From: Actinocorallia populi
GTDB lineage: Bacteria > Actinomycetota > Actinomycetes > Streptosporangiales > Streptosporangiaceae
Assembly (NCBI RefSeq): GCF_002995495.1
Contig: NZ_PVZV01000002.1
Span: forward strand, 248,001-312,000
DNA: 64,000 bases
Direction of reading: 5' to 3'
Position numbers and translations under genes: made by a program. Positions 1 to 64,000 of the stretch are shown piece by piece. Position 1 is the first letter of the stretch. Every line of letters starts with the position of its first letter. The notes beneath the pieces are model-generated. The model saw only the letters and a program-made list of their open reading frames with translations, made no database searches and was not told the origin of the DNA.

Positions 1-52
1 GCCGTCTTACAGTTCACAAGGTGACGGCGTCCGGAGGCGGAGGGGCGGGGCA

Positions 53-1231
53 ATGCGGGAATACCTGCTGGTCATCCTCACCGGCATCACCGTCACCTAC
101 CTGCTGGTCACCCCGGTCAAGCGGCTCGCCCTGCTCATCGGGGCGCAGTCCCCGGTGCGGGAGCGGGACGTGCACTCCGTCCCCACGCCCCGGGTGGGCG
201 GCCTGGCGATGTTCGGCGGGCTGCTGGGCGCCCTGGTGATGGCCAAGAGCCTGCCGCACATGCAGAAGGTCTTCGAGGAGACCAAGACCGCCGAGGCGGT
301 GATCCTGGCCGGCGCGCTGATCGTCCTGCTGGGCATCGCCGACGACCTGTGGGACATCGACGCCCTGACCAAGCTGTCGGGGCAGGTCGCCGCCTCCGGA
401 ATCCTGATCATGAACGGGGTCCGGCTCACCACGATCCCGCTGCCCGACGGCGGTTCGCTCGCCCTGCCCCCCCAGTACGGGGTGCCGCTCACGGTCTTCG
501 TGGTGGTGGCGACGATCAACGCGGTGAACTTCATCGACGGCCTGGACGGCCTGGCCGCCGGCGTCGTGGGCATCGCGGCGTTCGCCCTGTTCCTGCTGTC
601 CTACCGGCTCGCGGACGTCATCGACATCCCGCTGCTCATCGGCCCCACCATGATCGCCGGCGTGCTGGTGGGCGTCTGCATCGGCTTCCTGGCGCACAAC
701 TTCCACCCGGCCCGCATCTTCATGGGCGACACCGGCTCGATGCTCATCGGGCTCCTGCTGTCGGCGGCCACCATCCAGCTCATCGAGCTGTTCGACCCCG
801 CGCTGGTCAAGAAGTACTCGATCTTCCCGCTGTGGCTGCCGCTGCTGCTCGTCCCCATGGTCGTCGTGGTGCCCTACGCCGACATGCTGCTGGCCGTCTG
901 GCGCCGCACCAACCAGGGCCGTTCGCCCTTCGCCCCCGACAAGCACCACCTGCACCACCGGCTGCTGCGCCTGGGCCACTCCCACCGCAGGTCCGTGCTG
1001 ATCATGTACGGCTGGGTCGGCCTGGTGGGCTCCTGCATGGTCGCCATGTCGTTCGTCCCCCCGGGTTCGCCGGACGTGCTCGCCCTCGTGGTGGGAATCA
1101 CTCTCCTGGTCGCCGCGCTGGGTGCGGTCCTCATGGTCGGGGTGCCCCGGATCATGGCCAGAAGGGCCGCCGCCGCGGCGGCGCAGCGCGTTTCGGACGA
1201 CACCGATACCTTCACCCGGCAGCCGGTTTAA
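53..1231 (+). CDS. wecA: WecA/TagO-like undecaprenyl-phosphate sugar-1-phosphate transferase
   Basis: The 392-residue polytopic protein belongs to the MraY/WecA family, which moves a UDP-(N-acetyl)hexosamine-1-phosphate onto polyprenyl phosphate at the inner face of the membrane to start cell-wall glycan synthesis. Visible family signatures are the Asp pair D97-D98, the NFIDGLDGLAAG loop at 159-170, MGDTGS at 224-229 and the His cluster HHLHH at 298-302, with about eleven hydrophobic segments. The ATG at 53 follows a purine-rich GGAGGCGGAGGGG stretch. It lies directly upstream of the ATP synthase genes, as in other actinobacteria (rfe/wecA in mycobacteria). The acceptor sugar cannot be told from the sequence. 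Some Ala-rich C-terminal sequence is not conserved in the family. Confidence 0.9.
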   Translation: MREYLLVILTGITVTYLLVTPVKRLALLIGAQSPVRERDVHSVPTPRVGGLAMFGGLLGALVMAKSLPHMQKVFEETKTAEAVILAGALIVLLGIADDLWDIDALTKLSGQVAASGILIMNGVRLTTIPLPDGGSLALPPQYGVPLTVFVVVATINAVNFIDGLDGLAAGVVGIAAFALFLLSYRLADVIDIPLLIGPTMIAGVLVGVCIGFLAHNFHPARIFMGDTGSMLIGLLLSAATIQLIELFDPALVKKYSIFPLWLPLLLVPMVVVVPYADMLLAVWRRTNQGRSPFAPDKHHLHHRLLRLGHSHRRSVLIMYGWVGLVGSCMVAMSFVPPGSPDVLALVVGITLLVAALGAVLMVGVPRIMARRAAAAAAQRVSDDTDTFTRQPV

Positions 1232-1285
1232 GCAGCTGTTCGCCCTACCGTTACCCGAGGGGTAATTGCCGGGCTTCTCGACGCT

Positions 1286-1301
1286 TGTGATAGCTTTCAC
1301 T
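1286..1301. promoter_or_regulatory. CRP-like inverted repeat upstream of the atp genes
   Basis: TGTGA (1286-1290), six bases, then TCACT (1297-1301) match the actinobacterial Crp/Cmr-type half-site pattern TGTGA-N6-TCAC with one outer mismatch. It lies about 40 nt before the AtpI-like gene. Functional binding is inferred only from the pattern. Confidence 0.35.
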
Positions 1302-1341
1302 AAGTAGAGACGAACACGTTACGTGACCAACCGGAGCCTCC

Positions 1342-1776
1342 ATGGACTCAGGCGCTTCGATCTTCAAGGGTGCCGCCCTGCCCACCGCCCTCGCCGGCGT
1401 CGTGGCCCTGCTCGCGGGGCTGCTCTTCGGCGGGCCGAAGGGTGCGGCGGGCGCCGTGCTGGGGACCGTCGTGGTCGTGGCGTTCTTCTCCATCAGCGCG
1501 TACGTGGTCGCCTGGGCCTCGAAGATCTCCCCGCAGACCCTCATGCTGGCCGGCATCACCAGTTACGTGGTGAAGGTGCTGGGCATGATGATCTTGATTT
1601 CGGCGCTCGGCGACGTCACCCTGTGGAACACGGTGATCTTCGGCTGGACGGTCGTGGCCCTCGCGGTCGTGTGGATCGTCGCCGAGTTCAGGACCACCCT
1701 CCAGACCCGAAGGCCTTACATTGACGAACCCATCACCGACGGCGAGCGGGAAGTCCGTGCCGGGCGCGGCTCGTGA
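1342..1776 (+). CDS. ATP synthase protein I-like membrane protein
   Basis: The 144-residue protein has about four hydrophobic segments (roughly residues 10-30, 36-56, 65-85 and 95-115) and a charged C-terminal tail. Its position between wecA and the Fo genes, together with its topology, fits the AtpI/F1Fo ATPase subunit I group, which helps ring assembly or Mg2+ supply in other bacteria. I see no catalytic motif and the sequence is not strongly conserved, so the name rests mainly on context. The ATG at 1342 has GGAG six bases upstream. A gap of 54 nt containing a promoter-like sequence separates it from the next gene. Confidence 0.7.
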   Translation: MDSGASIFKGAALPTALAGVVALLAGLLFGGPKGAAGAVLGTVVVVAFFSISAYVVAWASKISPQTLMLAGITSYVVKVLGMMILISALGDVTLWNTVIFGWTVVALAVVWIVAEFRTTLQTRRPYIDEPITDGEREVRAGRGS

Positions 1777-1790
1777 AGGGCTACTCCGAT

Positions 1791-1820
1791 ATGACCAGTC
1801 CTCGACTGGCCTGCTATCGT
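1791..1820 (+). promoter_or_regulatory. Promoter candidate for the core atp operon
   Basis: ATGACC (1791-1796) and TATCGT (1815-1820) are separated by 18 nt. The expected transcript start is 2-4 nt before the ATG at 1831. That ATG has no Shine-Dalgarno sequence, which suggests a nearly leaderless mRNA. Confidence 0.45.
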
Positions 1821-1830
1821 TCGGCGCGCG

Positions 1831-2046
1831 ATGAGCGAGCATTCGGAAGCGCCACGGGAGACTGGCCCCAGCTTCGCCGACGCCGCTTGGTCCGTCCCCA
1901 GCTACCTGCTGTCCGGGATGGCCATCTGGGGCGGAATCGGGTGGCTGTTGAGCGAGTGGTCCGGGTGGGACCTGTTCAAGCCGATAGGGCTGATCATGGG
2001 TGCCGGGCTCGCCGTCTACCTGGTCTACGTGAAATACGGTCGCTGA
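1831..2046 (+). CDS. AtpZ/AtpI-type small membrane protein
   Basis: This 71-residue protein has two transmembrane segments (about 22-40 and 48-66) joined by a short loop, the hairpin arrangement of AtpZ-like proteins that accompany F1Fo operons. It contains the pattern SGMAIWGGIGWLLSEWSGWD in and after the first helix and a short basic end. The start has no ribosome-binding site; the upstream TATCGT box suggests nearly leaderless expression. A GC-rich imperfect hairpin follows the stop codon (about 2041-2073), ahead of atpB. The role in assembly is taken from family knowledge. Confidence 0.75.
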   Translation: MSEHSEAPRETGPSFADAAWSVPSYLLSGMAIWGGIGWLLSEWSGWDLFKPIGLIMGAGLAVYLVYVKYGR

Positions 2047-2154
2047 CCGCCGGTACCCGGTACCCGGCCAGCGAGTACTTGATCCATCTTCAGCTTGAAG
2101 GGAACGCCACAGTGCGCGAGTGCAGCGAGCGGACCACTATGCCCACCGAGGTGA

Positions 2155-3300
<1,146 letters not shown>

Positions 3301-3339
3301 CGGCGCGCAACACAACCCTGACGGAGGGCTGCACCTAAA

Positions 3340-3888
3340 ATGATCACAGCAGCTTCAGTGCTCGCTGCGGAGGGCAACAACCCGCTCATTCCGCACACCT
3401 ACGAGCTCGTCGTCGGCGTCTTCTCGTTCCTGGTCGTGGTCCTGGTCGTCGGGAAGCTGCTGGTCCCCCGGATCCAGCAGACGCTGGCCGAGCGCACTGA
3501 TCTGATCGAAGGCGGGCTCAAGCGCGCCGAAGACGCTCAGGCCGAGGCCAAGCAGACCCTCGACGCTTACAAGTCCCAGCTCTCGGAGGCCCGCCAGGAG
3601 GCGGCACGCCTGCGGGAGGAGGCTCGTGAGCAGGGCGCTCAGATCATCGCGCAGATGAAGGAGCAGGCCCAGGTCGAGGCGCGCCGCATCGTGGAGAACG
3701 CCCAGGCGCAGATCGAGCAGGAGCGCACCCAGGCCCTGGCCGCGCTGCGCGCCGAGGTCGGCGCCATGTCGGTCGAGCTGGCCGGCCGGGTGGTCGGCGA
3801 GTCCCTCGAGGACGAGGCGCGCCAGCGCCGTATCGTCGACCGCTTCCTCGAGGAGCTCGAGTCCGCCAACGCGAGCAAGGCCCTGTGA
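3340..3888 (+). CDS. atpF: ATP synthase Fo subunit b
   Basis: The 182-residue protein has one N-terminal membrane helix (about residues 20-45) followed by a long Ala/Glu/Arg/Gln-rich coiled coil that forms the peripheral stalk linking Fo to delta and F1. The ATG at 3340 follows ACGGAGGGC. Its TGA stop overlaps the start of atpH in a TGATG arrangement, which points to translational coupling. Length and topology are normal for an actinobacterial b subunit. Confidence 0.97.
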   Translation: MITAASVLAAEGNNPLIPHTYELVVGVFSFLVVVLVVGKLLVPRIQQTLAERTDLIEGGLKRAEDAQAEAKQTLDAYKSQLSEARQEAARLREEAREQGAQIIAQMKEQAQVEARRIVENAQAQIEQERTQALAALRAEVGAMSVELAGRVVGESLEDEARQRRIVDRFLEELESANASKAL

Positions 3889-4697
3889 TGGCGGGAGCCG
3901 TCAGCAGGGCCTCGCTGGCCGAGGTCAACGAGAGATTCGACGAGATCGCCGCGGGCGCGGACGCCGCGACGCTCGGCGCCGAGCTGTTCGCGGTCCTGCA
4001 CCTGCTGGACCGCGAGCACGGGCTGCGCCGGTCGCTGGCCGACCCGGCGTCCTTCGGCGAGGCCAAGGCGCAGATCGTGCGCTCACTGCTCGAGGGCAAG
4101 CTGAGCGAGTCCGCGATCGAGCTCGCGGCCGAGGTCGTGCGCCGCAGGTGGAGCACGTCGGCCGAGATGACCGACGCCATCGAGCGGCTCGCGGTGAACG
4201 CCCAGGCGGTCGCCGCCGAGCGGGCCGGCCGGCTCGACCAGCTCGAGGACGACCTGTTCCGCTTCACCCGGGTGGTCTCCGGCGATCCGGCGCTGCGCGC
4301 GGCCCTGGCCGGCGCGCAGATCCCCGCCGAGCGCAAGGCGGAGCTGGTCAAGGCTCTGCTGGAGGGCAAGGTCGCCGAGGCGTCCCTGGCCCTCATCACC
4401 GAGGCCGTCACGCACTCGCGGGGACGTAGCCTGGAAGGCGAGCTCGACGGCTACGGCAAGGTCGTCGCCGAGCGGCGCAACCGGCTGGTCGCTCTCGTCC
4501 GTACCGCCGTTCCCCTCACGGGGGAGCAGCAGACCCGGCTCGCGGCGGCGCTCGGCGCCTCCTACGGCCGTGATGTACACCTGAACATCGAACTCGACCC
4601 GACCGTGCTCGGCGGCATCGCCGTGCAGATCGGGGACGAGGCAATCGACGGCACGATCGCCGGACGCCTTGACGGCGTACGCCGGCGGATCGCCTGA
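3888..4697 (+). CDS. atpH: ATP synthase F1 subunit delta
   Basis: Delta joins the peripheral stalk to the top of the alpha3beta3 head. At 269 residues it is longer than the E. coli subunit (about 177), as in many actinobacteria, which carry an additional N-terminal segment. The conserved C-terminal pattern of OSCP/delta is seen in the Asp/Pro-rich [20 protein letters not shown] region. I chose the ATG at 3888, whose A is the last base of the atpF stop; an in-frame GTG lies one codon earlier at 3885. Confidence 0.95.
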
Positions 4698-4713
4698 AGG
4701 CAAGGAAGGAATC

Positions 4714-6351
4714 ATGGCGGAGCTGACGATCCGTCCGGATGAGATCCGGAACGCGCTGGAGCGTTTCGTCCAGTCGTACGAGCCCGACGCGGCCGCGCGC
4801 GAGGAGGTCGGCACTGTCACCGAGTCCGGCGACGGTATCGCTCGCGTCTCGGGCCTCCCCTCGGCGATGGCCAACGAGCTCCTGGAGTTCGAGGACGGCA
4901 CGCGCGGTCTGGCGCTGAACCTCGAGCCCCGCGAGATCGGCGCGGTCGTGCTGGGCGACTTCACCAAGATCGAGGAAGGCCAGCCGGTGCGCCGCACCGG
5001 TGAGGTCCTGTCCACCCCGGTCGGCGACGACTTCCTGGGCCGCGTCGTTGACGCCCTGGGCAACCCGATCGACGGCAAGGGCCCGATCGCCTCGACCGAG
5101 CGCCGCGCGCTGGAGCTGCAGGCTCCGACCGTCGTGCAGCGCCAGTCGGTCGGCGAGCCGCTGCAGACCGGCATCAAGGCCATCGACGCGATGACCCCGA
5201 TCGGCCGCGGCCAGCGCCAGCTGATCATCGGTGACCGGCAGACCGGCAAGACCACGATCGCCGTCGACACGATCATCAACCAGCGGGAGAACTGGCTCTC
5301 CGGCGACCCGGAGAAGCAGGTCCGCTGCATCTACGTCGCCATCGGCCAGAAGGGCTCCACCATCGCCTCCGTGCGCGGCACGCTGGAAGAGGCGGGCGCG
5401 CTGGAGTACACCACCATCGTCGCCGCCCCGGCGTCCGACCCGGCCGGCTACAAGTACATCGCCCCCTACACCGGGTCCGCGATCGGCCAGCACTGGATGT
5501 ACCAGGGCAAGCACGTCCTGATCGTCTTCGACGACCTGTCCAAGCAGGCCGAGGCCTACCGCGCCGTCTCCCTGCTGCTGCGCCGCCCGCCGGGCCGCGA
5601 GGCCTACCCGGGTGACGTCTTCTACCTGCACTCGCGTCTGCTCGAGCGCTGCGCCAAGCTCTCGGACGACATGGGCGCCGGCTCGATGACGGGCCTGCCG
5701 GTCATCGAGACCAAGGGCAACGACGTGTCGGCGTTCATCCCGACCAACGTCATCTCCATCACCGACGGCCAGTGCTTCCTGGAGACGGACCTGTTCAACC
5801 AGGGTGTCCGCCCGGCCATCAACGTCGGTGTCTCGGTCTCCCGGGTCGGCGGCTCGGCGCAGATCAAGGCGATGCGCAGCGTCGCCGGCACCCTGCGCCT
5901 GTCCCTGTCCCAGTACCGCGACCTGGAGGCCTTCGCGGCCTTCGCCTCCGACCTGGACGCGGCCTCCAAGGCGCAGCTGGAGCGCGGCGCCCGCCTGGTC
6001 GAGCTGCTCAAGCAGCCGCAGTACAACCCGTTCCCGGTCGAGAAGCAGGTCGTCTCGGTCTGGTCGGGCACCTCCGGCGAGCTGGACGACGTGCCGGTGG
6101 AGGACATCCGCCGCTTCGAGGCCGGCTTCCTCGAGCACGTCGAGGGCAGCCACAAGGGCCTGCTGAGCGGGATCCGGGACACCGGCAAGCTGTCGGACGA
6201 CGCGCTGACCGTCCTGAAGGACGCCATCACGGAGTTCAAGAAGGGCTTCACCACCAGCGCGGGCACCCTGCTGGGCGCCGAGGAGCCGGTCGAGCCGCTG
6301 GCCTCGGACGAGGTCGAGCAGGAGACCATCAAGCGCGTCAAGAAGGCCTGA
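4714..6351 (+). CDS. atpA: ATP synthase F1 subunit alpha
   Basis: The 545-residue non-catalytic nucleotide-binding subunit of F1 carries the P-loop GDRQTGKT at 173-180 and the family signature around [14 protein letters not shown] near residue 370. A C-terminal extension of about 35 residues beyond the E. coli length is rich in Glu and Lys, as in mycobacterial alpha subunits, where it restrains ATP hydrolysis (family knowledge). The ATG at 4714 has AAGGAAGGA upstream. The frame opens at 4669, but that would overlap atpH and lacks a ribosome site. Confidence 0.98.
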
Positions 6352-6354
6352 TCC

Positions 6355-8693
<2,339 letters not shown>

Positions 8694-8722
8694 CGAGTGG
8701 GTAGGGCTTCAGCCAAGCAGGA

Positions 8723-8755
8723 ATCCCCGCTGACGCCGATGGCGTTAGCGGGGAT
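8723..8755 (+). repeat. 15-bp hairpin between atpD and atpC
   Basis: Arms 8723-8737 and 8741-8755 pair over 15 bp with a single G-U pair and a GAT loop. No U-run follows, so it is more likely a processing, stability or partial attenuation element than a full terminator. Confidence 0.85.
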
Positions 8756-8758
8756 CAC

Positions 8759-8802
8759 GGCAGCAAGCGTCCCGGTATGACAGAAAGGCGAGGCTTGCTG
8801 CC
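8759..8802 (+). repeat. Second inverted repeat before atpC
   Basis: A perfect 10-bp inverted repeat has arms 8759-8768 (GGCAGCAAGC) and 8793-8802, with a 24-nt loop. It lies between the first hairpin and the atpC ribosome site AGGAGG at about 8825-8831. Confidence 0.7.
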
Positions 8803-8837
8803 ACAGCGACGGGCCTTGTCCAACAGGAGGTAATGAC

Positions 8838-9227
8838 ATGGCACTTCGAGTGGCCCTTGTCTCGCCTGAGCGTGAGGTCTGGGCGGGCGAGGCCGAGATG
8901 GTGGTCGCGCAGACCATCGAGGGCGAGATCGGTATCCGTACCGGTCACGCCCCGGTGCTGGGCGTGCTGGTCGACGGCAGCCTGGTGAGGATCCACCCGA
9001 CGACGGGCGACGTGATCGTCGCCGCGGTGGGCAGCGGCTTCTTCTCGGTCGCCGACGACGAGGTCTCCGTCCTGGCCGAGCAGGCCGAGCTGGGCAACGA
9101 GATCGACGTGGCCCAGGCCCGTGCGGCGCTGGCGGAGGCCCAGACCGGCGGCGACGACGACAACCCGCAGGTGGTCGCCGAGCGCCGTGCCCGCGCGCGG
9201 TTGCGCGCGGCCGGGGCCGAGTCCTAA
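8838..9227 (+). CDS. atpC: ATP synthase F1 subunit epsilon
   Basis: The 129-residue epsilon subunit sits on the central stalk and modulates hydrolysis. The N-terminal beta-barrel is clear (VALVSPEREVWAGEAEMVV, TIEGEIGIRTGHAPVLGVL) and the C-terminal helical part is short, as in actinobacteria. The ATG at 8838 follows AACAGGAGGTAATGAC, a strong ribosome site. It closes the F1Fo operon and is separated from atpD by two hairpins that may set its lower dose. Confidence 0.96.
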   Translation: MALRVALVSPEREVWAGEAEMVVAQTIEGEIGIRTGHAPVLGVLVDGSLVRIHPTTGDVIVAAVGSGFFSVADDEVSVLAEQAELGNEIDVAQARAALAEAQTGGDDDNPQVVAERRARARLRAAGAES

Positions 9228-9245
9228 AGAGAGAACCGGTAGCAC

Positions 9246-9698
9246 GTGGGCGAGCACCTGGCACGAGACATCGGCTGGGTGCTCGCCGCCGTCGTGCTGC
9301 TGGCGGTGCTGCTGTTCGGCCTGATGTCGTTGCGCCGCTGGCTGCTGGAGCTGGGCGGCGGCACGGTGGAGTGCAGCCTGCGCGACCTGCAGGACGCCAA
9401 CGTCTGGCGGCTGGGGATCGGCCGCTACCAGGGCGACGAGCTGCAATGGCACCGCATCTTCGGCTTCAGACGCAGACCCCGGAAGGTGATCCACCGCCGG
9501 GGTCTCGTCGTGCTCAACCGGCGCGAGCCCGAGGGCGAGGAGATCGCCGCCCTCACCGCGGACGCCGCCATCATCGAGGTCAAGAACGGGGACCTGGCCG
9601 TCGAGCTGGCGATGTCCCCGGCCGCCCTCACCGGGTTCCTGGTCTGGCTGGAGTCCTCGCCGCCGGGCTGGCCGGTCGACCTGCCGGACGGCGCCTGA
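9246..9698 (+). CDS. DUF2550 membrane-anchored protein
   Basis: The 150-residue protein has one N-terminal membrane helix (about 11-30) followed by a cytoplasmic domain with a Trp/Arg-rich core (RRPRKVIHRRGLVVLNRRE). DUF2550 proteins are found almost always just downstream of atpC in actinobacteria, and their function is not known. The GTG at 9246 lies 18 nt after atpC, so the gene is probably part of the atp transcript. Confidence 0.88.
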   Translation: MGEHLARDIGWVLAAVVLLAVLLFGLMSLRRWLLELGGGTVECSLRDLQDANVWRLGIGRYQGDELQWHRIFGFRRRPRKVIHRRGLVVLNRREPEGEEIAALTADAAIIEVKNGDLAVELAMSPAALTGFLVWLESSPPGWPVDLPDGA

Positions 9699-9715
9699 GC
9701 GCTAGTGTTGGTGTC

Positions 9716-10297
9716 ATGAGTCGCGATGACGAGCCGGTCGTGTTGTCCAAGATCTACACCCGCGGGGGAGATGACGGGACGACGGCGCTCGGCGATGCCA
9801 GCAGGACCGTCAAGACCGATCCGAGGATCGCCGCCTACGCCGACGTGGAGGAGGCCAACGCCGCGATCGGGGTGGCGCTGTCGGTCGGTTCGCTGCCGGA
9901 GGCCGTCGCGGCGGTGCTCAGGCAGGTGCAGAACGACCTGTTCGACGTCGGCGCGGACCTGTGCACCCCCGTGGACCCCGGCCTGGACTACGAGCCGCTG
10001 CGGGTCACCGAGGCCTATGTGGAGCGGCTGGAGGGCTGGTGCGACCGGTTCAACGAGCCGCTGGCCCCGCTGCGCAGCTTCATCCTGCCCGGCGGCGCGC
10101 CGGGCACCGCCTACCTGCACGTGGCGCGCACCGTCACCCGCCGGGCGGAGCGGATGATCTGGACGGCGCTGGAGGCGCACGGCAAGACCATGAACCCGCT
10201 GACCGCCCGTTACGTCAACCGGCTGTCGGACCTGCTGTTCATCTTCTGCCGGGTGGTGTCGGCGGGCGAGGACGTCCTGTGGAAGCCGGGCGGCTGA
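9716..10297 (+). CDS. PduO-type cob(I)alamin adenosyltransferase
   Basis: The enzyme transfers the adenosyl group of ATP to cob(I)alamin to make coenzyme B12. The N-terminal ATP-binding motif IYTRGGDDGTTALGD starts near residue 13, and the helix-bundle signatures FILPGG and ARTVTRRAER with NPLTARYVNRLSDLLF are present. The 193-residue length is typical. It follows the DUF2550 gene by 17 nt. The methylmalonyl-CoA epimerase at 27.9 kb suggests that a B12-dependent mutase is one user (inference). Confidence 0.95.
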   Translation: MSRDDEPVVLSKIYTRGGDDGTTALGDASRTVKTDPRIAAYADVEEANAAIGVALSVGSLPEAVAAVLRQVQNDLFDVGADLCTPVDPGLDYEPLRVTEAYVERLEGWCDRFNEPLAPLRSFILPGGAPGTAYLHVARTVTRRAERMIWTALEAHGKTMNPLTARYVNRLSDLLFIFCRVVSAGEDVLWKPGG

Positions 10298-10306
10298 CCC
10301 GGGGGC

Positions 10307-10792
10307 TCACAGGAAGCGGGCCATGAGCACGTCGTCGACGAGGCGGCCCTCGATCAGGAACTCGTCCTTGAGCACGCCCTCGACGGTGAAGCCCAGGCTC
10401 TCGTAGAGCCGCCGGGCGGCGGTGTTGCCCGCCAGGACGCGCAGGGTGAGCTTGCGGGCGCCCTGCCGACGAGCCTCGGCCACGGCGCCCTCCAGCAGCA
10501 GCCCGCCGATGCCGCGGCCCCGCGCCTCGGGGTCGACGGCCAGTCCCTGGATCTGGCGGACGTGCGCGGCGCTGGGCTGCAGGACGGGCTGCACCAGCCG
10601 CAGGTAGCCGACCACGCGGTCGTCGAGCTCGGCCACCAGGAAGTGCTCGGGCAGATGGAAGCGGTCGTAGAAGTAGCCGTTGCGGGTCGGCCGTGGCATG
10701 ACGGAGTTGTCCGGAGCCCAGGTCAGCCAGTCCAGTTCGGCCAGCGCCTTCTCGTCCCGTGGCAGCGCCCTGCGGATCCTCACCTCACCCAT
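10307..10792 (-). CDS. GNAT family N-acetyltransferase
   Basis: This 161-residue protein has the GNAT fold: an early beta strand (VRIRRALPRDEKAL), the acetyl-CoA motif A as LAVDPEARGRGIGGLLLEGA with the R/Q-x-x-G-x-G/A pattern, and the C-terminal NTAARRLYESLGFTVEG signature. The frame is open for 42 codons further upstream, but those are Arg/Pro-rich, so I take the ATG at 10792. The substrate is unknown. It converges on the adenosyltransferase with only 9 nt between the stops. Confidence 0.85.
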   Translation of the reverse strand: MGEVRIRRALPRDEKALAELDWLTWAPDNSVMPRPTRNGYFYDRFHLPEHFLVAELDDRVVGYLRLVQPVLQPSAAHVRQIQGLAVDPEARGRGIGGLLLEGAVAEARRQGARKLTLRVLAGNTAARRLYESLGFTVEGVLKDEFLIEGRLVDDVLMARFL

Positions 10793-10848
10793 CCGTCCAG
10801 TCTGCCGCCCGTCCCGTGCTCGCGCACGGGGAAAGGCGGGAAAGCGGC

Positions 10849-11745
10849 TCAGCCCGCCGTCCCGGCCGGCGCGGGGACGATGCCGCGCGCGAGCTGCCGG
10901 CGCCGGCCCTGCTCCCACACCCGGGCCCAGCGCCGGTCCAGGAAGCGGTCCAGCCGGGAGGTGGGCGGGACGGTGCGGGCGGGGAAGGAGTGGGAGGCGC
11001 GGAACTCCTTGGCCAGCCGTTCGGCGTCCAGGAGGTGGCCCGCCCAGGAGGCGGCGCGCACGGGGTCGAGGACCAGCTCGTCGTAGTCGAGGAAGGCGAC
11101 CCGCTCGACGGGCAGCCGGGCGGTGCGGCGCAGCATGCCCAGGACCCGCAGGCGCAGGTTCCAGCGGCCGAGCACCCTCAGGAGCGCGGCGCCCGCCCGC
11201 GTCCGCTGGAAGGCGACGGCGACGCGGACCACCGGGCTGTGGCCGGTCAGCGCCATGCCGTACGCGGTGTTCTCGGCTCCGCGCGCCAGGGCGCGGTCGG
11301 CGCTGTCGCAGATGCCCGCCAGCCGCCTGCGGGTCACGATCACCCCGGCCTCGGGGAAGCAGCGCAGGAGCAGGTCCTCCCGGCCGGTGTCGGAGGGGTT
11401 CTTCAGGACCGCGGTCCCCGACCGGGCGGCGATGTCGTCGGCGACCCTGCGCAGCAGGGGCGCCCCCCTGGGGTGGAACCGGCTCGTCAACCGGGTGGTG
11501 AGGCCCTGGTCGACCAGGAGCCAGCCGTACTCCTCGGGGGTGGCGGCGGTGACCGGGCGGGCGTCCACCCCGCGGTCCACCGGCTCGTCGGCCTCCACCA
11601 GCGCGCGCAGCCGTTCCGCCAGGCCGGGCGAGCCGTACCGGATCAGGTCTCCGACGGTGAACGGCTCCCCGCCGGTGGCAGCGGCCGTCGCCTCCAGCAA
11701 CACGGTGGTCCCGCTGCGGTTGAAGCCGCTGACGAAGAGGATCAC
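10849..11745 (-). CDS. Sulfotransferase-family protein
   Basis: The 298-residue protein begins with a strand and a 5'-phosphosulfate-binding-type loop GFNRSGTT at 7-14, characteristic of PAPS-dependent sulfotransferases. Further support is the 3'-phosphate motif-like region around ICDSADRALARG and the late helix-rich part with VAFLDYDELVLDP. The start is GTG at 11745. It could act on a lipid or saccharide acceptor; nothing nearby specifies it. It is divergent from nucS across an AT-rich spacer. Confidence 0.8.
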   Translation of the reverse strand: MILFVSGFNRSGTTVLLEATAAATGGEPFTVGDLIRYGSPGLAERLRALVEADEPVDRGVDARPVTAATPEEYGWLLVDQGLTTRLTSRFHPRGAPLLRRVADDIAARSGTAVLKNPSDTGREDLLLRCFPEAGVIVTRRRLAGICDSADRALARGAENTAYGMALTGHSPVVRVAVAFQRTRAGAALLRVLGRWNLRLRVLGMLRRTARLPVERVAFLDYDELVLDPVRAASWAGHLLDAERLAKEFRASHSFPARTVPPTSRLDRFLDRRWARVWEQGRRRQLARGIVPAPAGTAG

Positions 11746-11929
11746 TCTGCTCCCTCGCTCTGGCGCTCGGCCGGACAGGTGTCCATCGAATCTTTATATA
11801 TGACGGTTAACTACGAATGTTTCTGATAAATAACCAACAGGCGTGTTGTGCCCGGTATGACAGTTCTGGAGTTCTGTCCATCCGGCGGGACCGGGACGAG
11901 CGGTGGCGGGGGAGTGGGAGACTGGGGCG

Positions 11930-12610
11930 GTGCGCCTTGTCATAGCCCGTTGCAGTGTCGACTACGTGGGGCGGCTCACCGCCCACCTCCCGCAGGCCAC
12001 CCGGCTCATCCTCATGAAGGCCGACGGCAGTGTGTCCATCCACGCCGACGACCGGGCCTTCAAACCGCTGAACTGGATGAACCCGCCCTGCAGCGTGCGG
12101 GAGGAGGCCTACACCGAACACGGGGCCGTCGCCCGCTGGACGGTCACCCACGGCAAGTCGGGGGAGCGGCTGATCCTCACCCTCTTCGAGGTGCTGCACG
12201 ACCACCGGCACGAGCTGGGGGTGGACCCGGGCCTGCAGAAGGACGGGGTGGAGGCGCACCTGCAGGAACTGCTCGCCGAGCACATCACCACGCTGGGAGA
12301 GGGCTACCGCCTGGTCCGGCGGGAGTACCCGACGGCGATCGGGCCGGTGGACATCCTGTGCCGGGACGCCTCGGGGGCGACGGTCGCGGTGGAGATCAAG
12401 CGCCGGGGCGAGATCGACGGGGTCGAGCAGCTCACCCGCTACCTGGAGCTGCTCAACCGTGACCCGCTGCTGGCGCCGGTCAAGGGCGTCTTCGCCGCCC
12501 AGGAGATCAAGCCGCAGGCACGGGTCCTCGCCCACGACCGGGGGATCGAGACCCTCACGCTGGACTACGACGCGCTGCGGGGGATCGAGCGCGAGGGCAC
12601 GCTCTTCTGA
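11930..12610 (+). CDS. nucS: Mismatch-specific endonuclease NucS/EndoMS
   Basis: NucS cuts both strands at mismatches and replaces MutS/MutL repair in most actinobacteria. The N-terminal DNA-binding domain starts [20 protein letters not shown], and the RecB-like nuclease core shows [16 protein letters not shown] (metal Asp), VAVEIKRRG (E-x-K) and the QLTRYLELL helix with Gln. I take GTG 11930 because it gives the usual N-terminus and 226 residues; an upstream GTG at 11903 would add nine residues. The C-terminus ends in EGTLF, resembling the clamp-binding tail of the family. Confidence 0.95.
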
Positions 12611-12616
12611 GCCGGG

Positions 12617-12637
12617 CGGGGGCGGTTCGCGCCCCCG
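12617..12637 (+). terminator. Hairpin after nucS
   Basis: The arms 12617-12624 (CGGGGGCG) and 12630-12637 pair perfectly around GTTCG, seven bases after the nucS stop. Confidence 0.6.
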
Positions 12638-12648
12638 TATGACGCAGA

Positions 12649-12682
12649 ACGGCCCCGGCGGGTGGACTCCCGCCGGGGCCGT
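12649..12682. terminator. Bidirectional hairpin between nucS and the secreted-protein cluster
   Basis: Perfect 14-bp arms lie at 12649-12662 and 12669-12682 with a 6-nt loop. It lies between convergent genes and can stop both nucS and the minus-strand gene that ends at 12709. Confidence 0.8.
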
Positions 12683-12708
12683 CTCGTCAGAGGCGGTTCC
12701 GCCACCGG

Positions 12709-13077
12709 TCAGCGGCGGCTGTTCTTGTTCTTCTTGTACTTGTAGTTGTAGATGTAGACGTTCTGGTGCTGCTGCTGCTGCAGCTTCTGCTGGCGGTTGC
12801 GCAGCGACCAGTCCTTGCGGTGATGGTTGTTGAAGTGGTGGCGCCTGTGGTGCCAGCGGTCCTCGCCCCGGCAGCCGCGGCGGTCGTGCCAGCGGCCGTT
12901 CCAGCCCTCCCAGTCGTCCTCCCAGCAGTCCCATTCCCACCAGTCGTCGCCGTATCCCGAGGCGGCGGTGACGGTGGCGGTCTGCGTGGTGGTCGCCGGA
13001 GTGGCGGCGGCCGGGGCCCCCATCAGGGACGCGCCGAGGACGGCCGCTCCGATGGCTCCGATGGTTTCCTTGATCAT
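12709..13077 (-). CDS. Small secreted Trp/His/Gln-rich protein (MIKET family member 1)
   Basis: I recognise no known domain. The 122-residue product starts with the leader shared by the whole cluster (MIKETIGAIGAAVLGASLMG) and a likely Ala-rich signal-peptidase site (GAPAAA). The mature part is very unusual: an acidic Trp-rich stretch (DDWWEWDCWEDDWEGW), then a His/Arg block (HHRRHHFNNHHR), a Gln/Lys stretch and a Tyr/Asn/Lys tail. The ATG at 13077 has GGAGGT five bases upstream; the frame opens 12 codons earlier without a ribosome site. The cluster's promoter box lies at 13128-13167. Export is inferred from the hydrophobic leader. Confidence 0.75.
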   Translation of the reverse strand: MIKETIGAIGAAVLGASLMGAPAAATPATTTQTATVTAASGYGDDWWEWDCWEDDWEGWNGRWHDRRGCRGEDRWHHRRHHFNNHHRKDWSLRNRQQKLQQQQHQNVYIYNYKYKKNKNSRR

Positions 13078-13127
13078 GTCTACCTCCAGTGATGAAGTGC
13101 GACTAAACGGCATCTGTCCACCATTGA

Positions 13128-13167
13128 GTATTGAGAAATGTCTAGTTCGATCTTCGATCAGTCAAAA
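13128..13167 (-). promoter_or_regulatory. Shared promoter box of family member 1
   Basis: On the minus strand the region reads TTTTGACT, 18 nt from the end of TTGACT to ACATTT, then CTCAATAC. The same TTGAC-N18-(A/G)CATTT-(C/T)C(A/G)nTAC pattern precedes four other cluster genes. Confidence 0.6.
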
Positions 13168-13259
13168 CTGGTAATGAGCCGGTTCCGTCGAGTGGAATGT
13201 CCTTTTTGTTAGGGTGAAACGGTGGTCGGAAAGGGCGACGGCCCGCAGGGAAAAGAAAA

Positions 13260-13292
13260 GGCCCCTCGGGAACACTCGGTTCCCGAGGGGCC
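13260..13292 (-). terminator. Rho-independent terminator of family member 2
   Basis: Perfect 14-bp arms lie at 13260-13273 and 13279-13292 with a 5-nt loop. On the minus strand the hairpin is followed by CTTTTCTTTT. Confidence 0.9.
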
Positions 13293-13329
13293 GGTCAGGC
13301 TGTCACCGTTGTGGCCTCACCTGCGGCTG

Positions 13330-13596
13330 TCAGTCGATGCGGAAGTGGATCCCGCCGTACTGGTTGCCGCTGTAGTTGTGGTTGAAGCTGCCCCAGCCGT
13401 GGTGGCCCCAGCCGTGGTGGCCCCAGCCGTGGTGGTGGCCCCAGCCGTGGTGGTAGTGGCCGCCGCACCAGTTGTCGCAGCCCGCCACGACGGTCTGGCT
13501 GCCGGTGGTGGTGCTGGCCTCGGCCGCGGTGGCCACCGCCGGGGCTCCGAGCAGGGCGGCGCCCAGGGCGACGACGCTGAACGTCTCCTTGATCAT
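13330..13596 (-). CDS. Small secreted His/Gly/Trp repeat protein (MIKET family member 2)
   Basis: The 88-residue product has the cluster leader (MIKETFSVVALGAALLGAPA) with a probable cleavage after ATAAEA or nearby. The mature part is short and contains CDNWC followed by four HHGWG-type repeats and a Tyr/Asn/Gly end, with 12 His residues in total. Such His-rich repeats often bind Ni, Zn or Cu, but that is inference. The ATG at 13596 has GGAGGTAGAC in front, identical to the preceding member. Its own promoter box (13647-13686) and terminator (13260-13292) make it a separate transcription unit. Confidence 0.75.
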   Translation of the reverse strand: MIKETFSVVALGAALLGAPAVATAAEASTTTGSQTVVAGCDNWCGGHYHHGWGHHHGWGHHGWGHHGWGSFNHNYSGNQYGGIHFRID

Positions 13597-13646
13597 GTCT
13601 ACCTCCAGAGTGAAGATGTGACTAAACGGCATCTGTCCGCCATTTG

Positions 13647-13686
13647 GTATTGGGAAATGTCCGAGCTGTTCTGCTGTTGGTCAAAA
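13647..13686 (-). promoter_or_regulatory. Shared promoter box of family member 2
   Basis: The minus strand shows TTTTGACC, 18 nt after TTGACC, then ACATTTCCCAATAC. The 5' leader that follows (GGACAGATGCCGTTTAGTC) is also shared with member 1. Confidence 0.6.
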
Positions 13687-13755
13687 CACCTGGCGGATCC
13701 CCTCTGTCTGCTGAAACACGCAGGTGCCGCGGAGTGATGCCTGAGAGAAGTAAAT

Positions 13756-13783
13756 CCCCCGGAAACCGAGAGGTCTCCGAGGG
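13756..13783 (-). terminator. Terminator of family member 3
   Basis: The minus-strand RNA pairs CCCTCGGAGACC with GGTTTCCGGGGG (12 bp, two G-U pairs) around a 4-nt loop, followed by ATTTACTT. The arms are at 13756-13767 and 13772-13783. Confidence 0.7.
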
Positions 13784-13864
13784 ACACGCGATCTGCTGCG
13801 AGCGGAACCCGGCAGATTCAACAATCAACTCTTCTTGGAGTCGTGCCTTCCGGCAGGGCGCCGT

Positions 13865-14386
13865 TCAGCGGCGGCGGTCGTGGTTCCTTCCGTTGTGGTT
13901 CCTGCCGTTGTCGTCCCTCCAGTCATGGTCGTTGTCGCCGTTCCAGTCGTGGCCGTTGTCCCACCAGTCCCGGTCGCTGCGGATCCGGAACCGGTCGCTG
14001 TAGTACGGGTAGTACCGCCAGCTCTCAGGGATGTAGATGCGGTAGGCGTGGTGCCGGCCGGCGCGGACGGACCAGTCGGCTCTCCCGCGCCAGTCGGTGC
14101 GTTCGCAGTCCACGGTCCTCCAGCCGCCCCAGCGCCTCATCTGCAGGCAGGCCTGGACGCGCTGCGCGGGCTCGCGGTCGTCGGCCTCGCGGACCCGGAT
14201 GTCGATGCGCCCCCACCGCCCCCGGCGCTCGGTGTCGATCCGGACGGTGAGCGCCTCCCGCCGCGCCGCGGAGGCGGCCTCGGCGGAGGCGGCGGAGACG
14301 GTGCGCTCGGCCGTGGCCGTCGCGGCCCCCGGCACGCTCGCCAACGTCATTCCGAGAACGGTGGCTCCCAGCGTTTCCTTGAACAT
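13865..14386 (-). CDS. Small secreted protein with two-Cys beta domain and charged tail (MIKET family member 3)
   Basis: The 173-residue product has the cluster leader in the variant MFKETLGATVLGMTL and a signal cleavage near ATATA. The mature part has the beta-strand pattern shared with members 4, 5 and 6: LTVRIDTERR, a conserved Cys in QACLQMRR, a second Cys in VDCERTDWRGRADW, and the AYRIYIP strand. A long tail rich in Asp, Asn, Trp and Arg follows (DWWDNGHDWNGDNDHDW). The ATG at 14386 has GGAGG upstream. No known catalytic motif is visible. Confidence 0.75.
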   Translation of the reverse strand: MFKETLGATVLGMTLASVPGAATATAERTVSAASAEAASAARREALTVRIDTERRGRWGRIDIRVREADDREPAQRVQACLQMRRWGGWRTVDCERTDWRGRADWSVRAGRHHAYRIYIPESWRYYPYYSDRFRIRSDRDWWDNGHDWNGDNDHDWRDDNGRNHNGRNHDRRR

Positions 14387-14439
14387 GTCGGCCTCCAGAT
14401 GCGAAGTGTGACTTCGGTACAACATCTGTCCGGCTTCGA

Positions 14440-14477
14440 GTAGCGAGAAATGCCATCTTCGCCCTGCGGTCGGTCAA
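14440..14477 (-). promoter_or_regulatory. Shared promoter box of family member 3
   Basis: The minus strand shows TTGACC, 18 nt, GCATTTCTCGCTAC, a slightly diverged copy of the cluster box. Confidence 0.5.
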
Positions 14478-14547
14478 GAAGGGAAGGAGATAGGAGGATA
14501 GGCGAGAAATGTCGTCTGTTTGGGCGGAGTTCGGCGGGGAACAAAAG

Positions 14548-14577
14548 GCCCCCGGAAACCGGACGGTCTCCGAGGGC
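14548..14577 (-). terminator. Rho-independent terminator of family member 4
   Basis: The arms 14548-14560 and 14565-14577 pair on the minus strand over 13 bp (G-U included) with a 4-nt loop, followed by CTTTTGTT. The sequence is almost the same as the member 3 terminator. Confidence 0.85.
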
Positions 14578-14603
14578 GCGGGATGGTCGTTCCGTCCCCC
14601 GTT

Positions 14604-14978
14604 TCACCCGCGTCCCAGGTCGGCGGGCTCGTCCGCGGCGAACGCCCTGCTGCGGAACCCCTCGTGGTCCCGGGTGGGCGGGATGAGGATCCGGTAGGTC
14701 TTCCGGGGATCGGCCAGCCAGGTGACACGGCCCTTCCCGTCGGTCTTCGCGCATTCGAGGGTCCGGAAGCCCTTCCTGCGTATCTGGAGGCAGACCCTGA
14801 GACCCTCCACCGGCTCCTTGTCCTCGTCCTTGACGATGGTCCGGACCCGGCTCAGATTCCCGAAGACCTCGGTCCAGACCCTGATCCGGACGGAGATCTC
14901 CTCTTTCGGGGCCGCGGCGGCGGGCGCGCTCACCAGCGTCGCGCCGAGGACCGCGGCCCCGAGCGCTTCCTTGATCAT
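14604..14978 (-). CDS. Small secreted two-Cys beta-domain protein (MIKET family member 4)
   Basis: The 124-residue product starts MIKEALGAAVLGATLVSAPA and is probably cleaved after AAAA. The mature domain (about residues 27-110) shares strands with members 3, 5 and 6: ISVRIRVWTEVFGNLSRVRT, VCLQIRRKGFRTLEC with two Cys, TDGKGRVTW and KTYRILIP, then a SRAF motif. The layout resembles an Ig/transthyretin-like beta sandwich (inference from the strand pattern). The promoter box in front is the most diverged copy of the six. Confidence 0.78.
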   Translation of the reverse strand: MIKEALGAAVLGATLVSAPAAAAPKEEISVRIRVWTEVFGNLSRVRTIVKDEDKEPVEGLRVCLQIRRKGFRTLECAKTDGKGRVTWLADPRKTYRILIPPTRDHEGFRSRAFAADEPADLGRG

Positions 14979-15104
14979 GTCTGCCTCCGGCTATGGAATT
15001 GCGACTAATGACCGTCTATCCGGTATTTAGGTATTAAGGGGTATCCGTTTGTCGCCGGGTCGATCAGATCGAGCGTGGGGCAGAAGGCCTTCGGGAAGGA
15101 GAAA

Positions 15105-15134
15105 GCCTCCGGAAACCGGTGGGCCTCCGGAGGC
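15105..15134 (-). terminator. Rho-independent terminator of family member 5
   Basis: The arms 15105-15112 and 15127-15134 (GCCTCCGG/CCGGAGGC) enclose the cluster motif GGTTTCC. On the minus strand TTTCTCCTTC follows. Confidence 0.7.
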
Positions 15135-15219
15135 GGGACCCCGGGCCCTGCCCGTGCCCTCGTCCCCTCGCCTTCGGTCGGGTCAGGGGCACGCGGTGAC
15201 GCCCCTGACCCGCACGGGC

Positions 15220-15627
15220 TCAGATGTCCAGGTTCTCGTCGGCGTCGAACGCGCGGCTGGTGAAGGAATTGAAGCCGCCCCCGGCGGGGACGCGGATCTG
15301 GTAAACCCGGTTGGGGTTCACGTCGAACCGGACACGTCCGTCGCTGCCGGTCAGCCCGCAGGTGAGGATGGGGAAGTTGCCGGCCGCGTTCCTCCTTCGC
15401 AGGCAGACGTTCTTGCCGGTGACCTTGTTGTCGTCCTCGTCCTCGAGCGTGACCCTGATGCGGCTCAGGTTTCCGACCACATCGGTCCTGACCCGGATGG
15501 CCACGGAGAGGTTCTCCTGCGCGGCGGCGGTACTGGGAAAGGCGCCCGGGGTCTGCGCCGCCGCCGTGGCCGGTACGCCGAACAGGGTCGCGCCGAGGAC
15601 GGCCACTCCGAGTGTTTCCTTGATCAT
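15220..15627 (-). CDS. Small secreted two-Cys beta-domain protein (MIKET family member 5)
   Basis: The 135-residue product begins MIKETLGVAVLGATLFGVPA and has a signal-type cleavage region ATAAAQ. The mature part matches member 4 most closely: NLSVAIRVRTDVVGNLSRIR, NVCLRRR and LTCGLTGSDGRVRF with two Cys, VYQIRVP, then FTSRAFDADENLDI. The ATG at 15627 has GGAGGCAGGCAAA in front; the frame runs upstream through the leader RNA without a ribosome site. The promoter box is at 15683-15720. Confidence 0.78.
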   Translation of the reverse strand: MIKETLGVAVLGATLFGVPATAAAQTPGAFPSTAAAQENLSVAIRVRTDVVGNLSRIRVTLEDEDDNKVTGKNVCLRRRNAAGNFPILTCGLTGSDGRVRFDVNPNRVYQIRVPAGGGFNSFTSRAFDADENLDI

Positions 15628-15682
15628 TTTGCCTGCCTCCAGATGCGGAAGTGTGACTAGTACGGCATCTGTCCGGCATTCG

Positions 15683-15720
15683 GTATGGGGAAATGTCTGC
15701 CTTTCGCTATTGTTGGTCAA
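15683..15720 (-). promoter_or_regulatory. Shared promoter box of family member 5
   Basis: The minus strand shows TTGACC, 18 nt, ACATTTCCCCATAC, followed by the conserved GGACAGATGCCG leader. Confidence 0.6.
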
Positions 15721-15816
15721 GAGTGATTTTGTGCGGTATGGTCCCGCAACTCTGTTGGATGAGGGTGAATTCTCGCTCTGATATCTATTGGGCTATTTGT
15801 CCGGCTTTGGCGGGTT

Positions 15817-16707
15817 TTATAGGGTGCTCGGCGGGACAAAGGGCACGCCGACGCGCTGGTGGGCCTGCTCGACGTAACGCTGGTGGACGCCGTGGCGGAG
15901 GGTCCTGGTGATGGCCTCGCCGGCGGCGCGGGCGGCCAGGGGGGCGAGCGGGGTGCGGGCGTGCAGGCCCAGCAGGCGCTTGGCCCAGCCGGGGAGCAGG
16001 TCGGTGGCGACCCGGCTGACGATCTGGGTGGTGACCTGGCTGGTCCTGTCGTCGCCGTAGGGGCCGCGCAGGAACCTGACGGCCTCCAGGGTCTCCTCGC
16101 TGACGGTCAGGCGGGGGCGCATCATGGCGAAGTAGTCCTCGACGTCGGCGCGGGACCTGGGGACGTCCGTGGCGCCGAGCTTCTCGGAGATCACCGCGTA
16201 CTGGGAGAAGTACTCGTCGAGGCCCTTCCCGTCCAGCGGTTTGGGGTGATAGCGCAGGTGGGCGCGGGCCGCCTGGTAGGCCTGGGTGGTGCCGGTCCAG
16301 ATGATGTCGGCGGACTCGGTCGCCGAGTACGGGCGGCCGTCGGGCATGGTGCCGTGCACCCGGGTGTGCATCTTCCGGACGATCCCCGCCAGTTTCTCGG
16401 CGACCGGGGTGGCGGCGAAGGACATGCCCCGGATGAAGCTGGCCGTGAAGCCGAGCCGTTTGATGGGGTCCTGGAGGTAGTTGGAATGCTGGTTGGTGCC
16501 GTGCGTGACCGGCTCGTTCAGGGTGCCGAGCAGCAGCCCGGAGACGCCGCCGAGCACGCCGGTGACGTCGGTGTGCACATACCAGAGCGCGGAGCCGGGC
16601 CCGAAGAGACCGGGGTCGCCCACCGGCTCGGTGTACTGCTCGCCGGGCAGGTGGGTGGCGGCCAGCAGGGACCAGTAGGAGTCGTCGATCATCTCGCGGA
16701 GGTTCAT
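15817..16707 (-). CDS. DUF2236 (MpaB/latex-clearing-like) oxygenase family protein
   Basis: The 296-residue helical protein belongs to the DUF2236 group, which includes haem-dependent rubber oxygenase Lcp and MpaB. Recognisable parts are GSALWYVHTDVTGVLGG, NEPVTHGTNQHSNYLQDP and RLGFTASFIRGMSF, with a Tyr/Arg-rich middle. It is all-alpha without a signal peptide. I choose the ATG at 16707 because GTGAGG lies nine bases upstream; in-frame ATG 16716 and TTG 16737 are alternatives, the latter inside an 18-bp inverted repeat. It interrupts the MIKET gene cluster; a TetR gene lies about 0.7 kb upstream. The substrate is unknown. Confidence 0.8.
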   Translation of the reverse strand: MNLREMIDDSYWSLLAATHLPGEQYTEPVGDPGLFGPGSALWYVHTDVTGVLGGVSGLLLGTLNEPVTHGTNQHSNYLQDPIKRLGFTASFIRGMSFAATPVAEKLAGIVRKMHTRVHGTMPDGRPYSATESADIIWTGTTQAYQAARAHLRYHPKPLDGKGLDEYFSQYAVISEKLGATDVPRSRADVEDYFAMMRPRLTVSEETLEAVRFLRGPYGDDRTSQVTTQIVSRVATDLLPGWAKRLLGLHARTPLAPLAARAAGEAITRTLRHGVHQRYVEQAHQRVGVPFVPPSTL

Positions 16708-16719
16708 GCGCCACATCCT

Positions 16720-16765
16720 CACACCGCCCTGAGACAAAGTGCAACACTTGTCTCAGGGCGGTGTG
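16720..16765. repeat. Perfect 18-bp inverted repeat upstream of the DUF2236 gene
   Basis: The arms 16720-16737 and 16748-16765 are exact reverse complements with a 10-nt centre. It lies 11 nt after the end of member 6 and its 3' arm abuts the DUF2236 ribosome site. It may be a terminator for member 6, an operator, or both. No U-run follows. Confidence 0.85.
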
Positions 16766-16775
16766 GTGGCGGGGA

Positions 16776-17228
16776 TCAGTCGGCGGACTTCTGCCAGCCG
16801 GTGTCCTCGGTCTCGTCGCCTTCGAACGACTCGCTGGTGTACGCGTCGAAGCCGCCCTGCTTCTCGATGTGGATGCGGTAGGTGCGCGCGGGAACGGTGA
16901 TGGTCGCCTTGACGCTTCCCTGGTCGTCGGTGGTCCCGCAGGGCTGGAACGGAGGTTCGGGCAGGACGTTCGCCCACTGGCGGCCGGTCCTCGCCTGGAG
17001 GCACATCCGGACCTGGACGGGGTTCTTCTCGCTGTCCCTGACCTGGATCCTGACCGATGTCCGGCCCTGTGCGCCGGTGCCGGGCTTGACCCTGATCCTG
17101 ACGAAGAGGTCGTCGCTCTGCCGCACGGCGGCTTCGGCGGCGCCGGGGGCCGCTGCGGCAGTCGGTGCGTAGGGTGCGCCGAGCAGGGACCCCCCGAGGA
17201 CGGCGGCGCCGAGTGCTTCTCTGATCAT
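16776..17228 (-). CDS. Small secreted two-Cys beta-domain protein (MIKET family member 6)
   Basis: The 150-residue product has the leader variant MIREALGAAVLGGSLLGAPY and probable cleavage in TAAAAPGA. The mature domain follows the family pattern: LFVRIRVKPG, VRMCLQARTG, FQPCGTTDDQGSV with two Cys, RTYRIHIE, and the end motif DAYTSESFEGDE, which parallels FTSRAFDADE in member 5. The ATG at 17228 is preceded by GGAGGAAGAG. The promoter box is at 17284-17322. A frame with an ATG at 17501 is far longer but would span the promoter box and is rejected. Confidence 0.77.
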   Translation of the reverse strand: MIREALGAAVLGGSLLGAPYAPTAAAAPGAAEAAVRQSDDLFVRIRVKPGTGAQGRTSVRIQVRDSEKNPVQVRMCLQARTGRQWANVLPEPPFQPCGTTDDQGSVKATITVPARTYRIHIEKQGGFDAYTSESFEGDETEDTGWQKSAD

Positions 17229-17283
17229 CTCTCTTCCTCCGGTGGGCGGAAGTGCGGCTGAGGAGAGTTCTGCTCGACGGGGC

Positions 17284-17322
17284 GTATTGGGAAATGTCCT
17301 TTTTGTGATGTTGTTGGTCAAA
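17284..17322 (-). promoter_or_regulatory. Shared promoter box of family member 6
   Basis: The minus strand shows TTTGACC, 18 nt after TTGACC, then ACATTTCCCAATAC. It is 78 nt from the divergent TetR gene start. Confidence 0.6.
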
Positions 17323-17400
17323 GGTGCCGCGATGCTCCCGGGGCCTGCCGGGGCGAGCAGGGAAAGGGCCGGAGGCGGCCCCGGGGCTAGGCTGTGGGCC

Positions 17401-17964
17401 ATGTCGCCCCAGGAGAAGATCATCGATGCGGCGGAGGAGTGCTTCGCCCGGTTCGGAGTGGCCAAGACGACGGTCGAGGACGTCGCGCACGCGGCGGGCA
17501 TGTCGCGGGCGACGCTCTACCGCAACTTCTCCGGAGGCAGGGACGAGCTGATCCTGGCGGTCTTCCTGCGCGACGTCGGGCGCTTCCTCGACCGCATGGG
17601 GGAGCGGCTGCCGCAGGAGTTCACCCCCGCCGAGGCCGTCGTGGCCGGGGTGATGGACGCGGTGGAGTTCGTGCAGGGCGAGCCGCGCTTCGCCGCGCTG
17701 TTCGTCCCCGAGGCGGTCGGGCACACCCACAAAGTGGTCAGCGCCGCCTCGCAGCGCGCCCTGGACCTGTGCGCCGCACGGGTGGAGCCCTACTTCGCCG
17801 CCGCCCAGCAGGCCGGCCTGCTCCGTCCCGAGCTGGACGTCGCGGGGACGGTGGAGTTCCTCTTCCGGATGATCGCCTCGCTCAGCCTCGCCCCGCTGGT
17901 CCGGGACGACGAGGAGACCCGGCGGTTCCTGCGCCTGTACGTCGTGCCCGCCCTCGTTCCCTGA
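17401..17964 (+). CDS. TetR/AcrR family transcriptional regulator
   Basis: The 187-residue repressor-type protein has the TetR helix-turn-helix at about 8-48 (IIDAAEECFARFGVAKTTVE, then AAGMSRATLYRNF) and an all-helical ligand domain with Pro/Ala-rich C-terminus. It is divergent from the MIKET family member 6 gene and just upstream of the M50 protease. Local TetR proteins often control a neighbouring oxidase or hydrolase; the DUF2236 gene and the 16.72-kb inverted repeat are plausible targets (inference). The ligand is unknown. Confidence 0.9.
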   Translation: MSPQEKIIDAAEECFARFGVAKTTVEDVAHAAGMSRATLYRNFSGGRDELILAVFLRDVGRFLDRMGERLPQEFTPAEAVVAGVMDAVEFVQGEPRFAALFVPEAVGHTHKVVSAASQRALDLCAARVEPYFAAAQQAGLLRPELDVAGTVEFLFRMIASLSLAPLVRDDEETRRFLRLYVVPALVP

Positions 17965-17999
17965 TTCCGCGCGTCCGGCGGGCGGGTAGCGTGCGTCCC

Positions 18000-18782
18000 G
18001 TGAGAGCAGAAGCGGTGGAGAGCCGTTCCAGCCGGGGCATCAGCCCCGTCTTCCTGGTGATTCTGGCCTTCACCGTCGGCTGCGGTGTGATCGCCTGGCG
18101 GTACGGCGACGACCCGGCGCAGCCCGCGCGGCTGGCGGTGTTCGGGTTCGTGGTGGGCGCCTGGATCGTGTCGTTGTGCCTGCACGAGTTCGGGCACGCC
18201 TTCCTGGCGCACCGCTTCGGCGACCGGCTGATCGAGGCGCGGGGCTACCTGACCCTGAACCCGCTGAAGTACACCGACATGACGCTCAGCATCGTCCTGC
18301 CGGTGCTGTTCCTGCTGCTCGGCGGCATCGGCCTGCCGGGCGGCGCGGTCTGGGTGGACCGGGGCGCGATCCGCGGCAGGCTGCGGCACAGCCTGGTCGC
18401 GCTGGCGGGTCCGCTGGCCAACGTGGTGTTCGCGCTGGTGATCGGGCTGGCGCTGGGGCGCTTCCTGGAGGGCGGGCACCTGGTGTTCTGGTGCGCGCTG
18501 GCCTACCTGGGGTTCCTGCAGGTCACGGCCGCGGTGCTGAACCTGCTGCCGGTCCCCGGCCTGGACGGCTTCGGCATCTGGGAGCCCTACCTGCCGCGCC
18601 CGTTCGTGCAGAAGGTCGCGCCCTGGGGCGGCTACCTGTTCCTGGGCCTCATCGCGTTGTTGTGGATCCCGGTGTTCAACCGGTGGTTCTTCGACCTGGT
18701 CCACCACGTCACCGGCTGGTTCGGCATCGACGCCGATCTGTCCGGGGCGGGGCACTCGCTCTTCCTCTTCTGGCAGGTCTGA
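18000..18782 (+). CDS. M50-family (site-2-type) membrane metalloprotease
   Basis: The 260-residue protein has about six membrane segments. The zinc site HEFGH is at 62-66 in the second hydrophobic region, and the third ligand motif NLLPVPGLDGFG lies near residues 181-192. The family cuts substrate helices inside the membrane. It belongs to the short SpoIVFB-like class without PDZ or CBS domains. I chose the GTG at 18000, 35 nt after the TetR stop; another GTG lies five codons later. No obvious substrate gene is adjacent. Confidence 0.85.
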   Translation: MRAEAVESRSSRGISPVFLVILAFTVGCGVIAWRYGDDPAQPARLAVFGFVVGAWIVSLCLHEFGHAFLAHRFGDRLIEARGYLTLNPLKYTDMTLSIVLPVLFLLLGGIGLPGGAVWVDRGAIRGRLRHSLVALAGPLANVVFALVIGLALGRFLEGGHLVFWCALAYLGFLQVTAAVLNLLPVPGLDGFGIWEPYLPRPFVQKVAPWGGYLFLGLIALLWIPVFNRWFFDLVHHVTGWFGIDADLSGAGHSLFLFWQV

Positions 18783-18856
18783 ACTACCCGGCGGGCGTAA
18801 GTGATGATTTACTACGCCGCAACAGCCATCTTCGTCTTCTCCTGGGAGGTCCCGTT

Positions 18857-20356
18857 ATGTCGGTCACGACCGAAACGGGGAGCACGACCTTCACGTCCCT
18901 CAACCCGGCGACCGGTGACGTCGTCGGCGAGCACCCCGTCCACGACGCGAGCGCGGTGTCCGGCGCGGTCGAGCGGGCCCGGGCGGCCGCGGAGTGGTGG
19001 GGCGGGCTCGGCTGGAAGGAGCGGCGCGTCCGGCTGCTCAACTTCAAGAGCGCCCTCGCCCGCAACCTCAACGAGATGGCGCGGGTGATCCACCAGGAGA
19101 CGGGCAAGCCCGTGGGCGACGCGGTCTTCGAGACCGTCGGCGCGATCAACCTGATCGACTGGGCGGCGCGCAACGCCGGCAAGGTGCTCGGGCCGCGCAG
19201 TGTCTTCCCCGGCCTGCTGGCCATCAACCAGAAGGCGATCCTGGAGTACCACCCGCTGGGGGTCATCGGGGTCATCGGCCCGTGGAACTACCCGATCTAC
19301 ACCCCGATGGGCTCGATCGCCTTCTCGCTCGCCGCGGGCAACACCGTGGTGTTCAAGCCGTCGGAGTTCACCCCCGGCGTCGGCGTCCTGCTGGGCGAGC
19401 TGATGGCCGAGGCTGTGCCCGAGCACCCCGTCCTGCAGGTCGTCACCGGTTACGGCGAGACGGGCGCCGCGCTGTGCCAGGCGGGCGTGAACAAGGTCGC
19501 CTTCACCGGCTCCGGGCCGACCGCCAAGAAGGTCATGGCCGCCTGCGCCCAGACCCTCACCCCGATCGTCGCCGAGTGCGGCGGCAAGGACGCCTTCATC
19601 GTGGCGGCCGACGCCGACCTCGACGCCGCCGCCGCCTCCGCGCTGTGGGGCGCGATGTCCAACGCCGGCCAGACGTGCACCGGCGTCGAGCGCATCTACG
19701 TCGTGGAGAGCGTCCACGACGCCTTCCTCGCCAAGCTGACCGAGCGCGCGCGCAAGCTCAAGGCCGGCTACGAGGAGGAGGGCGCCTCCTTCGGGCCCAT
19801 CACGATGCCCAAGCAGCTCGACATCATCGAGCGGCACATCAACGACGCGCTGGCCGGTGGCGGCAAGGCCGTCGTCGGCGGCCCCGAGTCGGTGCGCCGC
19901 CCGTTCGTCGACCCGGTCATCCTGGTGGACGTGCCCGAGACGTCCTCGGCGGTCTGCGAGGAGACCTTCGGCCCGACCGTCACCGTCTCCAAGGTCAAGA
20001 GCGTGGACGAGGCGGTCGAGCTGGCCAACGCCACCGAGTACGGGCTGGCCTCGACGATCTTCTCGCGCAGCAGGTCGGCCATCGAGGTGGCGCGCAGGCT
20101 GCGCACCGGCATGACCTCGATCAACGCGGCCCTCGCGTTCGCGCTGATCCCCGGCCTGCCGTTCGGCGGGGTGGGCGAGTCGGGCTTCGGGCGCATCCAC
20201 GGCGCGGACGGCCTGCGCGAGTTCGCCAGGCCCAAGGCGATCACCCGCCAGCGCTTCAAGTCGCCGCTCGACACCACCACCTTCACCCGCACGGAGAAGG
20301 AGGTGGAGCAGATCGTCAACCTGATGAAGAAGCTCCACGGGAAGACCTACCGGTAA
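18857..20356 (+). CDS. Aldehyde dehydrogenase family protein
   Basis: This 499-residue NAD(P)-dependent aldehyde dehydrogenase shows the IGPWNYP cofactor region near 140-147, the FTGSG-like glycine motif, the catalytic Glu in AECGGKD and the catalytic Cys in NAGQTCTGVER, then the EETFGP motif. The N-terminus and C-terminal extension (TRTEKEVEQIVNLMKKLHG) resemble the succinate-semialdehyde/coniferyl-type group, but the substrate cannot be fixed. The ATG at 18857 has GGGAGG upstream. It is a single-gene unit after the M50 protease gene. Confidence 0.93.
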   Translation: MSVTTETGSTTFTSLNPATGDVVGEHPVHDASAVSGAVERARAAAEWWGGLGWKERRVRLLNFKSALARNLNEMARVIHQETGKPVGDAVFETVGAINLIDWAARNAGKVLGPRSVFPGLLAINQKAILEYHPLGVIGVIGPWNYPIYTPMGSIAFSLAAGNTVVFKPSEFTPGVGVLLGELMAEAVPEHPVLQVVTGYGETGAALCQAGVNKVAFTGSGPTAKKVMAACAQTLTPIVAECGGKDAFIVAADADLDAAAASALWGAMSNAGQTCTGVERIYVVESVHDAFLAKLTERARKLKAGYEEEGASFGPITMPKQLDIIERHINDALAGGGKAVVGGPESVRRPFVDPVILVDVPETSSAVCEETFGPTVTVSKVKSVDEAVELANATEYGLASTIFSRSRSAIEVARRLRTGMTSINAALAFALIPGLPFGGVGESGFGRIHGADGLREFARPKAITRQRFKSPLDTTTFTRTEKEVEQIVNLMKKLHGKTYR

Positions 20357-20475
20357 GGGAAGTCTTTCGGCTGGGTAAGGAAATGGGTCCCTTCCGCCGG
20401 GCCGCGCCTCTGGACGCGTTACCGAAAGGTGATTAGCGTCGCGGGTGGACGACTCGGCGGAAGGAATTCACACCC

Positions 20476-20868
20476 ATGTCTCTCGACGTCTCCCCCCAGT
20501 TGCTCGACCAGGCCAGGCAGGGCGAGATCGACGACGCCACGTTCGTCGAATGCATCCGCGGCTCCCTGCCCTACGCCTGGGACCTCGTCAGCGGCCTGGT
20601 GGCCGACCTGGAGGTCGCCGGCGGCGACTTCGCCGACAACCAGACCCCGCCCCCGGACGAGGAGGCGCGGGGGCAGCTGCTGCGCCTGCTGGCCAGCGAC
20701 GCGATGCGGGGCAGCATCGAACGCTACTTCGGGGTCAAACTCGCCTTCCAGAACTGCCACAGGGTCGCGGTCTTCCCCAGTGAGGCCGCCGGCTCCGAGC
20801 CCTACCGCCGTTTCGTGACGGCCCGCGAACAGATCCTCAACCAGTCGCCGCACCTGCGCGACTGCTGA
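20476..20868 (+). CDS. SCO5389-family conserved actinobacterial protein
   Basis: The 130-residue soluble protein begins MSLDVSPQLLDQARQGEIDD and contains the family's DNQTPPPDEEARGQLLRLLA and FGVKLAFQNCHRVAVFP segments. It is highly conserved in actinobacteria, but its function is unknown. The ATG at 20476 has GGAAGGAATT upstream. Its 3' end overlaps the convergent monooxygenase gene by 32 nt. The location near nucS and the 3-hydroxyacyl-CoA dehydrogenase repeats the order of the SCO538x-539x region of Streptomyces. Confidence 0.88.
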   Translation: MSLDVSPQLLDQARQGEIDDATFVECIRGSLPYAWDLVSGLVADLEVAGGDFADNQTPPPDEEARGQLLRLLASDAMRGSIERYFGVKLAFQNCHRVAVFPSEAAGSEPYRRFVTAREQILNQSPHLRDC

Positions 20869-21880
20869 GTTCCGCGCGTAGCCTCGGCAGCACCTCGCTG
20901 CCGAGGCGCCGCACGTTCTCGGCCACCCGCCCGGCGTCCTGCGAGCACTCCACCAGCAGGCTCACCTGGCCGATACCGGGCACCGCGCAGGCCCGCGCCA
21001 GCGCCTCCACGCAGTCCTCGACCGTCCCCACGGCGTGCAGCCCGCACAACTTCCGCGCGTAGGCGGCCACGTCCGTCACCGGCCTGATCCGGCCGTCCAC
21101 CGGTACGTAACCGGCCAGCCCCGGACCCAGCCAGCGGGGCAGCTCCGTCCGCACGGTCTCCCGCGCCTCCCGGCGCGAGTCGGCCACCCAGGCGACACCC
21201 GTGGAGACGTGCCGCACCTCCTCCGGGCCGCCGGCGGCCCGGTACCGGGCGACGGCCTCGGCCTTCTCCTCGTCACCCGCGTGCATGCCCAGCAGCATCG
21301 GCAGCCCGTGCGAAGCGGCCAGCGCCTCGGTCTGCGGGCTCGTACAGGCGACGTACACCTCCGGCGGCGCCTCCGGCACGGGGACCACCGGCACCTCGCG
21401 GAAGCGGAAGAACTCCCCGTCCGCCCCGACCCGGCTCCCCGGAGCGGCGTGCAGCCAGGACAGCAGCAGCTCCAGCGACTCGGGAAAGCCGCGCTCCCAG
21501 CGCTCCAGCCCAGTTCCGAAGACCTCCAGCTCCCGCCACGGGCCGCCTCTGCCCACTCCCAGCCGGAACCGGCCGGGCGCCACGGAGGCCAGCAGCGCGG
21601 CCTCCTCCGCCAGCGCCACCGGATGCCGGGCCGACAGCACCGCCACCGCCGTGCCCACCCCGATCCGGGTGGTCGCGCCCAGGAGGTGGCCGGCCAGGAC
21701 GACCGGGGAGGGGCAGACCCCGTAACCCATGAAATGGTGCTCGGCCAGCCAGACGTCGTCGAAGCCGCACTCCTCGGCCAGCCGGGCGAGCCCGACCGTC
21801 CGTGCCAGTGCCTCGCCGGGCGACTGGCCCGGCCACTGTCCCGAGGGGAGGAAGAGAGCAAAGCGCATGCTCCCTGACAT
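20837..21880 (-). CDS. Luciferase-like (LLM class) flavin monooxygenase
   Basis: The 347-residue protein has the bacterial luciferase/F420-dependent TIM barrel: FALFLPSGQ at the start, LAEECGFDDVWLAEHHFM, GTAVAVLSARHPVALAEEAA and the LGVGRGGP phosphate-binding turn. Such enzymes use FMN or F420; which one cannot be decided here. Two ATGs are possible (21880 and 21868, the latter giving MRFALF), and neither has a good ribosome site. The 3' end overlaps the SCO5389-family gene by 32 nt on the opposite strand. Confidence 0.85.
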   Translation of the reverse strand: MSGSMRFALFLPSGQWPGQSPGEALARTVGLARLAEECGFDDVWLAEHHFMGYGVCPSPVVLAGHLLGATTRIGVGTAVAVLSARHPVALAEEAALLASVAPGRFRLGVGRGGPWRELEVFGTGLERWERGFPESLELLLSWLHAAPGSRVGADGEFFRFREVPVVPVPEAPPEVYVACTSPQTEALAASHGLPMLLGMHAGDEEKAEAVARYRAAGGPEEVRHVSTGVAWVADSRREARETVRTELPRWLGPGLAGYVPVDGRIRPVTDVAAYARKLCGLHAVGTVEDCVEALARACAVPGIGQVSLLVECSQDAGRVAENVRRLGSEVLPRLRAELSSRAGAATG

Positions 21881-21934
21881 GCCCGCTGGAGGTGTCTGCG
21901 AGACTTCACCCTGAACCGTTGGAGGAGAGGGACT

Positions 21935-22996
21935 ATGGGTTTGCGCAAGGTGGGTGTGGTCGGGCTGGGCACCATGGGCGCCGGGATCGCCGAGGTGCTG
22001 GCGCGCGGGGGCATCGAGACCGTCGGCGTCGAGATCGATGACGCGGCGCTGGAGCGCGGCCGCGGCAACATCGAGTCCTCGACCGGGCGCGCCGTCAAGC
22101 GCGGAAAGCTCAGCGAGGAGGGCCAGGCGGAGATCCTCGGCCGCATCGCCTTCTCCACCGACTTCGCGGCGCTGTCGGACTGCGACCTGGTGATCGAGGC
22201 GGTGCCCGAGCGCATCGACCTCAAGGAGAAGGTGTTCGCCGAACTGGACAAGGTCTGCGGTCCCGACGCGGTGCTGGCCACCAACACCTCGTCCCTGTCG
22301 GTCACCGAGATCGCCGCGGCCACCACCCGCCCCGCCTCGATCGTCGGCGTGCACTTCTTCAACCCCGCCCCCGTGATGAAGCTGGTCGAGGTGATCGGCA
22401 CCGAGGGCTCGCGGCCGGAGTTCGTCGCCGCCGTCACCGCCCTCGTCCGCGACCTGGGCAAGACCCCCGTCACCATCGGCGACCGCGCCGGCTTCGTGGC
22501 CAACCGGCTGCTGTTCGGCTACCTCGGCCCCGCCGCGCAGCTCCTGGAGTCCGGTGCCGCGAGCAAGGAGGACATCGACGCCTCCATGACCGCCATCGGC
22601 CTGCCCATGGGCCCGCTCACCCTGATGGACCTCATCGGCCTCGACACCTGCCTGGAGGTGCTGGAGGCGGTGCACCGCGACTCCGGCGAGACACGGCACG
22701 AGCCTGCGGCGCTGCTGCGCTCCCTGGTCGCCGAGGGCGCGCTCGGCCGCAAGACCGGCCGCGGCTTCTACACCTACGAGAAGGTCGGCTCCGGCGCCGT
22801 CGCCGACCCGGTCGAGGGCAAGGCCTCCGCCGAGATCTCCGACCGGCTCTACGGCCCCTACCTGCAGGACGCCGCGCAGATGGTGAAGAGCGGCTACTGC
22901 GACGCCGCCTCCGCCGACGCGGCTATGACGCTCGGCTGCGGCTTCCCCGTCGGCCCCATCACCGAGCTGCGCAACCGCGGCGAGTGGACGGACTAG
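21935..22996 (+). CDS. 3-hydroxyacyl-CoA (3-hydroxybutyryl-CoA) dehydrogenase
   Basis: The enzyme oxidises 3-hydroxyacyl-CoA with NAD(P). The Rossmann motif VGLGTMGAGIAEVLARGG is at 8-25, VHFFNPAP and the NRLLF region are present, and the first C-terminal domain ends with GRGFYTYE. At 353 residues it is about 70 longer than the usual 280-residue enzyme: residues after 285 form a partial second 3HCDH C-terminal domain (LYGPYLQDAAQMVKSGY, LGCGFPVGPITE), as seen in actinobacterial homologues. The ATG at 21935 follows GGAGGAGAGGGA. Confidence 0.92.
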   Translation: MGLRKVGVVGLGTMGAGIAEVLARGGIETVGVEIDDAALERGRGNIESSTGRAVKRGKLSEEGQAEILGRIAFSTDFAALSDCDLVIEAVPERIDLKEKVFAELDKVCGPDAVLATNTSSLSVTEIAAATTRPASIVGVHFFNPAPVMKLVEVIGTEGSRPEFVAAVTALVRDLGKTPVTIGDRAGFVANRLLFGYLGPAAQLLESGAASKEDIDASMTAIGLPMGPLTLMDLIGLDTCLEVLEAVHRDSGETRHEPAALLRSLVAEGALGRKTGRGFYTYEKVGSGAVADPVEGKASAEISDRLYGPYLQDAAQMVKSGYCDAASADAAMTLGCGFPVGPITELRNRGEWTD

Positions 22997-23006
22997 TCCG
23001 AAGACC

Positions 23007-23297
23007 GTGTGCGCCCGCAAGAACAGGAGGGACGGCCGTGCGGGCCGTGCGATGGGCGGCCCCTGGTCCTATGGGATTTCCGAGACCCGGCGAGAGCCGG
23101 ACGGCGAGTGGCACGTCCGCACGGTCCTGGCCTCCGCCGCGTTGAAGACCTACCGTTGCCCCGGCTGCGACCAGACGATCCCGCCAGGGGTGGCGCACCT
23201 GGTCGCCTGGCCCGCCGACCGGGGCGGGCCGGACGACCGCCGGCACTGGCACCGGGCCTGCTGGCAGGCCCGGTTGCGGAGAGGACCCAGGAAGTGA
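23007..23297 (+). CDS. Small zinc-ribbon-like actinobacterial protein
   Basis: The 96-residue protein has a C-x2-C pair in YRCPGCDQTIPPG and a second H-x-H-x2-C group (RHWHRACW), which together could hold one zinc ion. Streptomyces homologues carry the misleading label ATP/GTP-binding protein, but no P-loop is present here. The start is GTG at 23007, only 10 nt after the dehydrogenase, and its TGA overlaps the GTG of the next gene, so a three-gene operon is likely. Function unknown. Confidence 0.82.
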   Translation: MCARKNRRDGRAGRAMGGPWSYGISETRREPDGEWHVRTVLASAALKTYRCPGCDQTIPPGVAHLVAWPADRGGPDDRRHWHRACWQARLRRGPRK

Positions 23298-24007
23298 GCA
23301 CCGAGATCAGGGCGAGCACGGTGCTGCCCGCGCACCGCGAGGACGTCGTCCTGCACACCGCCGACGGGCTGGAACTGGTCGGTGAGGTGGCCAGACCGGC
23401 CGGGCGCGCCCCGGCGGCCACCCTGGTCTGCCTGCACCCGCTGCCCACCCACGGCGGCATGATGGACAGCCACGTGCTGCGCAAGGCCGCCAACCGGCTC
23501 CCGGCGCTGGCGGACCTGGCGGTGCTGCGGTTCAACACCCGCGGCACCACCTCCGACCGCGGCACCTCCCAGGGCGCGTTCGACGGCGGTGAGGGCGAGC
23601 GGTACGACGTGGCCGCCGCGCTGGAGTTCGCCGAGTACCACGACCTGCCCGCGCCCTGGCTGGTCGGCTGGTCCTTCGGCACGGAACTGGCGCTCAAGTG
23701 GGGTCTGGACCCGCTGGTGCGCGGCGCGATCCTGCTGTCGCCGCCGCTGCACCGCGCCACCGACCGCGACCTGGACGCCTGGGCCGCCGACGGCCGCCCG
23801 CTGGTGGCGCTGGTGCCGGAACTGGACGACTACCTGCGGCCCGCCGAGGCCGCCGAGCGCTTCGCCCGCGTCCCGCAGGCCGAGGTCGTCGGCGTCCCCG
23901 GCGCCAAGCACCTGTGGGTGGGGGAGCCGTCCGTGCGGGTGGTGCTCGACGAGATCGTCAAGCGCGTGGCGCCCGACGCGTGGCCGCTGCCGACCGAGGC
24001 GGAGTGA
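23294..24007 (+). CDS. Alpha/beta hydrolase
   Basis: This 237-residue hydrolase has the small-domain-free alpha/beta fold: VCLHPLPTHGG oxyanion region, the nucleophile elbow GWSFGTEL, and a late GAKHLWVGE with the catalytic His. The acid is probably the Asp in PELDDYL. It is similar to actinobacterial alpha/beta proteins of the COG2945 type. GTG 23294 overlaps the stop of the zinc-ribbon gene (GTGA). The substrate is not evident. Confidence 0.85.
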   Translation: MSTEIRASTVLPAHREDVVLHTADGLELVGEVARPAGRAPAATLVCLHPLPTHGGMMDSHVLRKAANRLPALADLAVLRFNTRGTTSDRGTSQGAFDGGEGERYDVAAALEFAEYHDLPAPWLVGWSFGTELALKWGLDPLVRGAILLSPPLHRATDRDLDAWAADGRPLVALVPELDDYLRPAEAAERFARVPQAEVVGVPGAKHLWVGEPSVRVVLDEIVKRVAPDAWPLPTEAE

Positions 24008-24125
24008 GGCGGCCCGCCCCCTGCGGCGGGAAACGTCCGATCGCGGCCACGGACAGGTGAGCCGGGGACCGGACGGGTACTGAACCCTGCGTCGAACGCA
24101 GTCCAAGTGACCGGGAGGGACCACG

Positions 24126-24914
24126 TTGAGGCAGTTGTACGCACGGGACGTCGGGCAAGGCACTCCGCTCGTACTGCTGCACGCCTTCCCCCTGTCCTCG
24201 GCCATGTGGCTGACGCAGCGCGAACGGCTCGCGTCCCGCTTCCGCGTCATCACCCCCGACCTGCGCGGGTTCGGCGGCTCGCTGCTCGGCGACGCCGAAC
24301 CGTCCGTCGAGGTGATGGCCGACGACGTCGCCGCGCTGCTGAAGTCCAAGAACATCGGCCGCGCCGTCATCGGCGGGGTGTCCATGGGGGGCTATGTCGC
24401 GATGGCCCTGTGCCGCCGCCATCCCGACCGGGTGCGCGGGCTCGTCCTCGCCGACACCAAGGCCACCGCCGACCCCGACGCGGCACGGGAGAAGCGCCTG
24501 CGGATGGCCGACCGCCTCACCGCCGAGCAGCGGCAGGACGTCCTGGTCGAGGAGGTGCTGCCCGGACTGCTCGGCCCGACCACGATGCGCCAGCGCCCCC
24601 TGGTCTACGGCAGGGTGCGCGGGCTGGTGCAGTCCGCGCCGCCCCCGGCGGCGGCCTGGGCGCAGCGCGCGATGGCGGCGCGCCCCGACTCGACCGACAC
24701 CCTGCGCGGCGTCAAGGTGCCCGCGCTGGTCGTGGTGGGCGCCGAGGACCGGCTGACCACCGAGGACGACGCCCGCGCCATGGCCGAGGCGCTGCCCAAC
24801 GCGGAGATGACCGTCATCCCGCGGGCCGGCCACCTCACCCCGCTCGAACAGCCCGACCTGTTCGACCAGGCCGTCACGGAGTTCACCGCGGCCGTCGCCC
24901 GCACCACGCCCTGA
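24126..24914 (+). CDS. Alpha/beta-fold hydrolase
   Basis: The 262-residue enzyme has the HAFPLSSAMW oxyanion motif, the nucleophile in GGVSMGGYVAM, the acid in VVVGAEDRLT and His in RAGHLTPLEQP. The helical cap lies between residues 125 and 190. It resembles 3-oxoadipate enol-lactonase-like esterases, but no pathway genes are adjacent, so I call it only a hydrolase. The start is TTG at 24126 preceded by GGGAGGGACCACG. Confidence 0.87.
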   Translation: MRQLYARDVGQGTPLVLLHAFPLSSAMWLTQRERLASRFRVITPDLRGFGGSLLGDAEPSVEVMADDVAALLKSKNIGRAVIGGVSMGGYVAMALCRRHPDRVRGLVLADTKATADPDAAREKRLRMADRLTAEQRQDVLVEEVLPGLLGPTTMRQRPLVYGRVRGLVQSAPPPAAAWAQRAMAARPDSTDTLRGVKVPALVVVGAEDRLTTEDDARAMAEALPNAEMTVIPRAGHLTPLEQPDLFDQAVTEFTAAVARTTP

Positions 24915-24933
24915 CCGCGCGGCCTCGGCCCGC

Positions 24934-26163
24934 CTACCGGGCGTCCTGCCGGGGCAGGACCACCTCGCGGACGATGAGGGCGATCGCCGCGGCCGTGGGG
25001 ATGGCCAGCAGCGCGCCGATGACGCCCATCAGGGCGCCGCCGACGAGGGCGGCGACGATGGTCACGGTCGGCTGCACGTCCACCGAGCGCTTCATGATGC
25101 GCGGGGAGACCAGGTAGTTCTCCACCTGCTGGTAGAGCACGAAGAAGACCGCGCAGGCGATGCCCTCCGGCACCCCGGTGAGGAAGCCGACGAGGGTCAC
25201 GACGGCGCCGCCGATGGTCGCGCCGACCATGGGGATGAGCCCGGTCAGCGCCACGATGAGGGCGAGCGCCGCGGCGTAGGGCACCCCGGTGATCACCAGG
25301 AAGATGTAGGCGCTGATGCCGGAGATGGTGGCGACGGTGAAGATGCCGCCGACGTAGTTGCCGATCTGGTCGAGGATCTCGTCGCCCAGCAGCGCGACCC
25401 GGGCCCGGCGCGAGCGCGGGGTGAACCGGTAGAAGAACATCTTGATCTGCGGCAGGCTCGCCAGGAAGTACAACATCAGGATCAGCACCGTGAAGGTGTT
25501 GAAGATGGCCGACAGCGCGCCCTTGCCGATGTTGAGCGTCCAGTCGGCGACGCTGGTCTGGAAGTCGGCCTCCAGCAGCTTCTGCTGGGCCTTCTCCAGG
25601 AGCTTGTACTTGGCGTCGAACTCGGCGATCGTGCGGTTGTTCTGCAGCTGGGTGATGTAGCCGGGGATCTCCTTGGCGAAGTGCGAGACCTCGGTGACGA
25701 TCGGCGGCACCAGCGCCCAGCCGAAGGCGGTGAAGAACAGCAGCACGCCCAGGAACACCACGCCGACGGACTTGCCGCGCGAGACCCCGACCCGCACCAG
25801 CCGCTCCACCGCCGGGTTCAGCCCGACCGCCAGGAACAGCGCGACGATGATGAGCAGCAGGACGTGCTTGGCGCTCTGCAGCGCCTCGAACAGCAGCCAG
25901 GCGACGATGACGCCGAGCGCGCCGGTGAACCCGATCGAGAACGGGTGGAACCGGCCGAGCGGGCGGCCGAGCGGGCCGAAGGGCAGCTGCTCGGTGACGC
26001 CCGCCTCCCGCCGGCGCTGGTCCAGGTCGGTGATGGGGTCGGGGTTGCGCGGGGAACCGTCGCCGAGCAGCTCCCCGCCGGGACGGGGAACCGTCTCCAC
26101 CTTCCCCTCGCCGACGTCGGGCTCGGCCGGCTCGACGTCCGGCCGGGGGGTGTTGTCCTGCAC
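24934..26163 (-). CDS. AI-2E family (PerM/UPF0118) membrane transporter
   Basis: The 409-residue protein has a polar 80-residue N-terminus, then about eight membrane segments with a long amphipathic loop in the middle (residues about 150-205, rich in Lys/Gln), and the family end motif LVGGALMGVIGALLAIPTAA. The AI-2E family includes a putative AI-2 exporter and Na+/H+ antiporters; the substrate is open. I choose GTG 26163 because AGGAG lies eight bases upstream; ATG 26193 is an alternative. It converges on the hydrolase gene. Confidence 0.85.
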   Translation of the reverse strand: MQDNTPRPDVEPAEPDVGEGKVETVPRPGGELLGDGSPRNPDPITDLDQRRREAGVTEQLPFGPLGRPLGRFHPFSIGFTGALGVIVAWLLFEALQSAKHVLLLIIVALFLAVGLNPAVERLVRVGVSRGKSVGVVFLGVLLFFTAFGWALVPPIVTEVSHFAKEIPGYITQLQNNRTIAEFDAKYKLLEKAQQKLLEADFQTSVADWTLNIGKGALSAIFNTFTVLILMLYFLASLPQIKMFFYRFTPRSRRARVALLGDEILDQIGNYVGGIFTVATISGISAYIFLVITGVPYAAALALIVALTGLIPMVGATIGGAVVTLVGFLTGVPEGIACAVFFVLYQQVENYLVSPRIMKRSVDVQPTVTIVAALVGGALMGVIGALLAIPTAAAIALIVREVVLPRQDAR

Positions 26164-26206
26164 GCGGTCTCTCCTCGCACCCGGGGTGTCCACAGTTGTA
26201 GACGTC

Positions 26207-26247
26207 AGAGAGCCTAAGGCCGTTGTGTGACCTCAGGCTCTCTTTTT
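26207..26247 (+). terminator. Hairpin with U-run facing the plus strand
   Basis: The arms 26207-26219 and 26231-26243 pair over 13 positions with one mismatch, followed by TTTT on the plus strand. It lies between two minus-strand genes, so the U-run is on the opposite side to the expected direction. Confidence 0.6.
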
Positions 26248-26291
26248 ACAACGGGAGGCTGCGGGTGACCACCGCGGTCAGCGGGTGGGGC

Positions 26292-27581
26292 TCACTCCTG
26301 CCACCAGTCGTCGTCGTCCGACTGCGCGGTCTTCTTTCCGGCGGCGGGCTTGGCCGCCGCCGGCTTGGGCTCGGGGGCCGAGACGGCCGGGGCGGGCTCG
26401 GGGGCGGCGACCGCCTCCGGGGCGCCCATGACCGGGGAGACCCCGCCGATGAGCTGACGCAGCTGGTTGAGGTGGCTGGTGATGGAGTCCCGCTGGCGGG
26501 TGAGCTCGTCCACCTGGCGCTGCGCGGCGGTGCGGATGCGCTCGGCCTCGGCCTTGGTCTCGGCGAGCAGCTGCTCGGCCTGCGCCTTGGCCTCGGCGAT
26601 CACGTTGTCGGAGTTCTTGCGCGCGTTGGCCATCAGCTGCTTGGCGTGCTGGTCGGCCTCGCGGCGGGTCTGCTCGGCCTGCTGGGTGGCCTTGGCGGCG
26701 CGCTGCTCGGCGGAGGAGGCGCGCTGCTCGGCCTCGGCGACCAGCTTCTGGGTGGCGGCCTGGGCGGCGGCGTGGCGCTCGGCGTCCTGGCGGTCGGCCT
26801 CCTCGCGGCGGGCCGCGAGCTGGATCTCGAACTCGGCCTCGGCCTGGGCGCGCTGGGCCTCGGACTCCTCCAGGATGCGCTGCGCCTGGGCGCGCATCTC
26901 GTCGGCCTGGCGCTTGGCGGTGGTGAGGATCTCGTCGCGCTCGCGCTTGGTGGAGGCGCGCAGCTGGGCGACCTCGCGCTCGGTGGTGGTGCGCAGCTTG
27001 GCGATCTCGCGCTCGGCGGTGGCCCGCTTCTCGGCGACCTCGTGGTCGGCGGTGGCGCGCAGCTTGGCGACCTCGCGCTCGGTGGTGGAGGTCAGCTCGT
27101 CGGCCTCGCGGCGGGCCGCGGTGCGCACCTCCTCCGCCTCGCGCTCGGCGGTGTTGCGCATGTCGTCGCCCTCGCGCTGGGCGGTGGCGCGCAGCTCGGC
27201 GGCGTCGTTCTCCGCGGTGGCGCGCAGCTCGGCGGCGTCCACCTTGGCGGCGGCCTTGATCTCGTTGGCCTCGGAGCGGGCGGCGCCGACGAGTTCGGTG
27301 GCCTGCTCCTCGGCCAGGCGCAGCAGCTGCTCGATGCGCGCGCCGAGACCGGAGTAGGTGGGGCGCTCCTGCTCCTGGAGCTGGCGGTGGGCGTCCTTCA
27401 GCTCCCGCTGGAAGGCCTCGGCCTTCTCCAGCTGCTGGCGCGCCTTGTTGTCGAGCATCTTGATGTGCTCGTCGACCTGATGCCGGTCATAGCCCCTGAG
27501 CACCACGTCGAATTCTTTGGACTCGGAAGACTTGCCGTCTTCGAAGAAGTTACTGAGCTGGGCGTCGATGTCGGACTGCAT
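26292..27581 (-). CDS. DivIVA/FilP-like coiled-coil cytoskeletal protein
   Basis: The 429-residue protein starts with a DivIVA-type membrane-binding motif (FDVVLRGYDRHQVDEHIKML at 24-43), followed by an almost continuous coiled coil to about residue 370 and an Ala/Pro-rich tail ending in DDDDWWQE. Residues 109-240 consist of twelve exact 11-residue units of the type RATAEREVAKL. Streptomyces FilP and Scy are similar rod proteins organising polar growth, and their genes lie in the same neighbourhood (SCO5396/5397), so a hyphal-tip role is likely. It is transcribed alone; no insertion is seen. Confidence 0.85.
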   Translation of the reverse strand: MQSDIDAQLSNFFEDGKSSESKEFDVVLRGYDRHQVDEHIKMLDNKARQQLEKAEAFQRELKDAHRQLQEQERPTYSGLGARIEQLLRLAEEQATELVGAARSEANEIKAAAKVDAAELRATAENDAAELRATAQREGDDMRNTAEREAEEVRTAARREADELTSTTEREVAKLRATADHEVAEKRATAEREIAKLRTTTEREVAQLRASTKRERDEILTTAKRQADEMRAQAQRILEESEAQRAQAEAEFEIQLAARREEADRQDAERHAAAQAATQKLVAEAEQRASSAEQRAAKATQQAEQTRREADQHAKQLMANARKNSDNVIAEAKAQAEQLLAETKAEAERIRTAAQRQVDELTRQRDSITSHLNQLRQLIGGVSPVMGAPEAVAAPEPAPAVSAPEPKPAAAKPAAGKKTAQSDDDDWWQE

Positions 27582-27897
27582 GGAGGCTCAATCCTGGTGT
27601 GACGAGTGCGGCCGGGGTTCTGGTGTGTAACTCACAGACCGGTTGATCGCCTGGCTGCTGGCCCAGACCTTCTTCCGGCGAGAGCAGCGTACTCTGGCCG
27701 CTGCCGTGTTGGGGGCTCATCTGAACGCACTGCGTGGATTGTCGCATTTGTTACGTTCTTCAGAGCCCCCGTACGGCCCACCCCAAGCCACCCCTACGGC
27801 CGGGTAAATCGGACTCCAGGGGATGAACGTCAACGGAAGAACCGCTCCGTGACCGCGTGGTTTCGATCACGTCACGAAACAGGCACTCCTGGATGAC
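27582..27897. other. Intergenic region upstream of the coiled-coil gene
   Basis: This 316-nt spacer holds the 5' region of the coiled-coil gene and the 3' side of the epimerase gene. It contains a short AT-richer stretch, but I see no clear promoter, RNA or small gene. Confidence 0.5.
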
Positions 27898-28332
27898 TCA
27901 GGCTTCCGGCGCTTTCTGCACCAGTTCGGTGAGCACACCGTGGCAGTCCTTGGGGTGCAGGAACGTGATCCGCGATCCCATCGAGCCGCGGCGCGGCGCG
28001 TCGTACAGCACCCGCACGCCCCCGGCCGCGATCCCGTCGGCCTCGGCCTGCACGTCGGAGCCGTCGGTGCCGAAGGCGATGTGGTGCACGCCCTCGCCGT
28101 TCTTCTCCAGCCACTTGGCCACCGTGGAGTCCGGCCGGGTCGGGGTGATCAGCTGGATGTAGGACGCGGCGCCGTCCCCGGTGGTGTTGATCTTGAGCAT
28201 GCACTCGCGCACGCCCTGCTCCTCGTTCACCTCGAAGTGGGCGTCGGTGAACCCGTAGGTCTTCTTGTAGAACTCGACGGTCGCGTCGAGGTCGTGGCAG
28301 GCGATGCCGATGTGGTCGATGCGGCTCAGCAT
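27898..28332 (-). CDS. mce: Methylmalonyl-CoA epimerase
   Basis: The enzyme interconverts (2R)- and (2S)-methylmalonyl-CoA. The 144-residue vicinal-oxygen-chelate fold has the two half-repeats and metal ligands His7 in IDHIGIAC, His in [10 protein letters not shown] and Glu late in the sequence. It supports propionyl-CoA assimilation to succinyl-CoA with a B12-dependent mutase not in this window. It is divergent from the thiolase gene with 84 nt between the starts. Confidence 0.95.
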
Positions 28333-28416
28333 GGGTCAGCCCCTCCAGAAAGGTCCTTGGCACTCCATGGGTATCGTGGCAAACGGAAGAATCGATGTAC
28401 CGGGAGGCCCCCTGCC

Positions 28417-29592
28417 ATGTCGTCTGTGATCGTCGCCGGTGCCCGCACGCCCATCGGGCGGCTGCAGGGCTCCCTCAAGGACTTCAGCGCCGTCGACCTC
28501 GGCGGCCTGGCCATCAAGGCGGCACTGGAGCGGGCCGGCGTCCAGGGCTCCGCCGTGCAGTACGTGATCATGGGTCAGGTGCTGCAGGCCGGGGCGGGCC
28601 AGATGCCCGCCCGCCAGGCCGCGGTCAAGGGGGGCGTCCCCATGAGCGTGCCCTCCCTCCTGGTCAACAAGGTCTGCCTGTCCGGGCTCGACGCGATCGC
28701 GCTGGCCGACCAGCTGATCCGCGCCGGCGAGTTCGACATCGTGGTGGCCGGCGGCATGGAGTCGATGACCAACGCGCCGCACCTGCTGCCCAAGTCGCGC
28801 GCGGGCTACAAGTACGGCTCCATCGAGGTCCTCGACCACATGGCCTACGACGGCCTGACCGACGTGTTCGAGGGCTGCCCGATGGGCGAGGCCACCGAGC
28901 GGGTCAACGGCAAGCTCGGCATCACCCGCGAGGCGCAGGACGAGTTCTCCGCCCGCTCGCACCAGCGCGCCGCGGCCGCGATCAAGAACGGGCTGCTGGC
29001 CGAGGAGATCGTCCCCGTGGAGATCCCCTCGCGCAAGGGCGACCCGGTGGTCTTCAAGGACGACGAGGGCGTGCGTCACGACACCACGGCGGAGTCCCTG
29101 GCGAAGCTGCGCCCGGCGTTCGACCGGAACGGCACCATCACCGCGGGCTCGTCCTCGCAGATCTCCGACGGCGCCTGCGCGGTCGTGGTCATGTCCAAGG
29201 CCAAGGCCGAGGAGCTGGGCCTGACCTGGCTGGCCGAGATCGTCGCCCACGGCAACGTGGCGGGCCCGGACAACTCGCTGCACTCCCAGCCGTCCAACGC
29301 CATCGAGCACGCGCTGGGCAAGGCCGGGCTCGGCGTCGCCGACCTGGACCTGGTGGAGATCAACGAGGCGTTCGCCTCCGTCGGCCTGCAGTCCATGGCT
29401 GACCTCGGCCTCTCACCCGACACCGTCAACGTCAACGGCGGCGGCATCGCGCTGGGCCACCCGATCGGCATGTCCGGCGCCCGCATCGTGCTGACCCTCG
29501 CCCACGAGCTCAAGCGCCGCGGCGGCGGCACCGGCGCGGCGGCCCTGTGCGGCGGCGGCGGCCAGGGCGACGCCCTGATCATCAAGGTCTGA
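28417..29592 (+). CDS. Acetyl-CoA C-acetyltransferase (thiolase)
   Basis: The 391-residue thiolase condenses or splits acyl-CoAs. The nucleophile lies in [11 protein letters not shown] (Cys near residue 88), the His in [16 protein letters not shown] and the second Cys in [11 protein letters not shown]. Length and motifs match the biosynthetic AtoB/PhaA class. The ATG at 28417 has GGGAGG upstream. Its partner 3-hydroxybutyryl-CoA dehydrogenase is 5.4 kb away at 21.9 kb, so the two may serve the ethylmalonyl-CoA or polyhydroxybutyrate route (inference). Confidence 0.95.
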
Positions 29593-29720
29593 CGGCCGGT
29601 CCGGCGAGACCCGGCGGGCCCGTGCCCGAGGGCATGGGCCGCGCGGCCCGCTCCGGGCGTCCGACGCGGCGCGAAGACCGGTGCCCGTGAGCGCGCAGAC
29701 GCCGCTCGCGGGCACCGGCC

Positions 29721-30383
29721 TCACTGCGCGACCGAGGACAGGTGGACCGTCACCTTCTCGAATCCCAGCGCCTTCAGCAGGTTCTCCAGCATCGTCTTCG
29801 TGTTGAGCTCCGCGCGCTTTTGCAGCATCCCCGTGCCCGCGGCGTCCTGGATCTTCTCGGCGGCCAGCTGGTAGAGCTTCTGCTGGTCGCCGGGGTTGCC
29901 GGAGAAGAAGTCACCGAACCGGTCGAAGATGCCCCGCTGGGTGGCGAACACCCGCGACTCGTCGGTGTTCAGCGAGGTCTTGTCCAGTTGCGCGGGCGGC
30001 AGCGTGATCGTCGCCTCGGTGCGGTCGGCGTTCACCTTCACCGCGCCCTCGGTGAGCTGCGAGAAGTCCACATAGGCGTCCACGTCGCCCACGCCGATGA
30101 ACAGCGTGCGTTCGCCGCGCAGCGAGCTCGGCAGGAACCGCGCGTCCTTCTCCAGGTCCACGACCACCTGGAACTGCCCGGTCGCCGCGTCATACCGCGA
30201 CAGGTCGCGGACCGACTGCAGCACCACCGGCCCCGACCTGTCCTTGGTCCGCTCCCCGAACGGGTTGGTCCAGTCGGGCAGCCAGCTCATACTCTGCGCC
30301 GCCGCGTACAGCACGGCCAGCGTCATCACCACGACGCCGGTCTTGACGAACAACGCGGTTTTCGAGGGGTTCATAAAAGACAT
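29721..30383 (-). CDS. DUF4230 membrane-anchored protein
   Basis: The 220-residue protein has one N-terminal membrane helix (about 11-29) and an extracytoplasmic DUF4230 domain with the family's ARFLPSSLRGERTLFIGVG and VDAYVDFSQLTEGAVKV segments and LPPAQLDKTSLN. The family has no known function. It is the last of three minus-strand genes (ABC ATPase, membrane protein, this one) with 46 nt to the gene upstream, and may belong to the same unit. Confidence 0.85.
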   Translation of the reverse strand: MSFMNPSKTALFVKTGVVVMTLAVLYAAAQSMSWLPDWTNPFGERTKDRSGPVVLQSVRDLSRYDAATGQFQVVVDLEKDARFLPSSLRGERTLFIGVGDVDAYVDFSQLTEGAVKVNADRTEATITLPPAQLDKTSLNTDESRVFATQRGIFDRFGDFFSGNPGDQQKLYQLAAEKIQDAAGTGMLQKRAELNTKTMLENLLKALGFEKVTVHLSSVAQ

Positions 30384-30429
30384 ATGCCCCCGAGTCCCGC
30401 GGCCATTCCGCGAGCCGCGCCACCCCGGG

Positions 30430-31677
30430 CTAGAAGTAGTAGACGGACGTGAGGGAGCAGGACTGGAAGTCGGAGTAGCGCAGGGCGAACCAGGCGCGGC
30501 GCTGCCGCTCGCTCCAGCGGGAGAAGGGCGTGTCGGGCCGCGCCGGCACGGGGTCGTCGCGCAGCCAGGCGCTGACCTGGGCCTGCAGCCCGGTGGGCGG
30601 GGCGGGGCAGCGGGTGAGGGTGGACTCGATCTCGTGGACGGCGCGGCGCGCGTAGCCGGGGGAGAGGTCGGGCAGGTGGAAGCCGACGGTCCCGCCGTCG
30701 AAGGAGGCGGGCTCGCGGCCGGAGCGCTGCTCGATCCGGACGATGGCGTCGGGGGTGCCCGACAGGCGGGTGGCCAGGGGGGCGACGGCGGCGCTGAGCG
30801 CGGGCAGCGCCCCGGCCAGCGAGGGGTGCACGCAGACGCTCACCGGCCAGTGCCGGCAGACGTGCTCCACCTGCGAGGGGCGGCTGGCCACCCCGTCCGC
30901 GGCGTGGAGGCGGGCGGTGCTCAGCGCCGTCGCGGCCAGTGCCAGCGCCACCCCGCCCAGCAGGAGGCGGCGCCGGGTGATCCAGGCCAGGTGGCCCAGC
31001 ACCAGGGCGGCGGCCAGGCCCCCCGCCCAGCACAGCTGGGCGGCGAGCACGCCGGCGCGCGGGGCGTCGAAGAGGTCGGCCGGGCCGATCAGGGAGGGCG
31101 GCAGCAGCACCGTCCAGGACCCCTCGGGCCGCAGCGCGACCCAGGCGGCGGCCGCGGCGACCGTCAGCGCCACGACCGGCGGGTGGGCCCAGGACAGGCC
31201 CGCCAGGTAGCCGGCCGCCACGTACAGGGCCAGGGCGCCGGCCCCGGCGAGGATGCCCAGCAGGTGCGCGTCGCGGAAGCCGCCGTCGGGCAGGACGGGC
31301 AGCGCCACCACCAGGGCGCCCGCCAGATAGCCCGCCAGCGCCACCGCGCTCAGCAGCGCCAGGTCGTGCAGGGGCGCGGCGGCGGGGGAGCGGGCGGTGA
31401 TCGCCCGCAGGTAGTCCAGGCGGCGGCCGCTCATGCCGGTCCAGGCGGCCAGGCCCGCCGCGGTCGGGCCGCTCCAGCGCACCGAGGCCTCCGCCGCGCC
31501 CACCACGCTGTCCCAGTCGCGAAAGCCCGCGGGCAGCTCGCGCCAGCCGGCCACCGCGCCGAGCAGCGCCAGCAGCGGCACGGCGGTCAGCAGCGAGCCG
31601 CGCCGGGCGTCCACCCGCACCACCCGGGCCACCCGCGCGATCCGCGCGGGCCGTACGGCCCGTGCCAGATCAGGCAT
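30430..31677 (-). CDS. ABC-associated multi-span membrane protein
   Basis: I do not recognise a named family with certainty. The 415-residue protein has about six membrane segments between residues 28 and 265 and a C-terminal extracytoplasmic domain of about 130 residues with Cys pairs (VEHVCRHWPVSVCVHPSL; LTRCPAP; QSCSL). Its length, topology and place next to an ATPase subunit suggest the permease half of an ABC exporter. The start is the ATG at 31677, 77 nt after the ATPase gene. Confidence 0.65.
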   Translation of the reverse strand: MPDLARAVRPARIARVARVVRVDARRGSLLTAVPLLALLGAVAGWRELPAGFRDWDSVVGAAEASVRWSGPTAAGLAAWTGMSGRRLDYLRAITARSPAAAPLHDLALLSAVALAGYLAGALVVALPVLPDGGFRDAHLLGILAGAGALALYVAAGYLAGLSWAHPPVVALTVAAAAAWVALRPEGSWTVLLPPSLIGPADLFDAPRAGVLAAQLCWAGGLAAALVLGHLAWITRRRLLLGGVALALAATALSTARLHAADGVASRPSQVEHVCRHWPVSVCVHPSLAGALPALSAAVAPLATRLSGTPDAIVRIEQRSGREPASFDGGTVGFHLPDLSPGYARRAVHEIESTLTRCPAPPTGLQAQVSAWLRDDPVPARPDTPFSRWSERQRRAWFALRYSDFQSCSLTSVYYF

Positions 31678-31754
31678 CGCTCACCCCCCGTAGTCGCCAC
31701 CGCGTTCGTCGCCGCCCCTCGCCGCGCCCCCGGCCGTCCCCGCCGGGCGGCGGG

Positions 31755-32543
31755 TCAGGGCACCGCCGCCCGGCGGACCATGTTCATGTTCTGCGGCCGG
31801 CGGATCATGCGCTGCGGCCGGCGGACGAGGTGCCAGTGCCCGTGGTGCGGCTCCGGTTCGGGCAGCTCCCGCGCCGGGGGCGCCGCGAGCGGCGCCGTCT
31901 CCCCCGCCGGGACGAGCCGGGCCCGCTCCAGCACGTAGACGTGGTCGCACCAGGGGGTCAGCCAGGCGGCCGAGGGCGCGGTGAGGACCACGGTGGGGGC
32001 CAGCCCGGCCAGCAGCGGGACGAGCTCGGCCCGCGCCGCGTCGCCCAGGAGGGTGAGCGGCTCGTCCAGGAAGGCGATCTGGGGCCGGTGCACGCAGGCG
32101 GCGGCCAGCCCCGCGCGCACCCGCAGGTCCGCCGGCAGCTCGCCGTACGGCCAGGCCGCGGCGTCGGACAGCTCCAGCGCCGTCAGCACGTCACGGACGG
32201 ACGAGGGCGAGCGGCGCTGGTAGTAGGCGGCGTAGGAGACCAGGTCGTGCACCGTGAACCCGGCGGCCCAGCGGGCGCGGGCGGGCAGGAAGCCGATCCG
32301 GGTGCGCAGCCGGCGCAGGGTCGCGCGGTTGCGGACGTCGAAGCCGAGCACCTCGAGCCGGCCGGCGTGCGGGCGGCGCAGCGTGGCGAGCGTGGCGAGC
32401 AGATCGGACCGGCCGGACGGGTCCTGGCCGGCGATGCCGACCATTCCCTCCGGCAGGCCGAAGGAGGACGGACGCAGCACCCATCGCCCACCATGGCGGA
32501 CACCCAGCCCCCTCGCCACGATCGCGGAAGTCTCCACGATCAC
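31755..32543 (-). CDS. ABC-type ATP-binding protein with degenerate nucleotide site
   Basis: The 262-residue protein has the ABC fold but an altered Walker A: G39-QDPSGR-S-D47, with Arg45 in place of Lys and Asp47 for Thr. The signature is GELPADLRVR (134-143) instead of LSGGQ, while Walker B is intact (QIAFLDEP, 155-162). A switch His is not evident. It ends with Arg/Pro-rich sequence (RRPQRMIRRPQ). The GTG at 32543 follows GAGGGGG seven bases upstream; the longer frame to 32642 has no ribosome site. It probably pairs with the membrane protein downstream. Confidence 0.75.
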   Translation of the reverse strand: MIVETSAIVARGLGVRHGGRWVLRPSSFGLPEGMVGIAGQDPSGRSDLLATLATLRRPHAGRLEVLGFDVRNRATLRRLRTRIGFLPARARWAAGFTVHDLVSYAAYYQRRSPSSVRDVLTALELSDAAAWPYGELPADLRVRAGLAAACVHRPQIAFLDEPLTLLGDAARAELVPLLAGLAPTVVLTAPSAAWLTPWCDHVYVLERARLVPAGETAPLAAPPARELPEPEPHHGHWHLVRRPQRMIRRPQNMNMVRRAAVP

Positions 32544-32801
32544 TGTCAATCCCCCTCGATCCTCGCGATGCGCGCGTCCCCGGCGGACCGGTCCCAGCGC
32601 ACGCCAACCCCCGCGCAGCCTGGCCTTTTGCCCGCGCATCACGCATCGACAGCGGAACTATAGCGACGCTTGGCCATCGCTGTCAGCGGTCTTTTGCTCA
32701 CTCTCGGCGATGTCGCGTTCCGGGCCGCCGGGGGCGGTCCGGGGAGGGCGGTGCGGGGAGCGGCGTACGAGAGGCCTCCCGGATGCGGCAGGATGGACGG
32801 T

Positions 32802-33701
32802 ATGCAGAAGCGTGATTTCTCCCTGCACGGTGCCGTCGACCTCGCCGCCCGCGCGGCGGCAGCCAAGAAGCAGCAGGAGCGCGCCGCGCAGGCCGAGGCG
32901 GGCGGGCAGCAGGGCGGGCAGTACCTCATCGAGGCGACCGACGCGACGTTCAGCGCCGAGGTGGTGGAGCGCTCCCTGCGGACACCGGTGATGGTCGCCT
33001 TCGTGGTGGAGAACGAACCATCCTGTGACGCGCTCATGGCGGACCTGGAGAAGCTGGTCGCCGAGGGCGGCGGCTCCTGGTACCTGGCCAGGGTGGACAT
33101 CGAGGTCAACCAGCAGCTGCAGGGCTACCTCCAGCAGATGCGGGTGCAGCGGCTGCCGTTCGTCGGGATGGTCGTCCAGGGCCAGATGATGCCGTTCCTC
33201 AACAGCGTCCCGCCGGAGGCCGAGCTGCGGGCGGCGACGGGCGAGCTGTTCGCCGCGCTCAAGGAGCAGGGCCTGATGGGCGACGTGCCGCAGGGCGCCG
33301 AGGCCCCGCAGGAGGAGGCCGACCCGGCGCACGCCGCGGCGGAGGACGCGCTGGCCCGCGGCGACTTCGAGGCCGCGGCCGAGGCGTTCCGCGCGGTGCT
33401 GGCGGGCGATCCCAGGGACGAGGTGGCCAAGCGCAGGCTGGCGCTCACCGAGCTGACCCTGCGGGTCAAGGACTACGACCAGGCGCAGGTGGAGGCCGAC
33501 CCGCTGAAGGCGGCGGACGTCCGGCTGCTGCAGGGCGATCCGGAAGGCGCGTTCGAGCTGCTGCTGTCGGTGGTGCGCGCCGCGGCGGGCGAGGAGCGCG
33601 ACGCCGCCCGGGTGCATCTGCTGGGCCTGTTCGAGGCGCTGCCCTCCGACGACCCGCGGGTGGCCAAGGCGCGCAGGGCGCTGCAGGCGGCGTTGTTCTG
33701 A
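32802..33701 (+). CDS. Thioredoxin-fold/TPR protein of the YbbN (CnoX) type
   Basis: The 299-residue cytoplasmic protein has an N-terminal thioredoxin domain (about 45-150) joined to a helical tetratricopeptide-like part (about 170-299; AEDALARGDFEAAAEAFRAV). The redox site is changed: the segment reads VENEPSCDALM, so only one Cys remains of the usual C-x-x-C. Actinobacterial YbbN proteins act as chaperone/holdase partners rather than disulfide reductases. The ATG at 32802 is preferred to one at 32793 because it gives the usual MQKR start and AGGA lies upstream. Confidence 0.85.
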   Translation: MQKRDFSLHGAVDLAARAAAAKKQQERAAQAEAGGQQGGQYLIEATDATFSAEVVERSLRTPVMVAFVVENEPSCDALMADLEKLVAEGGGSWYLARVDIEVNQQLQGYLQQMRVQRLPFVGMVVQGQMMPFLNSVPPEAELRAATGELFAALKEQGLMGDVPQGAEAPQEEADPAHAAAEDALARGDFEAAAEAFRAVLAGDPRDEVAKRRLALTELTLRVKDYDQAQVEADPLKAADVRLLQGDPEGAFELLLSVVRAAAGEERDAARVHLLGLFEALPSDDPRVAKARRALQAALF

Positions 33702-33844
33702 CGCCGCGGGCGGCGCGGAAAATCTGTCGTTTTTTCCACTGTGCAGCCCGCAACCAGGGCTTTCAGGCGTATCCTTCAAGGGAGCCCCTGGCGTGTCAGA
33801 AGTGGTGTCAGGGCTCTCGCCTTTCTCGAGTTGAGGAGCTCCCC

Positions 33845-35251
33845 GTGGCCACCGCGCCCAGCGTGTCGTACTCCATCACCGTCCGCCTGGAGGTCCCCGC
33901 CGGCGGCAGGGCCGTCAGCGGGATCACCCACCACGTGGAGCACGCCGGCGGTGTGGTCACGGCGCTGGACGTGAACACGGCGGCGACCGACACCCTGCGC
34001 ATCGACGTCACCATCGCCACCCGCGACACCGAGCACGCCGAGGCGATCGTGGGCGTGCTCGAGGCGATCGACGGGGTGAAGGTGCACAAGGTCTCCGACC
34101 GCACCTTCCTCATGCACCTCGGCGGCAAGATCGAGATGAAGTCCAAGGTGCCGCTGCGCAACCGCGAGGAGCTCTCGATGGCCTACACCCCGGGCGTGGC
34201 CCGGGTGTCGCTGGCGATCGCCCGCAACAAGGAGGACGCGCGCCGGCTGACCATCAAGCGCAACAGCGTCGCGGTGGTCACCGACGGCTCGGCGGTGCTG
34301 GGGCTGGGCAACATCGGCCCGGAGGCGGCCATGCCGGTCATGGAGGGCAAGGCCGCGCTGTTCAAGCGCTTCGCCGGGATCGACGCCTGGCCGATCTGCC
34401 TGGACACCCAGGACACCGACGAGATCGTGCGCATCGTGCAGTGCATCGCCCCGGGGTTCGGCGGCATCAACCTGGAGGACATCTCCGCGCCGCGCTGCTT
34501 CGAGATCGAGGCGCGGCTGCGCGAGCTGCTGGACATCCCGGTCTTCCACGACGACCAGCACGGCACCGCGATCTGCGTGCTGGCCGCGCTGACCAACGCG
34601 CTGCGCGTGGTGCGCAAGGATCTCGGCGAGGTGCGGATCGCGCTGGCGGGCGCGGGCGCGGCGGGCAGCGCGATCCTCAGGCTGCTGCTGCACGCCGGGG
34701 CCCGCAACGTCATCGTCTGCGACATGCACGGCGCCGTCCACGCCGGCCGCGAGGGCATGGACGAGTCGCTGCGCTGGATCGCCGAGCACACCAACGCCGA
34801 CGGCTACGACGGCGACCTCAAGGGCGCGGTCAAGGGCGCCGACGTCTTCGTGGGCGTCTCGGCCCCGGGGATCCTCACCGGCGACGACGTGGCGGGCATG
34901 GCCCCGGACGCGATCGTGTTCGCGCTGGCCAACCCCGAGCCGGAGGTCAGCCCGGACGACGCGCGCGAGCACGCCGCCGTGGTGGCCACCGGCCGCAGCG
35001 ACTACCCCAACCAGATCAACAACGTGCTGGCCTTCCCCGGGGTCTTCCGCGGGCTGCTGGACGCGCAGGCCGACGAGGTCAACATCGACATGCTGGTGGC
35101 CGCGGCCCAGGCGCTGGCCGGGGTGGTCACCGACGCCGAGCTGGGCCCCAACTACATCGTCCCCAGCGTCTTCCACCCCGACGTCACCACCGCCGTCGCG
35201 GCGGCCGTGCGGGAGGCGGCGGGCGGCCGCAAGACCGACGACGAGGAGTGA
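33845..35251 (+). CDS. NAD-dependent malic enzyme
   Basis: The enzyme oxidatively decarboxylates malate to pyruvate. An N-terminal ACT-like domain (residues 1-80) precedes the malic enzyme core: [29 protein letters not shown], the metal-binding [10 protein letters not shown] and the dinucleotide fold [14 protein letters not shown]. The GTG at 33845 has TTGAGGAGC upstream. A leader hairpin with imperfect arms at 33781-33790 and 33809-33818 lies in the 5' region. The convergent M43 protease gene starts its stop codon at the next base, leaving no spacer. Confidence 0.94.
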
Positions 35252-36214
35252 TCAGGCGCCCGTGACCGCGGGGGTGGCCCTGACGGCGGGCGCGTCCGGG
35301 CCGAGCCCGGCGGCCTCGGCGGCGGTGGGCGTCCTGCGGTAGGCCTCCCAGCTGCGCTGGATCCGCGACGCCTGTCCCGGGGTGAACTCGCTCATGCAGT
35401 CGTCCCACGAGTAGTTCATGAAGTTGTGCACCGGGTCGAGCCCGGTGGCCCGGCAGGTGTCCTTGCCCTTGGGGCAGCCCTCGGTGGGGGTGGCCTCGGC
35501 CGGGGTGTCGTCGACGCCGTCGCCGGGCGCGCTGCAGCCGTTCTCGAAGGTGTGGAACAGGCCGAGCCAGTGGCCGACCTCGTGGACCGCGGTGTAGCCG
35601 AGGCTGAAGTGCGGGAACGGGCCGCCCGGCAGGCTGCGGTGGTCGATGATGACGCCGTCCAGGAGCGGCTCGTTCCGGCGCGCCTCGGGGAAGGTGGAGT
35701 GGCCGAGCACCTCGGTGCCCACGGCGCCGCTGTAGAGGTTCAGGGTCTCCGCGCCGCCCTTGCGCAGCAGGATCTTGTAGTCCCGCTCGTGCTGGTGCGG
35801 CTTGGCGAACCAGGTGTCGTTGGCCAGCGTGTCGACGGACAGGAGCCGGAACCGCACGCCGGTGTCGGCGCCGCCCCTGCGGCCGCCGTAGGCGTCGTTG
35901 AGCGTGTCGATCTGCCGCCTGATGCGGTTCATCCCCGGGTGGCCCTTGCCGGAGGCGTCGGTGAGCACGTGGAAGGCCACCGGGACGGTGAAGGCGGCGG
36001 GCGCCCTGCTGGGGACCCTGCGGTCCAGCGCGGCGACGCTCTCGGCGACGAAGAACGGGTCGGCCGCCGGGGTGTCGCCCGCGAAGCGGACCTGCCGGGC
36101 GGTGCTCCCGGGGGCGCAGTCCGCGCCGCCGGGCCCCTGCCGGGCCCCCGAGGCGGCGGTGGCGGAGGCCGACACCGCCGTGACCGTGAGCATGACCGCA
36201 ACGCCTCGCCGCAT
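35252..36214 (-). CDS. Secreted M43 (pappalysin-like) zinc metalloprotease
   Basis: The 320-residue precursor has a signal peptide (residues 1-20, cleavage near SGA) and the metzincin site HEVGHWLGLFH at 211-221, with the Met-turn NFMNYSWDDC near 264. Cys residues after the zinc site (CSAPG, GCPKG, DTCR, DDCM) may form two disulfides. This is the cytophagalysin/ulilysin-like subgroup common in actinomycetes, active outside the cell. The stop codon abuts that of the malic enzyme gene on the other strand. Confidence 0.93.
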   Translation of the reverse strand: MRRGVAVMLTVTAVSASATAASGARQGPGGADCAPGSTARQVRFAGDTPAADPFFVAESVAALDRRVPSRAPAAFTVPVAFHVLTDASGKGHPGMNRIRRQIDTLNDAYGGRRGGADTGVRFRLLSVDTLANDTWFAKPHQHERDYKILLRKGGAETLNLYSGAVGTEVLGHSTFPEARRNEPLLDGVIIDHRSLPGGPFPHFSLGYTAVHEVGHWLGLFHTFENGCSAPGDGVDDTPAEATPTEGCPKGKDTCRATGLDPVHNFMNYSWDDCMSEFTPGQASRIQRSWEAYRRTPTAAEAAGLGPDAPAVRATPAVTGA

Positions 36215-36297
36215 CCGTCCCCCGACCTGCCGTGCGCTGAAGCTGAATCCGCAGGCAGACTACATGATCACGAATGCGGCGGGGCGGAGCGAAACGT

Positions 36298-36579
36298 CTA
36301 TTCCTCGGGGCCGCCCGCGGACATGCCTTCGTAGATCTCCTTGCACTCGGGACAGACCGGGAACTTCTTCGGGTCCCGGTTGGGCACCCAGACCTTGCCG
36401 CAGAGCGCGATCACCGGGGTGCCGGTCAGCGCGCTCTCGGTGATCTTGGCTTTCTTCACGTAGTGCGCGAAGCGCTCGTGGTCGCCGTCACCGTGCGAGA
36501 GGTCCGGACGGACATCGGTGTCCGGCTTGATCATCGTTCCCGTGCCGCCCTGGCCGGGCTCGTAAGTCGGCTCGCTCAT
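36298..36579 (-). CDS. DUF3039 zinc-ribbon protein
   Basis: The 93-residue protein contains the DUF3039 core TDVRPDLSHGDGDHERFAHY and a zinc-ribbon-like CGKVWVPNRDPKKFPVCPEC. The family is conserved in actinobacteria and has no assigned role. It lies 4 nt after the YqgE gene on the same strand and is probably co-transcribed with it. Confidence 0.9.
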   Translation of the reverse strand: MSEPTYEPGQGGTGTMIKPDTDVRPDLSHGDGDHERFAHYVKKAKITESALTGTPVIALCGKVWVPNRDPKKFPVCPECKEIYEGMSAGGPEE

Positions 36580-36583
36580 CCGT

Positions 36584-37180
36584 TCAGTTTAGTGACGGAT
36601 CCTCGGGATACGTCGCGACGAAGGCCAGGTCGCCGCCCTGCCTGCGCAGCACCGCCTGCCAGAGCCGCTCCGGAGCGGCGGTGAAGACGTCGGCGGGCTC
36701 GGCGGCGAGCACGTACCAGGTGCCCTCGGCGAGCTCTGACCGGAGCTGGTCAGCGCCCCAGCCGGCGTACCCGGCGAAGACCCGGAAGCTCGCGAGCTCC
36801 CCGGCCAGCAGCTCCGGCGGGCCGTCCAGGTCGACCAGCCCGATGCGGGCCAGGGCGGGCACGCCGTCCAGCGCCCGCCAGCCGAGCGGCTCGCCGGTGC
36901 CGGGCAGGTGGGCCAGCGCCAGCGCGCTGTCCAGCCCCACCGGTCCGCCCTGGAACACCACGTCAGGGCAGTCGGCGAGGCCCGCCCAGGCGGGCAGGAT
37001 CTGCCCGACGGCGACCTCGGTGGGCCGGTTCAGCACCACGCCCAGGGTCGCCTCCCCGGGGTCGTGGTCGACCACCAGGACCACGCCGCGCCGGAAGTTG
37101 GGGTCCTCCAGGGTCGGTGTGGCCACCAAGAGACGGCCGGGCCGGATGTCGTCCTCCTGTTCCCGCATGGCCTCCATCAT
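36584..37180 (-). CDS. YqgE/AlgH family protein
   Basis: The 198-residue protein has the YqgE signatures GRLLVATPTLEDPNFRRGVV, LGVVLNRPTEV and FAGYAGWGADQL. Function is unknown (the AlgH name is from Pseudomonas alginate regulation). Three ATGs are close together (37180, 37177 and 37168); I take the first. The frame is open further upstream to 37264 without a ribosome site. The first gene of a pair with DUF3039, it is divergent from the LPXTG protein gene. Confidence 0.88.
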   Translation of the reverse strand: MMEAMREQEDDIRPGRLLVATPTLEDPNFRRGVVLVVDHDPGEATLGVVLNRPTEVAVGQILPAWAGLADCPDVVFQGGPVGLDSALALAHLPGTGEPLGWRALDGVPALARIGLVDLDGPPELLAGELASFRVFAGYAGWGADQLRSELAEGTWYVLAAEPADVFTAAPERLWQAVLRRQGGDLAFVATYPEDPSLN

Positions 37181-37310
37181 CGCCTGTTCCCAGGGGAGCC
37201 CGGCACGCGGTCCGCGGAACGGGCACGGCGTTGCGCCTACCGAACCGGGGCGTAACCGCCACAATGGAGGGTAAAGAAACGATCAAGCGATGCTCTCGGG
37301 AGGCGCGGGG

Positions 37311-38084
37311 ATGCAGCCGGTCAGGGTGATCATTGCAGCGATCTTCTTCGTGATCGGGGCTCTGATCGTGATTCCCGCCTTCACCGGCGGGAACAGCACT
37401 TCGGACGCCTCCTCCACGACGGAGCCGACCCCGACGGAGACGCCGCCCGCCACCACCTCCCCGACCGCGGGCCCCACGGCCACGCGCAGCGCCTCGCCCA
37501 CGGCGACCAGGACGCCCGCGCCCACCCGGACGGCGACCCCGGAGCCCACCAGGACCACGCCCGCGCCGCGCCCGACCGCGACGGCGAGCACGCCGCCGCC
37601 GGCCTCCCCGACGTCCGCCGCGCCGCCCGCGCGGGCGCTGACCGTCGTCTTCGGGAAGATCGACTGCCCCGCCAGGAAGATCAGCGTGAAGGTCACCAAC
37701 GACACGGGGACCGGCCAGGGGTACGCCATCACCCGCAACGGCTCGATCGTGCTCGCCGACCAGCTCGGCCCGAACGCCTCGCGGACGTCCTCGGTGGCAC
37801 TGTCCGAGGACAGGCGGGTGGTCGTGCGGGTGACCCAGGACGGCAGGCCGGTGGACGGCCGCACCTACCGGCTCGACTGCCGCAAGGCCGCCGCGGGCGA
37901 CGGCCCGGCGGAGCCGGGGACGGACGCCGACCGGCTGCCGCACACCGGGGCCGACGACACCGTGATGATCGCCCGGATCGCGACCGGCGCCGCCTCGATG
38001 ATCACCGGCGCGATCATCCTCTGGTGGGGGGGCCTGTGGCCGCGCCGCCGCGAGAACGTGTTCGGACGGGCCGATCGGGGGTAG
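37311..38084 (+). CDS. LPXTG-type cell-wall surface protein 1
   Basis: The 257-residue protein has an N-terminal hydrophobic segment (residues 5-23), a Pro/Thr/Ala-rich linker (about 28-110), a globular domain of about 80 residues (VVFGKIDCPARKISVKV ... YRLDC) with two Cys, and a C-terminal sortase signal: LPHTG at 209-213, a membrane helix and the basic tail RRRE. The ATG at 37311 has GGGAGG eight bases upstream, so it is better than the ATG at 37290. It is probably attached to peptidoglycan; no sortase gene is in the window. Confidence 0.88.
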   Translation: MQPVRVIIAAIFFVIGALIVIPAFTGGNSTSDASSTTEPTPTETPPATTSPTAGPTATRSASPTATRTPAPTRTATPEPTRTTPAPRPTATASTPPPASPTSAAPPARALTVVFGKIDCPARKISVKVTNDTGTGQGYAITRNGSIVLADQLGPNASRTSSVALSEDRRVVVRVTQDGRPVDGRTYRLDCRKAAAGDGPAEPGTDADRLPHTGADDTVMIARIATGAASMITGAIILWWGGLWPRRRENVFGRADRG

Positions 38085-38129
38085 GCCCACCCGTTGTGAT
38101 CATGGGATCACGCTGCGGGAGGTGGACCT

Positions 38130-38966
38130 TTGTTCGGGGAGATGCTGGCGGCCGCGCTGCCCGCCGATCTGGAGGTGGACTTCGGCGAGGTGAGCTGCCC
38201 CTCCAGGGTCGTGGCGGTCACCATCGCCAACACGGGCAAGGCCGACGAGCGCTACGCCCTGCGCGTCGCGGGCCGCGTCCAGCGCACCGAGCTGGTCCCG
38301 GCCGGCACCACCGTCGTCAGCCGCGTCCGCCTTCCCGAAGACCGCCCCGTCATCATCGCCGTCCACACCGCGGGGGAGTCCGCCGCCTCGGCCCGGCGCA
38401 CCGCCGACTGCACCGCGGAGTCCTTCGTCCCGGCGCCCTCGGCCCCGTCCGCCTCGGCTCCTCCCTCCGCCTCCGCCCCGGCCGCCTCCGCCCCGGCCGC
38501 GCCGGAGCCCAAGGGCGGGACCACCGCGTCCAAGGAGCCGGGTCCCGCGCCTTCCGCGAGCGAGAAGGGGACGCCGGCCGCGGAGCCCGCGGGAGGAACC
38601 GCGACGGAGACGCCGGGAGCGTCCTCCGGCACGCCGTCGTCCACGCCTCCCGCGGCCCGGCGAGCGGTCCCGGACGCGGTGACACCGTCCGACGGGGAGA
38701 CCTCCGGCACCGTGAAGAAGCTCATAGGGACGGAGTCGACGAAGGAGAAACCCGCGGCGAAGGCGAAGAAGAGACGGCACATCGCGGCGGGGGACACGCG
38801 GAAGCGAGTACGGGAACAGATGCTTCCGATGACGGGAATCAGTCCGGCGTTCGCGTACACGGGACTGGGCACGGCCGTCACGGGAGGCCTCCTGGCCTGG
38901 TACGCGCTGCTGTGGCCGGGCCGAAGAACGCAGGCGTTCCCCCCTCGCGAACGCTCCCGATCGTGA
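38130..38966 (+). CDS. LPXTG-type cell-wall surface protein 2 (no visible signal peptide)
   Basis: The 278-residue protein shares with its neighbour a two-Cys domain (VDFGEVSCPSRVVAVTI ... TADC, residues about 15-95), then an Ala/Pro/Ser-rich linker, a Lys/Arg-rich stretch, and a sortase signal with LPMTG at 232-236, a helix and RR. It starts at TTG 38130 after GGGAGGTGG and opens directly with MFGEMLAAALPADLEVD, with no typical signal peptide. Either export relies on the short N-terminal stretch or the 5' end is damaged. It is 45 nt after the first gene. Confidence 0.8.
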   Translation: MFGEMLAAALPADLEVDFGEVSCPSRVVAVTIANTGKADERYALRVAGRVQRTELVPAGTTVVSRVRLPEDRPVIIAVHTAGESAASARRTADCTAESFVPAPSAPSASAPPSASAPAASAPAAPEPKGGTTASKEPGPAPSASEKGTPAAEPAGGTATETPGASSGTPSSTPPAARRAVPDAVTPSDGETSGTVKKLIGTESTKEKPAAKAKKRRHIAAGDTRKRVREQMLPMTGISPAFAYTGLGTAVTGGLLAWYALLWPGRRTQAFPPRERSRS

Positions 38967-39025
38967 CGCCCCCCACCGCGTCCAGGGCGTGTCCTGTCGG
39001 TGAGGCTCGGTAGCCTTTCGGGATC

Positions 39026-40786
39026 GTGAGTACCTTTGCCGCCCCCGACATGCCACCCGCCTTCCCCGAGCGGGCCGCCTGGGGAACCGCCGGATCGCTG
39101 CGCGCCTGGCAGCAGCAGGCGCTGGAACTCTACTTCCGCGAGCCCCGGCGGGACTTCCTGACGGTCGCGACGCCCGGCGCGGGCAAGACCACCTTCGCGC
39201 TGCGCCTGGCCCGCGAGCTGCTCGACCGCCGCGCGATCCAGGGGATCACCGTCGTCTGCCCGACCGAGCACCTCAAGCGCCAGTGGGCCGAGTCGGCCAC
39301 CCGGGTCGGCATCAAGATCGACCCGGAGTTCACCAACGCGCAGGGCAAGACCGGCAAGGACTTCCACGGGGTCGCGGTCACCTACGCCACCGTGGCGGCC
39401 CGCCCGGCGCTGCACCGCAACCGCACCGAGGCGCGCAAGACCCTCATCATCATGGACGAGGTCCACCACGCCGGCGACGGCCTGTCGTGGGGCGACGCGG
39501 TGCGCGAGTCGTTCGAGCCGGCCACCCGCAGGCTCAGCCTGTCGGGCACGCCGTTTCGCACCGACATCAACCCGATCCCCTTCGTCGACTACGAGGAGGG
39601 GCCCGACGGCATCCGCCGCAGCCGCGCCGACTACACCTACGGGTACGGTCCCGCGCTGGCCGACGGCGTCGTGCGGCCGGTCATGTTCATGGCCTACGCG
39701 GGGGAGATGCGCTGGCGCACCCGCGCGGGCGACGAGCTGACCGCCACGCTCGGCCAGCCGCTCACCCAGGACCAGACGTCCCAGGCGTGGCGGGCGGCGC
39801 TCGACCCCAAGGGCGACTGGATCCGCCAGGTCATCCAGGCGGCCGACAGGCGCCTCACCGAGATCCGCAAGGCGATGCCGGACGCCGGGGCGATGGTCAT
39901 CGCCACCGACCACGAGGCGGCCCGCGCCTACGCCAAGATGATCCGCGGCATCACCGGGCAGGGCGCCACCATCGTGCTGTCGGACGACCCGAAGGCCAGC
40001 AAGAAGATCAAGCAGTTCGCCGACTCGGAGGACCGCTGGCTGTGCGCGGTCCGCATGGTCTCCGAGGGCGTCGACATCCCGCGCCTGGCCGTCGGCGTCT
40101 ACGCCACCTCGACCGCCACGCCGCTGTTCTTCGCGCAGGCCATCGGGCGCTTCGTGCGCGCCCGCAAGCGCGGCGAGACGGCGTCGGTGTTCCTGCCCAG
40201 CGTGCCGCTCCTCATGGGCCACGCCGCCGAGATGGAGCGCGAGCGCGACCACGTCCTGGACCGCAGGCAGCGCGAGCAGGACGGGCTGGACGACGAGGCG
40301 CTGGAGCAGGCCAACCGCAAGAACGACGGCGCCGACCTGTCGGAGGAGATCCCCTTCGAGACGATGGAGGCCAGCGCCACCTTCGACCGCGTGCTGTTCG
40401 ACGGCGGCGAGTTCGGTCTGCAGGCCGCCCCCGGCTCCGCCGAGGAGGAGGACTTCCTGGGCATCCCCGGCCTGCTCGAGCCCGAGCAGGTCGCCCAGCT
40501 GCTGCGCCAGCGCCAGGCCAGCCAGCTCGCCGCCCAGCGCAAGCGCGCCGCGGGCGGGGAGCCCGAGCCCGAGCGGGCCGCCACCGCCGCCGAGGACCTC
40601 CACGCCCTGCGCACCGAGCTCAACAGCCTCGTCGGCGCCTGGAGCCACCGCACCGGCAAGCCCCACGGAGTCGTCCACACCGAACTCCGCCGCGACTGCG
40701 GCGGCCCCGCCGTCCCCCAGGCCAGCGCCGTGGAGATCAAGCGCCGCATCGAGAAGATCAGGGAGTGGGCCGCCCGGAGGTCCTGA
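39026..40786 (+). CDS. SF2 DEAD/DEAH-box helicase
   Basis: The 586-residue helicase has motif I TPGAGKTT (near residues 50-57), motif II DEVHH, motif III SGTPFR, and late motifs with MVSEGVDIPRLAVGVYAT and QAIGRFVRARKRGE. It belongs to the type III restriction/ERCC3-like helicase group found widely in actinobacteria, with an unassigned C-terminal part after about residue 400. The GTG at 39026 follows the LPXTG gene by 59 nt. It could serve DNA repair or RNA handling; the sequence does not decide. Confidence 0.9.
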   Translation: MSTFAAPDMPPAFPERAAWGTAGSLRAWQQQALELYFREPRRDFLTVATPGAGKTTFALRLARELLDRRAIQGITVVCPTEHLKRQWAESATRVGIKIDPEFTNAQGKTGKDFHGVAVTYATVAARPALHRNRTEARKTLIIMDEVHHAGDGLSWGDAVRESFEPATRRLSLSGTPFRTDINPIPFVDYEEGPDGIRRSRADYTYGYGPALADGVVRPVMFMAYAGEMRWRTRAGDELTATLGQPLTQDQTSQAWRAALDPKGDWIRQVIQAADRRLTEIRKAMPDAGAMVIATDHEAARAYAKMIRGITGQGATIVLSDDPKASKKIKQFADSEDRWLCAVRMVSEGVDIPRLAVGVYATSTATPLFFAQAIGRFVRARKRGETASVFLPSVPLLMGHAAEMERERDHVLDRRQREQDGLDDEALEQANRKNDGADLSEEIPFETMEASATFDRVLFDGGEFGLQAAPGSAEEEDFLGIPGLLEPEQVAQLLRQRQASQLAAQRKRAAGGEPEPERAATAAEDLHALRTELNSLVGAWSHRTGKPHGVVHTELRRDCGGPAVPQASAVEIKRRIEKIREWAARRS

Positions 40787-40795
40787 GCCCCGCGG

Positions 40796-41374
40796 TCAGG
40801 AGGCCAGGACGGGGTCGCCCTCGAGGCGCACCCCGGCCGCGCGCAGCTCCGCCAGGGCCCGGGTGGTGGTGGCGGGGGAGACGCCCGCGGTGAGGCCGAG
40901 CAGGACGGTGGTGTCCAGACCCGCGGCCCTGGCGTCCAGGGCGGTGGCGCGGACGCAGTGGTCGGTGGCGATGCCGACGACGTCGACGCCGGTGACGCCG
41001 CGGGACTTCAGCCACGCGTCCAGGGGGGTGCCGTCGTCGGCCGTTCCCTCGAAGCCGCTGTAGGCGGCGGTCTCGCGCCCCTTGCTGAAGACCGCCTCGA
41101 TGGGGGCGAGCGACAGGGCGGGGTGGAAGTCCGCGCCGGGCGTGCCGATGACGCAGTGCGGCGGCCAGGACTCCGCGTAGTCGGGTTCCTCGGCGAAGTG
41201 GTCGCCCGGGTCCAGGTGGAAGTCGCGGGTGGCCACCACGTGGGCGTACTCGTCCCGGTGCCCGGCCAGATGGCCGGAGATGGCGGAGGCGACGCCCGCG
41301 CCGCCGCCGACGGCCAGCGAACCCCCCTCGCAGAAGTCGTTCTGGACGTCCACGATGATCAACGCGCGGCTCAT
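40796..41374 (-). CDS. pncA: Nicotinamidase (isochorismatase-fold amidohydrolase)
   Basis: PncA deaminates nicotinamide to nicotinate. The 192-residue protein has the catalytic triad Asp10 in IIVDVQNDF, Lys in VFSKGRE and Cys in GIATDHCVRATALDA, plus the metal-site residues D52 and H54 in RDFHLDPGDH. It lies 28 nt after pncB, so pncB-pncA form a NAD-salvage operon. Its stop codon is 9 nt from the convergent helicase stop. Confidence 0.95.
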   Translation of the reverse strand: MSRALIIVDVQNDFCEGGSLAVGGGAGVASAISGHLAGHRDEYAHVVATRDFHLDPGDHFAEEPDYAESWPPHCVIGTPGADFHPALSLAPIEAVFSKGRETAAYSGFEGTADDGTPLDAWLKSRGVTGVDVVGIATDHCVRATALDARAAGLDTTVLLGLTAGVSPATTTRALAELRAAGVRLEGDPVLAS

Positions 41375-41402
41375 GGTCCTCCTGTCGATGCTCAGGTGGA
41401 GA

Positions 41403-42713
41403 TTAACTCTGTCCCGTGAGGGTGGGAAGGGCGGGATCGCCCTTGGTCAGGTGCAGGGCGGCGGGGGGGAGTTCGGCCAGGGCGCGCCGGTGGCGGTCGC
41501 GGGCGGCCTCCAGGGGCTCGCGTCCGACGACGCGCCCGGAGGAGACCAGGGGGACCTGGAGGGGGCGGTCCTCGGTGCCGGGCTCGGGGACCGGCTCGGC
41601 GGCGGAGACGAGCTCCGCCACGGCCGTTCCGTCCTGGAAGCGGCGGTGGGCGTGCTTGCGGCCGCCCGTGCCGGACTTGCCGGGGGAGGACTTGGCGACC
41701 GGGAGGAGGGCGCCTGAGGAGTCCTCGCGGGCCACCAGCTTGTAGACGAGGGAGGCGGTGGGCGCGCCGGAGCCGGTGACCAGGGACGTGCCCACGCCGT
41801 AGGCGTCGCAGGGGGCGGCGGCCAGGGCGGCGATGGCGTACTCGTCGAGGTCGCCGGTGACCACGATGCGGGTGCCGCGGGCGCCGAGGTCGTCGAGCCG
41901 GCGGCGCACCTCCTCGGCGACCACGCGCAGGTCGCCGCTGTCGATGCGGACCGCGCCCAGCCGCGGCCCGGCCAGTTCGACGGCGGTGCGCACGGCCTCG
42001 GCCACGTCGTAGGTGTCGACGAGGAGGGTCGTCTCCTCCCCGGCGGAGGCGAGCTGGGAGCGGAACGCCTGGCGCTCGTCGTCGTGCAGGAGCGTGAAGG
42101 CGTGGGCGGAGGTCCCGGCGGTGGGCACGCCGTACATCCGTCCGGCCTCCAGGTTGGAGGTCGTGGCGAAGCCGCAGAGGCGGGCGACGCGCGCGGCGGC
42201 CACCGCCGCGCCCTCGTGGGTGCGGCGGGAGCCCATCTCGATCAGCGGGCGCCCGGAGGCCGCCTGGACCATGCGGGAGGCGGCGGCGGCCACCGCGCAG
42301 TCGTGGTTGAAGACGGACAGCGCCAGGGTCTCCAGCAGGACCGTCTCGGCGAACGTGCCCTCCACCCGCAGGATGGGCGAGCCCGGGAAGTAGCAGTCGC
42401 CCTCGGCGTAGCCCCAGATGTCGCCGCCGAACCGGAAGCCCTCCAGCCAGGCCGCGGTGGTGTCGTCGACGACGCCGCCGCGGGTGAGGAAGTCCAGCTC
42501 GGCCGCGCCGAACCGGAAGCGCTCCAGGGCGTCCAGGAACCGTCCGGTACCGGCCGTCACGCCGTACCTGCGGCCCTGGGGAAGCCGCCGGGCGAACACC
42601 TCGAAGACCGCGTGCCGCGCCGCGGTGCCGTCGCGCAGGGCGGCCTGCAGCATGGTGAGTTCATAATGATCAGTGAGCAGCGCCGTGCTCGCGCCGAACC
42701 CCGTCTCTGGCAT
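41403..42713 (-). CDS. pncB: Nicotinate phosphoribosyltransferase
   Basis: The enzyme makes nicotinate mononucleotide from nicotinate and PRPP. The 436-residue protein has LTDHYELTMLQAAL near the start, EMGSRRTHEGAA, GTSAHAFTLLHDDER and RIDSGDLRVVAEEVR (PRPP site). I choose the ATG at 42713 because GGAGG lies seven bases upstream; the GTG at 42719 has a poor spacing. The order pncB, clpS, DUF2017, mec, cysO, cysM, murI is the same as in mycobacteria. Confidence 0.96.
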   Translation of the reverse strand: MPETGFGASTALLTDHYELTMLQAALRDGTAARHAVFEVFARRLPQGRRYGVTAGTGRFLDALERFRFGAAELDFLTRGGVVDDTTAAWLEGFRFGGDIWGYAEGDCYFPGSPILRVEGTFAETVLLETLALSVFNHDCAVAAAASRMVQAASGRPLIEMGSRRTHEGAAVAAARVARLCGFATTSNLEAGRMYGVPTAGTSAHAFTLLHDDERQAFRSQLASAGEETTLLVDTYDVAEAVRTAVELAGPRLGAVRIDSGDLRVVAEEVRRRLDDLGARGTRIVVTGDLDEYAIAALAAAPCDAYGVGTSLVTGSGAPTASLVYKLVAREDSSGALLPVAKSSPGKSGTGGRKHAHRRFQDGTAVAELVSAAEPVPEPGTEDRPLQVPLVSSGRVVGREPLEAARDRHRRALAELPPAALHLTKGDPALPTLTGQS

Positions 42714-42793
42714 GTCCACCCTCCGCAGACTACGGGTAGGGGTGTTCGCGGCCGTGCGCCCGGTAGGTTCGAGAACGAGGGAGGGAGAATCCG

Positions 42794-43084
42794 ATGACCA
42801 GCGCGCCCATCACCGTCGAGAGGCCTGGTGCGGACGAGGAGATCCGTCCTGATCTCCCGTGGCTGACCATCGTCTGGAACGACCCGATCAACCTGATGTC
42901 GTACGTCACCTACGTCTTCCAGACGGTGTTCGGGTTCGCCAGGGAGAAGGCCGAGAAGCTCATGCTCGACGTGCACCACAAGGGGAGGGCCGTGGTCGAC
43001 TCCGGCACCCGGGAGGAGATGGAACGCAATGTCGAGGTGCTCCACTCCTACGGGCTGTGGGCGACAGTGAAGCGGGACGACTAG
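42794..43084 (+). CDS. clpS: ATP-dependent Clp protease adaptor ClpS
   Basis: ClpS delivers N-end-rule substrates to ClpA/ClpC. The 96-residue protein contains WLTIVWNDPINLMSYVTYVF with the substrate-binding Asn-Asp, VHHKGRAVV and AEKLMLDVH. The 5' 15 residues form the flexible tail. It is immediately followed by the DUF2017 gene (no spacing). Confidence 0.97.
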   Translation: MTSAPITVERPGADEEIRPDLPWLTIVWNDPINLMSYVTYVFQTVFGFAREKAEKLMLDVHHKGRAVVDSGTREEMERNVEVLHSYGLWATVKRDD

Positions 43085-43618
43085 ATGGGCGGCGGTTTCA
43101 AGAGGAGCTCCACGGGCGTCCGCATGTCGCTGGACCGGGTGGAGAAGGCGGTGCTGGCCAACCTCATCGGCCAGCTGCGGCAGCTGCTGGAGGAGCTGCC
43201 CAAGGGCGACCCGGGCCTGGCCGAGCTGGGCATCTCCGAGAGCACGGAGGCCCCCGGCGACCCGGTGCTGGCGCGGTTGTTCCCCGACGGCTACCGCGAG
43301 GACGGGGCGGCGTCGGGGGAGTTCCGCCGCTACACCGAGGCGTCGCTGCGCGAGGGCAAGGAGCGCGACTCCGAGCTCGTGCTGCGCACCCTGAACGAGG
43401 GCGGGGACGTCTCCCTGGACCCCGACCAGGCGCAGTCCTGGCTGCGGGTGCTCAACGACCTGCGGCTGGCCCTGGGCACCCGGCTGGAGCTCGGCGAGGA
43501 CGACCACGACCGGTTCCGCGACCTGGACGAGGACGACCCCGAGTACACCATGATCGTCACCTACGACTGGCTGACCCAGCTGCAGGACGGCCTGGTGCAC
43601 TGCCTGTGGGGCGGGTGA
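43085..43618 (+). CDS. DUF2017 family protein
   Basis: This 177-residue helical protein begins GGGFKRSSTGVRMSLDRVE and contains GEFRRYTEASLREGKERD and LAIGTRLEL-like LALGTRLELGEDDHDR. It always follows clpS in actinobacteria, so a role with ClpS/ClpC is suspected but not known. The ATG at 43085 is the base after the clpS stop. Confidence 0.92.
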   Translation: MGGGFKRSSTGVRMSLDRVEKAVLANLIGQLRQLLEELPKGDPGLAELGISESTEAPGDPVLARLFPDGYREDGAASGEFRRYTEASLREGKERDSELVLRTLNEGGDVSLDPDQAQSWLRVLNDLRLALGTRLELGEDDHDRFRDLDEDDPEYTMIVTYDWLTQLQDGLVHCLWGG

Positions 43619-43688
43619 GCGGTCCCGGCCGGCCGTGCCCCGCGGGGAGCGACCCGGCGTTTCCAGGACGAAATTCCTCCTGGGTAAT

Positions 43689-44120
43689 ATGCGGCTCATG
43701 CTGACCATCACCCAGGAGATCGTCGACCAGATCACGGCGCACGCGCGCGCCGACCACCCCGACGAGGCCTGCGGCGTGGTGGCGGGGCCGATCGGCAGCG
43801 ACCGCCCCGAGCGCTTCGTCCCCATGGAGAACGCCGAGCGCTCCCCGACCTTCTACCGCTTCGACTCGCTGGAGCAGCTGAAGGTCTGGCGGGAGATGGA
43901 CGACCGGGACGAGGAGCCGGTGGTGATCTACCACTCGCACACCGCGACCGAGGCCTACCCCTCGCGGACCGACGTGTCCTACGCCGCGGAGCCGAACGCC
44001 CACTACGTCCTGGTCTCCACCCGGGAAGAGAATGAGACCGAGTTTCGTTCGTACCGGATCGTGGACGGTGTCATCACCGAGGAAGAGGTGAGGATCGTCG
44101 GGACCTACGAATCCGTGTGA
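43689..44120 (+). CDS. mec: CysO-cysteine-hydrolysing JAMM peptidase
   Basis: Mec cleaves cysteine from the C-terminus of CysO after CysM has added it. The 143-residue protein has the MPN+/JAMM site: Glu in DEACGVV, the H-S-H motif YHSHTATEAYPSRTD with Ser and Asp ligands. It is part of mec-cysO-cysM, as in Mycobacterium tuberculosis. I use the ATG at 43689 (MRLMLTI), one of two near ATGs. Confidence 0.94.
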   Translation: MRLMLTITQEIVDQITAHARADHPDEACGVVAGPIGSDRPERFVPMENAERSPTFYRFDSLEQLKVWREMDDRDEEPVVIYHSHTATEAYPSRTDVSYAAEPNAHYVLVSTREENETEFRSYRIVDGVITEEEVRIVGTYESV

Positions 44121-44132
44121 CCCGAACCCGGG

Positions 44133-44138
44133 TAAACT
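44133..44138 (+). promoter_or_regulatory. -10 box of a leaderless transcript before cysO
   Basis: TAAACT lies 7 nt before the ATG of the small ORF at 44146, so transcription probably starts at that ATG. No Shine-Dalgarno sequence precedes it. Confidence 0.6.
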
Positions 44139-44145
44139 CGGCGTC

Positions 44146-44205
44146 ATGGTCCAGAGTTTCCTCTTCTCCCACTCGCGTGCCGAGGTCGTCTACGACTGTC
44201 GGTGA
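44146..44205 (+). CDS. 19-residue leader peptide with a near-terminal Cys upstream of cysO
   Basis: The small frame encodes MVQSFLFSHSRAEVVYDCR. Its start has no ribosome site but follows a TAAACT -10 box by 7 nt, the arrangement of leaderless actinobacterial mRNAs. The Cys is codon 18, one codon from the stop. In mycobacteria, leaderless cysteine-containing ORFs act as cysteine-responsive attenuators of downstream genes (established knowledge). Here the downstream genes are cysO and cysM, so cysteine-sensing translation is plausible, though a single Cys codon is a weak sensor. It ends 46 nt before cysO. Confidence 0.6.
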   Translation: MVQSFLFSHSRAEVVYDCR

Positions 44206-44251
44206 CGCCTGTCCCCGAGCCGTAAACGACTTTTGAAGGAGATCACGCAAG

Positions 44252-44524
44252 ATGGCGATCGAGGTCCGGATCCCGACGATTCTGCGCAACCTCACCGACG
44301 GCGCCAAGGCCGTCGAGGGCAAGGGCGCCAACCTGGCCGAGCTGATCGGCGACCTGGACGCCCGCCACCCGGGCCTGCGCGACCGCCTGGTCGACGACAA
44401 GGGCCTGCGCCGGTTCGTCAACGTCTATCTCAACGACGAGGACGTGCGCTTCCTGGGCGGCCTGGACACCGAGGTGTCCGACGGCGACACCGTCACCGTC
44501 CTCCCCGCCGTCGCCGGCGGCTGA
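44252..44524 (+). CDS. cysO: Ubiquitin-like sulfur carrier CysO
   Basis: The 90-residue beta-grasp protein of the ThiS/MoaD family ends in AVAGG, the Gly-Gly that forms the thiocarboxylate used by CysM. The ATG at 44252 follows GAAGGAGA, a strong site. It lies between the leader ORF and cysM (3 nt gap), and completes the mec-cysO-cysM cysteine pathway. No nearby MoeZ-type activating enzyme is in the window. Confidence 0.96.
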   Translation: MAIEVRIPTILRNLTDGAKAVEGKGANLAELIGDLDARHPGLRDRLVDDKGLRRFVNVYLNDEDVRFLGGLDTEVSDGDTVTVLPAVAGG

Positions 44525-45475
<951 letters not shown>

Positions 45476-45558
45476 TCCGCCGCCGCCGGTCCGGGATCCC
45501 CGGGCCGGCGGGCCGCGGTCCGGGCGCACCGGCCGCCTTCCGGCCGCGCCGGGATCGG

Positions 45559-45585
45559 TAGGCTGAGCCGCCGAACGTAGTTCGG
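45559..45585 (+). promoter_or_regulatory. -10 box and inverted repeat before the thioesterase gene
   Basis: TAGGCT (45559-45564) is followed by CCGAAC-GTA-GTTCGG (45571-45585), which overlaps the expected transcript start. The arrangement suggests a repressor site. Confidence 0.4.
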
Positions 45586-45603
45586 TGCGCCTTGGGTGGG
45601 AAC

Positions 45604-46416
45604 ATGACGATATTCAGTGAAGCGACCGCTGTCTCCGCCGAGGGCGAGGGACGCTACCGCGCCGAGTTGAGCGACGCCTTCGGGTTCGAGACGAAGCAGG
45701 ACGGTCCCGTCGTGCTGAACGGCGGCTACCTCATGGCCGTCCTGATGCGCGCCGCCGTCGCCGAGTCCTCGCACGCCCATCCGATCTCCACGGCGGTGAG
45801 CTTCCTGCGGCCGGGCCTGCCCGGACCCGCGGAGGTCGTGGTGGAACGGCGCCGGGAGGGACGCACGGCGTCCATGCTCCGCGCCTCGCTGCTCCAGAAC
45901 GGCGAGCCGCTGCTGGACGCGCTGGTGACGACCGGCACGCTCGACCCCGACGAGAAGCCCGTCCACCTGGGCGAACCGCCCGCCCCGATGCCCGCGCCCG
46001 AGGACTGCCCCCCGCGCGGGCGGGAGCGTCCGAAGAGGGGCTTCCCCGCCAACGTGGACATGCGGTTCGACCCGGCCGTGATGGGCTGGCTGGACGGGAA
46101 CCCCACGGGCCGGCCGGAGATGCGCTCCCACGTGCGGCTGGCGGGCGGCGACGAGCCCGATCCCTACGTCCTGGCGCTGGCCATCGACTCGCTGATCCCC
46201 GTGGTGACGAACGCCGGATTCCCCGGCTGGTCGCCCACGGTCGAGCTGACCTGGCACCTGCGGGCGCTGCCGGCACCCGGGTGGCTCTGCGTGTACGGGT
46301 CCGGACGTATGGTGAACCAGGGGTGGTCCGACGAGGACGTGGAGGTCTGGGATGCCGCCGGAAATCTGGTCGCACAGAGCAGGCAGCTCGCACGAGCCGC
46401 ACGTACTCGCAAGTAA
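45604..46416 (+). CDS. TesB-like thioesterase family protein
   Basis: The 270-residue protein has a double hot-dog fold: a first unit with VVLNGGYLMAVLMRAAV and STAVSFLRPGLPGPAEVVVE, and a second with LALAIDSLIPVV, WSPTVELTWHLRA and GRMVNQGWSDEDVEVWDAAGNLVAQSRQLA. This resembles acyl-CoA thioesterase II-like proteins; the acyl group is not known. The ATG at 45604 is preferred over GTG 45592. It has its own promoter and an operator-like repeat. Confidence 0.85.
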   Translation: MTIFSEATAVSAEGEGRYRAELSDAFGFETKQDGPVVLNGGYLMAVLMRAAVAESSHAHPISTAVSFLRPGLPGPAEVVVERRREGRTASMLRASLLQNGEPLLDALVTTGTLDPDEKPVHLGEPPAPMPAPEDCPPRGRERPKRGFPANVDMRFDPAVMGWLDGNPTGRPEMRSHVRLAGGDEPDPYVLALAIDSLIPVVTNAGFPGWSPTVELTWHLRALPAPGWLCVYGSGRMVNQGWSDEDVEVWDAAGNLVAQSRQLARAARTRK

Positions 46417-46432
46417 CCTCCGATGTATTGAG

Positions 46433-46468
46433 CGTCACACATTGTGTGACGACGTCTTCGAATAGCCT
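46433..46468 (+). promoter_or_regulatory. 19-bp palindrome overlapping the murI promoter
   Basis: CGTCACACA-T-TGTGTGACG (46433-46451) is a perfect palindrome with one central base. TAGCCT (46463-46468) lies 8 nt before the murI ATG at 46477, with no ribosome site between, so murI is probably leaderless. Confidence 0.6.
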
Positions 46469-46476
46469 AGGTCGTC

Positions 46477-47298
46477 ATGTCAGACGCGCCTATCGGGATC
46501 TTCGACAGCGGCTTCGGCGGACTCACGGTGGCCCGGGCCGTGCTGGACCAATTGCCCGGAGAGCCGATCCTCTACCTGGGCGACTCGGCGCGTCAGCCCT
46601 ACGGTCCCCGGCCGATCGCCGAGGTCCGCGGGTACGCCCTGGAGATGCTCGACCAGCTGGTCAAAGAGGGCGTGAAGATGCTCGTGATCGCCTGCAACAG
46701 CGCCAGCTCGGCGATGCTGCGCGACGCCCGGGAGCGTTACGACGTGCCCGTCGTCGAGGTGATCTTCCCCGCCGCGCGGCGTGCCGTCGCCGCCACCCGC
46801 AACGGCAGGGTCGGGCTCATCGCGACCCGGGCCACGGTGACCAGCCGCGCCTACGACGACGCCTTCGCCATCGCCCCGCACATCGAGCTCACCAGCGCGG
46901 CCTGCCCGCGGTTCGTGGAATTCGTGGAGAACGGCGTCACGATGAGCGAGGAGCTGCTCGACGTGGCGCGCGGGTACCTGGAGCCGATCATCGAGGCCGG
47001 CTGCGACACCCTGATCCTCGGCTGCACGCACTACCCGCTGCTGACCGGGGTGATCTCCTACGTCGTCGGGGACGGGGTCACCCTCGTCTCCAGCGCCGAC
47101 GAGACGGCCAAGGACGTCTACCGACTGCTGCACGACCAGGGGCTGGCCCGCGCGGAGGCCGCCGCCCCACCCGTCCACCGGTTCCGCGCGACCGGTGACC
47201 CCGAGGTGTTCCGCGCGATCGGACGCCGCTTCCTCGGACCGGTGCTCGGCTATGTCGAGTCCCCTTCGGACACCAGCGTGTTCCGTCTCACCCCATGA
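46477..47298 (+). CDS. murI: Glutamate racemase
   Basis: MurI makes D-glutamate for peptidoglycan. The 273-residue protein has [15 protein letters not shown] near the start, the two catalytic Cys in [12 protein letters not shown] and [10 protein letters not shown], and [11 protein letters not shown]. The ATG lies just after a -10 box, indicating leaderless translation. It begins a set of genes (murI, MBL, rph, rdgB) conserved in mycobacteria. Confidence 0.96.
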
Positions 47299-47323
47299 AC
47301 CACAGTAAGCAGAGGAGCTCCCC

Positions 47324-48070
47324 GTGCGGGTGACTGTGATCGGCTGCTCCGGCAGCTTCCCGGGGCCGGACAGCCCCGCCTCCTGTTATCTCATCGAGGA
47401 GGACGGCTACGCCCTCCTGCTCGACTTCGGCAACGGCGCGCTGGGTGCCCTGCAGCGCCATCACGACCTGTACGACATCGACGCGATCGCCATCTCCCAC
47501 CTGCACGCCGACCACTGCATGGACCTGTGCGGCTACTACGTGGCCCGCAAGTACTGCCCGCACGGCAGCAAGCCGAAGATCCCGGTCTTCGGGCCCACGG
47601 AGTCGGCGACGCGGATGGCCGAGGCCTACGACCTCGACCTCGACCCGGGCATGACGGACACCTTCGACTTCACCCCGCTGGCCCGCAGGTTCGAGGCGGG
47701 GCCGTTCGAGATCCGCTGCGAGCCGGTCAACCACGTGATCGAGTCCTACGGCTTCCGCATCACCTCGGCGGGCGGCGGCACGCTGGCCTACTCGGGCGAC
47801 ACCGGGCTCACCGACACCCTGGTCGACCTGGCCGAGGGCGCCGACCTGTTCCTGTGCGAGGCGTCCTTCCTGGAGGGCGACAACCCGCCCAACCTCCACC
47901 TGACCGCGAAGGAAGCCGCGGAGTACGCCGAACGGGCGCAGGTCGGACGGCTGGTGCTGACCCATCTGGTGCCGTGGAACGACGAGGAGAAGTCGCTCGT
48001 CGAGGCCGAGAACGGCGGGTACGGCGGGCCGATCGACCTGGCACGAAGCGGGACCGTCTACCGGCTGTAG
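47324..48070 (+). CDS. Metallo-beta-lactamase-fold hydrolase (Rv1339-like)
   Basis: The 248-residue protein has the metal motif SHLHADHCMDL (H-x-H-x-D-H), followed by VNHVIESYGFRI, YSGDTGLTDTL and HLTAKEAAEYAERA and a late LVLTHLVPW. Homologues in mycobacteria (Rv1339) have class II-like cyclic-nucleotide phosphodiesterase activity, so a cAMP role is possible. GTG 47324 has GGAGCTCCCC upstream. It lies 25 nt after murI and 21 nt before rph. Confidence 0.9.
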   Translation: MRVTVIGCSGSFPGPDSPASCYLIEEDGYALLLDFGNGALGALQRHHDLYDIDAIAISHLHADHCMDLCGYYVARKYCPHGSKPKIPVFGPTESATRMAEAYDLDLDPGMTDTFDFTPLARRFEAGPFEIRCEPVNHVIESYGFRITSAGGGTLAYSGDTGLTDTLVDLAEGADLFLCEASFLEGDNPPNLHLTAKEAAEYAERAQVGRLVLTHLVPWNDEEKSLVEAENGGYGGPIDLARSGTVYRL

Positions 48071-48091
48071 GCGCACCGGTAGGCTGGCCCC

Positions 48092-48807
<716 letters not shown>

Positions 48808-48811
<4 letters not shown>

Positions 48812-49425
48812 GCGCCCGGCTGGTGCTGGCCACGCGCAACCCCGGGAAGGTCGTCGAGCTGCGGGACCTGCTCACCTCCTTCGAGGTGGTGGGCCTGGCG
48901 GAGTTCCCCGACGCGCCCGACGTGCCGGAGACCGAGCCGACCTTCGCCGGAAACGCCCTGCTCAAGGCCAGGGCGATCGCCGCGCACACCGGCCTGCCCG
49001 CGGTCTCCGACGACTCGGGCCTGTGCGTGGACGCGCTGAACGGCATGCCCGGCGTGTTGTCGGCCCGCTGGTCGGGCCGGTTCGGCGCGCAGCACCCCGC
49101 CGGCAGGGACCGGGCCAACCTCGAGCTGGTGCTCGACCAGCTCGCCGACGTCGCCGAGGGCGCGCGCGGCGCGCACTTCGTCTGCGCGGCGGCCGTCGCC
49201 CACCCCGACGGGCGCGAGCACGTGGTGGAGGGCCGCATGGACGGCCGGATCATCACCGCGCCGCGCGGCACCGGCGGCTTCGGCTACGACCCGATCTTCG
49301 AACTCGCCGACCTGGGCCGGACCACCGCGGAGCTGAGCCCGCAGGAGAAGTCCGAGATCAGCCACCGCGGCCGCGCCTTCCGCGCCCTCGCGGCGTACCT
49401 GGAGGGAATCGCCGAACCCGGCTGA
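48808..49425 (+). CDS. rdgB: Non-canonical purine NTP pyrophosphatase (RdgB/HAM1)
   Basis: The enzyme hydrolyses dITP, XTP and similar NTPs to prevent mutagenic incorporation. The 205-residue protein starts with [19 protein letters not shown], has [21 protein letters not shown] with metal Asp, FGYDPIFEL and SHRGRA. Translationally coupled to rph through a 4-nt overlap. Complete. Confidence 0.96.
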
Positions 49426-49452
49426 TCCGCATGCGGACCGCCTGACGGACCC

Positions 49453-49590
49453 GGGGATTCCAGGTGGTCCGGCTGGTCCGTACTCCGGGCCGCCCGTCCG
49501 ACCCGAGGGCCGGGCTGACCCGTACTCCGGGTCGCCTGCCCGACCGGGGATTCCAGGTGGTCCGGCTGGTCCGTACTCCGGGCCGCCCGT
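49453..49590. repeat. Exact 45-bp direct repeat in the rdgB 3' region
   Basis: Positions 49453-49497 and 49546-49590 are identical, with a 93-bp period; partial copies of GTACTCCGGG and GGCCGCCCGTCCGACCCG occur at 49521-49530 and 49649-49666. The whole spacer 49426-49680 is made of such repeats. Confidence 0.85.
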
Positions 49591-49680
49591 TTGACCCGGG
49601 GGTCCGGCTGTCCCAGGTGGCCGGGTGGTCCGGCTGATGCGCATGCGGGCCGCCCGTCCGACCCGGGCGGCCTGTCCGAT

Positions 49681-49720
49681 CCGACGGTGGCCCGATCCGG
49701 CCGGATCGGGCCACCGTCGG
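49681..49720. terminator. Perfect 40-bp palindrome between rdgB and the MEDS module
   Basis: The 20-bp arms 49681-49700 and 49701-49720 are exact reverse complements with no loop. It abuts the stop codon of the next minus-strand gene at 49722. A bidirectional terminator is the simplest reading, although no T-run follows. Confidence 0.8.
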
Positions 49721-49721
49721 G

Positions 49722-50669
49722 TCAGCAGACCATGCGCAGCTGTACCCGGGTGCCGTGGTGTCCGGCGCGGATCTCCAGCAGGTCGACCAGGATGCGGGCG
49801 CTCCACAGGCCGAACCCCTCCGAGACGGCCGACTCCGGGGGCAGGAAACCGGTCAGCCCGTCGGGATGCCACAGGCCGACGTCGGCGACCTCGCAGTGCA
49901 GCACGCGGCCGTGGCGCCAGACGCGGAGCTCGATCGGCGGGGTGCCGTGGACGACCGCGTTGGTGGCGATCTCGTTGGCGGCCATGACCAGCGGGCCTAC
50001 CCTGTCCTGCGGCAGGCCCATCCGCAGCGCCCGCCCGGTCAGGAACGAGCGCATCGGCGCGAGGTCCAGCGAGGCGAGGGCGAGCCGTTCGGCGTCGGCG
50101 GGGACCTCGGGCAGCGGGAGCCGGTCGCAGCCGGCGCCGTAGCGCTCCGGCTGGACGTACTTGTCGTTGTAGGCCGGGTAGCGGCCGCCGTCGAAGAGCC
50201 CCGGATGGGTGCGCCTGGCCTCCTCGACGATCGGGGGAGGGGCCAGCGTGCGGTCGTAGGAGCAGATGACCCGCGCGTCCGAATGGCCGAACACCGCGTT
50301 CACCAGCGACTCGTACCGCCCCCATTCGCGGTGCTCCCACGCCTGGGGCCGGCGGCTCCAGTCCAGCTCGGCCAGCGCGCGCACCCTGCGGCCGCCGGCC
50401 AGGCGCAGCACGTCGTGGTAGGCGGCGATGGTGCGGACCGGGTGCCGGTAGAAGGCGGTCGCGTCGTGGAACTCCACCCCGGCGCCGTCCCGGCCCAGGA
50501 CGTCCCGCAGCGCCTCCTGGCGGTCGTGCGGGAGCACGGCGAGGATGCGGTCGTCGGTGGCGAGGCCCTCGTGCAGGAAGGGCACGGCGGCGTCGAGGAA
50601 CTCCTCGGTGCCGCCGTGCAGGAGCGCCTGGTGCAGCAGGGGTGAGGCGGCGGTCACGAGCGCCTCCAT
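49722..50669 (-). CDS. MEDS-HATPase anti-sigma-type regulator, copy A
   Basis: The 315-residue protein has an N-terminal MEDS domain (about residues 1-165; LHEGLATDDRILAVLPHDR, VRALAELDW) and a C-terminal HATPase_c domain of the RsbW/RsbA type (N box NEIATNAVVHG, then VADVGLW and GFGLWSARILVDL). Such proteins are serine-kinase anti-sigma factors or regulators in stress responses. The ATG at 50669 overlaps the preceding MEDS-STAS gene by 16 nt, so the two are coupled. No transmembrane helix. Confidence 0.85.
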   Translation of the reverse strand: MEALVTAASPLLHQALLHGGTEEFLDAAVPFLHEGLATDDRILAVLPHDRQEALRDVLGRDGAGVEFHDATAFYRHPVRTIAAYHDVLRLAGGRRVRALAELDWSRRPQAWEHREWGRYESLVNAVFGHSDARVICSYDRTLAPPPIVEEARRTHPGLFDGGRYPAYNDKYVQPERYGAGCDRLPLPEVPADAERLALASLDLAPMRSFLTGRALRMGLPQDRVGPLVMAANEIATNAVVHGTPPIELRVWRHGRVLHCEVADVGLWHPDGLTGFLPPESAVSEGFGLWSARILVDLLEIRAGHHGTRVQLRMVC

Positions 50670-51548
50670 CCCAGGCCCTTGGCGATGCCCGGAAGCCGGT
50701 GGAAGCCCACCATCTCGATCACGCTCTCCAGTTCTGGTGAGGGATTGTCCAGGACGAGCCCCTTGCCCCGGGTGAGGCGCAGGGCGTGGGATCCCAGGAG
50801 GTTCAGCGCCACCAGGTCCATGAACCGCAGGTTCGCCAGTTCGAGGTGGACCTGGTCGGCCCGGTCGCGCGGGTCGCTCACCGAGGTGAGGGTCTGGGTG
50901 AAGGCCTGATGGCGCGCGCCGTCGATCTCCCCCTCCAGGCGAAGGCCGTAGGGGGCGTACGTACGGGTCATGCGCAGCACGCCGTCGTCGTATTCGGGAT
51001 TCACTTCGACGAGTACCTCGTGGTGGTTCTGGAGGGCGGAGAGCGCCTCGGGAGCGCAGCGGCGCCGGTCCACCTGGCCAGATGGCGGTGGTCAATGTAC
51101 TGGGCCCCACCAGCGACTCGACCTCGCAGTCGCAATCGAGCATGAAACTGTCACCTCCGGGGACGCCCGCCGCCCAGGTCATGTCCGCGGTGATGCGGAC
51201 GCGACGGAACCGCTGGTCGAGCGCCCGCGCGATCTCCCGCTCCAGGGTGCGGGAGAGGGCGGAGGGGCGGCCGAGCCCGTCGTGGGCGCAGGCCTGCCGC
51301 CAGGGGATCACCGAGAGGTGCCCGGCCTCGGCGAAGGGTGTGGCGTCGATGTTGTGCAGGGGCAGCAGGCCGGGCAGGTCGCGGGGCGTGGTGTCGGCCA
51401 CGCAGATCACCTTCTCGCCCGCGGCGAGGCCTTCGTAGACGAAGTCGCCCAGCACGCGCCGCTGTTCGTCGGGGTGGGAGTACGCCAGCCACGCGTGGTC
51501 GCCCGGCCGGAGCTCACCGACCGCGCGTTGCGTGAACCAGGTGACCAT
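50654..51548 (-). pseudogene. MEDS-STAS regulator, copy A, frameshifted
   Basis: The MEDS domain starts at ATG 51548 (WFTQRAVGELRPGDHAWLAYS) and runs in frame to LVGPSTLTTAI. The STAS domain continues in another frame as QVDRRRCAPEALSALQNHHE and ends with RLPGIAKGLGWRRS at 50654. Comparison with copy B (AICQTDVRRCSP) puts the shift at 51075-51082: one extra G in TGGCCAG where TGCCAG is expected. Removing one base restores 297 residues. The STAS part contains HLELANLRFMDLVAL and may still be read if translation restarts. Sequencing error, true mutation and programmed frameshift are all possible. Confidence 0.75.
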
Positions 51549-51694
51549 GCTCCGTCCTGAAGCTCGTGCCGCCTTGTGCGGGGAAAAGATGTTTCCTTCA
51601 GATGAGGTCAAGCGTACGCCCGGGAGAGGTGAAGGGAGGGAACTCTCCACAGGTTGGGGGGAAATATCATGGCTAATGCATCTGCACGTGCATT

Positions 51695-52615
51695 TCACTC
51701 GTGGAACGGTGTGTGAAGGCGAATCCTCGTCCCTTCTGCTCCGGTTCTGACCTGGACCAGGCCGCACAGCATGCGCACCGCCCACAGGCCCAGCCGCGGG
51801 GAGCCGGCGGTGCCGGGCGGCAGCCAGCCGGGCCCGTGCCGCTCCGGCGGGCACCAGTGCCCCCGGTCGCTCACCTCGCACAGCAGCGCCTCCTTCTCCT
51901 CCCACACCCGCAGCAGCACGGGCGGCTCGCCGTGGCCGAGCGCGTTGGTCGCCACCTCGGTGAACGCGACCAGCAGCTGGTGCAGCCGGTGGCCGCCCAG
52001 CCCGTACCGGCGCGCGTACACCGTGATCAGGGCGCGCGGCTCCCGCAGGTCCGGGGAGTGCAGGGGCATCTCCAGCGCGTGTCCGGGCACGGGGGGCAGC
52101 GGCAGGTCGCACATCGCGCTGAAGACGGCCGGGTCCAGGTAGGCCGGGTTGTCCCGGGGGCGGCCGTCCCGCGCCAGCAGCGGGTGGGTGCGCCGCGCGC
52201 CGTCCAGGACCGGGCCGGGCAGGTCCCTGTGGTAGGGGCACATGATGGCGCCGTCCGTCCGGGCCAGCGCCACGTTGACCAGCGCCTCCAGCCGCAGCCA
52301 CTCCACGGTCTCCCAGCCGGTGCGGTCCTTCCACTCGGGCTCGGCCAGCAGCCGCACCCGCCGCCCGTTCTCGGCGGCCGCCTCCATCTGGTGCAGGACC
52401 CGCGAGACGACCCGGGCCGGATGCTCGTAGAAGGAGGAGGGGGACACGTAGCGCACCTGCGTGCCGAACTTCTCGCGGAGCAGGCCCGTCTTGCGCTCGC
52501 AGGTGACGGCCAGGACCGTCTCGTCGCGCTCCAGGCCCTCGTTCAAAAAGGGGTAGGCGGCGCCGAGGAACTCCTCGTCCTGCTCGTAGGGAAGCGCCAC
52601 ATGGGTCAGGGCCAT
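51695..52615 (-). CDS. MEDS-HATPase anti-sigma-type regulator, copy B
   Basis: The 306-residue protein is a paralogue of the copy A regulator: an N-terminal MEDS domain (FLNEGLERDETVLAVTCER, VRLLAEPEW) and a C-terminal HATPase_c domain (FTEVATNALGHGEPPVLLRV, VSDRGHW, PRLGLWAVRMLCGL). The ATG at 52615 overlaps the stop of the MEDS-STAS copy B (TGATG). With it, the module is present twice in tandem. No membrane segment is visible. Confidence 0.85.
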   Translation of the reverse strand: MALTHVALPYEQDEEFLGAAYPFLNEGLERDETVLAVTCERKTGLLREKFGTQVRYVSPSSFYEHPARVVSRVLHQMEAAAENGRRVRLLAEPEWKDRTGWETVEWLRLEALVNVALARTDGAIMCPYHRDLPGPVLDGARRTHPLLARDGRPRDNPAYLDPAVFSAMCDLPLPPVPGHALEMPLHSPDLREPRALITVYARRYGLGGHRLHQLLVAFTEVATNALGHGEPPVLLRVWEEKEALLCEVSDRGHWCPPERHGPGWLPPGTAGSPRLGLWAVRMLCGLVQVRTGAEGTRIRLHTPFHE

Positions 52616-53435
52616 CAGTCCTCATCCAGTCGGATCCCCGGCAGCCGGTGCATGCCGACCACCTCCAGCGTGGAGCGCACCTCGGGCGCCACCCGGTGCA
52701 GCACCACGGCGCTGCGCGACCCGCGTCTGCGCGTGTAGTCGACCATCGTCCGCAGGGCGCCGAGGCTGAGGAAGTCCAGTTCGGAGAGGTCCAGGTGGAC
52801 CGCGTCCTCCCGCTGCGGCAGGGCGTTGAGCGCCTCGACGAAGTGGGTGTGCCGGGCGGCCGGTAGGTGCGGGTGATGCTGAGCACCGGGTCGTCGAAGT
52901 CGGGATCGGGCACCACTTGCACCTCGTGGTGCTCGGCGAGCAGGTCGAACTGGGCCGGTGAGCAGCGGCGCACGTCCGTCTGGCAGATCGCGGTGACCGA
53001 CACGCTCGGCCCGACGCGCTCGGCGAGTTCGCGCTCGCACACGAGCAGGCGGGTGTCGCCGAACGGCTGGTCCAGCGCCCAGGACATCTCGGCGGTGATC
53101 CGGATGCCGCGGAACTCCTGCTCCTCGGCCTTGGCGACCTCGTCGGCGAAGGTCTGGAGCATCTTCTCCGGATCGAACATCCCGCCGGTCAGGCAGGCGT
53201 CGCCGACCGGGAGCAGGGTCAGCAGGCCCGCCCGGATCGCGGGGCTCAGGTCCTGCCCGTACAGGCCGGGCAGCTCCCAGTGCTCGGCGTCGGTCAGGTA
53301 GACGACCTTGTCGCGGATGCGCAGCCCCTGCGCGATCCACGAGCCGATGACGTGGGCCTGCTCTTCGGGGCAGCCGAACGGGAGCCAGGCATGGTCGCCC
53401 GGGAGAAGATCCCTGACCGATCTCCGGACGTACAT
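52615..53435 (-). pseudogene. MEDS-STAS regulator, copy B, frameshifted by an apparent 34-nt loss
   Basis: The MEDS part starts at ATG 53435 (RRSVRDLLPGDHAWLPFGCP) and runs to SITRTYRP. The STAS part resumes in another frame at ARHTHFVEALNALPQRED and ends RLPGIRLDED at 52615. Against copy A, about 34 nt that encode the YGLRLEGEID-like link are missing near 52855-52866; adding 34 nt gives a 284-residue protein. The STAS core HLDLSELDFLSLGALRTM is intact. The fact that both copies are broken at the MEDS-STAS boundary but at different bases is unusual. Confidence 0.75.
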
Positions 53436-53566
53436 GGCTGCTCGGGCCTCCCGACGGGTGCGGACCCGTTCAATCTACGTCGGCGGCGTCCGGATGGAGG
53501 GCCTCTTTTTTCATATACCGACTCGATGTGTTGCGGGAAGGGCGGGAGAGCCGGCTCCGGAACCGG

Positions 53567-53596
53567 AAAAGGGACAGCCGACAGGCTGTCCCTTTT
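53567..53596. terminator. Bidirectional rho-independent terminator
   Basis: Perfect 13-bp arms 53567-53579 (AAAAGGGACAGCC) and 53584-53596 enclose GACA. A run of A's and of T's flanks the stem, so it can work on both strands, for the tRNA/bcp side on minus. Confidence 0.9.
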
Positions 53597-53599
53597 ATG

Positions 53600-53674
53600 T
53601 AGGGCCGGTGGGATTTGAACCCACAACACGACGGACCTAAACCGCCGGCCTCTGCCGAATTGGGCTACGGCCCC
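53600..53674 (-). tRNA. tRNA with anticodon UAG and short variable arm (Leu by anticodon)
   Basis: The 75-nt minus-strand sequence folds as a cloverleaf: acceptor GGGGCCG/CGGCCCT (first pair G-U), D arm with A14 and GG, anticodon stem GGCGG/CCGTC with loop TTTAGGT (anticodon TAG, G37), five-base variable region GTGTT, T arm GTGGG-TTCAAAT-CCCAC and discriminator A73. CCA is not encoded. The anticodon loop is that of tRNA-Leu(UAG), yet bacterial tRNA-Leu normally has a long variable arm. D-stem pair 13-22 (C-A) is mismatched. It is 27 nt after bcp and before a strong terminator. Confidence 0.85.
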
Positions 53675-53701
53675 GCGTGCGGCTACGACCTTACCAGCGG
53701 G

Positions 53702-54169
53702 CTACAGCCCCAGTTCCTTGCGGAGACGGGACACGTGCCCGGTCGCCCGCACGTTGTAGTAGGCCTTCTCGATCTTCCCCTCCTCGTCGATGAGGAAGGT
53801 GGAGCGGATGACGCCCACCGTGATCCTGCCGTAGAGCTTCTTCTCGCCGTAGGCGGCGTAGGCCTGCAGCACCTTGCGGTCCGGGTCCGACAGCAGGGGG
53901 AAGGTCAGGCCGTCGCGCTCGCGGAACCTGACGAGCTTGGCGGGGGCGTCCGGGGAGACGCCCACCACCTTCACCCCGGCCCCGGCCAGGTCCGGCAGCG
54001 ACGCCTCGAAGTCCACGGACTCCTTGGTGCACCCGGGGGTCATGGCCGCGGGGTAGAAGTAGAGGAGGACCTTCTCGCCGCGCAGCGACGACAGGGTGAA
54101 GGGTTCGCCGTCGGCGTCGGAGAGCGTGAAGTCGGGGGCCTCGTCGCCGGGTTCGAGACGGTCTGTCAC
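53702..54169 (-). CDS. bcp: Thioredoxin-dependent peroxiredoxin (Bcp/PrxQ)
   Basis: The 155-residue enzyme reduces peroxides. It has FYPAAMTPGCTKESVDFE with the peroxidatic Cys, VGVSPDAPAKLVRFRE and the GVIRSTFLIDEEGKI end. The second Cys of some PrxQ proteins five residues later is absent (CTKES then V), so it is a 1-Cys-like type. I choose the GTG at 54169, preceded by AAAGGA. The longer frame to 54433 would overlap the divergent DUF3618 gene. Confidence 0.93.
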   Translation of the reverse strand: MTDRLEPGDEAPDFTLSDADGEPFTLSSLRGEKVLLYFYPAAMTPGCTKESVDFEASLPDLAGAGVKVVGVSPDAPAKLVRFRERDGLTFPLLSDPDRKVLQAYAAYGEKKLYGRITVGVIRSTFLIDEEGKIEKAYYNVRATGHVSRLRKELGL

Positions 54170-54286
54170 CTGGCATCCTTTCGCGGCGGGTGGTGGGAGG
54201 GACAAACTTACCGGCACTCGCCTCCCTGGGGGCGGTCGCGACCTGCAAGACTGATCGCCCACCGGAACTACGACGAAGGACGCGGG

Positions 54287-54589
54287 ATGGCCGACAGGGA
54301 TCCGGACCGGATCGAGCAGGAGATCGAGGGCGAACTCGAGGCCCTCGCCCGGAACATCGACGCGATCGCCGACCGGGTCAGCCCGAGCAACGTCGTCCAC
54401 CGCACCGGCGACCGGGTCCGCGAGGAGCTGCACCAGGTGGCGGCGACGATCGGCTCGATCGTGACGCCCGGCGACGAGGAGGGCTCGCCGCTCACCGACG
54501 AGCAGCGCAAGCGGGCGCTCGTCATCGGCGGCGTCGTCCTGGTGGGGGTCGCGCTCCTGGTGCTGCGCGCGCGGCGCGGCCGGGGCTGA
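54287..54589 (+). CDS. DUF3618 membrane protein
   Basis: The 100-residue protein has an amphipathic N-terminal helix (IEQEIEGELEALARNIDAIADRVSP) and a single membrane helix at about 78-93 (LVIGGVVLVGVALLVL) with a basic end. DUF3618 proteins occur with phage-shock or stress envelope genes but have no proven function. It is divergent from bcp and converges on the PLP enzyme with 4 nt between the stops. Confidence 0.87.
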   Translation: MADRDPDRIEQEIEGELEALARNIDAIADRVSPSNVVHRTGDRVREELHQVAATIGSIVTPGDEEGSPLTDEQRKRALVIGGVVLVGVALLVLRARRGRG

Positions 54590-54593
54590 GCGC

Positions 54594-55772
54594 TCACAGG
54601 AAGGTGCGGCCCTCGCCCCGGTAGGTGGGGACGGTGCGCTCGACGCGCTCGTCCCGCACCAGGTGCACGGCGTCGAAGCGCTCGCACAGCTCGCCGGCCT
54701 TGGTGTGCCGGAACCAGACGCGGTCGCCGACGGCCAGCCCGTCGGTGCCGGGCCCGACGAGCGGGGTCTGCACCTCGCCCGCCCCCTCGGTGCCGGTGAA
54801 CTCCAGCCCGGCCGGCAGGTACGGCCGGGGCAGGCGCAGCGCGTCGGCGGGCCCCGAGGCGAGGTAGCCGCCGCCCAGGCAGGTGACAGTGCCGGGGGCG
54901 GGCCGCCGCACGACGGGCAGCGCGAACAGCGCGGCGGGGACGGCCTTGAACATGCTGTAGTGGTCGAACAGGTGCGGCTGGAACAGGCCGGACCCGGCGG
55001 CGACCTCGGTGACCGCCTTCTCCGCCGCGGTCCACTCCAGGCTTCCGGTGCCGCCGCCGTTGACGAACTCCAGGTCGGCCACCTCGCGGACGGCCCGCAC
55101 GACCTCGCCGCGCCGCCGGGCGAGCTCCACCCGGGAGCGGGAGCGCATCGCCCTGATCGCCAGCCCCATGGCGGGCCGGCCGGCCGGCGCGTCGCCCACG
55201 CCGGCGATCTGCGACTCGTAGCCCATCAGCCCGACCAGCCGCAGGTGCGGCCGCTTGAGGATCTCCTCGGCGAAGGCGGCGGCCTGCCCGGGGGTGGCCA
55301 GGGGGGAGCGGCGCGCGCCGACCCTGATCCGGCCGCCCAGCACCGGGTAGGCGGCGTCCATGTCGAGGCAGACCCGCACGGGGTGCCCGTCGGCGGGGAT
55401 GAGGTCCAGGTGCTCGGCGCAGTCGACCATGATCGTGACGGTGCGGGCGGCGTGCTCGTCCCGCACCAGGCGCCGCAGCGCCGCGCGGTCCACGGTGGGG
55501 TAGGCCACGAGGATGTCGTCGCTGGTGCGGTGCCCGGCCAGCCAGAGCGCCTCGTCCAGGGTGAAGGCCATGATCCCGGCGAAGCCGTCCAGGGCGAGGA
55601 CCTCCTCCAGCAGGGCGCGGACCCGGACGGACTTGCTGGCCACCCGGATCGGCTTGCCGCCCGCCCGGCGCACCAGGGCCGCGGCGTTGGCGCGGAAGGC
55701 GGCCAGGTCGACGATCGCGAACGGGGGGTCGAGCTCCGCGGTCGCGAAGTCGTAACGCGCCTTGAGGTCCAT
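54594..55772 (-). CDS. PLP-dependent amino-acid deaminase/aldolase (D-threonine aldolase-like)
   Basis: The 392-residue enzyme has the alanine-racemase fold. The PLP Lys lies in GKPIRVASKSVRVRALL (near residue 44), and a beta-barrel C-terminal domain with the metal-type end GDRVWFRHTKAGELCERF follows, the His-Cys pair typical of the D-threonine aldolase/DSD1 family that cleaves D-hydroxy amino acids. The ATG at 55772 gives MDLKARYDFA; the frame extends ten codons further upstream. No operon partner. Confidence 0.85.
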   Translation of the reverse strand: MDLKARYDFATAELDPPFAIVDLAAFRANAAALVRRAGGKPIRVASKSVRVRALLEEVLALDGFAGIMAFTLDEALWLAGHRTSDDILVAYPTVDRAALRRLVRDEHAARTVTIMVDCAEHLDLIPADGHPVRVCLDMDAAYPVLGGRIRVGARRSPLATPGQAAAFAEEILKRPHLRLVGLMGYESQIAGVGDAPAGRPAMGLAIRAMRSRSRVELARRRGEVVRAVREVADLEFVNGGGTGSLEWTAAEKAVTEVAAGSGLFQPHLFDHYSMFKAVPAALFALPVVRRPAPGTVTCLGGGYLASGPADALRLPRPYLPAGLEFTGTEGAGEVQTPLVGPGTDGLAVGDRVWFRHTKAGELCERFDAVHLVRDERVERTVPTYRGEGRTFL

Positions 55773-55829
55773 GTGTCCACTTTCCCATAGAAAGTGAAAC
55801 ATGAAAAGTATTCGTGTCTGGCTTTCCGG

Positions 55830-56714
55830 TCACACCGAGGAGAAGAACGCCCAGAGCCGCGCCGCCGTTCCCGCGGGCCAGGCGTGGCCCCCGCCGTGCG
55901 GGCAGAACCGCACCACGGCCGCGCCCTCGCCGGTCCGGCAGGAGCCGTCCCGGCGCAGGGGGCCCGCCCCGGCCGCCTCGCGCCAGAAGCCGACCGCGTG
56001 GGAGACGGGGGTGAAGGGCCGCCCGTCGTCGAAGTCCCGCCGCCCGCCGCCCTCGTAGGGGACGGACCGGTCGGCCCTCCCGTGGACGATCATCGCCGAG
56101 ACCGGGCGGCCGGGGTCGCAGTCGATGAGCAGGGCCGCCGAGACCACCCCGATGGCCCTGATCCTGCCCGGCCCCTCGCAGGCCATGCGGTAGGCCATGC
56201 CGCCGCCGTTGGAGAACCCCGAGACGTAGACCCGCTCCGGGTCGGCGACCCCGGCGCCGACCAGTCTCTCGATCAGCTTCTCCAGGAAGCCCACGTCGTC
56301 GACGCGCGCCAGCTTGGCGGGGCCGCAGCAGGGGCCGGCGTTCCAGCTGAAGGCGAAGCCCTCCGGGTAGGCGACCAGGAAGCCCTCCTCGTCCGCCACC
56401 GCGTCGAAGCCGCTGAGCCCCTGGAACCTCTCGGCGTTGGAGGCCCCGCCGTGCACGGCCAGCACCAGCGGCAGCGGCCCGGCGGACCCGCGCAGCCCCG
56501 GCGGCACGCGCAGCCGGTACTCGCGGTGGCCGGGCGTCCCGACCTCCAGCCTGAGCTCATGGGTGCCCGCCGTGGTGGGGACGCCGTCCTGCTCGGCGGG
56601 GCGGGCGGTCCCGGTGCCGCCGGGGGGCCGGGGGCCGCCGTCCTTCTCGGGGCCGGCGGCTTGGCACGCGCAGAGCAGTGCGAAAGCGAGCAAAAGGGCC
56701 AGAAGTCGACGCAT
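55830..56714 (-). CDS. Lipoprotein PHB depolymerase-like esterase (LpqC type)
   Basis: The 294-residue precursor has a lipoprotein signal with lipobox LLCAC (Cys near residue 16), then a linker rich in Gly/Pro and an alpha/beta hydrolase domain: VLAVHGGASNA oxyanion loop, nucleophile in VSGFSNGGGMAYRMA, and His near GGGHAWP. It resembles mycobacterial LpqC and polyhydroxybutyrate depolymerase esterases. The ATG at 56714 is used because the upstream 24 codons of the frame lack signal character. Its substrate is unknown. Confidence 0.88.
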   Translation of the reverse strand: MRRLLALLLAFALLCACQAAGPEKDGGPRPPGGTGTARPAEQDGVPTTAGTHELRLEVGTPGHREYRLRVPPGLRGSAGPLPLVLAVHGGASNAERFQGLSGFDAVADEEGFLVAYPEGFAFSWNAGPCCGPAKLARVDDVGFLEKLIERLVGAGVADPERVYVSGFSNGGGMAYRMACEGPGRIRAIGVVSAALLIDCDPGRPVSAMIVHGRADRSVPYEGGGRRDFDDGRPFTPVSHAVGFWREAAGAGPLRRDGSCRTGEGAAVVRFCPHGGGHAWPAGTAARLWAFFSSV

Positions 56715-56821
56715 GCCCTTGAATGTAGGCGTCCGTCCCCGTGCCCAAACGCGGTGTCCCCGCCAGCACATAAACTGGCAAGTCACGCGCCCCCCGGACG
56801 TCCCCTTCAGAAGGTGAAGAG

Positions 56822-57658
56822 TTGAGCTACATCCTCACGCTGTCGTGCCCCGACCGTCCGGGCATCGTCGCGGCCGTCTCCGGGCTGCTGGCCTCCCGGC
56901 AGTGCAACATCCTGGAGAGCCAGCAGTACGGCGACCAGGACGCGGGGCGGTTCTTCCTGCGCGTGCAGTTCACCGCCTCGGAGAGCCTGGAGGAGCTCCA
57001 GGGCCTGTTCGCCCCGACGGCGCGGGAGTTCGCCCTCGACTGGCACCTCAGCGACGCCTCCACCCGCATGAAGGTGCTGATCATGGTGTCCAAGGAGGGG
57101 CACTGCCTGAACGACCTGCTCTTCCGGGTGCGTTCGGGTCTGCTGGACATCGACGTGGTCGCCGTGGTCTCCAACCACCCCGACCTGCGCCCGCTCACCC
57201 AGTCCTTCGGCATCGACTACCACCACCTGCCGATGTCGATGGGCAAGGCCGCGCAGGAGGCCGAGATCCTCACCCTGGTCCAGCACTACGGCGCCGACCT
57301 GGTGGTGCTCGCCCGCTACATGCAGATCCTCACCGACGACCTGTGCGCCAAGCTGCAGGGCAAGGTGATCAACATCCACCACTCGTTCCTGCCGTCCTTC
57401 AAGGGCGCCAAGCCCTACCACCAGGCGCACAAGCGCGGCGTGAAGCTGATCGGCGCCACCGCCCACTACGTCACCCCCGACCTGGACGAGGGCCCGATCA
57501 TCGAGCAGGAGGTCGCCCGGGTCGACCACACCCACACCCCCGAGGACCTGCGCCGCGTCGGCCGCGACATGGAGTGCCTGGCCCTGGCCCGCGCCGTCCG
57601 CTGGCACGCCGAGCACCGCGTCCTGCTCAACGACGAGAAGACCGTCGTCTTCCGCTGA
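56822..57658 (+). CDS. purU: Formyltetrahydrofolate deformylase
   Basis: PurU hydrolyses 10-formyl-THF to formate and THF, balancing one-carbon units. The 278-residue protein has an N-terminal ACT domain (LTLSCPDRPGIVAAVSGLLA) and a formyltransferase-like domain with VVLARYMQILTDDL, NIHHSFLPSFKGAKPYHQA and the catalytic Asn-His-Asp set. The start is TTG at 56822 after AAGGTGAAGAG. It links functionally to glycine cleavage and glyA 4 kb away, though separately transcribed. Confidence 0.96.
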   Translation: MSYILTLSCPDRPGIVAAVSGLLASRQCNILESQQYGDQDAGRFFLRVQFTASESLEELQGLFAPTAREFALDWHLSDASTRMKVLIMVSKEGHCLNDLLFRVRSGLLDIDVVAVVSNHPDLRPLTQSFGIDYHHLPMSMGKAAQEAEILTLVQHYGADLVVLARYMQILTDDLCAKLQGKVINIHHSFLPSFKGAKPYHQAHKRGVKLIGATAHYVTPDLDEGPIIEQEVARVDHTHTPEDLRRVGRDMECLALARAVRWHAEHRVLLNDEKTVVFR

Positions 57659-57696
57659 CCGGCGGAATGTCACCGCGGGCGGCTAACGTCGCGGCC

Positions 57697-58269
57697 ATGA
57701 GCGACCTTCCGATCCTCCCCTTCGCGTCTCTGGCAGCCTTCGAGGAGTGGCTGGAGGCGGAGCACGCGGTGTCCCCGGGGCTGTGGCTCAAGTTCGCCAA
57801 GAAGGGCTCGGGGGTGGCGTCCATCACCTATCCCGAGGCCCGCGACGCGGCGTTGTGCTTCGGCTGGATCGACGGCCAGAAGGCATCCCTGGACGAGACG
57901 TACTGGCTGCTGCGCTTCACCCCCCGCACCCCGCGCAGCAAGTGGTCGCAGATCAACCGCGAGCGCGTCGCCGAGCTGACCGCCGAGGGCCGGATGCGCC
58001 CGGCGGGGCTGGCCGAGGTCGAGCGGGCCAAGGCGGACGGGCGGTGGGAGCGCGCCTACGCCTCGCCGAGCAACGCCACGATCCCCGAAGACCTCCAGGA
58101 CGCCCTGGACGCCGCACCGGCCGCCGCGGAGGCCTTCGCCGGCCTCGACGGGCGCAACCGCTACGCCATCCTGTACCGGATCCAGGACGCCAAGCGCCCC
58201 CAGACCCGCGCCGCCCGGATCGAGAAGTTCGTCGAGATGCTCCGGAAGGGCGAGAAGCCCCATCCGTGA
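57697..58269 (+). CDS. YdeI/OmpD-associated family protein
   Basis: The 190-residue protein has the YdeI-family motifs FEEWLEAEHAVSPGLWLKFAKK, FGWIDGQKASLDETYWLLRFTPR, SKWSQINRERVAEL and a C-terminal helix RAARIEKFVEMLRKGE. The family includes the bacteriocin-protection protein YdeI, but its molecular role is unknown. It is 38 nt after purU. Confidence 0.9.
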   Translation: MSDLPILPFASLAAFEEWLEAEHAVSPGLWLKFAKKGSGVASITYPEARDAALCFGWIDGQKASLDETYWLLRFTPRTPRSKWSQINRERVAELTAEGRMRPAGLAEVERAKADGRWERAYASPSNATIPEDLQDALDAAPAAAEAFAGLDGRNRYAILYRIQDAKRPQTRAARIEKFVEMLRKGEKPHP

Positions 58270-58329
58270 ACCGGGCGACTCGGGGGCGCGGGAGATCGCC
58301 GAGAGTGCGCGCTCGGTTACTGTTCCCTT

Positions 58330-58932
58330 ATGGGGGAGACGCTGGTCACGGAGCTGTTCGGGGATTCGGCGCGACGGCGGGAGGCGCGCAGGCGCACGGC
58401 CAGGGAGTTCCGCAAGGAGCGGACGGCGGCCGAATCGGCCGTCGCCTTCGCGATGGCGGCCTGCGGGGGGCTGGGAGCGGGCGAGGTGCTGGCGCGCCGG
58501 TACGGGCACCACCTCGTGCCGCCGGCCTGGACGGAGCGGCTGAACGCCGAGTTGCGGGCGCTGCTGTGGGGCGATCCGGCGGTGGAGCTGGCCGGCTACC
58601 TCCTGTGGATCGCGGGCATGGCCCTCCTGCTGCTGGCGGTGCTGCCCGGGTACGCCCGGACGGAACTGCTCAGAGGCGACGATCCCGCGGTCTCGGCGGC
58701 GCTGAGCAGGGAGGGGCTGCGCCGGTCGCTGGCGGACGCGGCGCTGGGGACGCCGGGCGTGGTGCGGGCGCGCGTGCGCGTCGGCCGGCGGATCACGGTA
58801 CGGGCGAAGGCGCGGCGCGGCACGCCGCCCGAGGCGCTCGTCCCGCTGCGCCGGGCGGTGCTCGCCCGGCTGGAGGAGATCGGCCCGCAGCGCCGCCGCG
58901 CGGTCGCCGTCCGGCTGGGCCGGGGGGGCTGA
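58330..58932 (+). CDS. DUF6286-like envelope protein (first of an Asp23/AmaP-type pair)
   Basis: The 200-residue protein has a charged Arg-rich N-terminus, two hydrophobic segments (about 37-52 and 85-105) and a cytoplasmic C-terminal domain (ALGTPGVVRARVRVGRRITVRA, then LVPLRRAVLARLEEIG) that is DUF6286-like, often found with Asp23 proteins. The stop overlaps the start of the next gene by one base (TGATG). Function unknown; the name is tentative. Confidence 0.7.
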   Translation: MGETLVTELFGDSARRREARRRTAREFRKERTAAESAVAFAMAACGGLGAGEVLARRYGHHLVPPAWTERLNAELRALLWGDPAVELAGYLLWIAGMALLLLAVLPGYARTELLRGDDPAVSAALSREGLRRSLADAALGTPGVVRARVRVGRRITVRAKARRGTPPEALVPLRRAVLARLEEIGPQRRRAVAVRLGRGG

Positions 58933-59456
58933 TGGCGCGCGGAGGACTGGCGCTGACGGGGCTGGCGCTGTGCGGGGCGAGCGGGGTGCTGCTGGGGCTC
59001 AACCGGTTCCTGGGCGACCGGCCCGTGCTGGGCGAGGGCACCTCCGGTTTCATCGCCCGCAACCCCTGGTTCTGGCCGGCGGTGGCGGGCCTGCTGACCG
59101 CGGTGGCGGTGCTGGGGACGTGCTGGCTGCTGATCCAGGGGCGGACGGCGGCGCTGCGCCGTTTCAGCCTGCTGGGAGGGCGCCGCAAGGCGCTGACGAA
59201 CGAGGCGGTGGCCGGGCTCACCCGCGAGGTGCTGGAGCTGCCGGGCGTGCACGACGTGCGCGTGCGCTTCACCGGCACGCGCTCCCGGCCGCGGGTGATG
59301 CTGCAGATCCTCTGCCACGAGAGCGCCGACCTCGGGCTGCTGCTCGCCCGGATCAGCGAGGACTCGCTGGTGCGCTTCCGCGAGGTGATCGAGATGCCCG
59401 ACCTGCACGCCGTCCTGCGGTTCCGGCTGGTCTACCAGGAGACGCGCATCGCTTAA
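58932..59456 (+). CDS. AmaP/Asp23-associated membrane protein
   Basis: This 174-residue protein has two membrane helices (about 5-23 and 48-67) followed by a basic loop and a C-terminal domain (AGLTREVLELPGVHDVRVRF, then VMLQILCHESADLGLLLARI) similar to the domain in alkaline-shock membrane anchor AmaP. It forms a two-gene unit with the preceding gene. No Asp23 gene itself is seen in the window. Confidence 0.7.
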   Translation: MARGGLALTGLALCGASGVLLGLNRFLGDRPVLGEGTSGFIARNPWFWPAVAGLLTAVAVLGTCWLLIQGRTAALRRFSLLGGRRKALTNEAVAGLTREVLELPGVHDVRVRFTGTRSRPRVMLQILCHESADLGLLLARISEDSLVRFREVIEMPDLHAVLRFRLVYQETRIA

Positions 59457-59719
59457 AGAGTGCTCTACCAGTATTTGTCGGTTCTGATGGCGAGACGTCC
59501 CGTCCGGCTTCATACAGTTCTAAGCAAGTCGACTCCTCGTCCATGTGCAGGGGGTGGATATCGATCTGCAGTGGCAACGGCATCATGTTCCGCACCCGGG
59601 TAGGGGAAGGGGTCTACGAGGGATTGAGACAACAGAGCTAGACCTTCTGCTCGAGACCGGCGGCGCCCAGGGCGCCGCCGGTCTCCATGTCCGCGGGTAT
59701 TTTATGCAATCCTGGTCTA
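59457..59719. other. Low-GC spacer with a possible minus-strand small ORF
   Basis: This region has a lower GC content and atypical codons. A minus-strand frame 59353-59595 encodes 80 residues whose first 46 look protein-like (LHMDEESTCLELYEAGRD) and include a rare TTA leucine codon; its end overlaps the previous gene. I do not call it a gene. A 15-bp hairpin lies at 59653-59685. Confidence 0.4.
59653..59685. terminator. 15-bp hairpin before the TauE gene
   Basis: Perfect arms 59653-59667 and 59671-59685 (GAGACCGGCGGCGCC) surround CAG. No T-run follows. Confidence 0.65.
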
Positions 59720-60517
59720 ATGGGTTGGGAATCGTGGTGGACCGGGCCGCTCGGGTTCTGCGCCGGGCTGCTGATCGCGGTGGTGACCGCGCCCGTGGGC
59801 GTGTCCGGGGCGGTGTTCCTCCTGCCGGTCCAGCTGAGCGTGCTCGGCGTGCCCAGCCCCGCCGTCACCCCCACCAACCTGCTGTTCAACGTGGTGGCGG
59901 GCCCCGGCGCGCTGCTCAGGTACCGCAGGAGCGGGCAGCTGGCCGGCCCCCTGGCGCGGCTGCTGGTGGCCGGTACGGTCCCCGGCGTGGTGGCAGGCGC
60001 GGTGATCAGGGTCTTCGCCCTTCCGGGCCCGACGGTGTTCCGGCTGCTGGTGGCGGCCTTCCTGCTCCCGCTGGGGTCGTGGTTGTGCCTGCGGACGCTG
60101 CGCCCGTCCCGCCGCCCCGCGGCGCCCGAACCGTCCCGCGCCGCGCTGTCCGCGCTGGCCCTGGGCGTCGGCGTCGTCGGCGGGATCTACGGTGTCGGCG
60201 GCGGCTCCCTGATCGGCCCGATCCTCGTGGGCCGCGGCCTGCCCGTCGCGGTGGTGGCGCCCGCGGCCCTGGCCGCCACCTTCATCACCTCGATCGTGGG
60301 AGCGGCCACCTACGCCCTCCTGTCCCTGCTCGCCCCCGGCGACATCGCCCCCGTCTGGAGCCTGGGCCTCCTGTGCGGGCTGGGCGGCCTGATCGGCGGC
60401 TACCTGGGCGCCCGCCTCCAGCCCCGCCTCCCGGAGAAGGCGCTGCGGCTGCTGCTCGGCGGCCTGGCCGTCGCCGTGGCGGGCCTCTACCTCGTACAGG
60501 GGCTGGGCCGGGGATGA
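59720..60517 (+). CDS. TauE/SafE family permease (sulfite/sulfonate exporter type)
   Basis: The 265-residue protein has about seven to eight membrane helices arranged as two halves, with the motifs GVSGAVFLLPVQL and GGIYGVGGGSLIGPIL that are typical of TauE/SafE permeases. The ligand (sulfite, sulfoacetate or other) cannot be told. ATG 59720 gives the usual start, and ATG 59687 would add eleven residues; neither has a clear ribosome site, so the start is uncertain. It is separate from the riboswitch-controlled genes downstream. Confidence 0.85.
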   Translation: MGWESWWTGPLGFCAGLLIAVVTAPVGVSGAVFLLPVQLSVLGVPSPAVTPTNLLFNVVAGPGALLRYRRSGQLAGPLARLLVAGTVPGVVAGAVIRVFALPGPTVFRLLVAAFLLPLGSWLCLRTLRPSRRPAAPEPSRAALSALALGVGVVGGIYGVGGGSLIGPILVGRGLPVAVVAPAALAATFITSIVGAATYALLSLLAPGDIAPVWSLGLLCGLGGLIGGYLGARLQPRLPEKALRLLLGGLAVAVAGLYLVQGLGRG

Positions 60518-60643
60518 GCCGGGACACCGCACGCCCTCCCAGGCCCCGGCCCTCGGAAGCGGATGCGGAGCCGGGCGGAGGCCTCCCGGCGGCGGGGGAG
60601 GGGCGAAGGGCATCCTGGCGCGGCCGGGGCGGGCGGGGAGCCC

Positions 60644-60649
60644 TATAGT
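60644..60649 (+). promoter_or_regulatory. -10 box of the gcvT-gcvH-glyA operon
   Basis: TATAGT at 60644-60649 is a good sigma-70 type -10 box, about 22 nt before the riboswitch. No clear -35 box is visible. Confidence 0.6.
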
Positions 60650-60670
60650 GGTGGCGACGCCGAATGATCC

Positions 60671-60856
60671 CGTGCGGGAGAGCGTCCGGACCCCGGCGGG
60701 TCCGGGCCACCGAAGGAGCAATTCCTCCCCGGAACCTCTCAGGTAACCAGGACCGCAGGGGTGGGCGGCCTCTGGAAAGAGAAGGCCCCGAGCCTTCCGC
60801 CGAAGGTGAAAGCCCGTACGGGTGAAGCTCTCAGGCAGACGAGACAGAGGGGGAGG
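60671..60856 (+). ncRNA. Tandem glycine riboswitch (gcvT motif)
   Basis: Two aptamers lie in series. The first (about 60671-60755) has GTGCGGGAGAG, ACCGAAGGAGCAA and CTCTCAGG; the second (about 60762-60856) has GGAAAGAG, GCCGAAGGTGAAAGC and GCTCTCAGGCAGA. These are the conserved cores of the glycine aptamer. The RNA senses glycine and controls gcvT, gcvH and glyA downstream. The expression platform may involve the inverted repeat CGGCAG (60865-60870)/CTGCCG (60899-60904) ahead of the gcvT ribosome site. Confidence 0.95.
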
Positions 60857-60931
60857 GCCCGACTCGGCAGGTGTACGGATGGGACGATGGGAAACGTTCT
60901 GCCGTGTGCCGGTAACAAGGAGCTCACCCAG

Positions 60932-62038
60932 GTGTCCACTGCCTCCGAAAAGTCTGCTTCCGTGAAGACGACGCCGCTGTACGAGCTGCACCAGGAGCTC
61001 GGCGGCAACCTCGTCGACTTCGCCGGATACCTCATGCCCCTGCGCTACCGCTCGGAGACCGCCGAGCACCAGGCCGTGCGGACCTCCGCCGGGATCTTCG
61101 ACGTCTCGCACATGGGTGAGATCTTCGTTACAGGCGCGCAGGCCGCCGAGGCGCTGGACCACGCGCTGGTCGGCAAGCCCTCGGCGCTGGAGCAGGGGCG
61201 CGCCCGCTACACGATGCTCGTCGACCCCGAGGGCGGGGTGCTGGACGACCTGATCGTCTACCGGCTCAGCCGGCACGGGTTCCTGGTGGTGGCCAACGCC
61301 GCCAACAAGGGCGTGGTCGCGGCCGAGCTGACGGCGCGGGCCGAGGGCTTCGAGGCGTCGGTGGACGACCAGTCCGAGAACTACGCGCTGATCGCCGTCC
61401 AGGGGCCCAGGGCGCAGGAGATCCTGGCGCGGCTGACCGACGCCGACCTGGCCGGGCTGAAGTACTACTCCCTGGTCAGCGGCACGGTGGGCGGCACCGT
61501 CGCCTTCATCGGCCGCACCGGCTACACCGGTGAGGACGGCTTCGAGCTGTTCGTCGACGCCGGGGACGCCGTCGGGCTCTGGAAGAAGATCACCGAGGCC
61601 GGCGGCGACGAGATCACCCCGTGCGGCCTGTCGGCGCGCGACACCCTGCGCCTCGAGGCGGGCATGCCGCTGTACGGGCATGAGCTGACGGCCGAGCTGA
61701 CCCCGTACGATGCTGGTCTCGGCCGGATCGTACGGCTGGAGAAGGACTTCGTCGGACGCGACGCCCTGGCGGCCGTCGCCGAGAGCGGACCGTCCCGCAG
61801 GCTCGTCGGGCTCGTCGCGCGCGGGCGGCGGGTGCCGCGCGCGGGATACGCGGTCATCGGCGACGACGGCGCGCCGTGCGGCGTCGTGACCAGCGGAGCG
61901 CCCTCCCCGACCCTGGGCAAGCCCATCGCCATGGCCTACGTCGGGACCGGCGCCGTGCCGGTCGCCGTCGACATCCGCGGAAAGCACGAACCGGTCGACG
62001 TGGTCGACCTGCCCTTCTACAGGAGAACAGACAAGTGA
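60932..62038 (+). CDS. gcvT: Glycine cleavage system T protein (aminomethyltransferase)
   Basis: The T protein moves the methylene group from lipoyl-H to tetrahydrofolate. The 368-residue protein shows [40 protein letters not shown] and [20 protein letters not shown]. The GTG at 60932 follows AAGGAG by ten bases; the open frame runs back into the riboswitch and is not coding there. It is the first gene of gcvT-gcvH-glyA, and its TGA overlaps the gcvH GTG. gcvP is not in the window. Confidence 0.95.
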
Positions 62039-62421
62039 GCGTTCCTGAGCAGCTCCGCTACACCGAGGAGCACGAATGGGTGTCGGGCCTGGACGGTGAG
62101 GACGGCGTCGTGACCGTCGGCATCACCGACTACGCCGCCGACGCCCTCGGCGACATCGTGTACGTCTCGCTGCCCGCGGAGGGGGACGCGGTGACCGCGG
62201 GCGAGCCCTGCGGCGAGGCCGAGTCCACCAAGTCGGTCTCCGACATCTACTCGCCGCTGTCCGGCGAGGTCGTGGCGGTCAACCAGGCGGTCACCGAGGA
62301 CCCCGGCACGATCAACGCCGACCCGTACGGCGAGGGCTGGCTCTACCGGATCCGGATCGGCGACGACAACCCGGACCTGCTCGACGCCGAGGCCTACTCC
62401 AAGATCATCGAGGAAGCATGA
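62035..62421 (+). CDS. gcvH: Glycine cleavage system H protein
   Basis: The 128-residue lipoyl-bearing carrier has the lipoylation site [14 protein letters not shown] (Lys near residue 65) and [19 protein letters not shown]. It carries the aminomethyl group between the P, T and L proteins. GTG 62035 overlaps the gcvT stop and its own TGA overlaps glyA's ATG (ATGA), so the three are translated together. Confidence 0.96.
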
Positions 62422-63677
62422 GCACCCTTTTCCAGCACCTTTCCGAGGTCGACCCCGAAGTCCACGAGGCGGTCCGCGCCGAGCTGGGGCGCCAGCAGCA
62501 CACCCTGGAGATGATCGCCTCGGAGAACTTCGCCCCGGTGGCGGTGCTCGAGGCGCAGGGCTCGGTGCTGACCAACAAGTACGCCGAGGGCTACCCGGGC
62601 CGGCGCTACTACGGCGGCTGCGAGTACGTGGACGTCACCGAGCAGCTGGCGATCGACCGGGCCAAGGCGCTGTTCGGCGCCGAGCACGCCAACGTCCAGC
62701 CGCACTCGGGCGCGCAGGCCAACACCGCGGTGTACTTCGCGCTGCTCGACCACGGCGACACCATCCTCGGCCTCGACCTGGCGCACGGCGGGCACCTGAC
62801 CCACGGCATGCGGCTGAACTACTCCGGCAAGTTCCTGAACGTGGTGCCCTACCACGTCCGGGAGTCCGACGGCCGGGTGGACATGGACGAGGTCGCGGCA
62901 CTGGCGGCCGAGCACCGGCCCAAGATGATCGTCGCGGGCTGGTCGGCCTACCCGCGGCAGCTGGACTTCGCGCGGTTCCGCGAGATCGCCGACTCGGTGG
63001 GCGCGCTGCTCTTCGTGGACATGGCGCACTTCGCGGGCCTGGTGGCCGCCGGGCTGCACCCGTCGCCGGTGCCCTACGCCGACATCGTCACGACCACCAC
63101 GCACAAGACGCTGGGCGGGCCGCGCGGCGGCCTGATCCTGGCCCGCGAGGAGCTCGGCAAGAAGATCAACTCCGCGGTCTTCCCCGGCATGCAGGGCGGC
63201 CCGCTGGAGCACGTGATCGCGGCCAAGGCCGTGGCGCTCAAGGTGGCGGCGTCCGAGGAGTTCAAGGACCGCCAGCGGCGCACCCTGCAGGGCGCGCGGG
63301 CCATCGCCGCCCGCCTGCTCCAGGACGACGCCGCCAAGGCCGGCGTGAAGGTGCTGACCGGCGGCACGGACGTGCACCTGGTCCTGGTCGACCTGGTGGA
63401 CTCCGACCTGACCGGCCGGGACGCCGAGGACCGCCTGCACGAGATCGGCATCACGGTCAACCGCAACGCCGTCCCCAACGACCCCCGCCCGCCGATGGTC
63501 ACCTCCGGCCTGCGCATCGGCACCCCGGCCCTGGCCACCCGCGGGTTCGCCGAGGAGGACTTCGAGGAGGTGGCCGACATCATCGCCCTCGCCCTCCAGC
63601 CCTCCTTCGACGCCCCGGCCCTGTCCGCCCGCGTCAAGGCGCTGGCCGACAGGCACCCGCTCTACCCGGACCTGTGA
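62418..63677 (+). CDS. glyA: Serine hydroxymethyltransferase
   Basis: GlyA interconverts serine and glycine with tetrahydrofolate. The 419-residue PLP enzyme has the Schiff-base Lys in [15 protein letters not shown] (near residue 228), [19 protein letters not shown] and [15 protein letters not shown]. Together with gcvT and gcvH under the glycine riboswitch it balances glycine, serine and C1-THF. Complete; a terminator follows at 63719. Confidence 0.97.
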
Positions 63678-63718
63678 CGGCCCTCCGGACCCCGGACCCG
63701 GCACCCTGATCCGCCCGC

Positions 63719-63751
63719 GAGGCCCCGCCCGACTTCTCCGGGCGGGGCCTC
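63719..63751 (+). terminator. Terminator after glyA
   Basis: Perfect 13-bp arms 63719-63731 (GAGGCCCCGCCCG) and 63739-63751 with a 7-nt loop ACTTCTC. Little T-richness follows, but position and strength fit the end of the operon. Confidence 0.75.
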
Positions 63752-63791
63752 GTGCCGTCCCGGCGCACCGCCGCCGCCCGCGGCGTGCGGT

Positions 63792-64000
63792 GGGGGCTGT
63801 TTCGGTGTGCTGCTGTTTGTTCTCTTCGGTTCTGGTGGGTCGCCGGTTCGGAGTTAGCCGGTCGTGCTGCGGGGGCTGTTTCAGTGCGCTGCCGTCTGTT
63901 CTCTTCGGCTGCGGCGGGTTGCCGGGCTCGGGGTTGGCTGGTCGTGCTGTGGGGGCTGTTTCGGCGTGCTGCCGCCCGTTCTCTCGGGCTCCGGCGGATG
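63792..64000. repeat. Approximately 80-bp tandem repeat at the window end
   Basis: GGGGGCTGTTTC recurs at 63792, 63871 and 63951 (periods 79 and 80 bp), each followed by GTGCTGC-type sequence, TGTTCTCTTCGG or a close variant and GTCGTGCTG. Copies differ at scattered positions. The array continues beyond the window, and no gene is seen in it. Confidence 0.85.

Follow-up and report, generated by a model that had tools for sequence, protein, structure and literature searches.

The question raised by this locus is whether six neighboring genes, which share a nearly identical export leader and differ sharply in what follows it, act as a cassette into which different mature sequences are placed or have diverged from one ancestral gene. 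The genes lie in a window of 64,000 nucleotides from Actinocorallia populi, which is the whole stretch of DNA analyzed. In our study, the array looks like a small family rather than a cargo-swapping machine.

Organization of the array

The six tandem open reading frames described on the minus strand by the first-pass annotation were found, together with an interrupting mpaB gene which it had not mentioned.

12709-13077, minus strand: g1, export leader and a Trp/Asp-, His-, Gln- and Lys/Asn/Tyr-rich mature part with two Cys
13330-13596, minus strand: g2, export leader and an HHGWG-repeat mature part with two Cys
13865-14386, minus strand: g3, export leader, two-Cys beta domain and then a Trp/Asp/His/Asn/Arg-rich tail, i.e. 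both modules
14604-14978, minus strand: g4, export leader and two-Cys beta domain (the domain used for fold prediction)
15220-15627, minus strand: g5, export leader and two-Cys beta domain
15817-16737, minus strand: mpaB, MpaB/Lcp-family (PF09995) oxygenase-like gene with ATG at 16707, not a family member
16776-17228, minus strand: g6, export leader and two-Cys beta domain, with mpaB between it and the others

The gene lying between g5 and g6 was identified by its PF09995 match in the Pfam scan (E 6e-43), and because it separates these two members the array is of the 5+1 type. The only recognized genes adjoining the array in the open reading frame list and Pfam scan are nucS, mpaB and tetR. 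A related leader and/or upstream element is also present at two more sites of the genome (C1:242.8 kb and C1:65.7 kb).

Export leader

All six genes start with a leader of the MIKETLGAAVLGATL type, and the acidic residue that had been called odd is present in each of them (Lys-Glu at positions 3-4, Arg-Glu in g6). Inspection by eye shows the traits of Sec-type signals in all six, namely a positively charged start, a hydrophobic core and a small-residue cleavage site, yet the first four residues hold a single Lys/Arg along with the Glu. Among the pairs of g3-g6, 10-15 of 19-20 leader residues are identical, versus 26-45 of 100-120 in the mature part.

In the 15 pairwise comparisons of leaders, 94 of the 172 codon pairs that encode the same residue are identical, where 93.9 are expected from codon usage, and the silent sites of the leaders thus appear saturated. 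This agreement with expectation indicates that the leaders are alike through protein-level selection and not through recent copying, and the duplications look old. Recent copying of a cassette was rejected on these counts, taken over all 15 pairs; the exception is g1-g5, in which 12 of 14 such codons are identical with 7.8 expected. The silent identity of the g3-g6 mature parts is slightly above expectation (151 of 214, 132.3 expected), so the estimate of age is a rough one.

Control region and terminators

The regions upstream of the six genes are as follows.

13078-13165, minus strand: g1 promoter box and 5' UTR, from TTGAC to the base preceding ATG
13597-13684, minus strand: g2 promoter box and 5' UTR
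14387-14477, minus strand: g3 promoter box and 5' UTR
14979-15070, minus strand: g4 upstream region, UTR half similar, promoter half diverged and without TTGAC
15628-15720, minus strand: g5 promoter box and 5' UTR
17229-17321, minus strand: g6 promoter box and 5' UTR, promoter half similar, without the GGAYAG element

The five promoter boxes at fixed spacing, as earlier claimed, are the five copies of repeat family D2 (g1, g2, g3, g5 and g6), in which TTGAC stands 88-93 bases ahead of ATG. Leave-one-out nhmmer searches recovered these five of the six upstream regions (E 2e-16 for g1, 2e-17 for g2, 4e-12 for g3, 2e-16 for g5 and 2e-7 for g6), the best chance match in the window or reversed window having an E value of 0.61, and gave no match for the g4 region. 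The last 45 bases of the g4 region nevertheless share 66-76% of aligned columns with those of g1, g2, g3 and g5. When all ten pairs among g1-g5 are taken together, 330 of 417 columns (79%) are identical in this stretch, with shuffle z of 6.3-18, which suggests a constrained control element. GGACAG follows TTGAC at a distance of exactly 46 bases in seven of nine upstream regions (g1, g2, g3, g5, L005, L013 and L014), the two exceptions being g4 without TTGAC and g6 without GGAYAG. A sigma-70 consensus scan found no promoter in the region.

An RNA switch in the UTR was rejected, as the consensus fold of seven sequences has eight pairs, none of them with two-sided change; single-sequence folds had z from -4.18 (L013) to +0.83 (L005), and the window copies fold into different shapes. 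A wider regulon was considered and rejected. In the same genome, with scoring of 150 out of 954 first-look candidates, upstream model R1 found only its seven training regions, L008 (E 0.07) and a weak site (E 1.17). The weak site lies directly upstream of that of L008. With model R2, L008 was matched at E 0.0165 beyond the training regions and the remaining matches, L067 and L074 among them, had E values of 0.088 or worse; the three of them that were inspected, L064, L065 and L073, look like antisense ABC-transporter coding sequence. A strict upstream pattern matched g2, g3 and g5 only, and another search g2 and g5 only.

The four related terminators that had been noted correspond to hairpins of family D5.

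13260-13292, minus strand: terminator-like hairpin after g2
13754-13785, minus strand: terminator-like hairpin after g3
14548-14577, minus strand: terminator-like hairpin after g4
15105-15134, minus strand: terminator-like hairpin after g5

Between 12300 and 17700, ten terminator-like sites (some overlapping) were counted on both strands versus 2.7 in shuffles. Each copy is taken to have its own promoter, UTR and leader, and g2-g5 a terminator as well, so the genes are probably co-expressed as separate transcripts.

Mature parts

The sharp difference between the mature parts, with a two-Cys beta domain in four, is confirmed: g3-g6 have in common a domain in which two Cys are invariant, and its profile touches g1 and g2 in the leader only (profile positions 1-35 and 1-31). 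All six mature parts, those of g1 and g2 included, contain exactly two Cys, and their length after residue 24 is 64-149 residues. The g3-g6 profile matches the genes of two sister genomes (G001, E 1.7e-10; G002, E 8.1e-11) and L006 (E 4.7e-7), and both Cys are kept in all seven aligned members. By sequence, g3-g6, the sister genes and L006 are one gene family; that g3-g6 form a monophyletic group is not firmly established (79/87).

The relation of g1 and g2 to this family is looser. L008, located elsewhere in the genome, matches g1 (E 5e-8), g2 (E 0.002) and g5 (E 0.005), with the leader included in the matches. When tail pairs were compared with 500 composition shuffles, two of ten stood out, g2 with L008 (0/500) and the g3 tail with L008 (4/500), and g1 did not exceed the shuffles with the g3 tail (62/500) or L008 (85/500). 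Loss of the beta domain from g1 and g2 as relatives of the family is a possible reading, with g3 carrying both parts but the tail link being weak; because of this weakness and the leader-inclusive L008 matches, they could also be unrelated sequences with an acquired leader.

Predicted fold and comparison with known families

The g4 domain is confidently predicted as a beta-sandwich (pLDDT 86, pTM 0.77) with the Cys in neighboring strands, and Foldseek gave no match to the predicted structure at E<=0.001. Weak profile matches were seen with CarboxypepD_reg (PF13620; g4 18.1 bits, E 0.0035; g5 14.9 bits; gathering cut-off 32.3 bits), which the Pfam scan does not list for the other four members, and with Big_1 (PF02369; g5 18.2 bits, E 0.0027; g4 12.4 bits; cut-off 34.9 bits). 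The best PDB sequence match is the transthyretin-like protein 2gpz (E 0.007), and g3 reaches 13.1 bits with hydroxyisourate hydrolase (PRK15036), whose NCBIfam equivalog cut-off is 217 bits. Hydroxyisourate hydrolases end in a C-terminal YRGS, and this end is absent by eye in g3-g6. The array domain resembles transthyretin-like, CarboxypepD_reg and Big_1 domains in these weak matches and its predicted fold, whereas it differs from them by its two-Cys hairpin, its stand-alone secreted form and scores far below gathering. Candidate fold relatives also include the MG/NIE domains found in alpha-2-macroglobulin and the CnaB domains (SpyCatcher).

No named family in Pfam or NCBIfam exceeds its curated cut-off for the array proteins, in line with the earlier statement that no described family fits. 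PHROGs was empty, as was PADLOC, run on g3-g6 only, and a literature search brought up no description of this family. Neocarzinostatin-type carriers and chaplins are absent from the Pfam matches at E<=1, which does not exclude them.

Related genomes

A single two-Cys gene occupies the nucS-mpaB place in the two sister genomes, G001 and G002 (the latter matching Actinocorallia sp. API 0066), which are not independent of each other. This supports the six-gene array being a lineage expansion. The sister upstream regions (L013, L014) keep the 46-base distance from TTGAC to GGACAG, and they share with the array just two short motifs and this distance; the model from the six window upstreams misses them, L013 giving no match and L014 a match at an unrelated place only (E 0.37). 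No two-Cys gene was found beside mpaB in G021 or, among open reading frames filtered by third-position GC, in Actinomadura atramentaria, Thermomonospora catenispora, an uncultured Thermomonosporaceae MAG and Actinoallomurus purpureus.

In a survey of 71 genomes with at most 59 candidates scored in each, the domain was found at E<=0.001 in at least one of 68 sampled genera of the bacterial family and in at least two genomes, each of them belonging to this genus; the sample did not include G001. A survey of 200 genomes with 19 candidates scored in each gave at least five genomes at E<=1e-4, and the matches in two of these outside the genus (L018 and L019) were excluded from the family because by eye they look like generic Ig-like proteins. 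The related-locus search with alignment A1 found zero relatives outside the genus. MpaB was present at E<=1e-40 in 4 of 41 genomes, and a contig scan with the MpaB alignment gave five loci.

Discussion

The best account of the array is that a single small secreted-protein gene expanded in tandem long ago in this lineage, an explanation which we hold as somewhat better than even as a whole, and expansion with divergence as such is considered quite probable. The ancestor would have been a single gene between nucS and mpaB, as still seen in the sister genomes, which was duplicated to six copies here, with g6 placed beyond mpaB, and to dispersed copies elsewhere. Every copy would have retained its own promoter, constrained 5' UTR and Sec-type leader, and g2-g5 a related terminator. 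The mature part would have diverged fast, leaving g4-g6 with only a beta-sandwich and one cross-strand Cys pair, g3 with the beta-sandwich followed by a polar tail rich in Trp and His, and both g1 and g2 with such low-complexity sequence alone. The products may be exported with one disulfide each to serve on the cell surface or close to it as small scaffold or binding proteins without enzymatic activity, a role that we hold tentatively and at rather less than even chance. The His/Trp tails would bind transition metals or envelope polymers; metal binding by tails like that of g2 is slightly the better prospect of the two, still short of an even chance.

That the array is a metal-handling system, with its His/Trp-rich members acting as extracellular Cu/Zn binders, is an unlikely reading. 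It would draw on the HHGWG repeats of g2, with 12 His within a 64-residue stretch, on the His/Trp-rich g1 and L008, and on an analogy to the copper-binding octarepeats of prion protein, which have an HGGGW core and are a known Cu/Zn site. However, beyond residue 24 there is no His in g5 and a single one in each of g4 and g6, and the adjoining nucS, mpaB and tetR point to no metal function.

The duplicating export cassette proposed by the first-pass annotation survives in part: putatively exported, probably co-expressed paralogues with a common control region and leader and strongly diverged mature parts fit the data, and active insertion of unrelated sequences is not supported, given the silent-site counts and the homology of g3-g6. 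Mature domains from a known single family would have spoken against the proposal; four of the six do form one family, but it is unnamed. Capture, in which the promoter, UTR and leader module spreads by duplication or conversion and fuses to unrelated mature sequences, is rather improbable. The identity of g1 and g2 at 41 of 44 aligned bases immediately upstream of ATG, their mature parts not aligning, the unusual likeness of the g1 and g5 leaders at silent sites and the unproven homology of the g1 tail to the others are what it would account for. It fits poorly with silent sites at expectation over all leader pairs, with four mature parts of one domain tracing to a single-copy syntenic gene, with g3 bearing both kinds of mature sequence and with exactly two Cys in all six. 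Since the four mature parts are homologous and their domain is single-copy and syntenic in the sisters, divergence from one ancestor explains most of the array.

Secreted effectors diversifying against competitors, bacteriocin-like and by analogy with venom or antimicrobial peptide families, are very unlikely: a control region and leader that stay constant while the mature parts diverge, together with apparent copy loss, are set against an ordinary beta-sandwich domain, no immunity-like gene recognized between members in the open reading frame list (no systematic search) and no toxin or defense family above threshold in Pfam, NCBIfam or PADLOC.

The array resembles conopeptide and frog-skin antimicrobial peptide families in being a gene family with a constant leader and a variable mature part; it differs in being bacterial, with larger proteins, four of six retaining a common fold and the promoter and UTR conserved as well. 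It shares a constant leader, a variable downstream part and many paralogues with RiPP precursors such as prochlorosins, whereas its leader is Sec-type and its mature parts have 64-149 residues after residue 24; no modification enzyme was recognized beside it in the open reading frame list and Pfam scan, only nucS, mpaB and tetR. It is a doubtful but conceivable suggestion that the array is a bacterial venom-like family, in which control region and leader are constrained and secreted modules are gained, lost or replaced, with a dedicated cis element (TTGAC, GGACAG exactly 46 bases on and the ribosome site), which may be recognized by a regulator of its own or work as a switch within the 5' UTR.

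On present evidence no new mechanism is revealed by the array. It yields a candidate cis element and a secreted beta-sandwich family that has no name so far, and it provides a compact, testable bacterial case of the venom and antimicrobial-peptide pattern, in which the control region and export tag are kept and the product diverges.

Array layout and common control region

Six short genes, all on the minus strand, were found within 12709-17228, with the following neighbours:

12709-13077, minus, g1
13330-13596, minus, g2
13865-14386, minus, g3
14604-14978, minus, g4
15220-15627, minus, g5
15817-16737, minus, MpaB/Lcp-type gene (mpaB) between g5 and g6 (PF09995, E 6e-43)
16776-17228, minus, g6
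nucS, flanking the array on one side (Pfam match)
17394-17964, plus, tetR-like ORF by our own reading, flanking the array on the other side; PADLOC gave no match

A leader of MIKETLGAAVLGATL type is present at the N-terminus of all six proteins. The promoter box was found in five of the six genes, with its TTGAC 88-93 bases ahead of ATG. Leave-one-out profile searches recovered five of the six upstream regions (E 2e-7 to 2e-17; best background 0.61), that of g4 being the one missed. Related terminator hairpins lie 3' of g2, g3, g4 and g5. The first-pass description of six minus-strand genes with a common leader, five promoter boxes and four related terminators is thus confirmed, far above chance.

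Across the ten pairs among g1-g5, the 45 bases directly ahead of ATG agree in 330 of 417 aligned columns (79%; z 6.3 to 18); g6 has diverged from these in that stretch. A constant spacing of exactly 46 bases from TTGAC to GGACAG was found in seven of nine copies: g1, g2, g3 and g5 in the array, L005 as a dispersed copy, and the genes of both sisters. A model of the whole upstream region, built from the six window copies, matches L005 (E 3e-9) and did not find the two sister upstreams; therefore, the window copies have only the two motifs and their spacing in common with the sisters. The 5' UTRs of the sister loci (L013 2017-2075, L014 1335-1392) fold into one and the same hairpin, which covers the ribosome site and is not shared by the window copies; its energy is -21.9 kcal/mol (z -4.18) in L013 and -19.9 kcal/mol (z -1.88) in L014. 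Upstream of the boxes of g1 and g3, at a distance of exactly 59 bases in both cases, lie degenerate second promoter boxes (13186-13203 and 14498-14515, minus); they score 9.5 and 8.2, unrelated window places also reach 7-13, and chance is a possible explanation.

A perfect 18-nt inverted repeat (16720-16765; core TGAGACAA...TTGTCTCA) lies between mpaB and g6; in this genome g6 sits between tetR and mpaB. A like palindrome was seen 5' of mpaB in L014, L049 and, less perfect, L050, and not in locus L053. The repeat is probably the operator of the neighbouring tetR-like regulator.

The two-Cys family and its age

The g3-g6 proteins have in common a domain with two invariant Cys. Their profile detected a single gene in each of the other two genomes of the genus, with E 1.7e-10 and 8.1e-11, and a further own-genome match, L006 (E 4.7e-7). 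In both sister genomes (G001, G002), nucS and mpaB directly flank the two-Cys gene; none was seen adjoining mpaB when five further mpaB loci from the wider group were inspected, in four named records and in genome G021, which may be one genome with the MAG record L052 among them. A search of 71 genomes representing 68 genera of the family, capped at 59 scored candidates for each genome and with G001 outside the sample, gave matches at E<=0.001 in two, both of this genus. In a set of 200 genomes, matches reached E<=1e-4 in five: three belong to this genus, and the other two are weak and were judged generic and not family members. Within the candidates scored, the family thus appears to be narrow or fast-evolving. 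L005 itself, in this genome (1147-1662; contig C1 near 65.7 kb), keeps promoter and UTR well (E 2.7e-9), but its reading frame, in which traces of the two-Cys domain are left, seems to be interrupted or to have lost much of its length.

Where the 15 leader pairs have the same residue, the two codons coincide in 94 of 172 cases, and the codon usage of these genes predicts 93.9. By their silent sites the g1-g6 duplications therefore appear old, and the likeness of the leaders appears to come from conservation of the protein sequence. Pairs within g3-g6 agree at 10-15 of 19-20 residues across the leader, against 26-45 of 100-120 across the mature part, where silent identity slightly exceeds expectation (151/214 vs 132.3). 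Silent sites at expectation, yet a kept 45-base stretch, speak for either selection acting on the control region or local gene conversion.

Origin of g1 and g2 and possible role

The first-pass annotation proposed a duplicating export cassette, and its capture of unrelated mature parts is one alternative. Neither g1 nor g2 aligns with the two-Cys domain; both have leader, upstream region and two Cys in common with the other members, and in g3 the domain is followed by a Trp/Asp/His/Asn-rich tail. L008, elsewhere in the genome, has a related leader and upstream element (upstream E 7.5e-4, model built without it) and scores E 5e-8 against g1 and 0.002 against g2. Against composition shuffles, two of ten tail pairs stand out, g2-L008 (0/500) and g3 tail-L008 (4/500); the g1 tail does not. 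Our preferred, though unproven, account of g1 and g2 is that a g3-like protein lost its domain. As a tail-only relative, L008 (contig C1 near 242.8 kb) contains much His, Lys and Trp; by our own reading, an adjoining 416-residue ORF resembles an ADP-ribosyltransferase-type protein.

The analysis shows the homology of g3-g6, the conservation of leader and control region, the synteny and a predicted fold. Each gene would be transcribed separately from like promoters, and its product would be exported by Sec, form a single disulfide and serve as a small binding or scaffold protein associated with the cell surface. Metal binding is plausible for g2, which has HHGWG repeats, and for g1 and L008, which have His-rich stretches, and not for g4-g6. 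A metal system and diversifying effectors are the other alternatives. The gene family is real, orderly and somewhat unusual, and old tandem duplication with divergence under a constrained control region suffices to explain it.
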